Shown: positions 1 to 64,000 of the stretch, in pieces
Position numbering within the stretch: the first letter of the stretch is position 1
Layout of the letters: every line of letters begins with the position of its first letter
Assembly (NCBI RefSeq): GCF_900142515.1
Contig: NZ_FRBC01000008.1
Coordinates: 1 to 64,000 of the forward strand
DNA: 64,000 bases
Reading direction: 5' to 3'
Origin: Pseudoselenomonas ruminantium
GTDB taxonomy: Bacteria > Bacillota > Negativicutes > Selenomonadales > Selenomonadaceae
Notes under the pieces: model-generated
Seen by the model: only the letters and a program-made list of their open reading frames with translations
Database searches by the model: none
What the model was told of the DNA's origin: nothing
Translations under genes and position numbers: made by a program

Positions 1-198
1 ATCCACGGAGCACTGCTGAGAATGAATCGCTCCATACAATCAGAAGGTACTTTTGGCGTAATGAAATATGATCGCTGGTATAAACGAGTCGTAAGAAAAG
101 GCATGGAACAGGTAAGACTGGAAATTTTCCTTGTTTCTATAGGGCATAATCTTTATAAATACCATAATAAAATCAATCGAGTAAAATTAGCCGCATAA
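1..198 (+). CDS. C-terminal end of a DDE transposase (IS1182-like), cut by the window edge
   Basis: The frame is open from base 1 and ends at TAA 196-198, giving 65 residues. It contains SIQSEGTFGVMKYDRWYKR followed by a Val-Arg-rich stretch and a closing LYKYHNK motif. This is the region around the last catalytic glutamate (QSEGTFG) of IS1182-family DDE transposases and their usual C-terminus. The rest of the element lies to the left of the window. I could not place the right inverted repeat of the IS; it should fall in 199-280. It is a mobile-element remnant or intact copy next to the sugar-acid cluster, with no functional link to it. Confidence 0.8.
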   Translation: MHGALLRMNRSIQSEGTFGVMKYDRWYKRVVRKGMEQVRLEIFLVSIGHNLYKYHNKINRVKLAA

Positions 199-227
199 AC
201 AGATAATAAGCTACTTTATGGGGAAAG

Positions 228-246
228 GGGCATTGCGCCCTTTTTT
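228..246 (+). terminator. Possible terminator after the transposase
   Basis: A short GGGC/GCCC stem (228-231 with 237-240) is followed by six T at 241-246 on the plus strand. The stem is only four base pairs, so the call is weak. Nothing else is recognisable in 199-287. Confidence 0.35.
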
Positions 247-287
247 AGATTATAATGGTATAAGATACAAAATCACGCAATAAAAAA

Positions 288-326
288 GCGCTGTGGATAA
301 AATGCTTTCGCATTTCATCACAGCGC
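288..326 (-). terminator. Terminator of the kinase-pdxA-aldolase operon
   Basis: Outer arms GCGCTGTG (288-295) and CACAGCGC (319-326) enclose a second inner stem (ATGAAATGC with GCATTTTAT). On the minus strand the hairpin is followed by a T run (plus-strand A run 282-287). It lies just after the stop codon of the 333-1214 gene. Confidence 0.8.
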
Positions 327-332
327 CTTCTT

Positions 333-1214
333 TTATTTATCGTAAAGCTTGAATACTTCTTTCAGCGCCGCGTCGATTTGCGGAGATACGCAGTTAGACG
401 GCTCTCTGGCAGGGCCTACATTCCAGCCCCGCAGCTGCACAGCCCGCTTCACCACGGAATTGGGATTGCCCATTTGCATGACATTGCGGAAGGGGCGGAT
501 TTTTTTCTGTGCTTCGTTGGCCTTAGCCAAATCACCTGCTTTAAAGTAATTGTAGATGCTGACCATCAGTTCAGGGAATACGTTGGAGCAGCCCGCGATA
601 GCTCCCGCAGCACCGGCCTGCAATGCCCAGAGAATCAAAGAGTCACTGCCCATCAGCACATTAATGCTGGGGGCCGTATTTTCGATGTATTTCAGGGTAT
701 TATCAAAATTGCCGCTGCTGTCTTTGATACCGATGATGTTTTCATAAGCAGCCAGACGTTTGACAGTCTTCCAGTCAATGTTATTCCCGGTACGGCCAGG
801 GATATTGTAGAGCAGGATCGGCATATCCACGGCCTGCGCAATCGTGCTATAGTGGCGATAGATATCATCCTGAGATACCGCGACAAAATACGGCGAGATG
901 ATGGACAGGCAATCCACACCGCCCATGGCCTGCACAGCCTTGGATAATTTGATGGTTTCTTTCGTAGTCACGCATCCTGTACCTGCATACACCGGCACCC
1001 GGCCATCCACAGCTTTTACGGCTGCCTCGATGATACGCAGTTTTTCTTCATAGCTGAAGGCATAGAATTCGCCATTGGTTCCCAAGGGAAAAATCCCGCT
1101 GACCCCCGCTCCAATCAAATGGTCAATAAAGTCTTTATAGGCTGCAGGAGAAAATTCTTCCTTTTCGTCCAACGTAGTCAGTACCGGTGTGATGATTCCT
1201 TCTGGTTTAAACAT
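333..1214 (-). CDS. DHDPS/N-acetylneuraminate lyase family aldolase or dehydratase
   Basis: A 293-residue class I aldolase of the DHDPS superfamily (TIM barrel). The Schiff-base lysine is K164 in IIGIKDSSGN, the general acid-base tyrosine is Y136 in LLYNIPGRTG, and the carboxylate-binding loop reads GTNGE (45-49). Genuine DapA has GTTGE and sialic acid lyase has GSTGE, so the Asn in this loop argues for another 2-keto acid substrate. It is the last gene of an operon with a DUF1537 kinase and a PdxA-type dehydrogenase (17 bp after pdxA), which points to sugar-acid catabolism and not to lysine synthesis. The product would be pyruvate plus an aldehyde, or a dehydrated acid; which one cannot be read from the sequence. 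The ATG has a purine-rich GGGGGC site upstream. Confidence 0.85.
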   Translation of the reverse strand: MFKPEGIITPVLTTLDEKEEFSPAAYKDFIDHLIGAGVSGIFPLGTNGEFYAFSYEEKLRIIEAAVKAVDGRVPVYAGTGCVTTKETIKLSKAVQAMGGVDCLSIISPYFVAVSQDDIYRHYSTIAQAVDMPILLYNIPGRTGNNIDWKTVKRLAAYENIIGIKDSSGNFDNTLKYIENTAPSINVLMGSDSLILWALQAGAAGAIAGCSNVFPELMVSIYNYFKAGDLAKANEAQKKIRPFRNVMQMGNPNSVVKRAVQLRGWNVGPAREPSNCVSPQIDAALKEVFKLYDK

Positions 1215-1231
1215 AATATATGCCCCCTATT

Positions 1232-2242
1232 TCACTGCAATACATCTGCAAATTTAACCTGCGCCATCTGTGCGCCCAACAGAAGTGCCTCCGTCATGCT
1301 GCGGCTGTCAGCCTTGCCTGTGCCAGCCACCGGAAAGGCCGTCCCATGATCCACGGAAGTGCGGATGCAGGGCAGTCCGACCGTCACATTGACGCCGGTT
1401 TCAAAGCCCAGCACCTTTATGGGAATATGTCCCTGATCGTGATACATGCACACAACGATGTCGAATTCCTTCTTGTTCGCTGCCCGATGAAAGACGCTGT
1501 CCGGCGGTATCGGCCCCTGTGCATCAATACCAGCGCCCCGTGCTGCCTCGACTGCGGGGACGATTTCGCGTTCGTCCTCATCGCCGAAAAGGCCATGCTC
1601 ACCACAATGGGCATTCAATCCGGCTACGGCAATGCGCGGCTGAGGAATGCCCATCAATTTGACGGCTTCATCAGCCAGCCGGATAACGGTTTCCACGCGT
1701 TCCTTTTTGACCAGATCACAGGCCTGACGCATGGATACATGGGTGGTTACATGAATGACCTTCAGCGGACCGGAAACCAGCATCATGGAATAGTCTTTCG
1801 TCCCGGTCAAAGCGCCCAGGATCTCTGTATGGCCGGGATAAGGACAGCCCCCCATATGCAGCGCTTCTTTATTCAATGGTGCTGTCACAATGGCATGGAT
1901 TTCCTGCTGCTGGGCAGCTTTCACCGCAGCGGCAATGTATTCGTAAGCTGCCTTGCCAGCCCGGGCATCCAATTGTGCAAAGGGCAAATCCTGTGGCAGA
2001 TTATTCAGATCCACCACATCCACCATGCCATAATCTCTGCCTCCCTGCGCAGCATTCTCTACCTTGCGGATTTTCAGCGGACTGCCCACGATGCCTGCCG
2101 CCCGCTCCAATATCTTCTGATCACCGAACACTACAGGGCGGGCTTTTTCATAAAGCCCCTGATCCGCCAACGCCTTGATGATGATTTCCGGGCCAACGCC
2201 AGCCGCATCGCCCATAGTGATTCCCAACACCGGTTTTTCCAT
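1232..2242 (-). CDS. pdxA2: PdxA-family 4-phospho-sugar-acid dehydrogenase (PdxA2 type)
   Basis: A 336-residue NAD-dependent dehydrogenase of the PdxA family. It starts with the family signature GITMGDAAGVGPE and has the three metal-binding histidines in TTHVSMR (H168), NAHCGEHG (H212) and MYHDQGHIP (H268). Classical PdxA oxidises 4-phosphohydroxy-L-threonine in vitamin B6 synthesis. The PdxA2 branch, encoded next to DUF1537 kinases, oxidises and decarboxylates 4-phospho-D-erythronate or 4-phospho-threonates to dihydroxyacetone phosphate. The gene starts 12 bp after the DUF1537 kinase stop, so the PdxA2 role is the better reading; this is inference from context. No other vitamin B6 genes are nearby. 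Confidence 0.88.
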   Translation of the reverse strand: MEKPVLGITMGDAAGVGPEIIIKALADQGLYEKARPVVFGDQKILERAAGIVGSPLKIRKVENAAQGGRDYGMVDVVDLNNLPQDLPFAQLDARAGKAAYEYIAAAVKAAQQQEIHAIVTAPLNKEALHMGGCPYPGHTEILGALTGTKDYSMMLVSGPLKVIHVTTHVSMRQACDLVKKERVETVIRLADEAVKLMGIPQPRIAVAGLNAHCGEHGLFGDEDEREIVPAVEAARGAGIDAQGPIPPDSVFHRAANKKEFDIVVCMYHDQGHIPIKVLGFETGVNVTVGLPCIRTSVDHGTAFPVAGTGKADSRSMTEALLLGAQMAQVKFADVLQ

Positions 2243-2254
2243 CGATAACTCCCC

Positions 2255-3535
2255 CTATGCTTTGCCGTGAATGGCATTCAGTGCCGCAATAAAACAGTCC
2301 CGCTGGCCAAAGGCACCGGCCTTTGTAACCACCCACAGGCCATCACCTGTACCGCCATGCAGTTTGCCCAAAGGAATACCTGTGGCGACTTCCGCTACCA
2401 CTTCAATATAGCGGGCACCGATTGTCTTCAGCACATGTACAGCGGTATCCCCGCCAGTAAGGACCATGCCGGACAGCTTCGTCATATCCAGCTGCGCTAC
2501 GATCCTGCCCAGTACAACCGCCAGCTGCTCACTGACATCCCGTCCAGAAAGCCCTGCCCGGCTGCCAGCAGCTACGGCCGCTGTCACATCCTGCTGAGAT
2601 TCGCTGGTCGCCAACAATACATTCCAGCCTTCTGCCAGTGCCTGTTTCACCTGTGCCGCACAATCCTGCCAAAAGCCATCCTCTGTCAGAACCTTCTCGC
2701 CCGGCAATTTGATCAGCCGGGCATTACGCCGGGTGACCTCCTGCATCTGCTGATGCGTCTTTTCGCTGACACTGCCTGCGACTATCAGAACCGGTCCGCT
2801 GCGCCGGCCAGAGCCAGCTTCATCTGTATCCGCCAGTTCCGGCGAGGCGGTCAGAAAGTCGGCCAAGCCTGCTGAACCTGCCCAAAGGGCAGAAGGCCAC
2901 GCTTCCGTTCCCTGACGGATAGTCAGGAAGTCCTCTTCCTGCACCACATCAAAAATAAACCAGGAAATTCCTTGCTTCTGGCAGCTTGCCACTTCCCGGG
3001 CCACAGCCTCCCGCCCCTTTTTGATGACGGAAAGCGAAATCACCGCTGCCGTTCTGCCCGTCTGTTCCTCAATCAGCGCGGGAATATAAGAATCCTGAAC
3101 CGGCGTCTTGGGCGCATGTGCGATTTCCGTGAACTCCAGCGGCAGGCCATCCAGGAAATGATATCCGCCTACCGTCATGCGTCCGGCCCGTGGGTATGCC
3201 GGGGCAATGAACACCGCCTCCGGCTGATATACATCCGCAACAGCAGCAATCTCAGCCGCAAAATTGCCCCGTAAGGTCGAATCCATTTTTTTATAGATTG
3301 TCTGCACCTGCTCAGCCTGCAAATGGCGGGCGGCTTCTTTGACCACCCGATAAGCATCCGCAGCAGATAGATCACGGCTGTCCGTATTTACGACCACCAC
3401 CCGGCTGCCTTCACTTTTGGGCACTTCCTGATGCATATCAATCTGAACACTTGTACCGACACCACGCTTGGCAAATTGCACCGCCGTATCGTTAGCGCCA
3501 GTCAAATCGTCAGCAATCACCGCAAAACTAACCAT
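2255..3535 (-). CDS. DUF1537 four-carbon acid sugar kinase
   Basis: A protein of about 426 residues starting MVSFAVIADDLTGANDTA, the N-terminal hallmark of the DUF1537 (OtnK/DtnK) family, with the C-terminal nucleotide-binding part carrying MVLTGGDTAVHV and GIPLGKLHGGTGDGLWVVTKAGAFG. These kinases phosphorylate O4 of D-erythronate or D/L-threonate using ATP. I chose ATG 3533-3535 because GAAGGTGAG sits just upstream and the family starts there; an in-frame extension to 3595 would run across the sigma-54 promoter at 3580-3594. It is the first gene of the kinase-pdxA-aldolase operon. Exact substrate is unknown. Confidence 0.9.
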   Translation of the reverse strand: MVSFAVIADDLTGANDTAVQFAKRGVGTSVQIDMHQEVPKSEGSRVVVVNTDSRDLSAADAYRVVKEAARHLQAEQVQTIYKKMDSTLRGNFAAEIAAVADVYQPEAVFIAPAYPRAGRMTVGGYHFLDGLPLEFTEIAHAPKTPVQDSYIPALIEEQTGRTAAVISLSVIKKGREAVAREVASCQKQGISWFIFDVVQEEDFLTIRQGTEAWPSALWAGSAGLADFLTASPELADTDEAGSGRRSGPVLIVAGSVSEKTHQQMQEVTRRNARLIKLPGEKVLTEDGFWQDCAAQVKQALAEGWNVLLATSESQQDVTAAVAAGSRAGLSGRDVSEQLAVVLGRIVAQLDMTKLSGMVLTGGDTAVHVLKTIGARYIEVVAEVATGIPLGKLHGGTGDGLWVVTKAGAFGQRDCFIAALNAIHGKA

Positions 3536-3579
3536 TGCCTCACCTTCTTTAGCTTTTTTCATCTCCACCCGGATAAAAT

Positions 3580-3594
3580 GCATATTCCATGCCA
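3580..3594 (-). promoter_or_regulatory. Sigma-54 (-24/-12) promoter for the kinase-pdxA-aldolase operon
   Basis: Read on the minus strand, TGGCATG-N4-ATGC has the correct GG-to-GC spacing of sigma-54 promoters (consensus TGGCACG-N4-TTGC). The -12 GC lies at 3580-3581, so transcription should start near 3568, about 33 bases before the ATG at 3535. The TTGCAA repeats and the gene for a sigma-54 activator lie immediately upstream. Confidence 0.8.
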
Positions 3595-3633
3595 ACTAAA
3601 GAAAGGCGATAAACGGGGGTTAAGGAAAAAATC

Positions 3634-3692
3634 GTTGCAACAACTTGCACATTTTCATTGCAACCTGCAAAACAAATGCAACAGTTTGCAAC
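3634..3692. promoter_or_regulatory. Activator-binding array of TTGCAA-type repeats
   Basis: Six TGCAA/TGCAC units start at 3636, 3646, 3659, 3666, 3677 and 3687, most within longer TTGCAAC words and one as the palindrome GTTGCAAC (3634-3641). Spacing is mostly 10-13 bases, near one helical turn. They lie upstream of the -24 element, where a sigma-54 activator would bind, and the same word recurs upstream of the symporter gene. The likely ligand is the activator at 3698-5620 (inference). Confidence 0.65.
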
Positions 3693-3697
3693 AAAGG

Positions 3698-5620
3698 TTA
3701 TTTTTTCCTGCGCAGCCGGCGCCACAAGGTAGTACGATGAATCCCCAGCCGCGCCGCTGCCCGGCTGTAATTGTACTTTTCTTCGGCCAGTACCTGCTGC
3801 ATCAGCTCCCAATCCTCTGGAGCCGCTTCCGCAACAGCCTGCATTTTTTCATTTCCCCTCACGGACCCCGCCGTTTTTTCATCTGCCTCAGCCAATTCAT
3901 CCTGTTCCAGGCCGCTTTGCAGCGACTGCAAGGTGATACAAGGCATATCCGCCAGCAACACGGCCCGTTCCACCATATTGCCCAGCTGACGGATATTGCC
4001 CGGCCAGGGCTGCTGCTGCAAAAATTCCACAGCTGCCTGCTCCATGCCCTGTACCTGCGGATTGAGTTCCCGAAAAGATTGCAGCATGAATTCCACCAAA
4101 GCGGGAATATCGGCCGCTCGCTCCCGCAAAGTCGGCATCTGTATCCGCAGGATGTTCAACCGGTAGTACAAGTCTTCCCGAAATTCCCCCTGCTTCACTT
4201 GTGCCAGCAGATTCTGATTAGTGGCAGCGATAATCCGCACATCCACGGGAATTATGCTGTCACCGCCAATATGCATGATTTCTTTTTCCTGAATCACACG
4301 CAAAAGCTTGGCCTGCAAAGCACGCGGCATTTCCCCTATTTCATCCAGAAAAATCGTCCCGCCGTGAGCCAGCTCAAATACGCCCGGACGTCCTCCTTTA
4401 CGGGCGCCAGTAAAGGCCCCGTCCTCATAACCAAAGAGCTCGCTTTCCAGCAGGTTCTCCGGCAGAGCTGCACAATTCACCGCCACAAAGGGGCCATCGG
4501 CGCGACGGCTGGCATTATGGATGCCCTGTACCAACAATTCCTTGCCCGTGCCCGACTGACCAGTGACCAGAATAGTTGCATCGGTACGGGCATATTTTTC
4601 TGCCTTGTGCTTCATCTGCTGACAGGGCTCACTATCCCCCACGATATCGGTCAGGAAATGCTTTGCCACCAGTCCCTTGCGGTGGAGTTTTTGCCGCACG
4701 CTGCGCTCCTTTTTCTGCAGTTCCGATACATTCTGCAGACGATACAGGCTGCCAATGGGTTCACCGGCCAGCAGAAGCGGATTTTTCTGCAACATATAAT
4801 TGAAGCCACCAATAGCACAGACTGCCGTAAACCGACCTTCGCCATTGCTGCTCCATTCCAGCCCACGCAGTTCCTGCAGGGCGTCTGTCAGTCGTTTGTC
4901 GGTTACGGCAAAACGGCTGTGCTGGAAAATCTTTTCCGCCTGCGCATTGAACAACCGGATACGGTCATGTTCATCGGTGGTGATCACACCTTCGTCACTC
5001 TGCGCAATGACCGTTTCCAATGTTGCCGAGCGCTTTTTCTCCTCCCGGCGGATATCCGCAATGAGAAGCGCATCCTTCAGCGCCTTATAGACAGCCTCGC
5101 GCCCGGAATCAATCAACACACCGGGCAGCCCAAGGCTTTCTGCCACCTTCACCGAGATGGCATCTCCCAAGATGTATTCAATTCCCTGTGCCTTGGCGGC
5201 AGCAATCTTCGTCCGTGCTTCCTGTTCCCCCTGCACAGGAATTTCCACGATTTCCACGCCCATGACACGGCCCAGTTCTTCACAGCCATAAATCACATTG
5301 TCAAAACCTGCCAAGCCAATCTTACGGCAACGCGCCCCTGTTTCGGACAGCTTGCGCAGGATGTCCAAAAAGCTTACCCGAACGGTCACCACCGGAAGCG
5401 GCACATTCTCGCGGATATACTTAGCCGTGCCGCCACGGCTGACAATGACCTCTACACCATCTGTCAAAGATTTATGCAGCTGCAGCATGGCCTCATCCAG
5501 ATTTCCCTGAATCACCTTGATTTTCTTTCCCTCCTGAGGGAAACGCTCCGCGATTACCCGCTTAGCTGTCTGTGCCAAATGAGCAAACGGAGCCACAAAG
5601 AGGATTTGCTCTTTCCCCAT
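3698..5620 (-). CDS. PrpR-like sigma-54-dependent transcriptional activator
   Basis: A 640-residue enhancer-binding protein. Domains in order: PrpR-type N-terminal sensor (about 5-180), PAS domain (about 200-305), AAA+ ATPase (about 328-550) with Walker A GQSGTGKE (354-361) and the sigma-54 contact loop GAFTGA (401-406), and a Fis-type helix-turn-helix at the end ([21 protein letters not shown]). The start ATG has a near-perfect Shine-Dalgarno site, GGAGGTGAT. It lies between two operons that both have sigma-54 promoters with TTGCAA repeats, so it is most likely their dedicated regulator. The PrpR sensor suggests that a small organic acid or acyl ligand, perhaps a pathway intermediate, switches it on. 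Confidence 0.92.
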
Positions 5621-5651
5621 AAATCATCACCTCCGGAAAACATACCTTTTT

Positions 5652-5657
5652 ATTATA
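5652..5657 (-). promoter_or_regulatory. -10 element of the activator gene promoter
   Basis: TATAAT on the minus strand lies 32 bases upstream of the activator start codon. No good -35 box is seen 16-18 bases further up. This implies ordinary sigma-70-type, low-level expression of the regulator, independent of the flanking sigma-54 promoters. Confidence 0.45.
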
Positions 5658-5676
5658 CCCTTTCCCCAACCACGAG

Positions 5677-5703
5677 AAAAGCCGCTGACCAGCAGCGGCT
5701 TTT
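5677..5703. terminator. Terminator after the symporter-to-alcohol-dehydrogenase operon
   Basis: AAAAGCCGCTG (5677-5687) and CAGCGGCTTTT (5693-5703) form an 11-bp stem with a 5-base loop and T/A runs on both sides. It separates the upstream four-gene operon from the activator gene. Confidence 0.85.
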
Positions 5704-5712
5704 CTTCAAGGT

Positions 5713-6858
5713 TTAAAATAATTTTTCATACAGGCTGCGGATATCCGCTTTGCTCAGTTCCAGGCAGTTATTGACCAACAAACGCGTCTGCTGACTGCCG
5801 GATTCTACCAGAAAATCTATTTCTTCATGCTTGACACCGAATTTTTCCAGACTGACAGGAATCTGCGTTTCCTGGACAACATTGGCAATATCGGCAATGA
5901 TGTAATCTGCGCGTTCATCCACGGAAGTTCCGGCCTGCTTAGGATAGACCACATCACAGAGCCTTGCCAGACGTTCGGCACAGCCCCGCTTATTGAAGGC
6001 CATCACATGCGCAAACAGGATGGCATTGGATACGCCATGAGGAATATGGTATTTTCCCCCCAGCGGATAGGAAAGTGCATGAACCGCCGTTGTCCCGGAA
6101 CCGGTGATCGCCACACCACCATAGAATGCACCGACCATCAGTTCGAGTTTAGCCTCCAAATCCTCAGGATTCTTATAGGCCTTGCGGATATTATGGAATA
6201 TCTTCTGCGCCCCCATCAGCGCATAGGTATCGCTGAGCACCGTGGCCTTTTTCGAGGTGTAGCATTCCACCACATGTGCCAGGGCATCGACCGCCGTAGC
6301 CGCCAAAATCGGAGCCGGCAATCTGGCAATCATATCCACGTCCAGCAACACATAATCCGGAATCATGCAATCACTGACAATACCTTTTTTCGTCTCCAAT
6401 TCGGGAATGGCTACGATAGCATTGCAGGTAGCTTCCGAGCCGGTCCCACAAGTCGTAGGGATCATGACCGTCTTCATCTGCTTGACAGCGCGGCTGCTGT
6501 CCTGCAGCAGATCCTGCAAGGTATAATCTGCTCCAATGATGATGCTGGCCAGCTTGGCGGCATCCATCACACTGCCACCGCCTATGGCGATGATCAGATC
6601 CACCTTGCCGCCTGCCGCCTGAATGGTCCGTTCAACATCCGCGACACTTGGTTCAGCCGCCAGATCATCCACCACCCGAAGGTTCACCTGCTGACAGATT
6701 TCTTCTACGGTTTTCGTCAAACCGTTTTTACGGATATCCTTGCCCGTGAAAAGCAGCACGGATTTCGCCTGCTCCCGTTGGATGATCTCTGCCACTTTCC
6801 CGGATGTTCCCTGACCGCTATAAATGACAGATGGTATGGTTAACTGACAATCCTTCAT
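5713..6858 (-). CDS. Iron-containing alcohol dehydrogenase
   Basis: A 381-residue member of the group III (Fe-dependent) alcohol dehydrogenase family. The NAD-binding motif is IAIGGGSVMDAAK, the conserved TCGTGSEAT follows, and metal-binding histidines occur in DALAHVVECYT and HALSYPLGGKYHIPHGVSNA. Such enzymes interconvert aldehydes and alcohols using NAD(P)H. It is the last gene of the four-gene operon starting at the symporter and lies 18 bp after the sialidase-like gene. In this cluster it may reduce the aldehyde released by the aldolase, or oxidise a sugar alcohol (inference). The start follows a GGAGG ribosome site. Confidence 0.88.
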   Translation of the reverse strand: MKDCQLTIPSVIYSGQGTSGKVAEIIQREQAKSVLLFTGKDIRKNGLTKTVEEICQQVNLRVVDDLAAEPSVADVERTIQAAGGKVDLIIAIGGGSVMDAAKLASIIIGADYTLQDLLQDSSRAVKQMKTVMIPTTCGTGSEATCNAIVAIPELETKKGIVSDCMIPDYVLLDVDMIARLPAPILAATAVDALAHVVECYTSKKATVLSDTYALMGAQKIFHNIRKAYKNPEDLEAKLELMVGAFYGGVAITGSGTTAVHALSYPLGGKYHIPHGVSNAILFAHVMAFNKRGCAERLARLCDVVYPKQAGTSVDERADYIIADIANVVQETQIPVSLEKFGVKHEEIDFLVESGSQQTRLLVNNCLELSKADIRSLYEKLF

Positions 6859-6876
6859 GATAAAGCCTCCAATAGT

Positions 6877-8061
6877 TCAAGAAATACGATGTTTAAGCAG
6901 CCAATCTTCCGCAATCCGCACATATTTGATAGTCTGACGGAAATAAGTGAAAGTGACGTGGATATCACCATTGCGCCCCTGTTTGATAGAAGGATAGGAA
7001 AATTCCCGATTCTTCTTTTCCCGGGAATTATTGCTCATGCAGCTGCCATCCCCTTCCTGCAGATAACTGATGATAGGCCAGGTCTTGCCGTTATCTTCGG
7101 ACAGGGCAATGGCCATAGGTGCCCGGGGCGTGCCCCATATAGCATGGCGCCCCAATTTATCCACCTGCACCTGACTGTTGCTGTTGCGTTCCGCATCATC
7201 TACGCGGCCCGTTTCAATCTCATCATAAAGCGAGGCCCGTCTGTCACTGCTGTCACTGGCACAGATGTTATTGAATACCATCGCCATACGGCCATCCTGC
7301 AGCGTCGTAGCCTGAATCGATGAATTATTGTTGGGCAGGCTGATGGGTTCCGGCTCCGACCAATTATAACCATCTGCAGACGTACTGCGATAGATATGGT
7401 CTGCCCAGCGGCTGCGATACAGCGCAACCAGTGAACCATCCCGCACCACATTGATGCACATATGCACGCAACCAACACTTTCCGGTACCGATACTTCCTG
7501 CCAGGTCTTCCCCTTATCATGGGAAATGCAGACAGCAGACGTATCGTAATCCCCCACCCAGTTTTCCCCCGGACGGGTAGCACAGTGGAAAATCGGCAAA
7601 GCCCAGCTTCCATCCTGCAGGACAGTGATTGGCTGCCGGATAAAAGTTCCCGGTTCGGAAATCAGCGTCCTGATTTCCGACCAGGTATAACCGCCATCCT
7701 GTGATACCCGGTAACGGACAAAAGCCGTATCCTGATTGCCATATTTCTGTGCCGTATACAGGAGCCAGACCTCACCTTCCGGGCTTTCGAAGAGCACCGG
7801 ATTCTGCTCGGAACGTTCCGCATCATGGGAAAGCTGTTCCGGTTTCAACCACTGACCGCTGCCCTGCGGCAGGCGGGACATAAAGATGGAAATATCGCTG
7901 ACACCTTCCTGTGTACCTGAAAACCAGACACAGAGCAAATCCCCATTGCTAAGTTCCAGCAAATTGGAGGCATGATTCTGAGGACACTCAGAAGGCAGAT
8001 AGGCCTCCTGCCAATCATGTTCCTGATCATAACGCAGTTTTCCATCAAAATTCATCGTCAT
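6877..8061 (-). CDS. Cytoplasmic sialidase-fold (BNR/Asp-box) protein
   Basis: A protein of about 394 residues with at least four Asp boxes (SxDxGxTW type): SQDGGYTW, SHDKGKTW, TSADGYNW and SEDNGKTW. This marks a six-bladed beta-propeller of the sialidase superfamily. There is no signal peptide, so it should act inside the cell on an imported compound. I chose ATG 8059-8061 because AAGAGG lies 8 bases upstream; a longer frame would overlap the end of the YhcH gene. Related proteins are annotated as exo-alpha-sialidases, but the neighbours are sugar-acid enzymes and no other sialic-acid genes are present. The reaction is unknown; hydrolysis, elimination or isomerisation of a sugar acid are all possible. 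Confidence 0.8.
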   Translation of the reverse strand: MTMNFDGKLRYDQEHDWQEAYLPSECPQNHASNLLELSNGDLLCVWFSGTQEGVSDISIFMSRLPQGSGQWLKPEQLSHDAERSEQNPVLFESPEGEVWLLYTAQKYGNQDTAFVRYRVSQDGGYTWSEIRTLISEPGTFIRQPITVLQDGSWALPIFHCATRPGENWVGDYDTSAVCISHDKGKTWQEVSVPESVGCVHMCINVVRDGSLVALYRSRWADHIYRSTSADGYNWSEPEPISLPNNNSSIQATTLQDGRMAMVFNNICASDSSDRRASLYDEIETGRVDDAERNSNSQVQVDKLGRHAIWGTPRAPMAIALSEDNGKTWPIISYLQEGDGSCMSNNSREKKNREFSYPSIKQGRNGDIHVTFTYFRQTIKYVRIAEDWLLKHRIS

Positions 8062-8062
8062 T

Positions 8063-8569
8063 TCAAAAACCTCTTTTCTCACAGCCGCAGGCTGCTGCTG
8101 ACACTTTTACTACGATTTTCTTCACCGCTTTATGTTCACCAGCCTGACAATTGGGACGATGCACATCCCAGGGAAAGAAGATGGCCAGGCCTCCCGCAGG
8201 CAGCGTCAGCCACATTTCTTCTGCCGGCTTTTCCGCTGCGTTATAATAAAGGATATCATTGCTGGCCAGTTTATCGCTATCCACCAGATGGACATCATCC
8301 ATCGAGCAGACACCGATTTTCTCTTCCCCCATCACAATGCATTGGATATCGATATAATCCTCATGGCGTTCCGGACGGCGCTGATCAGCTGGCTCTGCAT
8401 CATAACAGGAAACTTTGGCAAACACCCGCTGTCCGTCAATTTCATGGCGCCCGGCAGGCAGCGCTGCCAAATCATGTTCCAGCAAGAAATTCAATCCCTG
8501 CCGGATAGCGGCCGGATACATGCCTAACTCCTGACCAATCGTATTAAGATTTCCCGCAATCATAATCAT
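8063..8569 (-). CDS. YhcH/YjgK/YiaL family protein
   Basis: A 168-residue DUF386 (YhcH/YjgK/YiaL) beta-barrel protein. Typical family segments are the HEDYIDIQCIVMGEEKIG stretch and the metal-site motif FFPWDVHRPNC near the C-terminus. Members occur in operons for sialic acid (NanQ) and for 2,3-diketo-L-gulonate (YiaL), where they help convert sugar anomers or related forms. It is sandwiched between the symporter (13-bp gap) and the sialidase-fold gene, so it probably acts on the transported compound in its cyclic form (inference). Confidence 0.85.
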   Translation of the reverse strand: MIMIAGNLNTIGQELGMYPAAIRQGLNFLLEHDLAALPAGRHEIDGQRVFAKVSCYDAEPADQRRPERHEDYIDIQCIVMGEEKIGVCSMDDVHLVDSDKLASNDILYYNAAEKPAEEMWLTLPAGGLAIFFPWDVHRPNCQAGEHKAVKKIVVKVSAAACGCEKRGF

Positions 8570-8582
8570 GCACCTCGCTTAT

Positions 8583-10022
8583 TCAATGGGACAGCTGTCC
8601 TTCGCCTTCTTCATCCTGTTCCTTGCCTTCTGGCACCTTTTTCTTATCGCCGCCAGTCAGCAGCTTTTCAAAGAACATGACAATCCCCGGTACAGCCAGT
8701 GCCACGTAAATATTATCAATGCCCAGAGGATTATCCAGCAGATACCATACCGCCGTCATGATTGCCGCCAGGGACAACCCCAGATTGGCTCCCCGCGTGC
8801 TGTTGAAGAACGGCAGATAGAAGCCCAGCACAGCCACCACGGCAATAGTCAGACGCAAAGCGCGCGTAAAGAACGACAGCTTCAATATTTCTGGTACACC
8901 AAAGACGAAAAGCAACGGTGCAAAGCCAATGATAATCGACAGGATACGAGTCATTTTCAGTTTCTGTTCCGGCGTTGGCTGATAGCGAGGCACATAGAAG
9001 TCTTCCACGACTAAAGAGGCAATCGCCAAAGCCACGGTGCTGACGCTGACAAAAACAGCAGCCACAATGGAGGTCGTCACAATACCAGCAGGCAGCGTGT
9101 CCATATGCTGGATAAATACCGGCAGCGCATACAGCGGCTGCATATCCGGATAAAGATGATGCGCCGTTACCCCGACAGCCCCCAGGATCAAACCTAAAGG
9201 CAGGCAGAGAAGAACCGCATAGAAACAGGATTTCTGTGCTTCACCAGCACTCTTCGTTGAGGAAATCGCCTGCATGACAAACTGCGTGGAAAAGATCGAA
9301 CCTGACGTGGCCAGAATCCATGCAATGATTGTCGGCCAGCCGATATGTCCATCAAGAGTGAAGTTCCAATCCGGCAAATCATCAATTACCGGCTGCACAC
9401 CACCGGACAGGGAAAGCGCCACACCCAAAACCAGGATCAACCCCAGATATTTGACGCCTGCATGGATGATCGTCACATAAGCTACGCCCTTCATTCCTCC
9501 CAGCACATAATAGAAGGTACTGACTACGGCGATGATCAGCATGGCCACGGGGATATTCACATCCATAATCCTTGTCAGTGCCGCCGCACCGCTGATATAA
9601 TTGCCCACATTGACCAACAGAAGTGCGGCAATCATAATCAGGGAAACGATGATCTTCGTCGAATGTCCATATTTCTGGGCAATAGCCCCGGAAATGGTGA
9701 ACTCACCGGATTTATATAATTTCTTGACAAAGAACAGACCATAAAGCAAATACCCAACCGCCGCTGCAATTACTGACCAGGAAGCAGCCATACCATAACG
9801 GAACGCCGATTCAGCCGTACCGACTGTTGATTTCGCACCGATAAATTCCGTCATCAGCAACACGCCTACGATAACTGCCGGCATCGTCTTGGCCGCATTC
9901 ATGAATTCACTGCTGGTCTTGCTGCGCAGCCTTACACTCAGATAGCTGGTTATGGCAATATAGGCAAATACCATTCCCATGATAATCATCGTGTCCACAC
10001 CGCTGAAATTACTCACTTCCAT
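8583..10022 (-). CDS. Sodium:solute symporter (SSS family)
   Basis: A 479-residue integral membrane protein with about 13 hydrophobic segments. It has features of the SSS family, including the Arg-rich RLRSKTSSEFMNAAKTMP loop after helix 1 and the STVGTAESAFRYG segment. The C-terminus is a charged cytoplasmic tail rich in Lys and Glu. It would import the substrate of the cluster together with sodium. It is the first gene of the operon and has a textbook sigma-54 promoter 85 bases upstream; the start codon is preceded by GGGGAGAAT. Confidence 0.9.
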   Translation of the reverse strand: MEVSNFSGVDTMIIMGMVFAYIAITSYLSVRLRSKTSSEFMNAAKTMPAVIVGVLLMTEFIGAKSTVGTAESAFRYGMAASWSVIAAAVGYLLYGLFFVKKLYKSGEFTISGAIAQKYGHSTKIIVSLIMIAALLLVNVGNYISGAAALTRIMDVNIPVAMLIIAVVSTFYYVLGGMKGVAYVTIIHAGVKYLGLILVLGVALSLSGGVQPVIDDLPDWNFTLDGHIGWPTIIAWILATSGSIFSTQFVMQAISSTKSAGEAQKSCFYAVLLCLPLGLILGAVGVTAHHLYPDMQPLYALPVFIQHMDTLPAGIVTTSIVAAVFVSVSTVALAIASLVVEDFYVPRYQPTPEQKLKMTRILSIIIGFAPLLFVFGVPEILKLSFFTRALRLTIAVVAVLGFYLPFFNSTRGANLGLSLAAIMTAVWYLLDNPLGIDNIYVALAVPGIVMFFEKLLTGGDKKKVPEGKEQDEEGEGQLSH

Positions 10023-10106
10023 TTTATTCTCCCCTTTGCTATTATTCAGACTATAAAATCATTTGTTTTGCCGATCCTCCTTTATCCGCTTTACACTTAT
10101 TTATAA

Positions 10107-10122
10107 TGCAAATAGCGTGCCA
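10107..10122 (-). promoter_or_regulatory. Sigma-54 (-24/-12) promoter for the symporter operon
   Basis: On the minus strand the site reads TGGCACG-CTAT-TTGCA, an exact match to the sigma-54 consensus TGGCACG-N4-TTGCA. Transcription should start near 10095, leaving a leader of about 73 bases before the symporter start. TTGCAA/TGCAC repeats lie 50-100 bases upstream. Confidence 0.93.
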
Positions 10123-10174
10123 ATTGGAGCAAGTGAGTAAAAACACGTTTTCAAGGCTGTTTTCCGACAACAGA

Positions 10175-10221
10175 TGCACAATCTGTGCACAATAAAGTTG
10201 CAACGCAACACTAGGTTGCAA
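10175..10221. promoter_or_regulatory. Second activator-binding array (TTGCAA/TGTGCAC repeats)
   Basis: TGCAC at 10175 and 10186, the palindrome GTTGCAAC at 10197-10204 and TTGCAA at 10216-10221 lie upstream of the -24 box. The same words occur upstream of the kinase operon (3634-3692), which supports one shared activator for both promoters. Confidence 0.6.
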
Positions 10222-10230
10222 ACAAAAACA

Positions 10231-10269
10231 AACACCTCTATCAGTATAACATATACCAATAAAGGTGTT
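10231..10269 (-). terminator. Terminator of the nrfHA operon
   Basis: AACACCT-C-TAT (10231-10241) pairs with ATA-A-AGGTGTT (10259-10269), with one mismatch. On the minus strand it is followed by TTTGTTTTTG. It lies just after the nrfA stop. Confidence 0.7.
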
Positions 10270-10294
10270 TATTATTTATACCTATGATTTTAAT

Positions 10295-11614
10295 TTACAA
10301 GCTACCTTTGACGAGGGCATTTGCCTCTTCAATGACCTGATGAGCCAGATCGATGGCTTCACCGCTGATACGCATGCACTTGTCAGGGTTATGGAAGCCG
10401 TTGCCGTTTTCAGCGGCAACCCAATCCCAATACCACTGTGCTTCGCGGAGTTTCAGGCGGGTGGCGGCCAGCTGGTTGTCGGTTGCACCGGCATCCATGG
10501 CGGCCTTGACAGCCAGATGAGCTTTGGCTACCGTCTGACCAGCGACACGCTGGAGCTTGAAGTTATTGTCATGGATGGTCTTGACGCGGGCAATCAGGGT
10601 TTCCTTGCTCTCGTCATGGCATTTGAGGCAGGATTCCTCAGCCGTCTTCAAGGGGCTGGTCATCCAATGCGAGGTGTATTTCTGGCCATCCTCACGCATG
10701 TAAGGCATATGGCAGTCCACGCAGGTCACGCCGGCGTCGGCATGAACGCTGGTGGTCCAGATCTCAAAGTCCGGATGCTGAGCCTTGAGCATCGGCGTCT
10801 TGGAGTCGGGATGGATCCAGTCTTCCGTGAAGCCGCCAGCTGCACCGCTCTGATACCACTGGAACTGTTCTTCCGGTTCCCAGCCGCCGATGAACGGATG
10901 GCGGACACGGCCATCTTCTTTCATGAAGTAGTATTCGTTATGGCACTGGCCGCAGACGTAGCCGCGCATTTCATTGTGGCTGGCCTTGCTGATGTCGATG
11001 CCCTTCATAGCCATGGATTCCACGAAGCCCTGCTGGTAAACGCGCAGTTCCATGGTATCGGGATCATGGCAGGAGGAGCAGCCAAAGTACAGGTCGGTAC
11101 CTTCCACGGTGTCCTTATCGGTATAGGGCGGCGTAGCCTCAGCAAAAGGCTTGGAGGCAAAATCCCAGCCGCTTTCCTTGTACCATTTGTCATACATCCA
11201 GGAGCTCTTGCAGACGATGCAGTTGCCCTTCTGGGGCGGGATGCGCTGGGAATTCAGCTGATCCACGCCAGCCCAGGTATGGCCGCGGGCCACATCATAC
11301 TGGACGGAGAATTTGTAGCCCTTGAAATTTTCCTTGATTTCCGGCTGCATTTCGATATAGGATTTTCCCGGATCGCTGCCGCCGTAACCAGTGGGCGATT
11401 CGCCCCCCATATTGTTCTTCATGAAGGATTTGTATTCCAGCGGATAAGCATCCTTATAGGCCTCTTTGCCCAGATGGGCGTAATTTTCATGGGATATTTC
11501 CTTCAGTTTCACGCTGTTGTCGTTGGGCGTTGCCCCCAGACGAACCACCACGAAGCCGAAGAACAGCACGCAGACGGCCACAATCCCAGCTAATATTTTC
11601 TGTAGCTTACTCAA
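10295..11614 (-). CDS. nrfA: Ammonia-forming cytochrome c nitrite reductase, catalytic subunit
   Basis: A 439-residue pentaheme cytochrome that reduces nitrite to ammonium with six electrons in the periplasm. Heme sites are CIVCK (132-136), the lysine-ligated active-site heme typical of NrfA, followed by CSSCH (179), CGQCH (221), CVDCH (298) and CLKCH (329). An N-terminal hydrophobic segment (about 7-26) acts as export signal or anchor. The start overlaps the end of nrfH by 8 bases, so the two are translationally coupled. In an outer-membrane anaerobe this gives nitrite detoxification or respiratory use of nitrite from the menaquinol pool. Confidence 0.97.
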   Translation of the reverse strand: MSKLQKILAGIVAVCVLFFGFVVVRLGATPNDNSVKLKEISHENYAHLGKEAYKDAYPLEYKSFMKNNMGGESPTGYGGSDPGKSYIEMQPEIKENFKGYKFSVQYDVARGHTWAGVDQLNSQRIPPQKGNCIVCKSSWMYDKWYKESGWDFASKPFAEATPPYTDKDTVEGTDLYFGCSSCHDPDTMELRVYQQGFVESMAMKGIDISKASHNEMRGYVCGQCHNEYYFMKEDGRVRHPFIGGWEPEEQFQWYQSGAAGGFTEDWIHPDSKTPMLKAQHPDFEIWTTSVHADAGVTCVDCHMPYMREDGQKYTSHWMTSPLKTAEESCLKCHDESKETLIARVKTIHDNNFKLQRVAGQTVAKAHLAVKAAMDAGATDNQLAATRLKLREAQWYWDWVAAENGNGFHNPDKCMRISGEAIDLAHQVIEEANALVKGSL

Positions 11615-12095
11615 CTTTTATCCCCCCTTCGAGATGATTCGAGCCGTGAGCAATCCGGCTGTGACACTTCATGCAGTCCGCACCGGTGTCCAAATCCACG
11701 CCGATTGCCGCATGGACATTGGCCATGGTGTTCTCATGACAGCGCAGGCAGTTGCTGTTCACCGTCTTCTTCCCATCTGCGGACAGCTTGATATGCGCCG
11801 GATAATCCCGCAGCACCGCATGATAGGTATCCACCATCCCCGTGCGTCCCTTCTCAATCATGTAGATTGCCATATTGTCATGAGGCAGATGGCATTCCAC
11901 ACAGTCCTGTTTTTGATGCGTAGACTTGGCAAAGGTCGCCGCTTCGCTTTTCATGGCATGGCAGGAACCGCAAAAAGCCGGCGAACCGGAAAAGGACATC
12001 ATTCCGGCACCAATGCCACAAACCACAAGGCCGATGGCAAATCCGCCCGCCAGACAGGCCAATGTGTGTTTACTGATAAACTCCTTTACTTCCAC
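11607..12095 (-). CDS. nrfH: NapC/NirT-type quinol dehydrogenase subunit NrfH
   Basis: A 162-residue membrane-anchored tetraheme cytochrome c. One transmembrane helix (about 11-33) is followed by four heme sites: CGSCH, CVECH, CLRCH and CMKCH. It takes electrons from menaquinol and passes them to NrfA, with which it forms a membrane complex. The start codon is GTG, preceded by AGGAGGGGAGCGGA. It is the first gene of the nrfHA pair. Confidence 0.96.
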   Translation of the reverse strand: MEVKEFISKHTLACLAGGFAIGLVVCGIGAGMMSFSGSPAFCGSCHAMKSEAATFAKSTHQKQDCVECHLPHDNMAIYMIEKGRTGMVDTYHAVLRDYPAHIKLSADGKKTVNSNCLRCHENTMANVHAAIGVDLDTGADCMKCHSRIAHGSNHLEGGIKVE

Positions 12096-12124
12096 TCCGC
12101 TCCCCTCCTCTCAATTCTGCCCCC

Positions 12125-12130
12125 ATTATA
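12125..12130 (-). promoter_or_regulatory. -10 element of the nrfHA promoter
   Basis: On the minus strand the sequence reads TGCTATAAT, an extended -10, 29 bases upstream of the nrfH start. No strong -35 box is visible, which fits a promoter that needs an activator. Confidence 0.55.
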
Positions 12131-12191
12131 GCATTGTTCAGAAAAGTCTGAGGTTTCTTGAGCAACCATAAATGAAATTTCGACAAAAATA

Positions 12192-12228
12192 AAGAGGCTC
12201 AAAGGTAACCACAACCTTTGAGCCTCTT
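12192..12228 (-). terminator. Terminator of the small unknown gene upstream of nrfH
   Basis: A perfect 15-bp stem (AAGAGGCTCAAAGGT with its complement 12214-12228) and 7-base loop, followed on the minus strand by TTTATTTTT. It isolates nrfHA from the gene at 12324-12707. Confidence 0.9.
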
Positions 12229-12323
12229 CGTTCACGATATTCCCTTATCATATAATTCCCTTTCCTGCCATTTCCTCATGACAAGTCCTTCCTCTAATCC
12301 CTTTTGCCTGATCCGCAGCCGGA

Positions 12324-12707
12324 TCAAACAGATGCACGATAAACCGATCCTGCTCCGACACTCCCCATCGCAGCGGTTCCGGCATAGGCTGTGCTAAGCC
12401 CATTTCCTTCCAAAAGGTGCTGCTGCTGTAAAACACTGCTGCCATCCAGCTTGGTTTCGGAAATGACTTTGTTCCCTTCCACCCGCTGAAGCACCAACGA
12501 ACCATCTGCCAGCACCCTTGTCAGGGTAACCGTGGAAACTCCCTTTTCCACCTCAGAATCTGCAGCTTTCTCCGCAGCAGTCAGACTGGCCAGGATCTTT
12601 CCAAATGCGCTTGTTGCCCCATGGACACTATGACTGGTCCGGGCTGCCTGCGCCTGCTGATGCCAATAATTCAGACTGCTGGTTGCCGCAATCGTATTGA
12701 TACTCAT
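12324..12707 (-). CDS. Small protein of unknown function
   Basis: A 127-residue protein that I do not recognise. It has a strong ribosome site (AAAGGAGGATATC before ATG) and its own terminator at 12192-12228, so it is very likely a real gene. The N-terminal part is rich in Ala, Ser, Thr, Gln and His and low in complexity; residues 57-95 look like a small beta-rich repeat (VTLTRVLADGSLVLQRVEG, then VISETKLDGSSVL), and the C-terminus is Gly/Ala/Ser-rich. There is no signal peptide or membrane segment. It lies just after the guaA terminator; no promoter is obvious. Confidence 0.7.
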   Translation of the reverse strand: MSINTIAATSSLNYWHQQAQAARTSHSVHGATSAFGKILASLTAAEKAADSEVEKGVSTVTLTRVLADGSLVLQRVEGNKVISETKLDGSSVLQQQHLLEGNGLSTAYAGTAAMGSVGAGSVYRASV

Positions 12708-12740
12708 GATATCCTCCTTTCTTCACTCGTCAGAAAAAAA

Positions 12741-12774
12741 TTCCTGCATCTATTCTATCGAACAGATGCAGGAA
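12741..12774 (-). terminator. guaA terminator
   Basis: TTCCTGCATCT (12741-12751) and AGATGCAGGAA (12764-12774) form a perfect 11-bp stem; the minus strand continues with seven T (plus-strand A run 12734-12740). Confidence 0.88.
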
Positions 12775-12812
12775 AAATTAATAGTTACTATCAAACTTTA
12801 ATCGAAATTTAA

Positions 12813-14366
12813 TCATTCAAATTCGATGGTTGCAGGCGGCTTGCCCGTGCAGTCGTACATGACGCGGTTGACACCCTTTACCTCATTGACAATACGGGTA
12901 GTGACGGTCTGCAAGACTTCCCAAGGCAGCTGTGCGCTTTCCGCCGTCATGAAATCAGAGGTCATGACCGCACGCAGGGCAATGGCATAGTCATAAGTAC
13001 GGCCATCCCCCATAACGCCCACGGAACGCATGTTCGTAAGAGCGGCAAAATACTGGCCGAGGTTCTTGTCGGCACCGGCCTTAGCCACTTCCTCACGGTA
13101 GATGGCGTCCGCTTCCTGCACGATCTTGACCTTTTCCTCCGTGACTTCACCGATGATGCGGATACCAAGGCCCGGGCCTGGGAAAGGCTGACGGCTTACA
13201 AGATATTCGGGAATGCCCAGCTCACGACCAGCATTTCGTACTTCATCCTTGAAGAGCAGACGCAGCGGCTCCACGATTTCCTTGAAGTCCACGAAATCCG
13301 GCAGGCCGCCTACGTTGTGATGGGATTTGATCACGGCAGACTTGCCCAAGCCGCTTTCGATGACGTCCGGATAGATCGTCCCCTGCACGAGGAAGTCTAC
13401 CGCACCGATTTTCTTGGCTTCTTCTTCGAATACGCGGATGAATTCTTCACCGATGATCTTGCGCTTGGCTTCCGGTTCCGTTACGCCTTTGAGTTTGGCA
13501 TAGAAACGGTCTTTGGCATTGACACGGATGAAGTTCACATCATAAGGGCCATTCTCACCGAACACAGCCTCTACCTGATCGCCTTCATCTTTGCGCAGCA
13601 AACCATGGTCAACAAACACGCAGGTCAGCTGCTTGCCGATTGCCTTGGACATGAGGACAGCAGCCACAGAGGAATCTACGCCGCCGGACAGGGCGCAAAG
13701 TGCCTTGCCGGAGCCGATCTTTTCCTTGAGTTCCGCGATGGTCTTTTCCACGAAGGAATCCATCTTCCAGTCACCCGCACAGCCGCAGACCTTATAGACA
13801 AAATTCTTGAGCATGGTCTGCCCTTGTACCGTGTGCATGACTTCCGGATGGAACTGCACCGCATAGAGATTTTCCGCTGCATTCTCCATAGCGGCCACAG
13901 GGCAGACAGGCGTGTTGGCCGTAACAGCGAAATCAGCCGGAGCCTTGGCAATATAATCGGTATGGCTCATCCAGCAGATGGTCTTTTCATCTACATCTGC
14001 AAAGAGCAGGGAGGACTTTTCCTGAATGGTGATTTCCGTCTTGCCATATTCGCTGGTAGGCGCCGTGTCCACCTTGCCACCCAGCTTATGAGCCATCAAC
14101 TGGGAACCATAGCAAATGCCCAAAACAGGGATGCCCAGCTTGAAGAGTTCCTCGCTGCAGGTCGCGGAATCTTCCTTGTAAACGCTGTTGGGGCCTCCGG
14201 TGAGGATAATGCCCTTAGGTGCCATTTCCCGGATCTTGTCCAAAGACAAGGTATGGGGATGCACTTCGCAGTACACATGATTTTCCCGCACCCGCCGGGC
14301 AATCAGCTGATTGTACTGTCCGCCAAAATCCAACACCAAAATCATTTCATTTGCTGGCTTGCTCAA
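12813..14366 (-). CDS. guaA: GMP synthase (glutamine-hydrolysing)
   Basis: A protein of about 517 residues that converts XMP to GMP with ATP and glutamine. The class I glutamine amidotransferase domain comes first (start [20 protein letters not shown]; nucleophile Cys in [15 protein letters not shown]; His-Glu in AVQFHPEV). The ATP pyrophosphatase domain follows with the P-loop LSGGVDSSV, and the C-terminal dimerisation domain ends with the conserved [10 protein letters not shown] chose the TTG codon at 14364-14366 because AGGAGG lies 8 bases upstream; an upstream in-frame GTG at 14393 would place the ribosome site inside the gene. It is transcribed alone. Confidence 0.95.
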
Positions 14367-14408
14367 AATATCGTCCTCCTGTATATTGTCCACAAAAGCT
14401 TTTTAACG

Positions 14409-14437
14409 ATTATATCATATGAATTGTCTCTTGAAAA
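14409..14437 (-). promoter_or_regulatory. guaA promoter
   Basis: On the minus strand TTTTCA (-35, 14437-14432) is followed after 17 bases by TATAAT (-10, 14414-14409), 43 bases upstream of the guaA start codon. No purine riboswitch fits in the short leader. Confidence 0.6.
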
Positions 14438-14479
14438 GAAAAATTGCTTTCCCCTGAAGGAGGGCTGCTTTATCCCTTC

Positions 14480-17400
14480 TCAGCAGCGTCCATATTTCTC
14501 GCACAGCTTCTTGATGGCCTCTATATCGATCCCCAGCAGATAGTCCGGCTTCAGGCACCATTTCCAATTGAGCCCCACGGTACCCGGAGTATTCATCCTG
14601 GCACGTTCATCCAGCCCCAAAACATCCTGCATGGGCGCAATCGCCAGCCGTGCCTCCGATGCCAGCGCGAATTTCATCAGGCCTTTAGCTACATCCCAGG
14701 GACGATCCAGTTTGGCACCGACCAATGCCGCAACCGAAGCCCTGGCAGCATCATCTAGGTCCTGATTATACCAGCCAACCGTGGTGTTGTTGTCGTGAGT
14801 CCCGGTATAGACAATACTGTTTTCCGAAGCAACGAAGCCCATCCTGCCCTGTTCATTGAAGTGCAGGGCAAAATGCAACACCTTCATCCCAGGAAAACCA
14901 CAAGCTTCACGCAGGGCTTCCACTTCATCGGTGATGATACCCAGGTCTTCTGCCACAATCTCCATATCACCGATCTCCTTCTTGATGATATCGAAGAATG
15001 GCTTGCCCGGGCCTTTGCGCCAATGTCCATTGATGGCCGTTTCAGCCTTGCCATCCACTTCCCAATAAGATTCGAACCCGCGGAAATGGTCGATGCGCAC
15101 GATATCCACCAACCGATGAAGATTGACAAAGCGCTTCTTCCACCAGGTATAATCTTCCTGCTCCATAGCCTCCCAATCATACTGGGGATTGCCCCAAAGC
15201 TGACCGGTCGCGCTGAAGTAATCAGGCGGTACCCCCGCCACGGTCTTAGCCGATCCATCCGGATTCAGATCGAAGAGTTTCTGATTGGCCCAGACATCCG
15301 CACTGTCATGCGAGATAAATATCGGCATATCCCCCATGATCTTGATGCCTTTGCTGCCTGCATACTCATGGAGCTTATTCCACTGTCTATGGAAGAGGAA
15401 CTGGACAAACTTGGCATAACCAACTGCTTCTTCCATATGCTCCGCCAATTTCTTCAAAGCCTTGGGCTCCCGGCGTACAATAGGCTCCGGCCATTCAAAC
15501 CAGGGTTTGTTCTTATACTCCTTCTTCGCTGCATCAAAGAGCGCATAATCATCCAGCCAGCTGGCCGCTTCCTCGATAAAGGCCTGATATTCCCCCTTTA
15601 TCTCCACATCCTTTGATTTCTGGAAAGCAATCCAGGCTTTCTTGAAACATTTATGCTTGAAGGAGATTACCCGCTCAAAGTCAATGAACGAAGATTTGCT
15701 GGCATAGGGAACCCGGGCTTCAGCAGGCGTGATCCAACCATGCTCCAACAATTCATCTACATCAATCAGCAACGGATTCCCGGCAAAGGCCGAGGGGGAC
15801 TGATAAGGAGAAAAACCAAAGCCAACCGGCCCCAAAGGCAGGATCTGCCAGACCTTCAGGCCCGCTGCAGCCAGGAAGTCCACAAACTTATAGGCTTCTT
15901 TGCCTAAATCCCCGATGCCGTATTTAGACGGTAATGATGTCGGATGCAGAAGGATCCCTGCCTCCCGTTCGTATTTCCGTGGCAATGGCTTATAGCGCAG
16001 GAGCCTGCCACTCAACGGCGGCATCTTTACATCCAGCTTGCCACGATGGGACAAGAGCAACTCCTCTTTCCGGCCCTCCATCGGCACCATATCCACGAAC
16101 TGGCCATCCGCAAAGTCACTGATATCGAGATGCACGGTATGACTGTCCGTACGGCTGCGGTTGAATATGGTGATAAAAGCACCATTCGCCGCATCCATGC
16201 CAAAGACATCATGCCCGCTGCGCACCACCCGGGCAAAAGCCAGGATGTCCCCTTCTGCTGTCAGGCTCAGCAATTCCCCGGTCTGCAAAGCATCATTCTC
16301 ATTGCGCGCCCTGATGATCGTATGATAGAATTCGCGCAGTTCTTCATCCCCGCCCTGCCATTTGTACGGACGGCGGTTTGTCGGGTCCTTGAAACCCTCC
16401 ATGCCGATTTCATCCCCATAGTAGATACAGGGCACTCCCGGATAGGTCATCTGGAACAAGGCCGCCATTTTAAGCCGGGACTTGCCCACCTTATACATTT
16501 CAGGAGATAATCTGGCCCGGCATTGCTCAACAGCCGGCATCCCGTCGTAATAAGGAGTCTCCCCCAGAACGGTGATGGCCCGCTGCACATCATGGCTGCC
16601 GATCAAGTTCATCATCGCATAGAAATTCTCTGGTGGATAATTTTCCCGCAGGCTGTTGAGCTGGCGCATCGTGTTATGCCCTGTCACATACCCCAGGAGA
16701 TAATCCAGCAGGATCTTGCGGAAGGGATAGTTCATGGCAGAATCCATTTCCTGACCGCAAAGGTATTTGCGGGGCGTTCCATATGCTACTTTATTGGAAG
16801 CATCTTCCCAAACCTCACCAATCATCACCGCATCTTTGTTGGTTTTCTTGAGTTCTGCATAAAAACTCTGCGAAAATGGCTCGGGCAGTTCATCGATGAC
16901 ATCCAGACGCCAGCCGGCTATTCCCTCCTTGAGCCAGTGATGGAGCACACTGTCGGGTTTTCTGATGATGAAATCCATATAGGATGGGGTCGTTTCCCGC
17001 ACATTGGGCAGTGTATTGAAATCCCACCAGCAATCATACTCATAGGGAAAATTACGGAAGCTATACCATTCATAATAGGGTGATTTTTCTGACTGAAATG
17101 CGCCCACGCCATCGTATTTGCCCTTGCGGTTGAAATAACGGCTGTTGCTGCCAGTATGGCTGAACACGCCATCCAGAATGACGCGGATACCTTTTTTCGC
17201 TGCTTGTTCCACGAATTCATGGAATTCCGCATTCGTTCCCAGAATAGGGTCTATTTTATGGTAATCGCCCGTATCGTAATGGTGATTGCTTTCCGATTCA
17301 AATACAGGATTCAGATAGATCACACTGATGCCAAGCTCTTTCAGATAGTCAAGCTTAGCCATGAGTCCGGCAAGATTGCCCCCAAAAAAATCATAGGAAA

Positions 17401-17953
17401 CGATCTCTTTGGTATCGGGATCTTTATAATAGCAGGGATCATCCGTCCAGCTGGCATGATAGACCGCGCCTTCCTTCTCGATAAGCTTATCGCCCTGCCG
17501 ATAAAAGCGGTCTGGAAAGATCTGATACATGACCGCATGCTTGAACCAATCCGGAGTCTTTGCGCCCTTGTTATAAACCGTAATCTGATAGGCTGGCGGC
17601 ACATGGGTATAAACGTCTCCCGGCCCGCCCCACTGTTCACGGTTATTGCCATAGTAGCAGGTACCATCACTGCAGGAGATAATGAAATAATACCAGAGCA
17701 AGTCACCTTTAGGCGGCATCTCATAATCAATATAATAATAGCGATGATCTGCATCCAAAGGATCTTTCGTCACCAATGGCAGAAGTTTTTCGCCAATCTT
17801 ATCCTGCCAGACATGCAAGAGCACCTGATTGATCTGCTGCCTGCTACGAATCTGCAAGCCCAGCCTGACCTTGCTCCCAGCTTCAGCAGCTCCTCTCGGG
17901 CTTCGGTAATATACATTATGAGAGTTATGCTCTACTTCATTCCGCGTAAGCAC
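14480..17953 (-). CDS. Bifunctional GH13 amylase/debranching enzyme fused to 4-alpha-glucanotransferase
   Basis: A 1157-residue fusion. Residues 1-125 form a beta-sandwich N-domain of the neopullulanase kind. Residues about 135-655 form a GH13 alpha-amylase with catalytic D351 (GWRLDVIDE), E380 (MIGEVWED) and D455 (IGSHDVQ). Residues about 664-1157 form a GH77 MalQ domain starting AGILLHPTSLPSKYGIGDLG, with nucleophile D955 (VRIDHFRGF), acid-base E1002 (VAEDLGI) and D1054 (TGTHDNNT). There is no signal peptide. As the last gene of the glycogen operon it would remove or cleave short branches and recycle maltodextrins into longer chains for GlgP. The start follows GGAGGTGGGATTA. No terminator is obvious after its stop. 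Confidence 0.93.
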   Translation of the reverse strand: MLTRNEVEHNSHNVYYRSPRGAAEAGSKVRLGLQIRSRQQINQVLLHVWQDKIGEKLLPLVTKDPLDADHRYYYIDYEMPPKGDLLWYYFIISCSDGTCYYGNNREQWGGPGDVYTHVPPAYQITVYNKGAKTPDWFKHAVMYQIFPDRFYRQGDKLIEKEGAVYHASWTDDPCYYKDPDTKEIVSYDFFGGNLAGLMAKLDYLKELGISVIYLNPVFESESNHHYDTGDYHKIDPILGTNAEFHEFVEQAAKKGIRVILDGVFSHTGSNSRYFNRKGKYDGVGAFQSEKSPYYEWYSFRNFPYEYDCWWDFNTLPNVRETTPSYMDFIIRKPDSVLHHWLKEGIAGWRLDVIDELPEPFSQSFYAELKKTNKDAVMIGEVWEDASNKVAYGTPRKYLCGQEMDSAMNYPFRKILLDYLLGYVTGHNTMRQLNSLRENYPPENFYAMMNLIGSHDVQRAITVLGETPYYDGMPAVEQCRARLSPEMYKVGKSRLKMAALFQMTYPGVPCIYYGDEIGMEGFKDPTNRRPYKWQGGDEELREFYHTIIRARNENDALQTGELLSLTAEGDILAFARVVRSGHDVFGMDAANGAFITIFNRSRTDSHTVHLDISDFADGQFVDMVPMEGRKEELLLSHRGKLDVKMPPLSGRLLRYKPLPRKYEREAGILLHPTSLPSKYGIGDLGKEAYKFVDFLAAAGLKVWQILPLGPVGFGFSPYQSPSAFAGNPLLIDVDELLEHGWITPAEARVPYASKSSFIDFERVISFKHKCFKKAWIAFQKSKDVEIKGEYQAFIEEAASWLDDYALFDAAKKEYKNKPWFEWPEPIVRREPKALKKLAEHMEEAVGYAKFVQFLFHRQWNKLHEYAGSKGIKIMGDMPIFISHDSADVWANQKLFDLNPDGSAKTVAGVPPDYFSATGQLWGNPQYDWEAMEQEDYTWWKKRFVNLHRLVDIVRIDHFRGFESYWEVDGKAETAINGHWRKGPGKPFFDIIKKEIGDMEIVAEDLGIITDEVEALREACGFPGMKVLHFALHFNEQGRMGFVASENSIVYTGTHDNNTTVGWYNQDLDDAARASVAALVGAKLDRPWDVAKGLMKFALASEARLAIAPMQDVLGLDERARMNTPGTVGLNWKWCLKPDYLLGIDIEAIKKLCEKYGRC

Positions 17954-17983
17954 TTAATCCCACCTCCTCAAAATGGATAAAAG

Positions 17984-18005
17984 GCCGCCCCCTAAAGGGG
18001 GCGGC
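17984..18005. terminator. GC-rich intercistronic hairpin between glgA and the GH13-MalQ gene
   Basis: GCCGCCCCC (17984-17992) and GGGGGCGGC (17997-18005) form a perfect 9-bp stem with a 4-base loop. There is no T run, so it is more likely an RNA-stability or attenuation structure than a full terminator. Confidence 0.6.
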
Positions 18006-18031
18006 ATAGGCTGTTCATAGCCCCTGTCCTT

Positions 18032-19468
18032 TTATTTATTTACCAATTGCTCATAGAGCTTCTTATACTCTTTTGCCGAATTGTTCCAGCTGAAATCCGT
18101 AGCCATCGCATTATGCACGATATGGTTCCACTCTTCATAGTTCTCATAAGAGCTCAGTGCCCGTTTCAGGGAGTACATCATCTCATGAGCATTATAGTCA
18201 CTGAAGACGAAGCCATTACCGGTCTGGGTGTACTTGTCATACTGCTGTACCGTATCCTTGAGACCGCCCGTTTCGCGGACTACAGGAATCGTACCATAGC
18301 GCATAGCCACGATCTGGCCGATACCGCAGGGTTCATAATTGGATGGCATCAGGAAGATATCTGCGCCAGCATAGATGCGCTGAGCCAGTTCATTGGAGAA
18401 CTTGATATTGGCGGAAACCTTATGCGGGAAACGCCATGCCAGTCCCTTGAACCAGTCTTCGTATTCCTTGTCGCCAGTACCCAGAACTACAAACTGAATA
18501 TCTTCATGCATGAGGATTTCATCCATCATGCGCACGATAAGGTCAAGCCCCTTGGCAGCAACCAGACGGGAAACCAATGCCACTACCGGCGTACGGCGGC
18601 CTTCCGGCAGACCCAGCATCTTCTGCAGGGCTACCTTGTTGTCCATCTTGCGATCCTGGCTGTCCACATCATAGGTTTCGAAGAGGTTCTTATCCGTCAT
18701 GGGGTTATAGACATCATAGTCGATACCATTGACGATACCGAACAAGTCATCCCGGCGGCTACGGAGCAAGCCATCCAGATGCTCACCGAAATATTCATAC
18801 TGGATTTCCTGAGCATACGTCTTGCTGACGGTGGATACATAATCGGAGTAGATGATACCGCCCTTCATGAAGTTGACTGCATCGAAGAACTCCAGATCGC
18901 CATTGTTGAAATACTTCCAATCGAGCCCCAGCACATCCTGCATGATATCCTTCGGGAAAACGCCCTGATATTTCAGGTTATGGATGGTATAGAGCGTCTT
19001 GATATTCTGATAGCGTTCATCTTCCATATGCTCCAGTTTCAGGAACACATTGACAAGGCCTGCATGCCAGTCATTGGAATGAATGACATCGGGCCAGAAA
19101 TCCATGGCCGGCAGGAGATTCAGCACAGCCCGGCTAAAGAAGGAGAAGCGCTCAGCATCATCATCATAACCATAGAAGCCTTCACGATTGAAATATTCCT
19201 GGTTATCTACGAAGTAATAGGTCACGCCATCTTTTTCCAATTTGTCCAGGCCGACATACTTGCTGCGCCAGGCAACTTCGAGCTCTCCATCATAGACATG
19301 TTCCATCTGTTCGATATATTCTTTGGCGATGGCACCATATTTCGGCATAATGACGCGGATATCAACATCTTCTTTCAAGAGTGCCTTGGGCAACGAACCG
19401 GCTACATCGGCCAGGCCGCCCGTCTTGACAAAAGGTACTGCTTCCGATGCTACATAAAGAACTTTCAT
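18032..19468 (-). CDS. glgA: Glycogen synthase (ADP-glucose)
   Basis: A 478-residue GT5 glycosyltransferase that adds glucose from ADP-glucose to alpha-1,4-glucan ends. The N-terminal substrate motif KTGGLADVAGSLP (K15) and the C-terminal PSNYEPCGIGQIVAMRYG motif, which carries the catalytic glutamate, are both intact. Length is normal for the family. It lies between glgB (36-bp gap) and the GH13-MalQ gene in the glycogen operon; ATG is preceded by AGGGAGGAAAT. Confidence 0.96.
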   Translation of the reverse strand: MKVLYVASEAVPFVKTGGLADVAGSLPKALLKEDVDIRVIMPKYGAIAKEYIEQMEHVYDGELEVAWRSKYVGLDKLEKDGVTYYFVDNQEYFNREGFYGYDDDAERFSFFSRAVLNLLPAMDFWPDVIHSNDWHAGLVNVFLKLEHMEDERYQNIKTLYTIHNLKYQGVFPKDIMQDVLGLDWKYFNNGDLEFFDAVNFMKGGIIYSDYVSTVSKTYAQEIQYEYFGEHLDGLLRSRRDDLFGIVNGIDYDVYNPMTDKNLFETYDVDSQDRKMDNKVALQKMLGLPEGRRTPVVALVSRLVAAKGLDLIVRMMDEILMHEDIQFVVLGTGDKEYEDWFKGLAWRFPHKVSANIKFSNELAQRIYAGADIFLMPSNYEPCGIGQIVAMRYGTIPVVRETGGLKDTVQQYDKYTQTGNGFVFSDYNAHEMMYSLKRALSSYENYEEWNHIVHNAMATDFSWNNSAKEYKKLYEQLVNK

Positions 19469-19504
19469 TTCGGATTTCCTCCCTAACCTTAAAAAAACTG
19501 AGCT

Positions 19505-21682
19505 TTAGGCATTAACAGCGGCATCTTCCCCTGAGGACTTATCCGCTCTTTTCCGCGTGGATGCTGTCCTAGCTTTGGTTGCCCTGACAGCCTTGCTTTT
19601 GCTGCTTGTTGTTTTTTTCGTGGTCTTAGCTGTATTTTTTGCTGTAGTTTTTTTCGTCGTAGTTTTTTTCTTCGTGGTTACCGTAGCCGCTATAGCAGCT
19701 GTCGAAGTTTTCTCTTCCCCCATCTCAACCCCCTTGGCTTCTACCTGGTTATGCATTTCAGGAAAGGACGCATTGGAGCCATCCTGACGCTTCAAACGCA
19801 GATAGATGGTAGCCAGTGGTGGAATGGTGAGGCTGATAGACTGCTCCCGATTGTGCCAGGGTTTATCCTGGCTCTGGATTTCGCCCACATTCTTCACACC
19901 GCTGCCACCGAAGGCTTCTTCATCGGAGTTGAACACTTCGATATAGCTGCCCTTTGCCGGTACGCCGATGCGGTAATCCTGCCGCACCTCAGGGGTGAAG
20001 TTGCTGATGGCAATAACAAAATCATTTCTGTCCTCAGCCTTGCGGATAAAGGACACGATGCTGTTGTTATTGTCGTTTGGATCGATCCATTGGAAGCCGT
20101 TCCAGTCAAAATCAACCTGCCAGAACGCTCTGGTATCCACATAAAATTTATTGAGAGCCTTGGAGAAGGACAACATCCTGGCATGCATGTCAAACTCTTT
20201 GATCAGGTGCCAGTCCAGTTCGTCATCGAAATTCCACTCGATGAACTGGGCAAATTCACCGCCCATAAAGAGCAGTTTCTTGCCGGGATGAGCCATCCAA
20301 TAGCCGAAAAACGCGCGGAGTCCGGCAAATTTCTGCCAATAGTCTCCAGGCATCTTGCTGATAAGCGAACACTTGCCGTGTACCACTTCATCATGGGACA
20401 AGGGCAGGACAAAATTCTCGGAAAAGGCATACATGAAGGAGAACGTCACCTTGTCGTGATTCCATTTGCGATAAATGGGATCAAGGCTTATATACTTCAG
20501 CATGTCATTCATCCAGCCCATATTCCATTTGTAGTTGAAGCCCATTCCCCCCATATAGACGGGTTTCGATATAAGGGGCCAGGCCGTCGATTCCTCGGCA
20601 ATCATCAGTGCCTGGGGGTGGAATTTGAAAATCGCTTCATTGAGTTTCCGCAGGAAGTCCATGGCTTCGAGATTGCCGGTATCGCCATATTTATTGGGCA
20701 TCCACTCGCCATCCTTGCGGCCGTAATTGAGATAGAGCATATTGGCCACCGCGTCAATGCGCAGTCCGTCAATATGGAATTCCTCGAACCAGAACATGGC
20801 ATTGGAAATCAGAAAACTCTGCACCTCTGTCCGGCCGTAATCGAAGTTGGTCGTACCCCACTCCCAATTTTCCGCCCGCTGCTCATTATCCGATTCATAA
20901 AGAGGCAGGCCATCGAAATGCCTGAGCCCCTGCTCATCCTTGCAGAAATGACCTGGCACCCAGTCCATGATGATGCCAATGCCATTCTGGTGAGCAATAT
21001 CCACCAGATAACGAAAATCATCCGGTGTACCATAGCGGCTGGTCACTGCAAAATAGCCAGTAGCCTGATATCCCCAGGACCCATCAAAGGGATGTTCACA
21101 GAGCGGCATCAGTTCGATATGGGTGTAATTCATTTCCTTTACATAGCCGATAAGCTGCTCAGCAGCTTCCCGGTAAGTAAGGTACTCCCCATCCTCCTTG
21201 CGGCGCCAGGATCCCAGGTGCACCTCATAGGTCAGCATGGGACGGTCATAAGAAGATTCCTTGCGCTTCTGTACCTTCCAACTGTCATCTCCCCATTTGT
21301 AATGATTCATGTCAAAGGTACGAGAGGCCGTTTCCGGCTTTTTCTCCGCATAGAAGCCATATGGATCTGCCTTCAGGATATGTGGTCCTCCCCATTGCGG
21401 CTCAATGGCATACTTGTAAAGTTCGCCTTCTCCCAAGCCCTCCAGGAAGGTTACCCATATTTCCCCATCGCCGATCTTGTGCATGGGATTCACCCTGGTA
21501 TCCCAACTGTTGAAGTCCCCCACCACACTGACAGACTTGGCATGAGGAGCCCATACAGCAAAGCGGATACCTTTTTTGCCCTCCTGCTCGACAAAGTGGG
21601 CGCCTAACATCTCGTAGGCATGATAATTTGTCCCCTGATGAAACAAATAACGGTCAAACTCACTCAAATCAGAAGTTTTCAA
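19505..21682 (-). CDS. glgB: 1,4-alpha-glucan branching enzyme with a basic C-terminal tail
   Basis: A 725-residue GH13 branching enzyme. It has a CBM48-like N-domain (GIRFAVWAPHAKSVSVVGDFN), the catalytic barrel with the nucleophile in GLRIDAVANMLY, acid-base Glu in LMIAEESTAWP and the LPLSHDEVVHGK motif, and the usual C-terminal beta domain to about residue 631. A further 94 residues do not belong to the family: residues 657-713 are almost only Lys, Thr, Ala, Ser and Arg (KKKTTTKKTTAKNT and similar), and the protein ends with an acidic DKSSGEDAAVNA. The tail resembles histone H1-like or Lys-rich linkers and may bind polyanions or a partner. Third gene from the end of the operon. Confidence 0.95.
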   Translation of the reverse strand: MKTSDLSEFDRYLFHQGTNYHAYEMLGAHFVEQEGKKGIRFAVWAPHAKSVSVVGDFNSWDTRVNPMHKIGDGEIWVTFLEGLGEGELYKYAIEPQWGGPHILKADPYGFYAEKKPETASRTFDMNHYKWGDDSWKVQKRKESSYDRPMLTYEVHLGSWRRKEDGEYLTYREAAEQLIGYVKEMNYTHIELMPLCEHPFDGSWGYQATGYFAVTSRYGTPDDFRYLVDIAHQNGIGIIMDWVPGHFCKDEQGLRHFDGLPLYESDNEQRAENWEWGTTNFDYGRTEVQSFLISNAMFWFEEFHIDGLRIDAVANMLYLNYGRKDGEWMPNKYGDTGNLEAMDFLRKLNEAIFKFHPQALMIAEESTAWPLISKPVYMGGMGFNYKWNMGWMNDMLKYISLDPIYRKWNHDKVTFSFMYAFSENFVLPLSHDEVVHGKCSLISKMPGDYWQKFAGLRAFFGYWMAHPGKKLLFMGGEFAQFIEWNFDDELDWHLIKEFDMHARMLSFSKALNKFYVDTRAFWQVDFDWNGFQWIDPNDNNNSIVSFIRKAEDRNDFVIAISNFTPEVRQDYRIGVPAKGSYIEVFNSDEEAFGGSGVKNVGEIQSQDKPWHNREQSISLTIPPLATIYLRLKRQDGSNASFPEMHNQVEAKGVEMGEEKTSTAAIAATVTTKKKTTTKKTTAKNTAKTTKKTTSSKSKAVRATKARTASTRKRADKSSGEDAAVNA

Positions 21683-21699
21683 AAATAATCCCCCTTGTT

Positions 21700-21722
21700 G
21701 GCCTTCTCCTATGGAGAAGGCC
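21700..21722. terminator. Intercistronic hairpin between glgP and glgB
   Basis: GGCCTTCTCC (21700-21709) and GGAGAAGGCC (21713-21722) form a perfect 10-bp stem with a 3-base loop. No T run follows on the minus strand. It sits just before the glgB ribosome site and may protect the upstream glgCDP message or lower read-through. Confidence 0.6.
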
Positions 21723-21738
21723 TTGACAGTCCCCCAGC

Positions 21739-24222
21739 TTACGAAATACGGACTGGTTTTACATGCCAGATTTCGTTCGCATATTCGTCTATCGTGCGGT
21801 CAGACGAGAACCGGCCGGAGTTGGCGATATTCATGGCCGAAGATTTCAGCCAGCCAAGCTTGTCCTTGTACCGGCGCATGATCTCTTCATGCCCCCATGC
21901 ATAAGAACTGAGATCCTTGAGAATGAAGAACTCGTCATTACCATGGATGAGATAATCATAGAGGGAACGGAAATCACCGTATGTGCCATCAATAAGCTGA
22001 TTCATGACAAAGCGGACCATTTCATTGCTGTTGTATTCATCCCAAGCGGAATAAGTACCCGTCATGTAGTAAGTCAGAACATCTTCTGCCCGCAGGCCAA
22101 AGATAACACAATGCTCATCACCGCCATGATCCCCACCGACAGCTTCGCGGATTTCCACATTGGCACCATCCATCGTTCCGAGCGTAATCGCACCATTCAT
22201 CATGAACTTCATGTTGCCCGTGCCGGAAGCTTCCTTGGATGCCGTAGAGATCTGTTCACTGACATCCGCTGCCGGATAGACGATCTCGCCGATGGAAACA
22301 CCGAAGTTCTCGATGAAGACTATCTTCATCTTGTCTTTGATCGTCCTGTCGTTATTGACTTTGTTAGCCACCGCATTGATCAGGCGGATGGTCTCCTTGG
22401 CGATATAATAGCCCGGCGCAGCCTTACCACCAAAGATATAGGTGGTCGGAATCATATCATAGCCCTTATCATATTTCAGCGCGTTATACTGATACATGAT
22501 ATGGAGGATATTCATGAGCTGACGCTTATAGGAATGGATTCTCTTGACCTGAATGTCAAAGATGCTGTCCGGATTGACCTTGATAAGGTTATGTTCCAGA
22601 ATGTACTGCGCCAGATGCTCCTTGCGCAGATGCTTGATTTTCCCTAATTCTGCGAGGAAAGGCTTGTCGCTCACGAAGTCATTCAAGAGGTCAAGCTGTT
22701 CCGGATAACGGTGCCAGCGGCGGCTGCCCAGCGTTTCATCAATCAGGCCAGCCAGTTCCGGATTGGCGCCCATAAGCCAGCGGCGATGCGTGATGCCATT
22801 GGTCTTGTTGTTGAACATCTTCGGATTGTATTCATAGAAATCATGCAGCGTGGAAGCTTTCAGGATATCGGTATGAATCTTGGCTACGCCATTGACGCTG
22901 TGGCCACCGACAATGGCCAGTCTCGCCATATGTACCATGCCGTTTTCCAGGATGGACATGGCCTGTACCTTGCCATCATTGTTCGGATAACGATCACGCA
23001 CATCTGCCAGATGGCGACGATTGATTTCCTCGATGATCATGTAGACACGCGGCAGCAGTTCCTTGAACATATCTACCGGCCAGGTCTCGAGCGCTTCCGG
23101 CATAATCGTGTGGTTGGTGTAAGCGATGGTATTCTTGGTAATAGCCCAGGCTTCACTCCACTCCAGACCTTCCTCATCGATAAGGATGCGCATGAGTTCC
23201 GGAACGGCTACTGCCGGATGCGTATCATTGATATGGATAGCAATTTTCTGACTGAGATCCTGAATCTTCATTCCCGTCTTCTTATAGTGACGGACGATAC
23301 TCTGCACACCGGCAGATGTCATGAAGTATTCCTGAATCAAACGCATCTTGCGGCCGTCCCAGGTGCTGTCATCCGGATAGAGATAACGGGTGATGCTTTC
23401 TACGAAGGAACGGTACTCGTTCTTCTGGCGAATCTGTTCCTGCGTGAGATAACCATAGTCTGAGAAGTCACGGTTTACTTCCGCATTCCAAAGGCGCAAG
23501 TTGTTAACCGTATTATTATGATACCCCACAATAGGCACATCATAAGGTACAGCCATAACCACCATGGGGTTCTCATGCACTAATTTCAGGCTGCCATCCG
23601 GCATTTCCTTCATATAGGCATTGCCGTAGAACTTGACATCAATCGCCTTATCTGGTTTACGGTATTCCCAGGCAAAACCATTTTTGAGCCAGTTATCGGG
23701 AATCTCAACCTGATTGCCATCAATGATTTTCTGTTCAAACAAGCCATACTGATAACGGATGCTGCAACCATGCCCCGGCAGATGATGCGCTGCCATGGAA
23801 TCAATGAAGCAGGCTGCAAGTCTGCCCAAGCCACCATTGCCCAGACCGGCATCCGGTTCTTCCTCATAGACTTTATCCAAGTCCAGTTTGAAATCTCCCA
23901 ATACTTCCCGGATTGCCTCTTCCAGCCCCAGATTGATCAGGTTGGATTTCAGGAGACGGCCCATCAGGAATTCGATGGAGAAGTAATAGATCTGCTTCTC
24001 TTCCCGCTCCATATAGGCTTTGTTGGTCTTGATCCAATTCTCGGAAATGTACTGCTTTGCCGTAGCAGCTACCGTCTGAAATATCTCATTCTCCGTCAAT
24101 TCGTCCAAATCCCGGCCCCACATGATATGTGCAGCATTGACAAATCTCGTTTTGAGTTTTTCCTTTAGTTTCTTAAACTCAACATCATTGACTTTTTTCT
24201 TTTCCTTTGCCAAAAAAAACAC
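21739..24222 (-). CDS. glgP: Glycogen/starch phosphorylase
   Basis: An 827-residue GT35 phosphorylase that releases glucose-1-phosphate from alpha-1,4-glucan. It has the early active-site glycines (GNGGLGRLAACF) and the PLP-binding lysine in EASGTGNMKFMMNGA. The N-terminus lacks a long regulatory extension. It lies between glgD and glgB, so synthesis and breakdown genes are in one transcript; control must then act partly at enzyme level. Confidence 0.97.
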   Translation of the reverse strand: MFFLAKEKKKVNDVEFKKLKEKLKTRFVNAAHIMWGRDLDELTENEIFQTVAATAKQYISENWIKTNKAYMEREEKQIYYFSIEFLMGRLLKSNLINLGLEEAIREVLGDFKLDLDKVYEEEPDAGLGNGGLGRLAACFIDSMAAHHLPGHGCSIRYQYGLFEQKIIDGNQVEIPDNWLKNGFAWEYRKPDKAIDVKFYGNAYMKEMPDGSLKLVHENPMVVMAVPYDVPIVGYHNNTVNNLRLWNAEVNRDFSDYGYLTQEQIRQKNEYRSFVESITRYLYPDDSTWDGRKMRLIQEYFMTSAGVQSIVRHYKKTGMKIQDLSQKIAIHINDTHPAVAVPELMRILIDEEGLEWSEAWAITKNTIAYTNHTIMPEALETWPVDMFKELLPRVYMIIEEINRRHLADVRDRYPNNDGKVQAMSILENGMVHMARLAIVGGHSVNGVAKIHTDILKASTLHDFYEYNPKMFNNKTNGITHRRWLMGANPELAGLIDETLGSRRWHRYPEQLDLLNDFVSDKPFLAELGKIKHLRKEHLAQYILEHNLIKVNPDSIFDIQVKRIHSYKRQLMNILHIMYQYNALKYDKGYDMIPTTYIFGGKAAPGYYIAKETIRLINAVANKVNNDRTIKDKMKIVFIENFGVSIGEIVYPAADVSEQISTASKEASGTGNMKFMMNGAITLGTMDGANVEIREAVGGDHGGDEHCVIFGLRAEDVLTYYMTGTYSAWDEYNSNEMVRFVMNQLIDGTYGDFRSLYDYLIHGNDEFFILKDLSSYAWGHEEIMRRYKDKLGWLKSSAMNIANSGRFSSDRTIDEYANEIWHVKPVRIS

Positions 24223-24325
24223 TCCCTTTTTTCAGCCTTAGCATCAGCAACATAGCAAAAAAGCCGTCATAACTTGGCTTATGCCCGTTATAGGCAGATC
24301 GCCTCGTTACAACGGCCTTCTAATA

Positions 24326-25432
24326 TCAGATTACGACATTCTTCGTGATGATCAACGGGTAATTATTGGCACCTTTGAGCCATTTTTCCTTCGAGATGAC
24401 CACATTCTTGTCGCAGATGACATTTTCCACCAAGGAATCATCCTGTATATCACATTTCTGCATGATAATGGAATTCTTGATTTTTACGCCCTTGCCTACG
24501 GTGACACCACGGAACAAAATGCTGTTTTCGACTTCGCCGCGAATCACGCAGCCATTCGCAACCAGCGAATTCTTGACCTTTGCTGTCTCCTTATATTGAA
24601 CCGGAACTTCATCTTTGCCTTTGGTGTAGATGGAATTGTTGCCCATGAAGAGCTCTTCCCATACCTCTGGCTCCAGGATGTCCATGTTCGCTTTGTAATA
24701 TGCGGAAGTGGAATCCACATGGGCTACATAACCATCGTGTTCACAAGCATAGATGTTATACTCGTTAGCACGGCGGATGATGCCGTCCATCAAAAGATCC
24801 TGCCCGCCATGTTCATAAGTGTAACGCACCAATTCAACAAAGATGCGTTTCTCAATGAGGTAAACACTCATTGCCACTTTGGAATCATCATATACGGCTG
24901 GTTTCTCGGCCAAATCCGTCACTAAGCCATTCTCGGCGGTTTCCAAGACCACATTGCGGCCTGCCTGCTCTTCCTTCGCCGTATAATACACCATCGTGAT
25001 ATCCGCCGATGTGTTCTGGTGGAAGCGCAGGAGCTGGCTGAAATCCACATTGTAAACGAAGCTGCCACTGGTTAAAAGCACATACTTTTGACTGCTATGT
25101 TCGAAGAAATCCAGATTGTGATAGAAGTTCTTTAAATCGCCTTTACGGATGCTGTCTTCTTCGCTGGGGGACGGCAGGTAGAACAGGCCGTCATGACGGC
25201 GGGCCAAATCCCAATCCTTACCGGAACGAAGGTGATCAAGCACAGAACGCGGCTTGTCGGGAAGCATGACACCTACATTCAGGATACCTGAATTCACCAT
25301 GCTGGACAGCGTAAAGTCAATCAGCCGGTAACGTCCTGCAAAAGGCATGGACTCCACGGCTCTTTTTTCCGTCAATTCACGAATTAATTTATTATCTTCC
25401 TGAAGATTAATAATCCCCATTACATCTTTCAA
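24326..25432 (-). CDS. glgD: ADP-glucose pyrophosphorylase regulatory-type subunit GlgD
   Basis: A protein of about 368 residues, the GlgD partner of GlgC in Firmicutes-type hetero-oligomeric ADP-glucose pyrophosphorylase. It has the MGIINLQEDNKLIRELTEKRAVESMPFAGRYRLIDF-like start region (family-typical, first motif residues MGIINL) and C-terminal left-handed beta-helix repeats, but lacks the GGxGxRLxxLT nucleotide-binding loop that GlgC has, so it is probably non-catalytic or weakly so. I chose TTG 25430-25432 because AAGGAG lies 9 bases upstream and homologues start MKDV. It follows glgC by 76 bases. Confidence 0.93.
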   Translation of the reverse strand: MKDVMGIINLQEDNKLIRELTEKRAVESMPFAGRYRLIDFTLSSMVNSGILNVGVMLPDKPRSVLDHLRSGKDWDLARRHDGLFYLPSPSEEDSIRKGDLKNFYHNLDFFEHSSQKYVLLTSGSFVYNVDFSQLLRFHQNTSADITMVYYTAKEEQAGRNVVLETAENGLVTDLAEKPAVYDDSKVAMSVYLIEKRIFVELVRYTYEHGGQDLLMDGIIRRANEYNIYACEHDGYVAHVDSTSAYYKANMDILEPEVWEELFMGNNSIYTKGKDEVPVQYKETAKVKNSLVANGCVIRGEVENSILFRGVTVGKGVKIKNSIIMQKCDIQDDSLVENVICDKNVVISKEKWLKGANNYPLIITKNVVI

Positions 25433-25508
25433 TTTCTTCCACTCCTTGCTGTATATAGTGCAACTGTCGAACTGACTGCCACACAAGGCTGTAACGATAG
25501 GGAAAAGC

Positions 25509-26663
25509 TTAGCCGGCCTGTTTGCCGCTGGCCTCTGCCTCAACGGTTTCGCCTTCAGCTACCACCGTAATAGCGCCCAACTCACCGATAACTTTTGCAC
25601 CGGCAGCCACTTCACAGTTCTGCGCCAGGATAGCATAATCCACCACAGCCCCATCACGGATGACCGTAGAAGGCATGATGACCGAATTCGTAACCTTGAC
25701 GCCCTTGCCAATGCGCACGCCCGGGAAGATCACAGAGTTTTCCACTTCACCGAGGACCATGGAACCTTCACTGATCATGGAATTCTTCACCTTGGCATCC
25801 GGTCCGATATAATGCGGCGGCATGGATGCATTGGAAGAGTAAATCTTCTTCTCACCCTTGAGATCGAAGGGCGGCACGTCCTGGAGAAGGTCCATGTTGG
25901 CCTGCCAGAGGCTTTCAATCGTCCCCACATCTTTCCAATAGCCTTCAAAGGCATAGGAGTAGAGACGGGCATTGTCCTTCAGCATCTTCGGAATGATGTT
26001 CTTGCCGAAGTCATGGCTGCTGGTTTCATCCTTCGCATCCTCTTCCAGATATTTCTTAAGGAAATTCTTATTGAATACATAGATACCCATGGAGGCCAGA
26101 TTGCTCTTGGGTTTAGCGGGCTTTTCCTCAAATTCTTCGATGCGGCCCGTCTTGTCCGTGTTCATGATGCCGAAACGCGGTGCTTCATCCCAAGGCACTT
26201 CGATTACACCGATGGTTGCCTCAGCCTTGTTCATTTTATGAGCTTCCAGCATCCAGGAATAATCCATCGTATAGATGTGGTCGCCAGACAGAATGAGAAC
26301 GTACTCAGGATCTGCTAAATCAATGAAGTTCAGGTTCTGATAGATAGCATCAGCCGTACCCTGATACCAGTCAGCACCCTTTTCACGGGCATATGGCGGC
26401 AGGATAAAGATACCACCATCCTTCTGGTCCAAATCCCAGGCGCTGCCGGAAGCTAAGTAGTTGTGCAGCTCCAGCGGACGATACTGGGTGAGGACACCGA
26501 CCTTGTCAATACCGGAATTCGCGCAGTTACTGAGTGGGAAGTCAATAATGCGGTACTTTCCCCCAAACGGTACAGCCGGTTTTGCAATCTTCTTGGTAAG
26601 CGCGCCGAGGCGGCTGCCCTGACCACCGGCCAAGATCATGGCCAAGCATTCTGTCTTTCTCAT
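25509..26663 (-). CDS. glgC: Glucose-1-phosphate adenylyltransferase (ADP-glucose pyrophosphorylase)
   Basis: A 384-residue enzyme that makes ADP-glucose from glucose-1-phosphate and ATP, the committed step of glycogen synthesis. The nucleotide-binding loop [32 protein letters not shown] is intact in its key residues (GGxGxRL, [10 protein letters not shown]), the glucose-1-phosphate site reads [11 protein letters not shown], and a C-terminal beta-helix follows. It is the first gene of the glg operon; the ATG is preceded by AAGGGGG. The 350-bp upstream region has several palindromes. Confidence 0.97.
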
Positions 26664-26740
26664 AAAAAATCCCCCTTGGATATCATAGTAAACAATAATC
26701 TCCCCTTATTCGACTACGGTTTACTTTTATGTATATATTT

Positions 26741-26760
26741 TAACAGATTTTTATCTGTTA
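26741..26760. promoter_or_regulatory. Operator-like palindrome upstream of glgC
   Basis: TAACAGAT-TTTT-ATCTGTTA is a perfect 8-bp inverted repeat 78 bases upstream of the glgC start. Its form fits a dimeric repressor or activator site. I cannot name the protein. No confident -35/-10 pair is seen, although AT-rich TATA-like words lie beside it. Confidence 0.5.
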
Positions 26761-26821
26761 GTATACAGTTTTTCCCTGCTATTTCTGTCTTTTTTGTTGC
26801 AGGTTATAAAATTGTTACATT

Positions 26822-26847
26822 TGTCATGATATTATGACATATGTCAT
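26822..26847. promoter_or_regulatory. Overlapping TGTCAT/ATGACA palindromes upstream of glgC
   Basis: TGTCAT-N6-ATGACA (26822-26839) overlaps the perfect palindrome ATGACATATGTCAT (26834-26847). Three half-sites in a row at 12-13 base intervals look like cooperative regulator binding, in the style of the CRP/FNR family, though the half-site is not the standard TGTGA or TTGAT. It lies 159-184 bases upstream of glgC. Confidence 0.45.
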
Positions 26848-26943
26848 GGTACAGACAGGATGCAACTACACGGATTGCTTTTCACTAACAATCAATCTCT
26901 TTTGTTATTTATTCGCCTTTCTACAGCTTTTTCCTGCCATATT

Positions 26944-26980
26944 CATAAAAAAAAATAAATAATTTTTTTATTTATTTTTT
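26944..26980 (-). terminator. AT-rich terminator after the small membrane protein gene
   Basis: AAATAAATAA (26953-26962) and TTATTTATTT (26968-26977) pair, and the minus strand continues with a run of nine or more T. The remaining intergenic DNA (26848-26943) shows nothing further that I recognise. Confidence 0.55.
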
Positions 26981-27017
26981 GCCAAATAACTGAAAATTTA
27001 TAATAATAAAGATAAAT

Positions 27018-27359
27018 TTAAAGAAAAGCCCAAACAACAGCAGCCAAGAACATCGCCACACTGAATCCGGCCAGTGCATTACTGACAGTCTGCCCCCGTT
27101 CCCCCAGGAACTGCTTTGCCAGCGGGCGCAGTTCAAACGTCAGGAATGCCACGCATATATAAGCTACTGGGCTGTCATCTGTAATCCATTCATACAACAG
27201 GATAAAGAATGCTGCCACAATAGCCAGCATCTCTCGCCGTTGGTATAACTCCGACCGGGAAGGCAATGTCCTGTCACGCTCGTCACGTTCAGCCCGGCTC
27301 ACAGGCATGCCGAATTCATCCGTCTGCCTTTCCTCATCAACAAACCAGCGGTAACGCAT
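27018..27359 (-). CDS. Small membrane protein of unknown function
   Basis: A 113-residue protein. Residues 1-43 are hydrophilic and strongly charged (many Arg, Glu and Asp), then two to three hydrophobic segments follow at about 44-62, 64-76 and 92-112, with short polar links containing LAKQFLGERGQ. The predicted arrangement is a cytoplasmic N-domain with membrane helices. It starts 13 bases after the amidase stop, so the two are probably co-transcribed. I do not recognise the family and offer no function. Confidence 0.7.
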   Translation of the reverse strand: MRYRWFVDEERQTDEFGMPVSRAERDERDRTLPSRSELYQRREMLAIVAAFFILLYEWITDDSPVAYICVAFLTFELRPLAKQFLGERGQTVSNALAGFSVAMFLAAVVWAFL

Positions 27360-27372
27360 ATCCCGTCACCTC

Positions 27373-27999
27373 TCAGTAATATTTGCGGGTCATCGCTACC
27401 AATCCGGGCAAGCGGTCAAAAAGATTCTGCCCCGGACAGGCAGTAGCATTATACTCCCTGTGTCCTTTGATATGCTGCCGGTCAGGCTCAATGCCATAGT
27501 AGCGGCAAAGAGCTGCCAGCAACGAAGCTGCCGAGTCCATCTGGCGCGGTTCGGGTTCGTGATTGTCAAATTCCCCGACAATATTCACTCCCACCGTATG
27601 CCAATTGTGCTCATAGCAATGCGCCCCCAGCATATCCATAGGACGTCCCCGTTCGATCGTGCCATCCTTGCGGATGACAAAGTGGTAACCAATACCAGCC
27701 CAACCGTTGTTTTTATGCCAGCGGTCGATTTCTGCTGCCGAAACATCGCGGTTTGTGTTGCCAACATGATGGATAACTATGGCATCAGTGGTCCTGCGGT
27801 TCTGTAAAGATGAGAATTCGAAATTTGTTTCCTGGATGGGAATCCCTAACAGCGGGTCCACGCCATTTGCGGCTGCTCCCCCATCGGCATTCCAGGCTGC
27901 CTCTGCTGCCTTTGTCGTCCACAACTGTGGCAGTATGAACGCCCCTGCACCTACAAATATCATATTTTTCAAGAATTCTCTGCGTTTCATGCCATCCAT
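27373..27999 (-). CDS. Exported N-acetylmuramoyl-L-alanine amidase (PGRP/amidase_2 type)
   Basis: A protein of about 205-208 residues (ATG at 27999 or the third-codon-later ATG at 27990). It starts with a Tat-type signal, KRREFLKNM followed by a hydrophobic stretch and AEA cleavage site. The amidase_2/PGRP domain has zinc ligands in IVIHHVGNT, GAHCYEHNWHTVGVNIVGEFDNH and IKGHREYNATACPGQ. It cleaves the bond between muramic acid and the stem peptide in the periplasm. It is followed by the small membrane protein gene. Role in wall turnover or cell separation is likely from the family, not from the sequence itself. Confidence 0.9.
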   Translation of the reverse strand: MDGMKRREFLKNMIFVGAGAFILPQLWTTKAAEAAWNADGGAAANGVDPLLGIPIQETNFEFSSLQNRRTTDAIVIHHVGNTNRDVSAAEIDRWHKNNGWAGIGYHFVIRKDGTIERGRPMDMLGAHCYEHNWHTVGVNIVGEFDNHEPEPRQMDSAASLLAALCRYYGIEPDRQHIKGHREYNATACPGQNLFDRLPGLVAMTRKYY

Positions 28000-28122
28000 C
28001 CCAATCTTACTAACAAACGGATTATATTATAGCCCTCTTTTCTGAAAAAAACATGTACATTTTCTATGTATACAGCAGGACTTTAGCCCTACAATACCAG
28101 ACAATGCTTCGCGCAAAGAAAA

Positions 28123-28144
28123 AGCACATCCTGTAAGATGTGCT
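28123..28144 (-). terminator. Terminator of the tRNA-Tyr/tRNA-Met transcript
   Basis: AGCACATC (28123-28130) and GATGTGCT (28137-28144) form an 8-bp stem; the minus strand then reads TTTTTC. It lies 13 bases after the tRNA-Met 3' end. Confidence 0.85.
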
Positions 28145-28157
28145 CAAGACTTCATAT

Positions 28158-28234
28158 TGGTGGCGGCAAAGAGATTTGAACTCCTGACACTGCGGGTATG
28201 AACCGCATGCTCTAGCCAACTGAGCTATGCCGCC
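28158..28234 (-). tRNA. tRNA-Met (CAU)
   Basis: A 77-base cloverleaf with encoded CCA. The acceptor stem is GGCGGCA/TGCCGCC, the anticodon stem TGCGG/CCGCA carries loop TTCATAC with anticodon CAT, and the T-arm has the TTCAAAT loop. The perfect first acceptor pair (G-C) argues for elongator Met; the CAT anticodon could in principle also be tRNA-Ile2 after lysidine modification. Confidence 0.93.
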
Positions 28235-28238
28235 AAAG

Positions 28239-28324
28239 TGGTGGGCAGGGATGGATTCGAACCATCGTAATCCGAAGATGACAGATTTACAGTCTGTTGC
28301 CTTTAACCACTCGGCCACCTACCC
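28239..28324 (-). tRNA. tRNA-Tyr (GUA)
   Basis: An 86-base class II tRNA with a long variable arm and encoded CCA. The acceptor stem is GGGTAGG/CCTGCCC (one G-T pair); the anticodon loop CTGTAAA carries GTA. It lies 4 bases upstream of tRNA-Met in the same transcript. Confidence 0.95.
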
Positions 28325-28342
28325 ATATAGACTTGTTAACAA

Positions 28343-28390
28343 ACAAGCGTTAAGAACAAGAAATATTATATCCTAGTTCTTAACGCTTGT
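28343..28390 (-). terminator. ftsZ terminator hairpin, overlapping the tRNA promoter
   Basis: ACAAGCGTTAAGAAC (28343-28357) and its exact complement (28376-28390) form a 15-bp stem with an 18-base loop. It follows the ftsZ stop by 23 bases, and the minus strand continues with TTGTTTGTT. The right arm shares three bases with the -35 box of the tRNA promoter, and the -10 box lies in the loop. Confidence 0.75.
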
Positions 28391-28393
28391 CAA
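28365..28393 (-). promoter_or_regulatory. Consensus sigma-70 promoter of the tRNA pair
   Basis: On the minus strand TTGACA (28393-28388), exactly 17 bases, then TATAAT (28370-28365): both boxes are perfect. Transcription should start near 28358, giving a leader of about 34 bases before tRNA-Tyr. Confidence 0.92.
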
Positions 28394-28412
28394 CAGTTAT
28401 TCCAAACTTTAT

Positions 28413-29570
28413 TTATTTTTTCTGCATCCACACCGGAATGTCGATGAAATCAGCGGCTGGCGTTACCGTCTGCTGATTGTCTGCTGGCTGGGAAGCGGCA
28501 TTCATGTTCGGCATTCCCAGATTCAAACCTGCCATGTTCGGCTGTACCGGCTGTGCTGCAGATGGAGCCATCTGCGGCTGCACGCCAAGCGTTTCCGGTG
28601 CATCAAAACCCGTAGCGATAACCGTCACACGTACCGTATCGCCCATGGTGTTATCAATGGAAGTACCCCAGATGATGTTTGCCTGATCATCAGCGGCATC
28701 ATGCACAGTAGCAGAAGCTTCCTGTACCTCCACCATGCTGAGGTATTCCTCAGCACCGGTGATATTGATCAGGATACCGCGAGCACCATCGATCGTGGTT
28801 TCGAGCAACGGCGATTCAATAGCCATCTTCGTAGCAGCGATGGCAGCGCCCTCGCCAGAAGCCTCACCGATACCCATCAGGGCAGAACCGGCGTTGCTCA
28901 TGATGCTCTTGACATCGGCAAAGTCGAGGTTTACAAGGCCCGGCTGAGAAATCAGGTCGGATATGCCTTTGACGCCCTGGCGCAGGACATCATCAGCGAT
29001 GCTGAACGCCTGATTGATCGGCGTCTTTTTGTCTACAACCTGCATCAGACGGTCATTGGGAATCGTGATGATCGTATCCACATGCTGCTTGAGGTTCTCG
29101 ATACCAGCCTCAGCATTGCGTTCGCGCTTCTTGCCTTCAAACCCGAAAGGACGCGTAACCACACCTACGGTCAGCGCACCGATCTCTCTGGCGCATTCAG
29201 CTACTACTGGTGCAGCACCGGTGCCGGTGCCGCCCCCCATACCAGCAGTAACGAAGACCATATCTGCACCGCGCAGGGCTTCCAGGATATCATCACGGCT
29301 TTCCTCAGCTGCTTTCTGCCCAATTTCCGGACGAGCACCTGCACCTAATCCACGGGTGAGTTTCTCGCCAATCTGCATACGCTTCGGAGCCAAAGACTTC
29401 AACAGTGCCTGTGCATCTGTATTCACAGCAATAAACTCGACTCCCTGCAGTCCATAGTTTATCATGCGATTAACAGCATTGCTGCCACCGCCGCCTACAC
29501 CGATTACTTTAATTTTGGCCACTTGATCCAGGCCGCTATCATCCAATTCAAACACAGCGTTAACCCCCAT
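28413..29570 (-). CDS. ftsZ: Cell division GTPase FtsZ
   Basis: A 385-residue tubulin-like GTPase that forms the division ring. The GTP signature [16 protein letters not shown] is intact, the T7 synergy loop reads [11 protein letters not shown], and after a Gln/Pro/Met-rich linker (about 315-370) the C-terminal partner-binding peptide [12 protein letters not shown] is present. It is the last gene of the dcw cluster but is separated from ftsQ by 169 bp with no ftsA between them. Confidence 0.98.
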
Positions 29571-29739
29571 GACGTTCGTATTCTATATCCCGTGTAAACG
29601 GTATTTCGTCCACCGGGATTCCTAATCCACACAAATATACTCCTTAATTCTACCATTTATCTGCTCATAATGCTATAACTTTCATAAAAAAAAATGGAAA
29701 AAACGAAAATCTGTGTTTACCGCCGAATATAAAACAGAA

Positions 29740-30555
29740 CTACTGTGCGCCTTTATGGACCTGCACTTCCGGATTCACCAGCTGCTCTTTGAGCCGGATG
29801 AAGGGTGCCGTATAGCTGAAATCCACGAACTCGATCTGATGCTTGGCATGAGGAAGGCTCAGCAGGAAGTCGCGCGTGAGTTTCGCTTTTTCTTCCCAAC
29901 GGTCAAAATTGCCCAGCCGGATCTGCACAGACTGATTCGTATAGGCTGTGATTGCCTGGGGATTGGTGATATTGATTTCCGACAGATGATTCAGCGTTTC
30001 TGTATCCAGCAGGGACAGGAATTCCAAAACCTTTTTCACATTCGCATCCGTATTGTCATCCCCGATATACTTATCATGCATGGCCACACCAGTAATCAGC
30101 GGAATGGGCATCTTATGCAGGTTCTTGTAACTGGCGATAACCTTGCCCTGACGGTCCAGATCCAGATAACCATACTCACAGGCCACCGTGGCCACAGGCA
30201 TGCGCTCTTTGAGCTCCACATCCAGCGTATCCGGCAGCTTCCGCCGCACTACGACGCTTTCAATGCGCAGATCCTTCATCAGATTCTGGGTGACGGCATC
30301 AGTTTCCAGCTGGAACAAGGGTTCTCCCTTATGCAACCGCCCACTGGTCAGGATATCCTCTTCCTTGAGATATGTATTGCCATGAAGGTTCACCCGTTGC
30401 AGGGTGAAAAGAGGTGAATAAACCACAATGGACATCAGGCCGCCGCAAATGCCCAAAAACATCAGCCCTTTGATGATACGGCGGGGACTGCGGCGGCGCT
30501 TCTTCCTTTTCGGTTGCAAGGGTTCTGCTGCTTCCCTAAAATCCTGTTCGTCCAT
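29740..30555 (-). CDS. ftsQ: Cell division protein FtsQ/DivIB
   Basis: A 271-residue bitopic membrane protein. A basic cytoplasmic stretch (KRKKRRRSPRRIIKG) precedes one transmembrane helix (about 30-48), then a POTRA domain (LQRVNLHGNTYLKEEDILTSGRL onward, about 51-120) and the FtsQ domain. It joins FtsL and FtsB/DivIC in the septal complex. It lies between ddl and ftsZ as in many dcw clusters; a GC-rich repeat element separates it from ddl. Confidence 0.92.
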   Translation of the reverse strand: MDEQDFREAAEPLQPKRKKRRRSPRRIIKGLMFLGICGGLMSIVVYSPLFTLQRVNLHGNTYLKEEDILTSGRLHKGEPLFQLETDAVTQNLMKDLRIESVVVRRKLPDTLDVELKERMPVATVACEYGYLDLDRQGKVIASYKNLHKMPIPLITGVAMHDKYIGDDNTDANVKKVLEFLSLLDTETLNHLSEINITNPQAITAYTNQSVQIRLGNFDRWEEKAKLTRDFLLSLPHAKHQIEFVDFSYTAPFIRLKEQLVNPEVQVHKGAQ

Positions 30556-30571
30556 TTTGCCTCCTTTCTGC

Positions 30572-30735
30572 CCAAGCCCGCCCCCTCAGGATAGGCTATA
30601 TCAAAGCCTCCCCTGAGGGGGCGGGGAACTTCGCCAGCGGTGGAAGGAGCGCTGATACAAGGTACTTGCTTCTTGCCTGCCCCTTCCGCTTCGCTTTGCT
30701 CAGCACCTCCCCCCATGGGGAGGCTTGGGATGCGG
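30572..30735. repeat. GC-rich intergenic repeat element with nested inverted repeats
   Basis: The gap between ddl and ftsQ holds a 14-bp perfect inverted repeat (30577-30590 with 30612-30625, CCCGCCCCCTCAGG type), a CTCCCC/GGGGAG palindrome near 30706-30722 and a GCGGCC repeat pair near 30732. Composition is far more GC-rich than normal spacer DNA here. The layout (hairpin, TTCGCC-GGTGGAAGG core, then CTTCGCTTTGCTCAGC, hairpin) looks like a small mobile or dispersed palindromic element. An 84-codon open frame across it is judged spurious. Confidence 0.6.
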
Positions 30736-30750
30736 CCGCTTGCGGCCTGA

Positions 30751-31683
30751 TTAGAATCCTGCCATTTTCAGCAGACGTTCACAGAGTTCCGGGAATTCTA
30801 CGCCCATAGCGCGGCCGGCATCGGGAACCAGAGAAGTCTCCGTCATGCCCGGCACGCTGTTCACTTCGATGACATAAGGCGTTTCATCTTCGCTGTACAT
30901 CATATCTACGCGGGCTACGCCTTTGCATCCGCAGGCGGTATAGGTCTTGATGGCCAACTCCTGCATCTCCTTGGTCTTTTCCTCGCTGACCGGAGCAGGG
31001 ATGATATGTGCCGAAGCGCCCTTGGTGTACTTGCTTTCGTAGTCATAGCGGCCGGAAGTCGTGGTAATCTCGATAATCGGGAAGGCTTCCTTCTCGTCTT
31101 TGTCCCCCCAGACGGCTACGGTCATTTCCCGGCCTTTGATGAATTCTTCGACGAGAATCTCATCATTGTAAGAGAAGGCCTCCTTGATAGCCGGTGCCAG
31201 TTCTTCTTCTTTCTCCACGATATAGACACCGATGCTGGAGCCCTGGGAAGCGGCCTTGACCACTACAGGCAGGCCAAACTCAGCGAGGATTTCCCCGGCC
31301 AGGTCCCGTTTCTGCTCGAAGCTGTTATAGGTGTGGCATTTCGGCGTGGAAATGCCTTCGCTGATGAAGACGCGCTTGGAAGCTGCCTTGTCCATGGTGA
31401 TGGCCGCAGCCAGCACCCCTGAACCCGTGTAGGGAATCCCGAGCATATCGAGAGTCCCCTGCAGCAAACCATCTTCACCGAACTTGCCGTGCAGCGCGTT
31501 GAAGACCATCTTGGCACCAGCCTTCTGGATATCCATGGCAAAGGTTTTCGGATTGAGTTCCATGCCTTCGGCATTATAGCCCTTTTCCAGCAGAGCATCC
31601 AGAATTGCTTTGCCCGTGCGGCGGGAAACTTCGGCTTCGGTGGAGGTACCACCCATAACAACTACGATTTTATCCTGTTTCAT
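30751..31683 (-). CDS. ddl: D-alanine--D-alanine ligase
   Basis: A 310-residue ATP-grasp ligase that makes the D-Ala-D-Ala dipeptide of peptidoglycan. The start IVVVMGGTSTEAEVSRRTG is the family signature, and the ATP-grasp segments VVVKAASQGSSIGVY, ILVEEFIKGREMTV and the metal site YVIEVNSVPGMTETSLVP are present. Its Tyr/Phe specificity residue was not resolved. It lies 21 bp after murC. Confidence 0.96.
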   Translation of the reverse strand: MKQDKIVVVMGGTSTEAEVSRRTGKAILDALLEKGYNAEGMELNPKTFAMDIQKAGAKMVFNALHGKFGEDGLLQGTLDMLGIPYTGSGVLAAAITMDKAASKRVFISEGISTPKCHTYNSFEQKRDLAGEILAEFGLPVVVKAASQGSSIGVYIVEKEEELAPAIKEAFSYNDEILVEEFIKGREMTVAVWGDKDEKEAFPIIEITTTSGRYDYESKYTKGASAHIIPAPVSEEKTKEMQELAIKTYTACGCKGVARVDMMYSEDETPYVIEVNSVPGMTETSLVPDAGRAMGVEFPELCERLLKMAGF

Positions 31684-31704
31684 TATTTCTAAATCCTGCT
31701 TTCC

Positions 31705-33096
31705 TTACTTGTTCAAAAGTTCCACTAACTCTTCACCGGTCTTGTAGATATCCCCGGCGCCCATGGTGATGATGAGATCCCCATCCTGCGCCTCGTTCTC
31801 CAGATAGCCAGCCAGCTTTTCCCGCTTGGCGATGTAAATGACATCCTGCCCGGACTGCTTGCGCACTTCCTTCAGGATGGTTTCGCCGTTGATGCCTTCA
31901 ATCGGAGCTTCGCCAGCGGCATAGATATCCGTCAGGATGAGCATATCCGCGGAAACGAACGCCTTGCCAAACTCCTCATGCAGGAGCTGGGTACGGGAAT
32001 AACGATGGGGCTGGAACACGCAGACCAGACGTTTGGGATTGAGTTCCTTGGCAGCTTTGAGGGTGGCGGCAATCTCCGTCGGATGATGGGCATAATCGTC
32101 CACTACCCAAACGCCATTGGCACGGCCCTTGGTCTGGAAACGGCGCTTGGCACCGTGGAATTCCGCGAGACCTGCCACCAATTTCTCGAATTTTACACCC
32201 ATGGACAAACCGGTCACGATGCAGGCCAAAGCATTGAGCACGTTATGGCGGCCCGGGATGTTCAGGGACACATGGCCCAGCATCTCTTCGCCATGGAAGA
32301 CATCGAAGGCAATGCCCTTGCCATTTGTCTTGATGCTCCGTGCCATATAGTCAGCTTCGTGGTCGATGGCATAGGTATAGAACTTACGGTCGACAGTCTT
32401 GGCGATATTGCGCAGATTTTCGTTATCGAAGCACAGCACCGCATAGCCCGTTTCCTTATCCACATTCTGGATGAACTGCGTGAAAGCCTTGATGATGTTC
32501 TCCATCGTGCCATAATGATCCATATGGTCATCTTCCACATTGGTCACGACCGCAATATGAGGACGGAGTTTCAGGAAGGAACCATCGCTCTCATCCGCCT
32601 CAGAAGTCAGGTATTCGCTCTCACCCAGAATGGCGTTCGTTCCGAGGTCCGGCATTTCGCCGCCCACAACCACCGTTGGGGAGACACCGGCCTTAGTCAA
32701 GGCCACACCCAGCATGGAAGTGGTCGTGGTCTTGCCATGGGCACCGGCTACAGCAATGCCTTTGTACTCGTTGACGAGTGCCGCATTAATATCGGAGCGG
32801 TGCAGCTTGCGGATGCCGAGGTCACGGGCCGCGAGCACTTCCGGATTGTCATAGGGAATAGCCGTGGATACGACGATTGCGTCGGCTCCTTTGACATTCT
32901 CCCCTTTCTGACCGTCCAGCGTGATTTTCGCCCCCAGCTTCTTAAGGTTCTGGATCACCTCGGAATCTGCCCGGTCAGAGCCGGTGACTTCATAGCCCAG
33001 CTCCAACATGATCTTGGCCAGCGGGCTCATGCCGGCACCGCCGATACCAACAAAATGAATCTTTTCAATATCTTTAAGCTCTTTCAGCCGTTTCAT
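31705..33096 (-). CDS. murC: UDP-N-acetylmuramate--L-alanine ligase
   Basis: A 463-residue Mur ligase adding L-Ala to UDP-MurNAc. It has the N-terminal HFVGIGGAGMSPLAKIM loop, the ATP-binding GAHGKTTTTSMLG, the EADESDGSF metal site and the C-terminal DDYAHHPTEIAATL motif. It starts directly after the murG stop with no gap, in the mur operon. Confidence 0.97.
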   Translation of the reverse strand: MKRLKELKDIEKIHFVGIGGAGMSPLAKIMLELGYEVTGSDRADSEVIQNLKKLGAKITLDGQKGENVKGADAIVVSTAIPYDNPEVLAARDLGIRKLHRSDINAALVNEYKGIAVAGAHGKTTTTSMLGVALTKAGVSPTVVVGGEMPDLGTNAILGESEYLTSEADESDGSFLKLRPHIAVVTNVEDDHMDHYGTMENIIKAFTQFIQNVDKETGYAVLCFDNENLRNIAKTVDRKFYTYAIDHEADYMARSIKTNGKGIAFDVFHGEEMLGHVSLNIPGRHNVLNALACIVTGLSMGVKFEKLVAGLAEFHGAKRRFQTKGRANGVWVVDDYAHHPTEIAATLKAAKELNPKRLVCVFQPHRYSRTQLLHEEFGKAFVSADMLILTDIYAAGEAPIEGINGETILKEVRKQSGQDVIYIAKREKLAGYLENEAQDGDLIITMGAGDIYKTGEELVELLNK

Positions 33097-34215
33097 TTAG
33101 TCTTTTCTCCCCTGTGTCATTTCAATAACCATGTTCGCGATATCCTCTGCCGCCTGTGGCTTGCCCAAGGCACGGCTTGCCGCAGCCATGTCCGCCAGTT
33201 TTTCATCATCGGCCAGCAGTTCCTGCAGGGTACTTTGGAGATTTTCACTCTTCAGATCCCGATTGAGGATTACTTTGGCAGCCCCTGCCGCTTCCAAAGC
33301 TCTGGCGTTGTGCTCCTGATGGTTCTCCGCCGCGTAAGGATAGGGAATCAGGATGGACGGGATCCCCCGGGCCGTGAGTTCAGCCAGCCCCGTCGCTCCG
33401 GCACGGTAAACCACCAGGTCAGCCATGGCCATAGCCGCCGGCATATTGTAAAGATAAGGCTCTACCTTGATATTTGGCGTTTCTGCAAGGTTCACGCCTT
33501 TCTCGGCCAGACGGCCGATGATATCCTCATAATCCAGCTTGCCGGTCACATGCAGGTACTGCACCTCCGTCTGCTGCGCTGCAGCTGCCAGTACATCAAT
33601 CATGGCGTTGTTGATGCTGCGGGCGCCGCGGCTGCCACCAGAAATCAGCACGGTCTTTTTCGCCGGATCAAAGCCAAAAGCTTTGGCCCCGTCCTCCCGA
33701 GCAGCTGTCATGACTTCCTTGCGGATAGGATTGCCTGTGCAGATGACCTTGCCCGCGGGGAAATGCTTGGCCGCTTCAGGCGTGCCTGCCGCAATCTTCG
33801 TCACGAACTTGGCCAGGATCTTATTGGTGATGCCCGGCACCACATTCTGTTCCTGTATCAGCGTCGGAATCCCCAGCATGCTGGCGGCCATGAGTACCGG
33901 ACCGCAGACATAGCCGCCCGTACCGATCACCGCATCAGGCTTGAACTTCCGCACCACGTTCATGGCCTTAGCCACACCGATAGCGGCCAGTCCCGCCCGG
34001 ACGAAGTTCGCCGGAGAAAGGCTGCGCTTGAAGCCCTGAATATCCACCGTCGCGAAGGGGATATTTTCTTTTGGGATGATATCCGCCTCCAGCCCCTTGT
34101 TTGTACCCACATAGAGGAAATGGGTATCGGGATATTTTTCCTCAATGGTGCGCATGATGGTCAGCGCCGGATAGATATGTCCACCGGTGCCGCCACCGGA
34201 AACAATGATATTCAT
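33097..34215 (-). CDS. murG: UDP-N-acetylglucosamine--lipid-linked MurNAc-pentapeptide GlcNAc transferase
   Basis: A 372-residue GT28 enzyme that turns lipid I into lipid II at the inner membrane face. The N-terminal GGGTGGHIYPAL loop and the donor-site motifs VISGGSRGARSINNAM and YRAGATGLAELTARGIPSILIPYP are intact. It overlaps or abuts murC and follows murD by 12 bp; ftsW, which often lies between these two, is absent. Confidence 0.97.
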   Translation of the reverse strand: MNIIVSGGGTGGHIYPALTIMRTIEEKYPDTHFLYVGTNKGLEADIIPKENIPFATVDIQGFKRSLSPANFVRAGLAAIGVAKAMNVVRKFKPDAVIGTGGYVCGPVLMAASMLGIPTLIQEQNVVPGITNKILAKFVTKIAAGTPEAAKHFPAGKVICTGNPIRKEVMTAAREDGAKAFGFDPAKKTVLISGGSRGARSINNAMIDVLAAAAQQTEVQYLHVTGKLDYEDIIGRLAEKGVNLAETPNIKVEPYLYNMPAAMAMADLVVYRAGATGLAELTARGIPSILIPYPYAAENHQEHNARALEAAGAAKVILNRDLKSENLQSTLQELLADDEKLADMAAASRALGKPQAAEDIANMVIEMTQGRKD

Positions 34216-34227
34216 GCAAAATCCCTC

Positions 34228-35607
34228 TTACTGTAATTTATTCACTAAATCCTTGAAGTGACGGCCGCGCTCTGCCATGCCATTATACATATCGAAGCTG
34301 GCACAGGCCGGAGACAGCAATACCACCTGCGGAGCCTTGGCCAGGCCATGGGCCAGTTCCACGGCCTTTTCCATGGAGAAACCAGCCCGATGGATATGCT
34401 CAGCCGGATAGCCGTTCTTCAAGGCCTCCTGCTCAAAGCGGTCAGCAGCAGCGCCTACGAGCACCAGATCCGTCACCCGTTCTTTGACACGCGCCAGAAA
34501 ATCGGTCAGATCCGTCATCTTATCGTCACCGCCTGCCAGCAGCACAATGCCGTCCGCAAAGGTCTCCAACGCCTTGATGGCCGAATCCGTGTTCGTAGCT
34601 TTCGAGTCGTTGTAATATTCCACACCGTCCAAGGTGCGCACATATTCAATGCGATGTTCCACGCCCCGGAAGGATTTGAGTACCGGAACCATCTCTTCTG
34701 CCGTGCAGCCAGCCAGGAATGCCGACATGGCAGCGGCCAGGGCGTTTTCCACATTATGGGCGCCCTTGATGCCCAGCTCACCGATAGTGCAGAGCGGGAA
34801 ATCCTCTCCATTCCAGGCAATGGTCAGCATATCGCCTTCCAGGTAGGCACCTTCATGGAGATGCACCTGACGGCTGAAATAGACCACATGAGCACTGGCG
34901 CGTTTTTCCATATCGCGCACGCGTTCATCATCATAGTTGAGCACGAGGAAATCCTTGCCCACCTGCTGGGCAAACATGCGCTCCTTCATGCGCTGGTATT
35001 CTTCCATGGAACCATGACGCACGATGTGGTCGGGGGTGACATTGAGGACCGTGGCCACATGCGGATGGAATTCTTCCGTGACTTCCATCTGATAGCTGGA
35101 AATCTCCGCGGCAATGCAGCCATCGGCGGGGATCTCCAAAGCCACTTCCGACAGGGGCACACCGATATTGCCACCCACGCCGACTTTATCATAATGGCTC
35201 TCAAGCAGTAAACCGAGCAGTGTTACCGTAGTGGTCTTGCCATTGGTACCCGTCACGGCACAGATTGGCGCCTTTTTCAGCCGGTAAGCCAGCTCCACTT
35301 CGCTGGCCACACGGATTTTCCGCTGGTAAGCTGCCTGAATCAAGGGAATACGGGCAGGTACGGCAGGCGAAACAATCACCAGGCTCACGCCATCCAGGAG
35401 CTCCTCGGACTGGGGACCAAACACAAGAGCCACGCCCATATCCCGCAGCTCGGCAAAACTTTCCTCACTGTCCTTGAAATCTGCCTCTGTCTTCGCATCG
35501 CTCAGCGTCACCTGCGCCCCTAACCGGCGGGTGATCTTCGCCGCCGCAAAGCCGCTGATGCCTGCACCGATAATCAGTACCTTCTTGCCCGTCAAATCCA
35601 TTGTCAA
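34228..35607 (-). CDS. murD: UDP-N-acetylmuramoylalanine--D-glutamate ligase
   Basis: A 459-residue Mur ligase adding D-Glu. It starts TGKKVLIIGAGISGFAAAK, has the ATP site CAVTGTNGKTTTVTLLG, the EISSYQME metal region and NDSKATNTDSAIKAL in the C-terminal domain. Seven bases separate it from mraY upstream. The start may be the first ATG or the one two codons later (MTMDL). Confidence 0.97.
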   Translation of the reverse strand: MTMDLTGKKVLIIGAGISGFAAAKITRRLGAQVTLSDAKTEADFKDSEESFAELRDMGVALVFGPQSEELLDGVSLVIVSPAVPARIPLIQAAYQRKIRVASEVELAYRLKKAPICAVTGTNGKTTTVTLLGLLLESHYDKVGVGGNIGVPLSEVALEIPADGCIAAEISSYQMEVTEEFHPHVATVLNVTPDHIVRHGSMEEYQRMKERMFAQQVGKDFLVLNYDDERVRDMEKRASAHVVYFSRQVHLHEGAYLEGDMLTIAWNGEDFPLCTIGELGIKGAHNVENALAAAMSAFLAGCTAEEMVPVLKSFRGVEHRIEYVRTLDGVEYYNDSKATNTDSAIKALETFADGIVLLAGGDDKMTDLTDFLARVKERVTDLVLVGAAADRFEQEALKNGYPAEHIHRAGFSMEKAVELAHGLAKAPQVVLLSPACASFDMYNGMAERGRHFKDLVNKLQ

Positions 35608-35614
35608 ATCCCCC

Positions 35615-36571
35615 TTACAGTAATTTCAGCGCCGCTACACAGCCAATCAGCTGCACCGTCCAGAAGACGAAAACCACTTTCCATTCCGACCAGCCGCCTA
35701 ATTCAAAATGATGATGAATGGGGCTCATGCGGAATACCCGTTTGCCTGTGGACTTAAAAGATGCTACCTGAATGATAACCGATCCTGTTTCGCACATAAA
35801 GATGATGCCAATCAGGGCTAACAGTATTTCCGTATGGGTCAGAATCCCCAGAGCAGCCATAGCGCCCCCCAGGGCCAGGGAACCCGTATCCCCCATGAAG
35901 ACCTTGGCCGGATGAGCGTTGAACCGCAAGAAGCCCACGCAGGCAGCGGCAATGGCCGTGGCAAAGATGGCCAGATCGCTATGCCCCAGCAACAGGCAGG
36001 CCACCGCATAGGTACTGGCAGATATGGCCACAGTACCGGAAGCCAGACCATCCAGACCATCCGTAAGGTTCACGGCATTGCTGGTGCCCACCATGACAAA
36101 AGCCAGAAAGGCAAAATATCCCATGCCGATGTTGACATGCGTATCCAGCCCCGGTATCCAGATGGTGGTATCAATGCCCAGCATCTGGGTGCCGATGATC
36201 ATCGTAACCACGGCAATGATGATCTGCCCCAGCAGTTTCTGCTTGGCCTTCAGGCCTAAGTTGCGCTTCTTCACGACCTTGATATAGTCATCCAGGAACC
36301 CTAGGACAAAATGTCCCAGCATGATGAACAGCGCCAGGATGATTTCCGTAGACAGCGGTGCTGCCACCAGGGTGGCAATGGTTATCCCCAGGATGATCAT
36401 GATGCCGCCCATGGTAGGCGTACCGCTCTTGGCCTGATGACTTGCCGGCCCTTCCTCGCGAATGCTCTGGCCAAACTTCAGCTTATGCAGTTCCGGGATG
36501 AAAAAGGGCCCGGTCAACAGAACGAAACCTGCGGCAATCACAGCCGCCAATATAAAGCTATCCAACTTCAA
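35615..36571 (-). CDS. mraY: Phospho-N-acetylmuramoyl-pentapeptide transferase
   Basis: A 318-residue polytopic membrane enzyme (about ten helices) that makes lipid I. It has the SGTPTMGG loop, the first acidic motif GFLDDYIKV, the NLTDGLDGLASG motif and the late MSPIHHHFELGGWSE His motif. Position between murF and murD is standard. Confidence 0.97.
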   Translation of the reverse strand: MKLDSFILAAVIAAGFVLLTGPFFIPELHKLKFGQSIREEGPASHQAKSGTPTMGGIMIILGITIATLVAAPLSTEIILALFIMLGHFVLGFLDDYIKVVKKRNLGLKAKQKLLGQIIIAVVTMIIGTQMLGIDTTIWIPGLDTHVNIGMGYFAFLAFVMVGTSNAVNLTDGLDGLASGTVAISASTYAVACLLLGHSDLAIFATAIAAACVGFLRFNAHPAKVFMGDTGSLALGGAMAALGILTHTEILLALIGIIFMCETGSVIIQVASFKSTGKRVFRMSPIHHHFELGGWSEWKVVFVFWTVQLIGCVAALKLL

Positions 36572-36589
36572 TGCCTCACTATCTACAAA

Positions 36590-37957
36590 TTACAACAAGT
36601 CAATGATCTTTTCCATCGTCATGCCACGGGACCCCTTGAACAGCAGGGTATCGCCGGGCTGCAGCAGCTCATGGAGTTTGTCTGCCGCCTCCTCATGGCT
36701 GGCGCAGCGGTAAACCGCTGTCATGCCCTTGGCTTCTGCCCCCTTGGCGATGAAATTGCCCATCTCGCCGCGGGTAACGAGCGCCGAAAAGCCATGCTCC
36801 GCCACTTCCTCACCTACATGGATATGCGCCTCTTCGGACACACTGCCCAATTCCAGCATATCACCGAGCACGGCAATCTTGCGGCCTTTGGCCAGTTCCG
36901 ACAGTGTATTGATAGCCGCCGTCATGGACATGGGGCTGGCGTTGTATGCGTCATTGACCACATTCCATTCCTTGACCTGCTGCAGCTCAAAGCGCATCTT
37001 CGTGGCTTCGAGATTGCTCAGACCCGTACGCACTTCGTCCGGTGTCAGGCCCATGGCAAAGCCGGCGGCAATAGCGGCCAGGGTGTTATAGACATTATGG
37101 CGCCCCACCATATTGACCTCATATCCATGGCGTTCATTGGCATAGGTCACCATGAACTTCGTGATCGTGCCTTCCGTATGCAGGGCTTCGCCCTTGACAT
37201 CCGCATCATTTTCGATGCCGAAGGTCATGACCTTGACGCCTTCTTTCGCCGCAGCGCGCATACCGGCCACATACTTGTTATCGGCGTTCAAGATCACCGT
37301 GCCGCCTGCGGGAATGGACTCCACCAGTTCCTGCTTGGCCTTGGCGATATTTTCCAGCGAGCCCAGAAGTTCCATATGCGTCTCGCCCACATTGGTCACG
37401 ATGCCGATCTGCGGCGAAGCAATCGGTGCCAAGGCGTCAATCTGATGGAAACCACGCATGCCGATTTCCACGACAGCGGCCTTATGCTCTTTTTTGAGAC
37501 CCAGCAATGTCAAGGGCAAACCGATTTCATTATTGAAGTTGGCCTGCGTCTTGAGCACATCCCCTTTGGCCGACAGCACAGCCGCCGTCAGATCCTTGGT
37601 GGTGGTCTTGCCATTGGATCCCGTGATCGCTACTACGGGAATTTCGGGGAACTTATCGCGCCATGCCTTGGCAATCAGCTGATAGGCCGTGAGCGTATCT
37701 TCAACCTGCAGGACCGTACCCTGGCATTTTTCCAACTGTTCCTGGGCGCAGTTCTCGCTGACCACGACCCCAAAGGCCCCCTTCTCCAGTGCTTCAGCGG
37801 CAAAATCCTCACCATTGAAACGCTCGCCCTTCAAAGCCACAAAGAGCACGCCTTCGCTGATCTTGCGGGTGTCGGTGACGACGGCGCAAAAATCCTTCTT
37901 TTCTTCCTTATATATGTTGGCACTAATCGCCTTTACAATCTCGTCCAGCGTAAACAT
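36590..37957 (-). CDS. murF: UDP-N-acetylmuramoyl-tripeptide--D-alanyl-D-alanine ligase
   Basis: A 455-residue Mur ligase adding D-Ala-D-Ala. It has the ATP loop VAITGSNGKTTTKDLTAAVL, the VVEIGMRGFHQI segment and the C-terminal NDAYNASPMSMTAAI and GDMLELG motifs. It starts 3 bp after the murE stop, so expression is coupled. Confidence 0.97.
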   Translation of the reverse strand: MFTLDEIVKAISANIYKEEKKDFCAVVTDTRKISEGVLFVALKGERFNGEDFAAEALEKGAFGVVVSENCAQEQLEKCQGTVLQVEDTLTAYQLIAKAWRDKFPEIPVVAITGSNGKTTTKDLTAAVLSAKGDVLKTQANFNNEIGLPLTLLGLKKEHKAAVVEIGMRGFHQIDALAPIASPQIGIVTNVGETHMELLGSLENIAKAKQELVESIPAGGTVILNADNKYVAGMRAAAKEGVKVMTFGIENDADVKGEALHTEGTITKFMVTYANERHGYEVNMVGRHNVYNTLAAIAAGFAMGLTPDEVRTGLSNLEATKMRFELQQVKEWNVVNDAYNASPMSMTAAINTLSELAKGRKIAVLGDMLELGSVSEEAHIHVGEEVAEHGFSALVTRGEMGNFIAKGAEAKGMTAVYRCASHEEAADKLHELLQPGDTLLFKGSRGMTMEKIIDLL

Positions 37958-37960
37958 CAG

Positions 37961-39460
37961 TTATGCTCCTTTTTTCGCTGCCACGGCTTCGCGGGCAACT
38001 TCCTTATCGTCAAAGTGGATGGTCTTGTCTTTGAGAATCTGATAATCCTCATGGCCCTTGCCCAGGATGATCACAATATCGTCTGTCTCGGCCAGTTCCA
38101 CAGCACGGAAGATGGCTTCACGGCGGTCGATGATGCACTCATGATGCTTGTCACCGATGGTTTCCTTGACACCAGCTTCGACTTCACTCAGGATGAAGGC
38201 CGGGTCCTCACTGCGCGGATTATCCGAAGTCGCAATCACCACATCGGCGAGCTTGGCGGCCAGACTTCCCATGATCGGGCGCTTCGTGCGATCGCGGTCG
38301 CCACCGCAGCCAAACACAGCGATAATCTTCTTCTTCGCGATACGGCGAGCCGTATTGAGTACATTTTCCACCCCGTCCGGCGTATGAGCATAGTCCACGA
38401 TGATGGAGAAATCCTGCCCGGCCTTTACGAGTTCAAACCGCCCCGGCACACTGGTGAATTCAGACAGTGCCGACCGGATGACAGCCGGATCGATTTTCTC
38501 TGCAATAGCAGCACCGACCGCAGCCATCACATTATAAACATTGAATATTCCCGTGATATGCAGCTGCAAGTCCATGTTGCCGAGGAATTCCTCGGTCAGC
38601 GTAAAAGCAGCACCGCTGGCCAATACTTCCACATTGGTAGCCTGCAGGCTGGCTTTATTCTCAATACCATAAGTCAGATGACGGCAATGGGCATGTTCCA
38701 GCATGGTCTTGCCTGCCTCGTCATCAGCATTTACCACAGCCGTCTTGTTTTCTTTGACGCCCTCCTGTCCCAGCAGGTCGAAAAGCTTGGCTTTAGCCAG
38801 CTTGTAGTTTTCCAGTGTCTTATGATAGTCCAGATGATCCTGGGTCAGATTGGAGAACACCGCCGTATCAAATTCAATCCCCGCTACACGATTCTGATCG
38901 AGAGCATGGGAAGAAACTTCCATGACGACATAATCCATGCCCTTGTCACGCATGATGGCCAGCGTATGCTGAAGTTCCACCACATCCGGCGTGGTATTGT
39001 GAATCGGAAAGACTTCCTCTTCCATCATGATCTGGATGGTACCGATAAGGCCCACTTTGTAGCCTGCTTTCCGCAGGATGGCACGAATCAGATAGCTTGT
39101 GGTCGTCTTGCCGTTAGTGCCCGTGATGCCGATCACCCTCATCTTCTGTGCCGGATAATCATGGAAGAACGGCACGATACGATCGAGAGCTTCTTTGAGT
39201 TCTGGTACCTGAAGTACCGCAATCCCTTCCGGAACTTCCACTTCTTCAATATCACGCGTGGTCAGGATAGCCTTGGCCCCTTTTTCCACCGCCTGCGGAA
39301 TGAACTTATGGCCATCCACATGGAAGCCCGCAATGCATACAAACAAAGAGCCTGCTTCTACCTTGCGTGAATCATGTTCAATGCCGGTGATCTCTATATT
39401 GCTATCGCCATGGATCACAGAGCCATCGACAAGCTCTGCCAATTGCGCTAATGTCTTCAT
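37961..39460 (-). CDS. murE: UDP-MurNAc-L-Ala-D-Glu--diamino acid ligase
   Basis: A protein of about 499 residues that adds the third stem-peptide residue. It begins MKTLAQLAELVDG at ATG 39458-39460, preceded by GGGAGGATATTAT; a longer in-frame start at 39589 would include the terminator and promoter. ATP loop: GITGTNGKTTTSYLIRAIL. The substrate motif DNPRSEDP is of the DNPR type known for meso-diaminopimelate enzymes. It is the first gene of the murEF-mraY-murDGC-ddl run and has its own promoter. Confidence 0.96.
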   Translation of the reverse strand: MKTLAQLAELVDGSVIHGDSNIEITGIEHDSRKVEAGSLFVCIAGFHVDGHKFIPQAVEKGAKAILTTRDIEEVEVPEGIAVLQVPELKEALDRIVPFFHDYPAQKMRVIGITGTNGKTTTSYLIRAILRKAGYKVGLIGTIQIMMEEEVFPIHNTTPDVVELQHTLAIMRDKGMDYVVMEVSSHALDQNRVAGIEFDTAVFSNLTQDHLDYHKTLENYKLAKAKLFDLLGQEGVKENKTAVVNADDEAGKTMLEHAHCRHLTYGIENKASLQATNVEVLASGAAFTLTEEFLGNMDLQLHITGIFNVYNVMAAVGAAIAEKIDPAVIRSALSEFTSVPGRFELVKAGQDFSIIVDYAHTPDGVENVLNTARRIAKKKIIAVFGCGGDRDRTKRPIMGSLAAKLADVVIATSDNPRSEDPAFILSEVEAGVKETIGDKHHECIIDRREAIFRAVELAETDDIVIILGKGHEDYQILKDKTIHFDDKEVAREAVAAKKGA

Positions 39461-39500
39461 ATAATATCCTCCCTCGCCTAATGAATGCGAACCGTTTTTT

Positions 39501-39530
39501 ATTATAACGCCATTGTTCAAATTTTGCCAT
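39501..39530 (-). promoter_or_regulatory. murE promoter
   Basis: On the minus strand ATGGCA (39530-39525), 18 bases, TATAAT (39506-39501), about 40 bases upstream of murE. The -35 box is unusual but recurs at three other promoters in the window. Confidence 0.65.
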
Positions 39531-39594
39531 AGGCAAAATCCACCGATTAGCGTTTCGCCGAGCATTTCTCGGCATATAATGGATTGCAAAAAAA

Positions 39595-39625
39595 TTACAG
39601 GATTTTTCCACGAAAAATCCTGTAA
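39595..39625. terminator. Terminator after ftsL
   Basis: TTACAGGATTTTT (39595-39607) and AAAAATCCTGTAA (39613-39625) form a 13-bp stem with T runs on both sides; it lies 18 bases after the ftsL stop. A second small GC-rich hairpin (GCCGAG/CTCGGC, 39557-39573) follows. Together they separate mraZ-rsmH-ftsL from murE. Confidence 0.85.
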
Positions 39626-39642
39626 TTTTTGCTATCCGATCA

Positions 39643-40026
39643 TTATTTCTCACTGCTGAAATAAGTCTGCCGCGGAACTTCCATTCCCAGCTGATCCTGC
39701 GCGATACTCTTGATGCGCTCGGGTGACTTCAGTTTGGCAATCTCAATCTTGAGACGTTCATTCTCCTGCTCCAGCTTATCCGCCTGCTGCTGGACTGCCA
39801 CCAACTCATATCCACGGCTGGCACTGACACCACTGCCTACAGTCACAAGCAGCGCCAATACCGTCATCGTCAAAAACAGCAGCTGACCATGCGCACGCAA
39901 TTTGGTATCCAGGACCGTCTTGAAAAGCGGTTCCTCAGGCGCCTTGCGCAATGCTGCTTCTTCCTCGGCAGGAGTTAATATTTGCTCTTCTTCATAATAG
40001 GTTTCCTGTTTCGCCAGCATGGTCAT
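39643..40026 (-). CDS. ftsL: Cell division protein FtsL (septum formation initiator type)
   Basis: A 127-residue bitopic protein. A charged cytoplasmic N-terminus (about 1-45) precedes one transmembrane helix (about 47-66), then a coiled coil rich in Glu, Leu and Lys (YELVAVQQQADKLEQENERLK) and the family end SIAQDQLGMEVP. It overlaps the rsmH stop by 4 bases (ATGA). The penicillin-binding protein gene ftsI that normally follows is missing. Confidence 0.85.
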   Translation of the reverse strand: MTMLAKQETYYEEEQILTPAEEEAALRKAPEEPLFKTVLDTKLRAHGQLLFLTMTVLALLVTVGSGVSASRGYELVAVQQQADKLEQENERLKIEIAKLKSPERIKSIAQDQLGMEVPRQTYFSSEK

Positions 40027-40982
40027 CTGCCCTCCTTCTCTTGTAATGGCAATTTTTCTGCAATACGCAGCTTCGCACTCTTAGATCGGGAATTATGTTC
40101 CAGCTCATCGGTAGTGGCCTGCACTGGCTTGCCGATCAGCTTGATTTCCGGCTGATGGTTACACATACAAACGGGAAGCTCTGGCGGACAAATGCAGCCG
40201 CGGGACATATCCTTGAGGACGCGCTTGGCAATGCGATCTTCCAAGGAATGGAACGTAATGATGGCAATGCGGCCACCAGGTCTCAAATGAGCCACCGCCG
40301 TGCGAAAGGCATTTTCCAGAATCCCCAGCTCGTCATTGACCTCGATGCGGATGGCCTGAAATATGCGTTTGGCCGGATGACCGCCCGCCGCCTGCCGTAC
40401 GGCCTTAGGCACTGCCTTGCAGATGATATCGACCAGCTCACCAGTAGTCTCAACGGGCTTTTCCTGACGGGCTTGCACAATAAACTGGGCAATGCGCTTG
40501 CTCCAACGCTCCTCACCATATTCCTTGAAGATGCGATTGAGTTCCTTTTCCTCATAAGTGTTCACCACTTCATAGGCACTGAAATCCGCTTCCGGATTCA
40601 TACGCATATCGAGCGGCGCATCCTGCATATAGGAAAAGCCCCGTTCTGCCGTGTCGATCTGGTGGGAAGACACGCCTAAGTCAAAGACCACACCATCCAC
40701 CAGCTGGGCATCCTCATCCGCGAGAATCTGCTCCAGATTGCGGAAGTTGTTGTGCACGATATCCACGCGGCATTTGGCATCCTTCAGCCGTTCACTGGCC
40801 GCTGCAATGGCCGCCGCATCCTGATCGATACCGATCAGCCGTCCCTTTTCCGTCAGCATCGATGCAATCAGGCTCGAATGCCCGCCGCCTCCCAAGGTAC
40901 AGTCCACATAGGTTCCTTCTTTAGTTGTCACAAGACCTTTGACGGTCTCCTCCAGCATCACACTGATATGATGAAACTCCAT
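40023..40982 (-). CDS. rsmH: 16S rRNA (cytosine-1402-N4)-methyltransferase
   Basis: A 319-residue SAM-dependent methyltransferase (MraW). It starts FHHISVMLEETVKGL, has the SAM motif YVDCTLGGGGHSSLI and the conserved FDLGVSSHQIDTAERGFSY and RVLKDMSRGCICPPELPVC segments. It modifies the ribosomal P site. It lies between mraZ (31-bp gap) and ftsL. Confidence 0.97.
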   Translation of the reverse strand: MEFHHISVMLEETVKGLVTTKEGTYVDCTLGGGGHSSLIASMLTEKGRLIGIDQDAAAIAAASERLKDAKCRVDIVHNNFRNLEQILADEDAQLVDGVVFDLGVSSHQIDTAERGFSYMQDAPLDMRMNPEADFSAYEVVNTYEEKELNRIFKEYGEERWSKRIAQFIVQARQEKPVETTGELVDIICKAVPKAVRQAAGGHPAKRIFQAIRIEVNDELGILENAFRTAVAHLRPGGRIAIITFHSLEDRIAKRVLKDMSRGCICPPELPVCMCNHQPEIKLIGKPVQATTDELEHNSRSKSAKLRIAEKLPLQEKEGR

Positions 40983-41013
40983 GTTAACTGTAATCCTTCC
41001 TTTTTATTACCTA

Positions 41014-41451
41014 TTATATACCTAATTCTGCCAGCGAGGCGGCAATTGCCGTAACATCCGGCTCCACCTCACCATTATATCGGTTCCAATTTTCCTTGCT
41101 CCAAACTTCGATGCGATTGTCCACACCTGTGAGAATCACATCCTGCCGCAAAGCAATCTCCGCATAATTGCGCAGATTAGCCGGAACAAGAAAACGCCCC
41201 TGCTTATCACATTCCAGCATGCGGGCACCAGCAAAGAAAAAGCGGTTCATCACCCGGGCCTCCGGCTTGACCAGCGACAGGGCGCGAAGCCTGGCCGCTA
41301 AGTCCTCCCACGCCTGCTGTCCATAGAGGAACAGGCATTTATCCAACCCTTTGGCAATGATGAACGTGACACCGAGTTCCTGACGGAAATCTGCTGGCAG
41401 AATGATACGCCCCTTGGCATCAATGGAGTGAGTATATTCCCCCATAAACAT
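41014..41451 (-). CDS. mraZ: Transcriptional regulator MraZ
   Basis: A 145-residue AbrB-fold protein with two MraZ repeats: MFMGEYTHSIDAKGRIILPADFR and the second GARMLECDKQGRFLVPANLR. It forms a ring that binds tandem GTGG-type repeats in front of its own operon; such repeats are present at 41461-41509. First gene of the dcw cluster. Confidence 0.97.
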   Translation of the reverse strand: MFMGEYTHSIDAKGRIILPADFRQELGVTFIIAKGLDKCLFLYGQQAWEDLAARLRALSLVKPEARVMNRFFFAGARMLECDKQGRFLVPANLRNYAEIALRQDVILTGVDNRIEVWSKENWNRYNGEVEPDVTAIAASLAELGI

Positions 41452-41460
41452 CCTGCCTCA

Positions 41461-41509
41461 CCACTTTCCTTTCACCCTATGGCACTTTTTGCCACAATTC
41501 TCCACTTTT
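41461..41509 (-). promoter_or_regulatory. MraZ operator (10-bp direct repeats)
   Basis: On the minus strand GTG words lie at exact 10-bp steps (plus-strand CAC at 41473, 41483, 41493 and 41503), with a further one at 41462. The units read GTGGAG, GTGGCA, GTGCCA, GTGAAA and GTGGTG, preceded mostly by A-rich bases. This is the expected layout for MraZ rings and sits between the promoter and mraZ. Confidence 0.8.
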
Positions 41510-41518
41510 ACTACATTC

Positions 41519-41547
41519 ATTGTATAGCAAATCAGATGAGAAGGCAA
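41519..41547 (-). promoter_or_regulatory. mraZ operon promoter
   Basis: On the minus strand TTGCCT (41547-41542), 17 bases, TACAAT (41524-41519). The MraZ repeats start about ten bases downstream, so bound MraZ would block transcript initiation. Confidence 0.7.
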
Positions 41548-41553
41548 GTAAAA

Positions 41554-41579
41554 AAGCCCGCCCCTTTCCGGGCAGGCTT
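41554..41579 (-). terminator. Terminator of the polysaccharide deacetylase gene
   Basis: AAGCCCGCCC (41554-41563) pairs with GGGCAGGCTT (41570-41579) with one mismatch; six T follow on the minus strand. It lies directly upstream of the mraZ promoter. Confidence 0.85.
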
Positions 41580-41582
41580 GCT

Positions 41583-42413
41583 TCAGTTTTTCATCCAGCC
41601 AAAGCTTTCAAATATGGGCTGATATCTTATGCGTTCAACGAAGTCCTTATTGGTATCTTCCGTGTGGAAGATCGGCACACGTTCCAGCGCAAAGATGTTG
41701 CTCGCTTTATCCACGTTGCCGTACTTGATGGTAAATGCCGCCTTATAACCGGCCTCCTTCACCATCTGTGCGATATGCAGATTGTACGTTCCCGTCGGAT
41801 AGGCAATGTAATTCACCGCATGCCCCAGTTCCGTTTCCGCCTTTTTCTTGGAATCCACCAACTCAGCCCGCAACTCATCATCCGTCAGATCCGTCATGGA
41901 ACGGTGATTTACCGTATGCGATTCGATATTGATGCCATTCTTGTTCATCTCCCGGGCCTGATCCCAACTCAGATACCCCTTCTTATGCCGGTCCAGGAAG
42001 CCTGTCACGACAAATATGGTGGCCTTGAAGCCATATTTCTTCAAGATTGGATAAGCATTATTGTAATTATCCTCATACCCATCATCAAAGGTAATCATCA
42101 CGGGGTTTTCCGGCAACTGACCATTTCCCGCCAAAGCATCATATAACTCATCCGGCGTGATGGTATGATAGCCATTGTCCCGCAGATACTTCATCTGATT
42201 TTCAAAATCCTCCGGCCTTACCGCCAGGGATATGAACGTATAATCAATCTTATGGTAATTGAGCACCAACACCTTGGTACCACTTTCACTGTCCGCCACC
42301 ATAGTAGCCTGCAACGGCCTTGGCTGCTGCCAGAAAACCAACACACTAGTCAGCACTGCTACAACCGTCAGCAACAACACCAGTTTCCAACCGAATATCT
42401 TACGCAAATTCAT
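41583..42413 (-). CDS. Membrane-anchored polysaccharide deacetylase
   Basis: A 276-residue protein with one N-terminal transmembrane helix (about 10-28) and a NodB-type deacetylase domain (about 48-260). Motif 1 is ITFDDGYEDN (catalytic and metal Asp pair) and motif 2 is ESHTVNHRSM with two metal-binding His; motif YPTGTYN follows. These enzymes remove N-acetyl groups from peptidoglycan or poly-N-acetylglucosamine outside the inner membrane. It is transcribed alone. The location between dcw and the glucosaminidase gene fits a role in wall modification (inference). Confidence 0.9.
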   Translation of the reverse strand: MNLRKIFGWKLVLLLTVVAVLTSVLVFWQQPRPLQATMVADSESGTKVLVLNYHKIDYTFISLAVRPEDFENQMKYLRDNGYHTITPDELYDALAGNGQLPENPVMITFDDGYEDNYNNAYPILKKYGFKATIFVVTGFLDRHKKGYLSWDQAREMNKNGINIESHTVNHRSMTDLTDDELRAELVDSKKKAETELGHAVNYIAYPTGTYNLHIAQMVKEAGYKAAFTIKYGNVDKASNIFALERVPIFHTEDTNKDFVERIRYQPIFESFGWMKN

Positions 42414-42458
42414 TTCTCCTCAATCGTATCGCCATATCTACCGGGATATCACCCTACA

Positions 42459-42487
42459 ATTCTACAACGAATCGTCAGCTTATACAA
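42459..42487 (-). promoter_or_regulatory. Promoter of the polysaccharide deacetylase gene
   Basis: On the minus strand TTGTAT (42487-42482), 17 bases, TAGAAT (42464-42459), 46 bases upstream of the start codon. Confidence 0.6.
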
Positions 42488-42506
42488 TAGAAAACTTCAA
42501 TTCATA

Positions 42507-42536
42507 ATGGCAAAAGGATTACAATAGCGTTATAAT
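42507..42536 (+). promoter_or_regulatory. Promoter of the glucosaminidase-TPR gene
   Basis: ATGGCA (42507-42512), 18 bases, TATAAT (42531-42536), 30 bases upstream of the start codon. The -35 word matches that of murE, the cupin and mscS genes. Confidence 0.65.
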
Positions 42537-42566
42537 GAAGGCAAGTATTTTTTAGGAGGATTTCTT

Positions 42567-43826
42567 ATGCGTCTTTGTTATACCCTGATTCCTCTGCTGA
42601 GCCTGTCCTGCCTGCTTATGCCGGCTTGCGCTTTCAGCAAGGAACAGCAGGCTGTCCCTGTAGCCCAGCGCACCATTGCAGGGCGTCCGGATTTTCCGGA
42701 GAAAATGCCCGGGGAGATCAACCCCAAGATAATCCAGGGGGTTCATTTCCGCTATGAAGCGGCCTTCGACGAACCCATGATGGCAACAGATACCACACCG
42801 GAAACCGTCACCATCATGGGGCCGGCAGAAGCTACTCAGGAACAGATGACAGCTTTTATCCGCAAGCGCAACCCCAACCCCAAAATCAACTGTACGCTGG
42901 AAGAAATGGTAAACTACTATTATCAGGAAGCTGGCGCTGAGGGTGTACGGCCTGATGTGGCCCTATGCCAGGCCTTAAAAGAAACAGGCTTCTTCGCCTA
43001 CGGCGGGGATGTATCCCCTCAGCAGAATAATTTCTGTGGTCTTGGGGCGACGGGCAATCACGAACCAGGGCATAGTTTTGCCACCGCCCAGCTTGGTGTA
43101 CGTGCCCATATCCAGCATTTGCTGGCTTATGCAAAATACAAACCGCCAGTGCAGGCTATCATAGATCCACGCTACCAGCATGTGGTGAAAAACCGCCCGG
43201 ACCTTCATGGCAAGGTGCTGACCTGGACAAAGCTCAACGGGAATTGGGCCGTTCCGGGGAAAAACTACGGACAGGAAATCCTGATGCTCTGGCGTGAAGC
43301 CCAGGCCCCGGATGGTTCCGACGCCGCTCTCGCTGCAGCTCAAAAAAAGGTCAGCCAGGCTCCGGATGAAGCAATCAATCATATCTACCGCGGCGTGGTC
43401 TACTACAACCGGGACGATTTCAAAAACGCTTTGGACGATTTCAAAGCGGCCAAAAAATTCAGCCCCACCTCCGGCGAAGCCCTCTTCGATCTGGCCATCA
43501 CAGCCGAAAAGCTCGGAGAAAAACGGACCGCCCGCAAGACTTATGATGAACTCATCAAGCTCCATCCCAACTTCAATCAGGCTTATTACAATCGGGCACT
43601 CCTGCGCTACCAGGCCAAAGACTACGACGGTGCCATCGCTGATTTACAGGCTCTGCTGAAAATCGAAGAACGTACGGCCGATGCCATGAATCTCATCGGT
43701 CTTTGCCATATTGCCCAGAAGCAATACAGCGCCGCCTGGGATGATTTCGCTGCTGCCGGAAAGATCAACTCCGCCAATATGAATGTGTTGGCCAACCAGT
43801 TTATTATGATGGCATGTTTGAAGTAA
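42567..43826 (+). CDS. Exported glucosaminidase-domain protein with TPR repeats
   Basis: A 419-residue protein. An N-terminal export signal (about 1-23, ending MPACAFS; Cys21 might be lipidated, but the lipobox is poor) is followed by a glucosaminidase-type lysozyme domain (about 90-240) with the catalytic Glu in ALCQALKETGFFAYGG and the QNNFCGLG motif. At least four TPR helices-pairs follow (about 255-415). Such enzymes cut the glycan chain of peptidoglycan. The ribosome site TTTAGGAGGATTTC is strong. The TPR part may recruit wall or division partners (inference). The coupling of an N-acetylglucosaminidase to TPRs is less common than LysM or SH3 anchors. Confidence 0.87.
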   Translation: MRLCYTLIPLLSLSCLLMPACAFSKEQQAVPVAQRTIAGRPDFPEKMPGEINPKIIQGVHFRYEAAFDEPMMATDTTPETVTIMGPAEATQEQMTAFIRKRNPNPKINCTLEEMVNYYYQEAGAEGVRPDVALCQALKETGFFAYGGDVSPQQNNFCGLGATGNHEPGHSFATAQLGVRAHIQHLLAYAKYKPPVQAIIDPRYQHVVKNRPDLHGKVLTWTKLNGNWAVPGKNYGQEILMLWREAQAPDGSDAALAAAQKKVSQAPDEAINHIYRGVVYYNRDDFKNALDDFKAAKKFSPTSGEALFDLAITAEKLGEKRTARKTYDELIKLHPNFNQAYYNRALLRYQAKDYDGAIADLQALLKIEERTADAMNLIGLCHIAQKQYSAAWDDFAAAGKINSANMNVLANQFIMMACLK

Positions 43827-43839
43827 AAACGTTATAATA
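43810..43839 (+). promoter_or_regulatory. Promoter of the cupin gene
   Basis: ATGGCA (43810-43815), 18 bases, TATAAT (43834-43839). The -35 box lies in the last codons of the preceding gene. Confidence 0.6.
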
Positions 43840-43873
43840 GAATAAAACAATTTGTGTAAAAGGAGACTTTATC

Positions 43874-44218
43874 ATGGCTTTTATCGAACCCAATCCCATT
43901 CAGGCAACCAACAAGGCAGACGGCAATGGCACCATCACGATTGTCAAGCTGCTGACACCTGCTGAGCTTGACGGCAAATGCGACATGTATGCCAAGGTCA
44001 TCATCCCGCCACTTTGCTCTATCGGCGTCCATGAACACCACGGCAACACGGAGACCTATCACATCCTCTCTGGCACAGCCCTCTACAACGACAACGGCAA
44101 GGAAGTGACCATCGGCGCCGGCGCCACGACCTTCTGCCCCGACGGCGAAAAACACGGTATCGCCAACCCGTCCAAGACGGAAGACCTGGTATTCATGGCT
44201 TTGATTATCAAAAAATAA
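43874..44218 (+). CDS. Small cupin-domain protein
   Basis: A 114-residue single-domain cupin. Motif 1 is GVHEHHGNTETYHILSG with the expected HxH...E metal ligands and motif 2 is FCPDGEKHGIAN with the last His. The substrate is unknown; small cupins of this kind often act as sugar isomerases, dioxygenases or ligand sensors. A good AAAGGAG site precedes the ATG, and a long hairpin follows the stop, so it is a single-gene unit. Confidence 0.88.
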   Translation: MAFIEPNPIQATNKADGNGTITIVKLLTPAELDGKCDMYAKVIIPPLCSIGVHEHHGNTETYHILSGTALYNDNGKEVTIGAGATTFCPDGEKHGIANPSKTEDLVFMALIIKK

Positions 44219-44230
44219 ATAAGGGCTATC

Positions 44231-44278
44231 ACAAGAACGAATGCTTGCAGGAATAATCCTGCAAGCATTCGTTCTTGT
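44231..44278. terminator. 22-bp perfect inverted repeat after the cupin gene
   Basis: The arms 44231-44252 and 44257-44278 are exact complements with a 4-base loop. No clean T run follows. It probably ends the cupin transcript. Its right arm overlaps the possible -35 box of the next gene (TTGTTG 44275-44280). Confidence 0.7.
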
Positions 44279-44325
44279 TGTGACGTATTTTACTTCGTAT
44301 AATGATTACTGTAAACAGGGGGGTG

Positions 44326-45943
44326 ATGAACATCGACGGTTGTGAAAGACGGCGGGAGCTGTTGAAAGCTCTGCGGGCCACCATCGCGGCAACGCCGCTG
44401 ACGGTGAAGAATCTGGCAGAACTCTTGCACGTTTCCGTCCGCACGGTTCATTACGATTTGGATATTCTGACTGACGAGCTGCAGGACAGTGGTGTGCGGC
44501 TCTGCCGCAAAGCTCGCTATGGCGTCTGGCTGGAAACCGACGCAGATGACAGCAAGCAGCCATTGCTGCAAACCGAGTTTTTAAGTCCTAAGGAACGACG
44601 GGATTTCATCATCTTGGAACTCTTAGCCGATGGCTGGCACGCCATTGATGAGATTGCCGAAAAGCTTTCCATCAGCCGCAACACCCTGCTGGCCGACCTC
44701 AAGGATGTACAGGAACTCATCGAAGCCCGAGGCCTTGTCTATGAATCCAAGCGGGGCGCGGGCATCAGCATCAGCGGCTCGGAGCAGAGCATCCGTGATA
44801 TGTACATCCATATCTTTGCCAAAGCTGATTATGATTTCCGCTACGGCATCAACCGAAAATTCCCGGTACAATCCGCACAGGGAGCTTTCCAGACCTATAC
44901 GGCAAAACTGCCCCTTGAGGATATTGCCGCCCGCTTCATCGCCTTGATGAAAAAGCACGGCATCCTGGAAAACGACGCCTCCACCAACCGCATGATCTGC
45001 GCATTAGCCGTACAGGTCAAACGATTGCAGGCTGGCAAGGAACTGACTTGCAGCCAAAAAGTCAGCTTCTTGGGCAACGAGGGCACAACACTTACCAATC
45101 TGGCTATGGAAATCGCGCAAGTGATGGCCGCTTTCCAGAAAGGAGTCCAAAACGCCGGCGAAATCCAGTACCTGATCCGGGAACTTTTGCACAGCCGCAT
45201 TTACCTCTTTGCTGACAAGTCCGGCGACGGTGGTCCCAAAGACGTGAATCTGCATGCGCTGAAACTTTCCCGGAGATTTGTGGAACAGGCGCAGGTATGG
45301 CTCGGCGATATCTATCAGGATGATGATGAACTCATCTACAATCTGGCCATGCATCTGCAGCCAGCCATTGAACGAGCCAGGTTCGGCATCGTCCTGACCA
45401 ATCCCTTGTTGGGGCAGATCCAGGAGCAGTACCAATCCCTGTATATGGTGGCACACAAGGCTGCCGATAGGCTCACCGAAGAACTTGGTATCCGCTTCAC
45501 TGAAGATGAGATCGGCTACCTGACCATCCATCTGGGCGCTGCGGTAGAACGCAAGCGCCTGATGCAGAAACAGAAGCTATCGGTATTGCTGGTCTGTGGC
45601 AATGGCATCGGCACGGCCAATCTGCTGGCTATGACGCTCAAGAATCACCTGCCTTACATCAATATCCGCGATTGTCTCACTCTACAAACTGGATGATGAG
45701 AATCTGCAACATATCGATCTGGTGATCAGCACGGTTCCTCTGGAACTGGACTCAGTAGCCCTGCTACGGGTATCCCCCATTGCCACAGCCGAAGAGATCA
45801 AGGTCATCGAAGGACAGATTTCTTATTTCTACAACAAGAAATTTGCCGCCAAAGAGCTGCTGGCGAAGGTTCAGGAACCGTTGGGCCTGAAAGAGCTCCT
45901 GAAGCCGGAAATGATCGAGCTGGACAGCCAGGCCGCGACCTGG
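44326..45943 (+). pseudogene. Broken BglG/LicR-type PTS regulator (frameshift and lost EIIA end)
   Basis: An HTH-PRD-PRD regulator with a PTS EIIB-like domain. Two N-terminal helix-turn-helix regions (TVKNLAELLHVSVRTVHYDL and AIDEIAEKLSISRNTLLADL), two PRDs (about 170-395) and the start of the EIIB domain (SVLLVCGNGIGTANLLA) are in one frame, which stops at 45696. From about 45675 the coding continues one base over as VSLYKLDDENLQHIDLV... to LKELLKPEMIELDSQAATWDEA, the beginning of an EIIA domain, and then breaks at 45943 into ulaA-like DNA. So there is one frameshift plus a deletion of nearly all of EIIA. A possible promoter is TTGTTG-N17-TATAAT (44275-44303). The start is taken as ATG 44326 after GGGGGGTG. 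Confidence 0.8.
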
Positions 45944-45944
45944 G

Positions 45945-46712
45945 ATGAAGCCGATTGCCCGCTTCACTCCGCTGAAATTCATCTTCCTTACCGGTCATCA
46001 TACATTATACATGGCCTGCATGATTGGCATCATCCTTACGGTCGGCGGACTCAGCGGCACTTCTCTCGTCGCAGTCGGTGCCATCACCCTGGGCTTTATC
46101 ATGGCTCTGTTCCCAGCTATCGCCCATCCGACCATGAAGAAGATCACCGGCAGCGATGATGTGGCCTTCGGCCATTTCGGCACGGTTGGTTATATCTTCG
46201 CCGCTTATGTCGCCAAATGGCTGGGCAACAAGGAACACTCGACAGAAGAAATCAACTTCCCGAAAGGGCTCTACTTCCTGCGTGATTCCTCCATCGCCAT
46301 CTCCCTTGTCATGTTAGTTCTCTTCCTTATCGTAGCGCTTGCCTGCAGCCCGGAATATGTGGAAAAGAACCTCAGCGGCGGCCAGAGCTTCCTCGTCTTC
46401 TCCATCATTCAGGCCATCACCTTTGCCGGCGGCGTCTACATCATCCTGGCAGGCGTACGCCTGATTCTTGCAGAAATCGTACCAGCCTTCACCGGTATTG
46501 CCACGTCTCTGGTCCCCAATGCCAAACCGGCCATCGACTGCCCCGTTGTTTATCCCTATGCTCCTAACGCTGTGCTTATCGGTTTTCTCTCCAGCTTCGT
46601 AGGCGGCATCATCGGCATGGGCGTGCTGCTGGCTATGGACAGCCCCGTAAATCCCCTGCCCATAATTCTCCCGAGCGTTGTGCCCCACTTCTTCTGTGGT
46701 GCACCGGATACG
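45945..46712 (+). pseudogene. ulaA: Internal fragment of an ascorbate-type PTS EIIC permease
   Basis: From MKPIARFTPLKFIFLTGHHTLYMA the frame matches the middle of UlaA-type (SgaT) EIIC permeases, with LGFIMALFPAIAHP, GHFGTVGYIFAAYVAKW, STEEINFPKGLYFLRDS, GVRLILAEIVPAFTGIA and YPYAPNAVLIGFL. It ends at about IILPSVVPHFFCGAP, after which the sequence no longer fits. Against full-length UlaA about 120 residues are missing at each end. No EIIA, EIIB or sugar enzyme genes remain nearby. The reading frame stays open to 46826, but that end is not homologous. It cannot be a working transporter. Confidence 0.82.
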
Positions 46713-46755
46713 AAAAGGCCATCTGGCAAGTTCAATCACTTGCCGGATGGCCTTT
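46713..46755. terminator. Bidirectional terminator between the PTS relic and the reductase gene
   Basis: AAAAGGCCATC-GGCAAGT pairs with ACTTGCC-GATGGCCTTTTT (one mismatch). T runs lie on both strands, fitting the two converging genes. Confidence 0.88.
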
Positions 46756-46810
46756 TTCCATCGGTTATATGCGCGTCAGATCATTCCCCGCTGACACGCA
46801 CGCCAGCTGC

Positions 46811-47683
46811 TTACTCCAGCCCATAATAATGCAAAAGCGCCTGCGTGCCCTTGTCTCCCTCCTGCAGTCTTTCCATCTGCCGCACTTCACTGAGAACCTG
46901 CGCCAGCACCGGCAGGGCTGCACCATAAGCTGCAGAAGTCTCCGTGCCGATGGCCAGATCCTTGCCGAAATGCTTCAGCATGAAGCCCGGCGCAAAATCA
47001 CCGGACAGCCCGCGGCGCACGACGTTATTCATCTGGAAGCTGCTGGCGGCTCCCGCCGATATGGCCTGATAGGTCTTTTCCACATCCAGCCCCGAAGCCT
47101 TGGCATAGGCATATGCCTCGCAGGCTCCGGCCAATGCCCCGGCAATGGCAATCTGATTGCAGGCCTTGGCCTTCTGGCCGGCACCGGCACTGCCCATATG
47201 CACGATATTCTTCCCCATTGCGGCAAACACCGGCTGCAACGCCGCAAAATCCTCAGCTTCACCGCCCACGAGAATGGAAAGCGTGGCATTCTTCGCCCCT
47301 ACATCGCCGCCAGTCACCGGTGCATCTACCGCATGAACCCCTTTCTCCTTCGCTGCCGCAAAGATCTTCTCCGCAAGGATTGGTGACGAAGTGGTCATAT
47401 CCACCACATAGGTACCTGCCGGAACATTAGCCAGAATGCCATCCTTCCCCAGATAAACTTCCTCCACGTCCTTTGGGTAGCCCACAATGGTAATCACCAC
47501 ATCCTGTCCTTTGGCACAGGCTCCGGGACTGTCACACCAGACAGCGCCCTTGGCCAGCAGGCCTTCCGCCTTGGACTTCGTACGATTGTAAACGCTCAGC
47601 CTGAAGCCCGCGTCCATGAGGTGCCCGGCCATAGCCGCCCCCATGATGCCTGTGCCGATAAAGCCAATATTCCTGATTTCCAT
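46811..47683 (-). CDS. Beta-hydroxyacid dehydrogenase (GarR/3-hydroxyisobutyrate dehydrogenase family)
   Basis: A protein of about 290 residues. It begins MEIRNIGFIGTGIMGAAMAGHLMDAGF, with the NAD(P)-binding GxGxxG, and has the substrate loop VDAPVTGGDVGAKNATLSILVGG and the catalytic lysine segment GAGQKAKACNQ. Family members reduce tartronate semialdehyde to glycerate (GarR/GlxR) or oxidise 3-hydroxyisobutyrate. I chose ATG 47681-47683 because GAAAGGAAGAG lies just upstream; an earlier in-frame start at 47707 lacks one. Substrate cannot be told from the sequence; GarR-like is the best guess. Confidence 0.88.
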   Translation of the reverse strand: MEIRNIGFIGTGIMGAAMAGHLMDAGFRLSVYNRTKSKAEGLLAKGAVWCDSPGACAKGQDVVITIVGYPKDVEEVYLGKDGILANVPAGTYVVDMTTSSPILAEKIFAAAKEKGVHAVDAPVTGGDVGAKNATLSILVGGEAEDFAALQPVFAAMGKNIVHMGSAGAGQKAKACNQIAIAGALAGACEAYAYAKASGLDVEKTYQAISAGAASSFQMNNVVRRGLSGDFAPGFMLKHFGKDLAIGTETSAAYGAALPVLAQVLSEVRQMERLQEGDKGTQALLHYYGLE

Positions 47684-47744
47684 AAAACTCTTCCTTTCAA
47701 TATTCACACTGACAACATTAGATTATTTCGCCATGCTAAACAAA

Positions 47745-47768
47745 AAACCTGCCCTTACAGGCAGGTTT
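47745..47768 (-). terminator. eno terminator
   Basis: AAACCTGCC (47745-47753) and GGCAGGTTT (47760-47768) form a 9-bp stem; the minus strand continues with TTTTTTG. Confidence 0.9.
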
Positions 47769-47785
47769 GCAAATCACAATTTGGG

Positions 47786-49102
<1,317 letters not shown>

Positions 49103-49116
49103 TCAAATCTGATTTT

Positions 49117-49145
49117 ATTATAACCGTTCACAAGCAATATTGCAA
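49117..49145 (-). promoter_or_regulatory. eno promoter
   Basis: On the minus strand TTGCAA (49145-49140), 17 bases, TATAAT (49122-49117), 30 bases upstream of the start codon; GAGAGGAGG lies between them. Confidence 0.8.
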
Positions 49146-49224
49146 GTAATTATCATTTGCATTCACCGGTGATTTTTCCTTTGAAAATAATTCTCTCTAT
49201 TGGTTCTTTAGTCCTAATTTATAC

Positions 49225-49253
49225 TTGCAAGTCCCGTATTGAGTTGTTATAAT
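49225..49253 (+). promoter_or_regulatory. Promoter of the diguanylate cyclase gene
   Basis: TTGCAA (49225-49230), 17 bases, TATAAT (49248-49253), 40 bases upstream of the start. It has the same -35 word as the divergent eno promoter. Confidence 0.78.
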
Positions 49254-49292
49254 TGTGTATAGTTACGGAACGAATAGTTTAAGGAGTTTCTT

Positions 49293-50417
49293 ATGGCAGA
49301 ACCGTATGCGATCATTCCCAGCCATTTCAATCCCACCGTATACGAAGCATTAGAATCAGCAGATAACGTTATTTTTTTCAAATGGGATTTGACCGATGAC
49401 ACATTCGAGCTACGGGATAATTGCTGCAAACATCGCTATGCCTTGGCCAGCCACTTTTCTCGTGCTTCCACACATCTGGCCCAGGACGGTATTGTCCATC
49501 CTGATGATGCTGGTATGTTGGAATATTATTTACATCGCATCTATAAGGCTCGCCCTAGTGCACTGGAGCACAATCAAATGACAGCCCGTCTTCGCCTGCG
49601 CAGCAACAAGAACCCGCTGTGGGTGTGGTCGGAAATTCATCTTGTCACTTATTATAAGGGACGCCGTCCGATGGTTGCCTTCGGCAATATCCGCAATATC
49701 CAGGCCGAAAAGCTATGGCAGCAACGGATATGCGATCGCGCCAACACCGATGAATTAACCCGTCTTTACAGCAAAGGCGCGGTAAAGACCCGCATCCGGG
49801 CAGCTCTGCGCAAAATGGTCCCCAAAACAGACACCGCCACACTGCTGATTGTCGATGCCGACAATTTCAAGGGCATCAATGATACATTTGGCCACCTTTT
49901 CGGGGATCAGGTATTGAAGGAAGTCGGACAAGCCATCAATAAAAACTTCCGCCAAAGCGACATAAAAGGCCGCATCGGCGGGGATGAATTCGTGGTGTTC
50001 CTGCCCGGGATGGATAATGTCGATGTTCTGACTCGTCATTGCAACTGTCTTTGCCAGCGTCTTTCCCGTATCTTCCATGCTGATGGCAAACGTCAGTCCT
50101 TCTCCATCAGCGTGGGTGCAGCACAATATCCTGCCCACGGACAGAACTATACCGATCTTTTTGCTCATGCGGACCATGCCCTCTATGAGGCTAAGCGCCT
50201 GGGCAAAGGGAAATTCGTACTCTATCAGCCGATCATGTCAGAAACGTCGATGGAGTACAGCGGCCGTAATGCAGATACTGCACAAACCGAACCACAGGAA
50301 GCGTGCCAGCCTTATGCAGAAACCATGGAGGATATGCAGCAACGTCTCGACGAAATGCAGCGCACCATCGATTATATGAGAAAAATGATGTGTGCCCTGC
50401 TCAAGGTCAAGAGCTGA
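49293..50417 (+). CDS. Diguanylate cyclase (PAS-like sensor plus GGDEF)
   Basis: A 374-residue soluble protein. Residues about 22-140 resemble a PAS domain (NVIFFKWDLTDDTFEL ... HPDDAGMLEYYLHRIY ... RLRSNKNPLWVWSEIH). Residues about 150-315 form the GGDEF domain with intact active site GGDEF (229-233) and an inhibitory I-site RQSD (220-223) five residues before it. A C-terminal helix (about 340-374) rich in Met, Gln and Glu looks like a coiled coil. It makes cyclic di-GMP and should be product-inhibited. No membrane segment. Single-gene unit. Confidence 0.93.
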   Translation: MAEPYAIIPSHFNPTVYEALESADNVIFFKWDLTDDTFELRDNCCKHRYALASHFSRASTHLAQDGIVHPDDAGMLEYYLHRIYKARPSALEHNQMTARLRLRSNKNPLWVWSEIHLVTYYKGRRPMVAFGNIRNIQAEKLWQQRICDRANTDELTRLYSKGAVKTRIRAALRKMVPKTDTATLLIVDADNFKGINDTFGHLFGDQVLKEVGQAINKNFRQSDIKGRIGGDEFVVFLPGMDNVDVLTRHCNCLCQRLSRIFHADGKRQSFSISVGAAQYPAHGQNYTDLFAHADHALYEAKRLGKGKFVLYQPIMSETSMEYSGRNADTAQTEPQEACQPYAETMEDMQQRLDEMQRTIDYMRKMMCALLKVKS

Positions 50418-50575
50418 TTTCATGGTATAAACGCATAAAAAATGACACCAGCAAAGAATTTGGGGAAATTCCGCTAGTGTCTCTTCTATCGTAGTGAACT
50501 GGGGAAGCTCGCGATCGGCACAGCCCAATGGGGATTGGGGAAAGAACTATACCGAACATTTACTACATTTATAGT

Positions 50576-50613
50576 ATACAGCATATATCCAAAGGGTATG
50601 CTGTATTTTTTTA
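50576..50613 (+). terminator. Terminator of the diguanylate cyclase gene
   Basis: ATACAGCATA (50576-50585) and TATGCTGTAT (50597-50606) form a 10-bp stem followed by TTTTTTT. It lies 160 bases after the stop; the stretch before it (50418-50575) holds no gene that I can support. Confidence 0.85.
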
Positions 50614-50678
50614 CATTTTTTTCCCAACATAATGTATAAGTTTACAATCCGCTCCCTTTTTTCCGCCTCTTACCACGG

Positions 50679-51344
50679 TCAGTCCTCTAAATTTGCCTTC
50701 AATTTCCACAAATCCGGACATAAATCACCAATGGAACTGGCCAGATCATCCTGTGGCTCCAATATATCCAGAACCGGCTGCATCGTCTGACGGAATTTAG
50801 CGTCATCCTGCATGAGCACCAAGATCGCACTGGTATTGATAGCATCTGCCAGCGCCGTATGCTGCGTACCTTCGAATTTATGATCCATGGCTCCCAGTGC
50901 GTGTTTCAGAGCCAGACTGTTATGAAGCCCCAGACGGTCATCAAATTCCTGCTGCAGATCCACCCAGCGCTCATCCAACCAGCTCACATCAAACTCCGGC
51001 AGCTTGAAACGACATTCTTTCTTCAACTGCTTGATATCCGACATGCTCCAGGAGTAAATCTTCGTTTCCTCCGTGCCAATCCATTCCACAAACCGCTGGA
51101 AGGCCTGCGCATAATTGCCTTTGCCATCCACCATTTCCTGCTTGATGCCGGTAAGATTCGTGATATGCTTCTTGATCTTGCCATACTCCGGTTCCACATA
51201 GCATTGGAACTCCGCTTCCTGCTGAAAATTCTCATCCAGCCGCACGGCGCCAAACTCTATGACCTCTTCTTTCATATGACGTTTGACTTCGCGGAATTCC
51301 CGATCTACAGGATTCATCTCCAAATCTATCACTACATACTTCAT
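50679..51344 (-). CDS. DEDD-family 3'-5' exonuclease domain protein
   Basis: A protein of about 221 residues, an RNase T/DnaQ-fold exonuclease. Exo I is VVIDLEMNP (Asp/Glu metal pair), Exo II lies in SMSDIKQLKKEC, and Exo III is HTALADAINTS (His and Asp of DEDDh). It resembles KapD/ERI-1-type inhibitors or processing nucleases. I chose ATG 51342-51344 with GCGAGGGGAATTTG upstream; a longer start at 51404 is less likely. Substrate (RNA or DNA) is not known. Confidence 0.87.
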   Translation of the reverse strand: MKYVVIDLEMNPVDREFREVKRHMKEEVIEFGAVRLDENFQQEAEFQCYVEPEYGKIKKHITNLTGIKQEMVDGKGNYAQAFQRFVEWIGTEETKIYSWSMSDIKQLKKECRFKLPEFDVSWLDERWVDLQQEFDDRLGLHNSLALKHALGAMDHKFEGTQHTALADAINTSAILVLMQDDAKFRQTMQPVLDILEPQDDLASSIGDLCPDLWKLKANLED

Positions 51345-51422
51345 CAAATTCCCCTCGCGCTTTCTTCGTTCATTTATCATTAAATATTCTACCGAAAAGC
51401 GCATTTTCCTTCAAGCGCTTTT

Positions 51423-52517
51423 TCACACCGCCTGATGTCCGCAAAGAAATAATATCAGGCGCACGGCTCCATCAATATCATCCAGATCATATTGCCGGAT
51501 TGGCAGAGCCTCCGGCCCGCCACTGCTGAAAAGCGCCACGGTTTCCGTATCCACCAAAACATCTCCCAGCCCGCGCCATAGGGAAATCTTCGGCAGTACC
51601 CCGTGATTGCGGCTCTCAATCAATACGATGTCCACGTTTTCCAGACGGTTGGCTACTGCCGCCAAAGGCGCACGTTTAGCGGTCTGCTGCTGGATGAAAT
51701 AGCCTTCCGGAGAAACCACCGCCACGGCCTGCGCGCCAGCTTCCTTGAACCGCCAGCTGTCCTTGCCGGTCTCATCCACATTATAGCCATGACAGTCTCC
51801 TTTTACCACGCCCACGCGCAAGCCATGCTCCCGCAGGCGCGGCAGCAGCTGCTCGATAAAAGTGGTCTTGCCGGTATTGGACACCGGCGCCGCGATCGTA
51901 ACCAGAGGAACATCCCGCCGGAGGTTGGCAAAACGGCCTTCCATCAAGCGGTAATCCGCAGGAGTATTCACATTGAAAAATACATCCTTGTCGGCAATCT
52001 CCACAAATTTATGCGGTACGGCATCAATTATCTTCCCTATTTTATATTCACCGCTGGCCAAAGCCGCCTCCACCTGAGGCAGGATCTTTCGATGGTAGAT
52101 GCCTGCCAACGGCTGCCGCCGCCCTCCTGCCACAGGAATGACAGCCCATTCCCCCTGAACAGCGTCCAGCAACGGCTTTAAAACCGGATAACGGAACAAG
52201 GGCATATCACAGGATACCGCTAACGCATAGTCGGTCTGCAAGCGAGCCAGCCCCGCCCGCAATCCCTCCAGCGGCCCTGCCGCCTCCCGGCTATCCGGCA
52301 CGAATTCCAGCTCATACTGCTGGCAAAGGCGCTGCAGTTCCTCATTATCTTCATGCCCACCGCAAAGGTACCGTTCCTTGAAGGGTTGACGCTCTGTCTT
52401 GCGCAGCTGCCACTCCAGGAGCGAACTATTATCCAGCTCCAGAAAACGCTTATCCTGTCCCATACGGGAACTTTGACCCCCCGCGATAATCAGTACCCCT
52501 AAATCAGCAAAATCCAT
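51423..52517 (-). CDS. MobA-MobB fusion for molybdenum cofactor maturation
   Basis: A protein of about 364 residues. The N-terminal half (1-190) is a MobA guanylyltransferase (GVLIIAGGQSSRMGQDKRFLEL nucleotide loop, then SCDMPLF metal site) that attaches GMP to molybdopterin. The C-terminal half (about 200-364) is a MobB GTP-binding domain with P-loop APVSNTGKTTFIEQLL and the late VLIESRNHGVLPKISL motif. The start is ATG 52515-52517 with AAGGGG upstream. No molybdenum enzyme gene is near. Fusion means the two steps are made in a fixed ratio. Confidence 0.9.
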   Translation of the reverse strand: MDFADLGVLIIAGGQSSRMGQDKRFLELDNSSLLEWQLRKTERQPFKERYLCGGHEDNEELQRLCQQYELEFVPDSREAAGPLEGLRAGLARLQTDYALAVSCDMPLFRYPVLKPLLDAVQGEWAVIPVAGGRRQPLAGIYHRKILPQVEAALASGEYKIGKIIDAVPHKFVEIADKDVFFNVNTPADYRLMEGRFANLRRDVPLVTIAAPVSNTGKTTFIEQLLPRLREHGLRVGVVKGDCHGYNVDETGKDSWRFKEAGAQAVAVVSPEGYFIQQQTAKRAPLAAVANRLENVDIVLIESRNHGVLPKISLWRGLGDVLVDTETVALFSSGGPEALPIRQYDLDDIDGAVRLILFLCGHQAV

Positions 52518-52552
52518 GTCAAAGCACACCCCTTCAATTCATCATGGAAAAC

Positions 52553-53899
52553 TCACACCCGGATCAGCTTGATATGCCGCCGGCAATAACGATACAACAG
52601 ACCAATAAAAATACCTGTAATCAGCCAGCTCACCGGATAGCAGGCCATAAGCGTGCCATAGTCCGGATGGGCAGGGAACAGCGTGTAAAGCCAGGTTATG
52701 CGCACGCCGCAGATTCCCACCAAGGCCAGCAAGGCCGGCGGCAAAGAAAAGCCATAACCACGCAGCGCCCCCGAGAGCACATCGATGAACACCTGCAGGA
52801 ACTGCGGCGCTACGATGTACCAGAACCGGACGATGCCCAGCTCCACCACAGTATCGTCCGCATTGAAGATGGCAAAGAATTCCCGGGCAAACACGATGAC
52901 GACAGCAGCCATGCCAAGCGTAAACGCAATATCCAGCAGCATCCCCACCTTGGTAATCGCAAAGCAGCGCGGCAGATTCCCCGCTCCGTAATTCTGGCTC
53001 ACAAAAGTCGTGGTAGCCTGCGCAAAAGCATTCAGGAAACAGTAGACATTGACCTCGATGGCAAAAGCCGCTGCCGAAGCAGCCATGGCATCCGGCCCCA
53101 GACTATTCACCGCCGCCTGAATGAGGATATTGGAAAAGGAAAAGACCATGCCCTGAATCCCGGCAGGCAGGCCGATGGCCGCAATCTCCCGCAGCATTCT
53201 CCGGTCAAAGACAAAATCCTTGAACTGCAGACGCAGGATATCCTGCGAATGCGTAAGCGACCAAAAGAGGATAAAAGAACTTACCCCCATGGCAATGATC
53301 GTCCCCAGTGCCACGCCCATGACCCCCCAGCCCCAGCTGACAAAGAGCAAGTCCAAGGCGAGGTTGACCACACTGGCTGCCGCCAGTGCCAAAAGCGGCG
53401 TGCGCGTATCACCCCGCGCCCTGAGGATGGCCGCCTCAAAGTTATAGACACCGATAAGAGGCAGGCCCAGCAGATAAACCCGCAAATAGGTTTCCGCCAT
53501 CGCCTCTACTTCTGCCGGCACATCCAGCCAGTTGATGATGGGCGCAGCCAGGATTTCCCCCACTGCCAGCAGCAAAAAACCGGTAATGACAGCCAACGCA
53601 AAGGAAGTCTGCACCGCCGTGCCCACTTTCTCAGGCTTTTTCGCCCCGATGAAACGGGCAATCACCACATTGGCCCCCAGCGATAATCCCATAAAAAGAT
53701 TCACCAGGATCCCAATGACCGAGATATTATTTCCCACTGCCGCCATAGCGTTCTTGCCCACGAACTGCCCCAGCACCGCTACATCAGCAGCATTGAAGAG
53801 CTGCTGCAGCACGCCTGTCAGGGCCAGCGGTATCGCAAAAATAATCAGCTTATCCCAAAATGAGCCATGAAGCATATCCATGTCCCGTGTGTTCAACAT
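52553..53899 (-). CDS. MATE family multidrug/cation exporter
   Basis: A protein of about 448 residues with twelve hydrophobic segments in two six-helix halves, typical of MATE exporters (LIIFAIPLALTGVLQQLFNAADVAVLGQFVG at the first helix; GLPAGIQGMVFSFSNILIQAAVNSLG at the second half). It exports drugs or toxic cations using a sodium or proton gradient. Start chosen as ATG 53897-53899 with GAGGTG 6 bases upstream; a GTG three codons earlier is possible. Confidence 0.92.
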   Translation of the reverse strand: MLNTRDMDMLHGSFWDKLIIFAIPLALTGVLQQLFNAADVAVLGQFVGKNAMAAVGNNISVIGILVNLFMGLSLGANVVIARFIGAKKPEKVGTAVQTSFALAVITGFLLLAVGEILAAPIINWLDVPAEVEAMAETYLRVYLLGLPLIGVYNFEAAILRARGDTRTPLLALAAASVVNLALDLLFVSWGWGVMGVALGTIIAMGVSSFILFWSLTHSQDILRLQFKDFVFDRRMLREIAAIGLPAGIQGMVFSFSNILIQAAVNSLGPDAMAASAAAFAIEVNVYCFLNAFAQATTTFVSQNYGAGNLPRCFAITKVGMLLDIAFTLGMAAVVIVFAREFFAIFNADDTVVELGIVRFWYIVAPQFLQVFIDVLSGALRGYGFSLPPALLALVGICGVRITWLYTLFPAHPDYGTLMACYPVSWLITGIFIGLLYRYCRRHIKLIRV

Positions 53900-54002
53900 T
53901 CCTGTCACCTCATAAACCTAAAAATACATCGAAAGCTAATTATAACGCTATATGCAGCACAATACCAGACCTTTAGGAAGCAAATTTTACCATATGCAAG
54001 AT

Positions 54003-54033
54003 ATGGCAAAACAAAGCCTTTTTGATGTATAAT
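54003..54033 (+). promoter_or_regulatory. Promoter of the MscS-type channel gene
   Basis: ATGGCA (54003-54008), 19 bases, TATAAT (54028-54033), 44 bases upstream of the start codon. Confidence 0.6.
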
Positions 54034-54077
54034 AGAAGGGATTTCTGTACTGATATCTTAATAAGGGAGGAATTATT

Positions 54078-55136
54078 TTGCCTAGCACAGATTGGATGAG
54101 CTGGATTGATTGGACTCATCTGTTAGAAATGCTGATTGTACCAGTCTGTATCCTGATTGCCGCCCTGACTGCGGGAATCACCCTGAACCGCATGATCCGG
54201 AAACGGGTGATGAATCGCCTGACCAGTGATGAAACCACCTGGCAGACTATTTTTATCAATGCATTGCAGGGAGTTCCCATTTCTCTCTGTCTGGTAGTAG
54301 GGCTCTACTGGATTGTCAATACCATCAACATCATTGAACCATTGGTAAAGATTTTCTCGTATATCCTCTTTACGGTAATCATCATGACGATTACCCGCGT
54401 CATCGCCCGCACGGTCAGCGGCATCATCGATATGCAGATTGAGCGCTCCCAGCAGAAGATGCCTAAGACCACACTCTTAAACGCCATTGTCAACGGCATC
54501 ATCTATGCCATGGGCATTCTGGTGATACTCCAATACTACGGCATCTCCATTGCACCGATCCTCACCGCCCTGGGTGTCGGTGGTATGGCCGTGGCTCTGG
54601 CTCTGCAGGAAACCCTGGCCAATATCTTCTCCGGGTTGCATCTGATTCTCTCCAAGCAGCTGCGCCTGGGCGACTATATCCACCTGAGTTCCGGCGAGGA
54701 AGGCCGCGTCACAGATATTACCTGGCGATTCACCACCATTGTCCCCGTAGGCGAGGGGAATATGGTAGTCATACCGAACCAGAAAATTGCCTCCTCAATC
54801 ATCACGAACTTCAGCATGCCCCGCCATGATATCCTCATCAAGATTCCCGTAGGCGTGGCCTATAACAGCGATTTACAGAAAGTGGAAGAGGTTACGCTGG
54901 ATGTAGCCCGCCAGGTCCTGCTCCAGCTCAACGAGCGACTGGATAAGGACCGCCAGCCAGCGGTGCGTTTCTACAACTTCGGTGAGAGCAGCATCGATTT
55001 CAACGTCCTGCTCCATTCTGCCCGCTTTGACAATCAATTCCTGCTCAAGCACGAATTCATCAAAGCACTCACCGCCAGATACCGGGAAGAAGGCATCGAA
55101 ATCCCCTTCCCCATCCGCACAATCGTACAACAATAA
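54078..55136 (+). CDS. Mechanosensitive ion channel, MscS family
   Basis: A 352-residue membrane channel. About four transmembrane segments precede the pore helix and beta domain: LTALGVGGMAVALALQETLANIFSGL (TM3 with Gly/Ala pattern), then GDYIHLSSGEEGRVTDITWRFT and VVIPNQKIASSIITNFS, which is the MscS signature, and a C-terminal alpha/beta domain. It opens on sudden osmotic downshift. The start codon is TTG 54078 with GGGAGGAATTATT upstream. Confidence 0.94.
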   Translation: MPSTDWMSWIDWTHLLEMLIVPVCILIAALTAGITLNRMIRKRVMNRLTSDETTWQTIFINALQGVPISLCLVVGLYWIVNTINIIEPLVKIFSYILFTVIIMTITRVIARTVSGIIDMQIERSQQKMPKTTLLNAIVNGIIYAMGILVILQYYGISIAPILTALGVGGMAVALALQETLANIFSGLHLILSKQLRLGDYIHLSSGEEGRVTDITWRFTTIVPVGEGNMVVIPNQKIASSIITNFSMPRHDILIKIPVGVAYNSDLQKVEEVTLDVARQVLLQLNERLDKDRQPAVRFYNFGESSIDFNVLLHSARFDNQFLLKHEFIKALTARYREEGIEIPFPIRTIVQQ

Positions 55137-55142
55137 ACCGCA

Positions 55143-55174
55143 GGGGCCGCGAACATTTCGCGACCCCTTTTTTT
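55143..55174. terminator. Terminator between mscS and the chemotaxis receptor gene
   Basis: GGGG-CGCGAA and TTCGCG-CCCC (with one mismatch) form a strong stem followed by TTTTTTT on the plus strand. It ends the mscS transcript; the opposite gene ends at 55177. Confidence 0.85.
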
Positions 55175-55176
55175 AA

Positions 55177-56883
55177 TTAGAACTTGAAATTCCGCAAGGT
55201 ATCCTGCAAATCCTGCGCCAGCTTAGCCAGTGAATCACTGGCATTAGCAATCTCAGCAGCCGAAGCCGACTGCTCCTCCGACACAGCAGATACGTTCTGC
55301 ATTTCATCGGATACCCTGGTGCCCTGCCGGTCAATATCTTCAATATGATGATTGATGACATCGGCATCGGCAGCCACGCCCCGAATGGCTGCAGCCATAT
55401 TTTCGACCTGCGTGGATACTTCATCGACAAATTCCCGAATCTTCTCAAAGGTATTACGTAACTCCTCTACGGAATGCGCGCCTTCCGAAACAGCAGTACT
55501 GCCAGCCCTCATGGACTCCACGGCACTGTTGGTATCGGACTGGATGTCCACAATCAAAAGCGAGATCTGCTCCGCAGCCTCTGAGGACTGTTCTGCCAGT
55601 TTACGTACCTCATCTGCCACCACGGAGAAACCACGCCCCTGCTCACCAGCCCGGGCCGCTTCAATGGCCGCATTCAAGGCCAGCAGATTGGTTTGTTCCG
55701 CAATGCCAGAAATCGTCTCGACAATCTGACCGATTTCCTGTGAACGCTCGCCCAGTTTCCCTACAATGCTTGCGGACTCACCTACTGTAGACTCCACGCC
55801 GCGAATCTGCTTCACCGAAAGCGCAATCGCCTTGGTCCCTGCAATGGCCTGTTCCGATGCCGCATTGGCATGATTGGCTACCCGCTCAGCCTCAGTCTGC
55901 AGCATTTTCACTGAATCGGCCACCTTGCCAACAGCCGTACTGCTTTCAGCAATACCCTGCTGCTGCTGGGAAACGGCCCCGGAAGCCTCCGTTACAGATT
56001 CCGCCACCTGCTGGGATGCCTGTGCAGATTGTTGGAAACTAGCGGTAAGCTGCTCCGAAGCTGAAGCAATATGTTCTGCCGACTCATTGCTTTTTGCCAT
56101 CAAATCATTCAAGGCAACACGTACATCTTCCACGACCCTGGCCATTTCTCCGAACTCATCCTCACGATGCTCCGGCATATCCAGCTGACGGAAATCTCCC
56201 GCCTGCAGGCGCTGGCAGGCAGCCACCATAGCCTTCAAGGGTTTACGGATGACCTGCGTCAGAAGGCCGCCAAACAGCGTCATCAACACCACCGCCACTA
56301 ACGTGATGATTCCCATCGACCACTTGGCAGTCGAAACATCCTGTTCATTCTGCTTGTTGATTTCTTCAGCCTCAGCATAAACAGCTTTCCGCAGCGGCGA
56401 CATACTGGTATCCCAGGCAATGATATCCTTTATGGCCTTGGTTCCGTATAAAGCCCTGGCTTCCTGCTGCTTGCCCTGCAATGACAGCTCCATCATCTTG
56501 TCCACAGAGTCCTTGAAATCCAACCAGTGCTTTTCCACCACATCGACACCTTCTACGTTCTCACCTAAGGCCCGATATTCGCTCCACGTATCCTCATAGC
56601 GTTTCAGATACTTTTCGATATCCTTTTTATTCTTCTGCATCTGCGCCACATCCGTGAGCATGACATTTTCCAAGATCCGCGATTGGATTGCCCGTACTGT
56701 AATCGAACAGTCTCCCAGCAATCTCACAGATTGCATCTTTTGGGCATACATCCTGTCCATGTCCTTCTGAATGCCATTCAGATACGAAACAGAATTCCAG
56801 CCCACAGCTACCAGTGCCAAAACAGCCAAAGCAATCATACAGGCAATCTTGGCACTTACACGCAGGTTATTCAACCAATTCAT
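55177..56883 (-). CDS. Methyl-accepting chemotaxis protein
   Basis: A 568-residue receptor. TM1 (about 12-30), a periplasmic four-helix-bundle sensor (about 32-185), TM2 (about 188-210), a HAMP domain ([19 protein letters not shown] onward) and the cytoplasmic signalling domain with the hairpin tip [41 protein letters not shown]. It controls CheA, so the organism is motile or uses Che-type signalling. Ligand unknown; the 4HB sensor usually binds small molecules or reports on a binding protein. Start preceded by GTGAGGGATGG. Confidence 0.96.
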
Positions 56884-56970
56884 AATCCATCCCTCACATT
56901 CTCAAAAAATCCCTTTCAAAAACAATCTCCTTCCATAATGATGAACAAACTGCGGCACCTCCTTACTCAT

Positions 56971-57071
56971 TATGGATAATGTTATCCACAAAACCTCCAT
57001 TTTCCTGCCTGTGGATAACTTTTTTCACCCCCTTCCATTCCGCGCTCAAGCCCGTTTTCTCCTGTGGATAA
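56971..57071. promoter_or_regulatory. Cluster of DnaA boxes upstream of nrdD-like/nrdG
   Basis: Three exact DnaA boxes, TTATCCACA at 56982-56990 (plus) and at 57010-57018 and 57063-57071 (minus), with a one-mismatch box at 56971-56979 (minus). They lie 16-120 bases upstream of the NrdR-like sites. Known nrd operons of other bacteria are under DnaA control, so a cell-cycle-linked role is plausible. Confidence 0.72.
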
Positions 57072-57086
57072 CGCGGGGGATAAACA

Positions 57087-57134
57087 ACTATATATAGTAT
57101 TACTATTGACTAACAGCCATACATATTGTATAAT
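57087..57134 (+). promoter_or_regulatory. nrdD-like/nrdG promoter with a tandem NrdR-type box pair
   Basis: Promoter: TTGACT (57106-57111), 17 bases, TATAAT (57129-57134). Box 1 ACTATATATAGT (57087-57098) is a perfect palindrome and fits the NrdR consensus core; box 2 (57118-57129) matches 9 of 12 positions. Centres are 31 bp apart, the spacing of known NrdR pairs, and box 2 covers the space before the -10. NrdR would then repress at high ATP/dATP. Confidence 0.7.
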
Positions 57135-57215
57135 TTCTTTACATTCACCACATATGGGTGATTCAAGTCAAACACAGGCCGCAAGGCTAAAAAATACAAA
57201 GGATAGGTGATTATC

Positions 57216-57503
57216 ATGATGGTAAATGATGTAGCAGTAACTATCGATGGTCTCAGCGATGTAACGGAGGCAGAAATCGCCCAGTACATCGGCTATGTGG
57301 AAGAGCAGACCAACGAGAAGCTGAATGAACTCACGCTGACCCCCGCAGCTGATGGTCAGATTCATCTGGACTATGTGCTCCAGCCCCAGAAGTTTGAGCG
57401 CATCCGCCGCATCACGGGTTATCTCGTAGGCACCATCGACCGCTGGAATGACGCCAAAAAGGCTGAAGAACATGACCGCGTAAAGCATACGGTTATGCAC
57501 TGA
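57216..57503 (+). CDS. Small protein with the NrdD glycyl-radical C-terminal segment
   Basis: A protein of about 95 residues starting at ATG 57216 (AGGTG 6 bases upstream). Its C-terminal third (RRITGYLVGTIDRWNDAKKAEEHDRVKHT) matches the glycyl-radical end of class III ribonucleotide reductase NrdD, which reads RRVCGYL...N-GK-E-RVKH; the glycine that carries the radical in NrdD is kept (G71 of the longest frame), while the preceding Cys is Thr. The N-terminal part is not recognised, and the NrdD barrel and zinc site are absent. The gene abuts nrdG (1-bp gap). It may be a separate radical-domain subunit, a repair piece like GrcA for PflB, or a regulatory protein. Full-length nrdD is not in the window. 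Confidence 0.75.
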   Translation: MMVNDVAVTIDGLSDVTEAEIAQYIGYVEEQTNEKLNELTLTPAADGQIHLDYVLQPQKFERIRRITGYLVGTIDRWNDAKKAEEHDRVKHTVMH

Positions 57504-57504
57504 T

Positions 57505-57999
57505 ATGAAAATTCGCATTGCCGGCATTGTGGAAGAATCCATCGTGGACGGTGACGGGCTCAGATTTACGGTATTCACGCAGGGCTGCCCCCATCATTGC
57601 CCTGGATGTCATAACCCCGCTACTCACCCGGCCACAGGTGGCCGCGAAGCCGATACAGATGAGATTCTCACCTATCTGGATGCCAATCCCCTGCTGGACG
57701 GTATCACCTTCAGTGGCGGCGAACCCTTTCTCCAGCCCTCCCCCCTTATCAAGCTTGCCCGTGAGGCTCACGCCCGCGGGCTTGACGTGTGGAGTTATAC
57801 GGGCTTTACGCTGGAAGATTTGCTGGCCAGAAAAAATCCAGCCATCGATACCCTTTTGAAAGAAATCGATGTACTGGTAGATGGCCGTTATGAAGAAAAA
57901 CTTCGGGATCTGACCCTGAACTTCCGCGGCTCCGCCAATCAACGAGTCATTGACATGAATGCCTATCGCAAAACAGGCATCATAAAAACCTTATATTAA
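57505..57999 (+). CDS. nrdG: Anaerobic ribonucleotide reductase activating protein
   Basis: A 164-residue radical SAM enzyme that makes the glycyl radical on NrdD. The 4Fe-4S motif is QGCPHHCPGCHNP (C28, C32, C35), the SAM site TFSGGEPFLQPSPL follows, and the length is right for NrdG. It starts one base after the stop of the small glycyl-radical gene and shares its promoter. Confidence 0.95.
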   Translation: MKIRIAGIVEESIVDGDGLRFTVFTQGCPHHCPGCHNPATHPATGGREADTDEILTYLDANPLLDGITFSGGEPFLQPSPLIKLAREAHARGLDVWSYTGFTLEDLLARKNPAIDTLLKEIDVLVDGRYEEKLRDLTLNFRGSANQRVIDMNAYRKTGIIKTLY

Positions 58000-58036
58000 A
58001 AAATCCGGCCAGTCATTTGGACTGGCCGGATTTTTT
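57998..58036. terminator. Bidirectional terminator between nrdG and the UspA genes
   Basis: TCCGGCCAGTC and GACTGGCCGGA (11-bp perfect stem) lie between A6 and T6 runs, so both converging transcripts can end here. Confidence 0.92.
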
Positions 58037-58040
58037 CTGT

Positions 58041-58460
58041 TCATTTCACAACTAAAACCGGGCATTTCGCCTGCTCCACGATATACTGGCTGACGCTGCC
58101 CAACAGCACACCTTTCACAATCCCCAGTCCCCGGCTGCCCATAATGATGAGGTCAATGTCATTCGAAGATGCAAAATCCAAAATCACCACCGCAGGTGAT
58201 CCTGTTTCGGAATAAGCTTCCTTTTCTATCCCTGAGGGCACCATTTCCATGGCACGATCCAAAATCACATTCCCAGCCTTCGTGACCGCCTCCAGAATCG
58301 CATCCGACAAGCAGGCATTGATGGCCAGCTGGTTGATGTTAGCGACATAGAGAAAGTTCAGCCTCGCCTCACAGATTTCCGCCATGGCAATAGCCTCCGC
58401 TACTGCGCGGTCCGAACCTTCCGAGCCATCTACCGGCACAAGAATATTTTTCATCATCAT
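58041..58460 (-). CDS. Universal stress protein (UspA family)
   Basis: A 139-residue UspA-fold protein. It starts KNILVPVDGSEGSDRAV and has the ATP-binding loop GSRGLGIVKGVLLGSVSQYIV (Gx2Gx9GS type). Start ATG 58458-58460 is preceded by GAGGGGGTAATC. It is the second of two tandem usp genes, with a 16-bp gap; they are probably co-transcribed and may form a heterodimer. Confidence 0.94.
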   Translation of the reverse strand: MMMKNILVPVDGSEGSDRAVAEAIAMAEICEARLNFLYVANINQLAINACLSDAILEAVTKAGNVILDRAMEMVPSGIEKEAYSETGSPAVVILDFASSNDIDLIIMGSRGLGIVKGVLLGSVSQYIVEQAKCPVLVVK

Positions 58461-58476
58461 GATTACCCCCTCAAGA

Positions 58477-58905
58477 TCATTTAACCACCATCACAGCTGT
58501 CTGGGCCCGCTCTACTAATTCCTGACTGACACTGCCGGCAAAAAAGCCTTCCACGACTCCTAAGCCCCGGCCTCCGGTCACGATAAGATCCGGCAGGCTT
58601 TCCTCAGCAAACTGCAGGATTTCCTCTGCAGGCATCCCCGTGCGACGATGATATTCATATTGGAAATCATCCGGCATGCACCGCTTGATCATGGCTTGTG
58701 TCGCCACTTCATCACTGCGCACATCCCCAACAACATCATCTGGCAGCCAGCTTTCGTCCTGCGCATCCGTTTCGCTGGTAAAATACGTCACATGCAAAAC
58801 ATCCAGTTTCGCACCCATTTCTTCAGCCAGATTGGCCGCAAACTTCAACGCACGGCTAGACGTATCTGACGCATCCACAGGCACCAAAATACGGGATAAC
58901 TTCAT
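58477..58905 (-). CDS. Universal stress protein (UspA family)
   Basis: A 142-residue UspA-fold protein, starting LSRILVPVDASDTSSRALKFAANLAEEMG, with the ATP loop GGRGLGVVEGFFAGSVSQELV. It differs from its neighbour by an acidic insert (TSETDAQDESWLPDDVVGD). First gene of the pair; it is divergent from the threonine dehydratase gene. Confidence 0.94.
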   Translation of the reverse strand: MKLSRILVPVDASDTSSRALKFAANLAEEMGAKLDVLHVTYFTSETDAQDESWLPDDVVGDVRSDEVATQAMIKRCMPDDFQYEYHRRTGMPAEEILQFAEESLPDLIVTGGRGLGVVEGFFAGSVSQELVERAQTAVMVVK

Positions 58906-58988
58906 CTGAACATACCTCCCCGTAATACGATATACCTAATATTTCGCGCCCGCCCCAACAAAATCCTGCCCCGGACGCAGAAAATACA

Positions 58989-59018
58989 TTGACATTCCCC
59001 AACGGATAATGATACACT
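58989..59018 (+). promoter_or_regulatory. Promoter of the threonine dehydratase gene
   Basis: TTGACA (58989-58994), 18 bases, TACACT (59013-59018). A leader of about 70 bases follows; no T-box or attenuator is seen. Confidence 0.7.
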
Positions 59019-59095
59019 AAATAGAACATTTTATTAGAAATAAATGCATAAAAATCAACTATGTGTAAACTGAGAGTATAAAAGGAGGCCCCCTC

Positions 59096-60346
59096 ATGTC
59101 CAAGGAAAAAGCCAGCCGCCCCAATAATGCCGAAATCGTTGCCCAGACCACCATCGCGGGCGTCTATCAAGCCGCCCGCAATCTCGAAGGCATCGCCAGA
59201 AAAACCCGCCTGATTGAAAGTGATTTTTTCTCAGAACTGTCCGGCAACAAAGTCTTCCTGAAACCAGAAAACCTCCAGCACACAGGCGCATTCAAGCTGC
59301 GCGGTGCTTACAATAAGATCAGCCAGCTCTCCCCTGAAGAACGTGCCAAAGGCGTTATCACCTCCTCGGCCGGCAACCATGCCCAAGGCGTGGCCTTCGC
59401 CGCCCAAAAACTCGGCGTAAAGGCCGTCATCTGCATGCCTGCCACCACGCCAATCCTGAAAGTCGAAGGCACCAAAGCCTTGGGGGCCGAAGTGGTACTG
59501 CATGGCGACGGCTTTGACGATGCTTATGCCTACAGCCTCGAACTGCAGAAGCAGCATGGCTATGTCTACATCCATCCCTTCAACGATTTGCAGGTGCTCT
59601 TGGGGCAGGGCACTACGGCCCTTGAAATCATCGATGCCTGCAAGGACATTGATGCCATCCTCGTGCCCATCGGCGGCGGCGGCTTTGCTTCCGGCGTGGC
59701 ACTGGCTACCAAACTCGTCAATCCCGATATCAAGGTCATCGGCGTGGAACCAGAAAACGCTGCCTGCATGAAGGCCGCCCTCACCAAAGGAAAAATCACC
59801 ACGCTCAAATCTGCCGACACCGTAGCAGACGGCTGCGCCGTAAAGACGGCAGGTACGCTGACCTACGAATTCTGCAAGAAATACCTCGACGATATCATCA
59901 CCGTATCCGAAATGGAAATCATGGGTGCCCTGCTGTCCCTGATCGAAAAGCATAAACTGATTGCTGAAGGCGCCGGCGTGCTTTCCCTCGCCGCCCTGTC
60001 CAAACTGCCCTTCAAGGGCAAAAAAGTAGCCGCCATCGTCAGCGGCGGCAATATCGATATCTCCACGATCTCGGCCTTGATTGAAAAAGCCAAGATTGCC
60101 CGTGGCCGGGTATTCTGCTTCGGCATCCTCCTGCCGGACAAACCAGGTCAGCTCCTGAACGTCTCCCGCATCCTAGCCGAGGAAAACGCCAACGTCATCG
60201 AGCTCAACCACAACCAGTCCAAAGTCACCAACAGCTTCAAAAAGGTCGTCCTCGAAGTCACCTGCGAAACCAACAACGAAGAACACGTGCAACGCATCAT
60301 CAAGGCACTGCATGACAACGGATATGAGCTGGAACGAATCTACTAA
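59096..60346 (+). CDS. ilvA: Threonine ammonia-lyase with ACT domain
   Basis: A 416-residue PLP enzyme that deaminates threonine to 2-oxobutanoate. The PLP lysine is K67 in TGAFKLRGAYNK, and the glycine loop is PIGGGGFASG; SSAGNHAQG is also present. A single C-terminal ACT domain (about 335-416) marks the short form (416 residues), similar to the TdcB/IlvA group with one ACT domain, so control by isoleucine or valine is possible but not certain. It may serve isoleucine synthesis or propionate formation. Single-gene unit. Confidence 0.94.
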   Translation: MSKEKASRPNNAEIVAQTTIAGVYQAARNLEGIARKTRLIESDFFSELSGNKVFLKPENLQHTGAFKLRGAYNKISQLSPEERAKGVITSSAGNHAQGVAFAAQKLGVKAVICMPATTPILKVEGTKALGAEVVLHGDGFDDAYAYSLELQKQHGYVYIHPFNDLQVLLGQGTTALEIIDACKDIDAILVPIGGGGFASGVALATKLVNPDIKVIGVEPENAACMKAALTKGKITTLKSADTVADGCAVKTAGTLTYEFCKKYLDDIITVSEMEIMGALLSLIEKHKLIAEGAGVLSLAALSKLPFKGKKVAAIVSGGNIDISTISALIEKAKIARGRVFCFGILLPDKPGQLLNVSRILAEENANVIELNHNQSKVTNSFKKVVLEVTCETNNEEHVQRIIKALHDNGYELERIY

Positions 60347-60367
60347 AACTCCGATTCGTATTACGCC

Positions 60368-60937
60368 TCACCCCATGAAAAAGCACTGCACCAGCCCAGC
60401 CACACCAAACACAATGAATATCGCCGCCGACACTTTCTGCATGGTCGGGGGCGATATTTTTTTCTGCAGGTAATTGCCAGCCACCAGCCCCATGCCGTCC
60501 GCCACAATCATACCGACTACGGCACCAATGAAGACCATGAGCCAGCTATTCATCTCCGAAGCCAGCGCCACTGCCGCCAGCTGGGTCTTATCCCCCATTT
60601 CTCCAATGATAAAGGTCAATGCTACGGTCATCACCGGGCCGAAACGGCTGGTCTGGCATTCTTCCTCTTCATCATCGGTTTCACCTTTCAGCGACCAAAG
60701 ACCAAAGCAAATGAAAAGGATAGAGGCCACAATCGCCATCTTCTCCGCAGGCAGGAAACTGCCAATGGTGGCCCCCAGCAGTACCGCCAGCGCATGCACC
60801 ACGATAATCCCCAGCGTCATGCCCACAAACACCCGGCGGCTGTCATATCGCCCCGCCAGTGCCATCACGAGGAACTGTGTCTTATCTCCCATCTCGGCAA
60901 AGAATATCAACAAAAACGCCGCCCAAAAAGCCTCCAT
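60368..60937 (-). CDS. GDT1/TMEM165 family (UPF0016) cation transporter
   Basis: A 189-residue membrane protein with six helices in two similar halves. Each half has the signature E-x-G-D-K-T: FFAEMGDKTQFL at 14-19 and IIGEMGDKTQLA at 110-116. Family members move manganese or calcium, often exporting Mn. I saw no yybP-ykoY-like manganese riboswitch upstream. It converges with ilvA. Confidence 0.92.
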   Translation of the reverse strand: MEAFWAAFLLIFFAEMGDKTQFLVMALAGRYDSRRVFVGMTLGIIVVHALAVLLGATIGSFLPAEKMAIVASILFICFGLWSLKGETDDEEEECQTSRFGPVMTVALTFIIGEMGDKTQLAAVALASEMNSWLMVFIGAVVGMIVADGMGLVAGNYLQKKISPPTMQKVSAAIFIVFGVAGLVQCFFMG

Positions 60938-61036
60938 GAAAATCCACTCCTAAACTTTTACACAATTGATAGGTCTAATTATAGCGCCGTTGCTGAGATT
61001 TTGTCGATAGGGTTTTACAGCATTTCGCAGGACTCT

Positions 61037-61094
61037 AAAGGGGTAACTCTTGAAACGCCAGTTATTTACTGACTTGTCCAAGAGTTACCCCTTT
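61037..61094. terminator. Long hairpin after the TpsA gene
   Basis: AAAGGGGTAACTCTTG (61037-61052) and its exact complement (61079-61094) form a 16-bp stem with a 26-base loop holding a smaller palindrome. The T-rich tract lies on the plus-strand side (TTTTGTTTTTT), so ending of the minus-strand TpsA message relies on a weak U tract. Confidence 0.6.
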
Positions 61095-61110
61095 TGTTTT
61101 TTACAGGCTC

Positions 61111-63402
61111 TTATTCTTCTTCGCTATCGCTGTTTTCCACTGGGGAGCCATTAGCCCCCTTACCAGTCTCTGTGTTGTCTGCTGCTACAGACACAGTTGT
61201 CACAGCATTTTGTGCACTACTTTCCGTCTTCGTAGCAGCTCCCATCTGCTCGGCAGCCGTCCGGGAAATCTCCTGCTGCTCTGCTTCTGGCATATCCCTG
61301 AAGTTTTCAACCATTATATTTTGCACCAGTTCCACCGTAGATTTCTGCTCCGCCTTCACCGGTTCTGCAGCGGGTTCACCCGTCGGCTGGTCAGCAGGAC
61401 TGTCTACCGGATCGTCAACAGGTTTATCGGCAGGATTCTCCGCGGGGGTATCTGCGGGGGTATCTGCCGGAGTATCCGCAGGATTCCCGCCCGGGTTATC
61501 CGTCGGCGTGTCGGTCGGATTATCCACGGGGTTATCCGACGGCGTAACAATCGGCGTATCCGTCGGTTGCTCAGGAACAGGCTCAGAAATCGGTTCAGGC
61601 ACAGTCACTGCATACTTGGCGCCCCAGATACTTTCCATCGTGGTGCTCAGTTCTGCAGATGTTTTCTCTGTGCCACAAGCTACAATACCATTGACCGTTG
61701 TACTACCAGTTTCCGTGTAGACTACATTACTGTAACCACTATTCCCCGTCCCCATAGCATATAGTACATTATTCAATGTAAGGTTCAATTCCTTTCCTGG
61801 ATGACGATAAACCGTACCTATAATGGCACCATTGTTGCCATAAGGAGCTTCTACCTTACCATTGTTAAAGACATTCGTCAGTACTGTTGCTTTATTGTCA
61901 TAAGCATCTATCGAGCCAACAATACCACCGGCATCCCCATAATATACCGTTTTCGATGTCTTAGTCTCCATATCGTAATCTTGTCTAGTGGATCCTGTAG
62001 CTTTTACTGTTCCCATATTATAGGCATTCTCTATCGTGCAGTCTCCTGCGCCCCACACTATACCAGCAGCATATTCCTGCCCTTCGATATTGCCATAATT
62101 CTTCACATTGACCAGCCTGCTCTTCGCAGGAGTAACACTCAAAATTCCCGCAGCATCCACGCCGTATACATTCGCCCTGTTTGTCACATTGCGGATAGTT
62201 ACGAAATTCTGTACCGAGTCATTATCATAGATAGTCGCATACGGACCTACGCCGATAACACCACCAAGATAGAATGACCCTTTAACCGTACCAGAAACCT
62301 CAACATTGGATACCGTACCAGCTACCATATCACCAGCCAAAGCGCCAACTGCCCCACCATTTTCGATATAAACATCGGTCAGATTGAGATTTTTCACCGT
62401 TCCATAAAGCATCGTTTGCGTTGCACTATCGCCATTGCCAATCCGGCCAAACAAGCCAACATAAGTCATCACTTTCTGATATGTACTACCATCCATAGGC
62501 GACGTAGCATTCATCTTTAAATTGGTCATATTTAAATTAGCAATGCGATATCCCAGACCATTGAAATATCCTGTGAATATGCCATTATCTTTGCTACTAT
62601 TATCCCCCAGGGGTACCATATCTACCCCCTGCAAGTCAATGTCTTCACTAAGCAGATAATTACCTGTCCCTCCTACCTCAGACAGATTCGCTTTTTTTAG
62701 CAAGGTTGCCCCAGCAACAGTTGCGCCCGTATTAATTTTATTGGATGTAAAATTATCTGCCACGCCGCCGATAATGACTTTTTCTGCGCCAGTGATGGTA
62801 TTGACGCTTTTATCCAATACATCCGTGTTTTGCAGCACCACTTCCCCAGCGTTGACGGTCAGAGAGTTGGCCGAGCTCACCGTACAGAGTGCCACGGAGA
62901 TATCGCTGCCGTCAGTAACGCCGTTAGCCTTGAGTATGCCCGTGCTGACAAAATCGCTTTTCACGGCATCCGTGATATTGTCCAATGGGGTAGTCGAAGC
63001 AGTCATAGAAGCCGCATTGACGGTGGCAGAAGCACCGAACACAACGCCATTGGGGTTGACGAGGAAGATATTCCCCCCCACATTATTGATGGTACCCATG
63101 ATATTGGAGATATCCGGCCCGGAGACCAGATTCAGATAATTCTTGCCGTCAAAGTTGACCACTTCGCCCTTGTCGATACTGAAGGACTTCCAATTAATGA
63201 TATTATTAGCTGCCGTGCCCGTGATATCCATGTTCGTCTCAGCAGTCAGAGCAATCCTGGCCGTGTCGCTGACGCCACCCTGCGGCATTGCCTGCACTAG
63301 GGGAATGATGGAGAACATGCCCACACCCAGTGTCAGGGCAATCTTATATCCCAGTTTTTTCATCGATACTGACTTCTTCATAAATAAACCGTATCCTTTC
63401 AT
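61111..63402 (-). CDS. TpsA-type filamentous hemagglutinin/adhesin with GLUG-like repeats
   Basis: A 763-residue secreted protein. A long basic signal peptide (about 1-38, ending VQAMPQG) is followed by the TPS secretion domain (about 40-180) with the NPNGVVFG motif. A beta-helix-like region with GLUG-type motifs (GLFGRIGNG, AGALAGD, GGVIGVG, AGGIVGSI; about 230-570) comes next, then an 80-residue Pro/Asp/Thr repeat (602-681) and an acidic end. It would be exported through the TpsB pore encoded 15 bp upstream. Much shorter than classical FHA. Probable surface adhesin. Start ATG 63402 has AAAGGA 10 bases upstream. Confidence 0.88.
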   Translation of the reverse strand: MKGYGLFMKKSVSMKKLGYKIALTLGVGMFSIIPLVQAMPQGGVSDTARIALTAETNMDITGTAANNIINWKSFSIDKGEVVNFDGKNYLNLVSGPDISNIMGTINNVGGNIFLVNPNGVVFGASATVNAASMTASTTPLDNITDAVKSDFVSTGILKANGVTDGSDISVALCTVSSANSLTVNAGEVVLQNTDVLDKSVNTITGAEKVIIGGVADNFTSNKINTGATVAGATLLKKANLSEVGGTGNYLLSEDIDLQGVDMVPLGDNSSKDNGIFTGYFNGLGYRIANLNMTNLKMNATSPMDGSTYQKVMTYVGLFGRIGNGDSATQTMLYGTVKNLNLTDVYIENGGAVGALAGDMVAGTVSNVEVSGTVKGSFYLGGVIGVGPYATIYDNDSVQNFVTIRNVTNRANVYGVDAAGILSVTPAKSRLVNVKNYGNIEGQEYAAGIVWGAGDCTIENAYNMGTVKATGSTRQDYDMETKTSKTVYYGDAGGIVGSIDAYDNKATVLTNVFNNGKVEAPYGNNGAIIGTVYRHPGKELNLTLNNVLYAMGTGNSGYSNVVYTETGSTTVNGIVACGTEKTSAELSTTMESIWGAKYAVTVPEPISEPVPEQPTDTPIVTPSDNPVDNPTDTPTDNPGGNPADTPADTPADTPAENPADKPVDDPVDSPADQPTGEPAAEPVKAEQKSTVELVQNIMVENFRDMPEAEQQEISRTAAEQMGAATKTESSAQNAVTTVSVAADNTETGKGANGSPVENSDSEEE
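61360..61599 (-). repeat. Degenerate 12-bp tandem repeats encoding a Pro/Asp/Thr linker
   Basis: About 20 units of a four-residue pattern such as ADTP, DNPT or SDNP (residues 602-681 of TpsA). Three near-identical units follow one another in the middle. It forms a likely stiff, acidic stalk between the beta-helix and the C-terminus, and copy number could vary by slippage. Confidence 0.75.
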
Positions 63403-63417
63403 CTTGCATTTCCTTTA

Positions 63418-64000
63418 TTACCAAAGTTTTCCCAACATGAACCAGACCCGCTGTTTTGCCTGCGCATCCCGGCTGACATTGTCCCCCAAACCAATCCGGC
63501 GAGCATAATCCACGCGGACAAAGAAATCATTGGGGCGTGTCCAGGCCAGTCCCAGACCCCAACCTTTGAGCGTGGTATCACGCAAGGCAGCGGCATCTTC
63601 CTTGCTGCTGACATGTCCGATATCAAAATAAGTGGACAAAGCCAGCCCCTGCACACCGGGAATATGGTACCGTACTTCTGCTGTGGCCTGATAGCCATTA
63701 TCCCCGGAGCCTTCCCCCTGCGGATAGGCTCTTACGCCTGTGGCACCGCCCAAGTACATCTCTTCACTGGAATCCAAGTCTTTGCCAGCCAGCTGCGCCG
63801 TGCCCTTGAGCAGGATATCCCATTCCTTGCTGAGCTTCTGCACCACAGACAGGTCGGCTACGCCCTTACTGTAATGGCCTTTCTGCGCTAGTTCACCAAT
63901 CCGCACGCCATTTATCTTGTGCCGTCCTGCGATATGTCCGGCATAACCGGTCACACCATAGGTCACGTTGGTATTCTTTCCTTTCTTGAAGCCGCTGACT
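63418..64000 (-). CDS. C-terminal part of a TpsB-type outer-membrane transporter (ShlB/FhaC family), cut by the window end
   Basis: The last 194 or so residues of a two-partner secretion pore. Beta-strand pattern and the family motifs SSEEMYLGGATGVRAYPQGEGSGDNGYQATAEVRY (conserved GGxxxVRGY-like loop) and the end VWFMLGKLW with a terminal aromatic residue mark an Omp85-superfamily barrel. The frame is open to the window edge at 64000. It lies 15 bp upstream of the TpsA gene, in the usual order tpsB-tpsA. Confidence 0.9.
   Translation of the reverse strand, partial: VSGFKKGKNTNVTYGVTGYAGHIAGRHKINGVRIGELAQKGHYSKGVADLSVVQKLSKEWDILLKGTAQLAGKDLDSSEEMYLGGATGVRAYPQGEGSGDNGYQATAEVRYHIPGVQGLALSTYFDIGHVSSKEDAAALRDTTLKGWGLGLAWTRPNDFFVRVDYARRIGLGDNVSRDAQAKQRVWFMLGKLW

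Follow-up and report, generated by a model that had tools for sequence, protein, structure and literature searches.

The window analysed here, a 64,000-nucleotide stretch of Pseudoselenomonas ruminantium DNA, carries a short operon of anaerobic nucleotide reduction on its forward strand. The leading gene (57216..57503, +) encodes a 95-aa protein whose probable role, based on a profile match, conservation, selection and an AlphaFold2 model, is that of a stand-alone glycyl-radical subunit of class III ribonucleotide reductase (RNR). It is followed by nrdG (57505..57999, +), which starts 2 bases past the stop codon of the small gene and encodes the radical-SAM activase expected of a class III RNR (TIGR02491, 154.4 bits against a cut-off of 126.1). 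The operon is preceded by a strong sigma-70-type promoter pattern, with a -35 element, TTGACT (57106..57111, +), and a -10 element, TATAAT (57129..57134, +), separated by a 17-bp spacer. Overlapping this promoter is a pair of NrdR-like boxes with no assigned strand, the first (57085..57100; CAACTATATATAGTAT) lying 31 bp from the second (57116..57131; GCCATACATATTGTAT), which overlaps the -10 element. The pair score of 24 was reached by none of 500 shuffles, and the same was true of the score of the 31-bp pair at the promoter of the large-subunit ("body") gene described below. These scores were computed with a general consensus of NrdR boxes. The window promoter therefore presents what is expected of a member of the NrdR regulon, namely a box pair about three helical turns apart in a genome (G000) that encodes NrdR itself (contig C52). 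In the available part of one report, a 15-bp spacer, equal to the 31-bp step seen here, is given as the common one for NrdR boxes (PMC12051234). The DnaA boxes that first drew attention to the locus lie just upstream of the promoter. Several relatives have the end of an MscS-type channel gene as the immediate upstream neighbour of the nrd promoter; in the window (region 54078-57216), the MscS-type gene is separated from the promoter by a chemotaxis receptor gene (55177-56883, -).

The preliminary description had placed the boxes before an anaerobic nrd operon, which holds for nrdG, but the supposed nrdD proved to be only a C-terminal piece of one. Specifically, the match of the 95-aa product to the NrdD family model PF13597 (562 positions) is confined to its last 31 positions, 532-562, and the protein consists of a conserved N-terminal domain followed by the NrdD glycyl-radical loop alone. 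At E<=0.001, its Pfam matches are to NrdD models only, and NCBIfam likewise returned NrdD models only for all 43 small-protein members, with no PFL-type radical domain. Fourteen residues are invariant in these 43 proteins (E20, R62, R64, R65, I66, T67, G68, Y69, L70, N78, K81, E84, R88 and H91). Among them is the putative radical glycine, Gly68 (codon 57417..57419, +), which aligns to Gly711 of the Prevotella copri NrdD. The small gene is under purifying selection, with dN/dS of about 0.03-0.13 in nine of ten close pairs and a dN of 0 in the tenth. In the AlphaFold2 model, the N-terminal domain adopts a beta-alpha-beta-beta arrangement (block pLDDT of 80-89 as far as residue 60), and the radical loop is of low confidence (pLDDT about 50), as would be expected if the loop folds only within the body. 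A structure search returned no convincing relative of the N-terminal domain; the best hit, the ToxR periplasmic domain (Z 5.0), and the next, YfiA/HPF, were uninformative, and the attempt to name the fold was abandoned.

The rest of the enzyme is encoded elsewhere. PF13597 has only two matches in the organism's own genome, the one in the window and one on contig C15 that spans positions 1-534. The C15 gene encodes a 753-aa body containing the ATP-cone, the barrel, both catalytic cysteines and the zinc site; it ends in ...CGYTGLIENECPHCHRKEVESGRFTIKRMK, past the zinc-site cysteines and right before the radical loop would begin. As such, it has the barrel and catalytic cysteines of a class III NrdD without the glycyl-radical loop that belongs on the same chain. 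Its structural model is mediocre (mean pLDDT 70.7), though a structure search ranks the P. copri NrdD first among best matches that also include the S. thermophilus, T4 and T. maritima enzymes. Together, the two pieces tile the one-chain P. copri NrdD (8p23): the body extends to chain residue 707, with both catalytic cysteines aligned and its radical cysteine paired with P. copri Cys416, and the small-protein profile matches chain residues 696-739 (E 1e-11). The available part of the structural report describes this NrdD as 739 residues long with its radical at Gly711 (PMC11226230); small-protein Gly68 aligns to chain residue 715 of the deposited chain, which is 743 long, so that chain 715 would correspond to Gly711. 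Judged from these alignments, NrdD is split into a body gene and a separate radical-loop gene.

This split is a family trait. We searched 81 Selenomonadaceae genomes, the window's included, with the small protein and with PF13597, and counted the results manually from the listings. A tail-less body, fragmentary in a few cases, was identified in 73 of the 81, and it is exactly these 73 that carry the stand-alone small protein. Three others (G011, G030 and G052) encode a fused NrdD that carries the same tail, without a small protein beside it, and the remaining five have neither part, four being without any NrdD match and one (G023) being cut by a contig end. Within this sample, the co-occurrence of predicted tail-less body and small protein is perfect. 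The split enzyme is not the sole class III RNR everywhere, since three of the 73 genomes (G010, G067 and G074) hold an additional complete NrdD. In G021, G063 and G073, two tail-less bodies are found with a single small protein. Two gene arrangements were observed. In the first, the small gene lies a short way downstream of the body (25 of 25 loci, L049-L073, in as many genomes), with the loop encoded 217-337 nt past the body's stop codon; in the second, which is that of the window, the small gene leads its own operon and the body is located elsewhere. Where the small gene leads, nrdG was found downstream by motif in 28 of 33 loci. An internal TGA falls within the match of the small gene at G001:C167 and of a second small-gene copy at G035:C7, and the body at G026:C7 reads through beyond the usual body end in a frame with an internal TGA.

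The small protein is not restricted to this family. In a class-wide sample of 200 Negativicutes genomes (45 Selenomonadaceae and 155 others), at least 53 of the 155 encode a stand-alone copy. Two tail types were seen in the 20 regions examined (RITGYLVGT..RWNNAK and RITGYLST..RFNDAK), and each matches the tail of one NrdD type. Among the class-wide PF13597 matches listed, all of those outside the family end at position 562. In 12 non-family genomes picked for having the small protein, eight (G088, G092, G100, G118, G128, G175, G206 and G243) encode a tail-less type II NrdD, two (G148 and G191) a complete NrdD and one (G213) a fragmentary one; G233 yielded no assignment. In GTDB 220, at least 587 small-protein matches were confirmed, from organisms including Clostridia, Erysipelotrichia, Coriobacteriia, Verrucomicrobiota and Acholeplasmatales; the closest named match is Selenomonas ruminantium (93%). 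Eighty of these were kept, and about 74 are stand-alone, two are complete NrdDs and three are Saccharibacteria of another layout (L251, L256 and L260), in which the NrdD radical tail sits inside a frame of 150-200 aa whose N-terminus differs and whose C-terminus is extended. Among 18 genomes of other classes or phyla with the small protein, 14 also encode a complete NrdD, two show contig-cut pieces that reach the tail, and three have a tail-less body (one of these being also among the 14). One genome, G252, encodes two stand-alone small proteins in addition to one complete and one tail-less NrdD. Finally, in viral contigs, 74 of the best 80 loci (L295-L374) were scored by script as small proteins, although a few of these are frames of just 40-65 aa, possibly exons of an intron- or intein-split gene, and a tail-less body lies within the 3-kb flanks of 12 of the 80. 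Some phage-like contigs carry radical-loop frames of about 50 aa without the N-terminal domain.

Such a distribution invites the suggestion that the 95-aa protein is a spare part only, repairing oxygen-cleaved NrdD and being dispensable for the intact enzyme, as YfiD/GrcA is in its relation to pyruvate formate-lyase (PFL). The 14 genomes with both proteins, the frequency of stand-alone copies among the non-family Negativicutes and the mirroring of the two NrdD tails by the two small-protein types all speak for it. However, the window genome has no loop-bearing NrdD to repair, and the same is true of almost every one of the 73 family genomes with a tail-less body, so that this explanation suits the relatives rather than the window, for which we regard it as quite unlikely. 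Much less probable still is the idea that the small gene is a decaying nrdD remnant or an exon spliced to the body. Its match to just the final 31 positions of the NrdD model is what such a fragment would give, but the gene has its own promoter, is under strong purifying selection, is present in 73 of 81 family genomes and encodes a conserved N-terminal domain without counterpart in fused NrdD. Moreover, it lies either on another contig than the body or downstream of it as a complete frame, and no Rfam match was found in the window stretch or at loci L044, L050, L170 and L117, indicating that no curated intron family is present there; the splicing reading was rejected on these grounds. A detached radical subunit that serves the tail-less body thus remains the preferred explanation for the window.

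How the split arose was addressed with a tree of 63 NrdD bodies. Eight changes between tailed and tail-less states were counted without direction (i.e., loss versus re-fusion), at least six of them forced by well-supported branches, and a single origin of the split was therefore rejected; several branches of this tree are long, that of the window's body included. The body of the window genome (L044) and that of a relative (L075) form a long, divergent branch. Because the N-terminal domain of the family proteins recurs in the small proteins of other phyla, where a complete NrdD is retained, we favour the takeover of function by a pre-existing spare part over the fission of each nrdD.

Turning to regulation, the report of three exact copies of the DnaA box, TTATCCACA, and one single-mismatch copy within 101 bp (56971-57071) was confirmed by motif positions. 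The mismatched box (TTATCCATA; 56971..56979, -) lies 2 bp from the next in inverted orientation; the exact ones are at 56982..56990 (+; exact or with one mismatch in congeners), 57010..57018 (-; kept in congeners) and 57063..57071 (-), the last being promoter-proximal with its start 43 bp upstream of the -35 element. The AT-rich stretch said to adjoin them does exist as a piece of 22% GC at 57080-57139, which is the promoter, whereas the boxes themselves lie in 38-57% GC. Across the whole window, 26 matches with at most one mismatch were found against 14.2 expected; the window overall is just mildly enriched, and it is the local cluster that counts. The genome (3.12 Mb in 59 contigs) contains 112 exact boxes (71+41) against 18 (5+13) for a control pattern, the reversed box. 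Among the 100 positions listed, there are at least eight clusters in which three or more exact boxes share 250 bp or less; random placement of the 112 would give 0.0045. The claim of a density far above chance is thereby borne out, and the proposed genome-wide scan did reveal non-random clustering, but the window cluster is one of eight and not unique. One of the others is the dnaA/rpmH oriC region. The remaining six, with 3-5 exact boxes each (C20:121614-121845, C27:80209-80262, C34:77900-78091, C43:122014-122086, C44:28735-28906 and C16:47916-47949), have as neighbours an integrase, a CYTH/MgtC pair, an AAA/UvrD-like helicase gene, a YgbA_NO gene, a YcbB-type response regulator with an alpha-amylase-family gene, and ptsI/MFS genes. 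Same-strand box pairs 0-3 bp apart occur at five genome sites, oriC included.

Forty-four family loci were examined for boxes, 33 with the small gene leading and 11 with it behind the body, the species being related and the locus counts consequently not independent. The TTGAC-N17..20-TATAAT pattern is present in 32 of the 33 lead-gene loci. At least one exact box lies within 400 bp upstream in 24 of the 33, drawn from eight genera, and at least two boxes with at most one mismatch in 26; altogether, 53 exact boxes were found upstream of the 33 genes against 0.19 expected. Nine of the 33 have no exact box there, including all five of genus g3. Boxes directly upstream of the small gene are absent from the 11 behind-body loci; in the body-then-small-gene arrangement, an exact box precedes the body in 16 of 25 loci. 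By comparison, the 20 solo bodies of lead-gene genomes have no exact box in 8,000 bp of upstream sequence, and NrdR-like pairs are kept at most of them (score >=24 in 13 of 20). The predicted DnaA boxes thus track the radical-subunit operon and not the solo bodies. Their geometry is also conserved. An exact box lies no more than 90 bp from the -35 element in 22 loci, and in 18 of these it is on the minus strand, either 43-44 bp (11 loci) or 52-55 bp (7 loci) away, two distances that are one helical turn apart; the four off-pattern loci have it at 27 bp on the minus strand or at 52, 34 and 23 bp on the plus strand. Conserved boxes at a fixed promoter position, as expected of a DnaA regulon, are therefore found, apart from the nine loci without an exact box.

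These observations bear on what the boxes do. The preliminary description offered DnaA control of dNTP synthesis genes or a titration site, and the former is the better of its two options, with the correction that the operon in question is not nrdDG but one of radical subunit and activase. A site of the datA or DARS kind, serving titration or replication timing and without transcriptional function, gains some credit from the seven other clusters of at least three exact boxes, most of which lie between unrelated genes. Titration alone, however, predicts neither the conservation across genera, nor the constant strand and helical phasing of the box relative to the -35 element, nor the way in which the boxes accompany the operon in both gene arrangements and are missing from the 20 solo bodies. 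We therefore consider it unlikely, if less so than the spare-part-only explanation, and the box geometry favours transcriptional control. As for a replication origin, or part of one, three boxes adjoining an AT-rich stretch might superficially resemble it, but dnaA-dnaN-recF and rpmH-rnpA, along with box clusters of their own, are found at C20:87.8-89.6k and the AT-rich stretch is a promoter, leaving this reading with a negligible probability; it was ruled out. DnaA control of the window operon is accordingly a plausible and better-supported prediction, resting on boxes that recur in 24 of 33 loci and eight genera at helix-phased distances.

Taken as a whole, we think it probable that the class III RNR of this organism is split, with its radical loop supplied in trans by the 95-aa protein from an operon under predicted DnaA and NrdR control. 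In this scheme, the catalytic body on C15, which has no loop, would receive it from the window's small protein; the co-transcribed NrdG would place the radical on Gly68, and the barrel of the body would take up the loop in the way known from one-chain NrdD. The paired NrdR boxes would repress the operon at high dATP, and DnaA would act on this ignition module of radical subunit and activase through boxes on a helical face conserved in many genera, leaving the solo body under NrdR alone. We infer complex formation, radical transfer in trans, binding by DnaA and NrdR and the sign of regulation from the features described above.

Several known systems offer partial parallels. YfiD/GrcA of E. coli and Y06I of phage T4 are likewise small, stand-alone duplicates of the glycyl-radical C-terminus of a large enzyme, and phage carriage is common to the PFL spare parts (Y06I) and the NrdD-type small proteins (PMC8683613, available part). 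The 95-aa protein is, like GrcA/YfiD, a small stand-alone protein with a glycyl-radical domain. It differs in that its tail is of the NrdD type (RRITGYL) rather than the PFL type, and in that its N-terminal domain is predicted to be folded, whereas that of YfiD is reported to be disordered. Furthermore, the large enzyme of Selenomonadaceae has no loop of its own, unlike PFL with YfiD/GrcA, and the part therefore looks obligatory in this family. When compared with the P. copri NrdD, which body and small protein jointly cover with Gly711 and the catalytic cysteines aligned, the radical loop here is on a separate polypeptide with an added N-terminal domain. The split class II RNR NrdJab of Pseudomonas aeruginosa is also a two-polypeptide RNR (PMC9669993, in part), but it depends on adenosylcobalamin, and what has been split off is a C-terminal module rather than the radical site. 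In phages, the coding sequence of nrdD may likewise be found in several pieces, although these breaks, unlike the present one, are ascribed to introns, inteins or endonucleases in the available parts of PMC3653736, PMC12363816 and PMC2988022. One legend in those parts notes no splicing evidence between 230-aa and 91-aa phage nrdD fragments, and the 91-aa fragment might be the same kind of part. The preliminary description knew of no clear example of DnaA control for anaerobic nrdDG; in E. coli, however, DnaA ChIP-seq has detected binding upstream of nrdD (PMC11317965, available part), so that a precedent exists for DnaA at the promoter of an anaerobic nrd gene. Binding in E. coli favours box pairs 2-3 bp apart, whereas here spaced boxes precede the radical-subunit/activase operon.

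With respect to novelty, the available part of Andorfer et al. 2021 names YfiD and Y06I, both of them spare parts of PFL, as the only ones validated, and regards spare parts for other glycyl radical enzymes as possible (PMC8683613). No description of a stand-alone NrdD radical subunit was found in the literature searched, which covers few subscription papers, and it goes unmentioned in the available parts of PMC9669993, PMC9531940, PMC8463856, PMC11528403, PMC12288474 and PMC11194802. Similarly, no description of DnaA at a radical-subunit operon was found.

A more tentative extension, which we consider possible though on balance doubtful, is that the small NrdD radical proteins of several phyla and phages are an "ignition key," a former spare part that repeatedly became obligatory after loss of the NrdD loop. 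One key could serve more than one body, key and activase, rather than the body, would be under DnaA such that the replication initiation state sets how much enzyme is lit, and phages would bring keys of their own. The main result is the split enzyme with a detached radical subunit, for which function in trans is inferred. It provides both a conserved spare-part candidate for class III RNR and lineages whose enzyme has no loop of its own, and the latter turn function in trans into a clean yes/no test with three purified proteins. If borne out, it would mean that an RNR can have its radical site on a subunit of its own, would set right the "anaerobic RNR" names now attached to proteins of about 95 aa, and would reveal a DnaA-controlled route to anaerobic dNTP supply.
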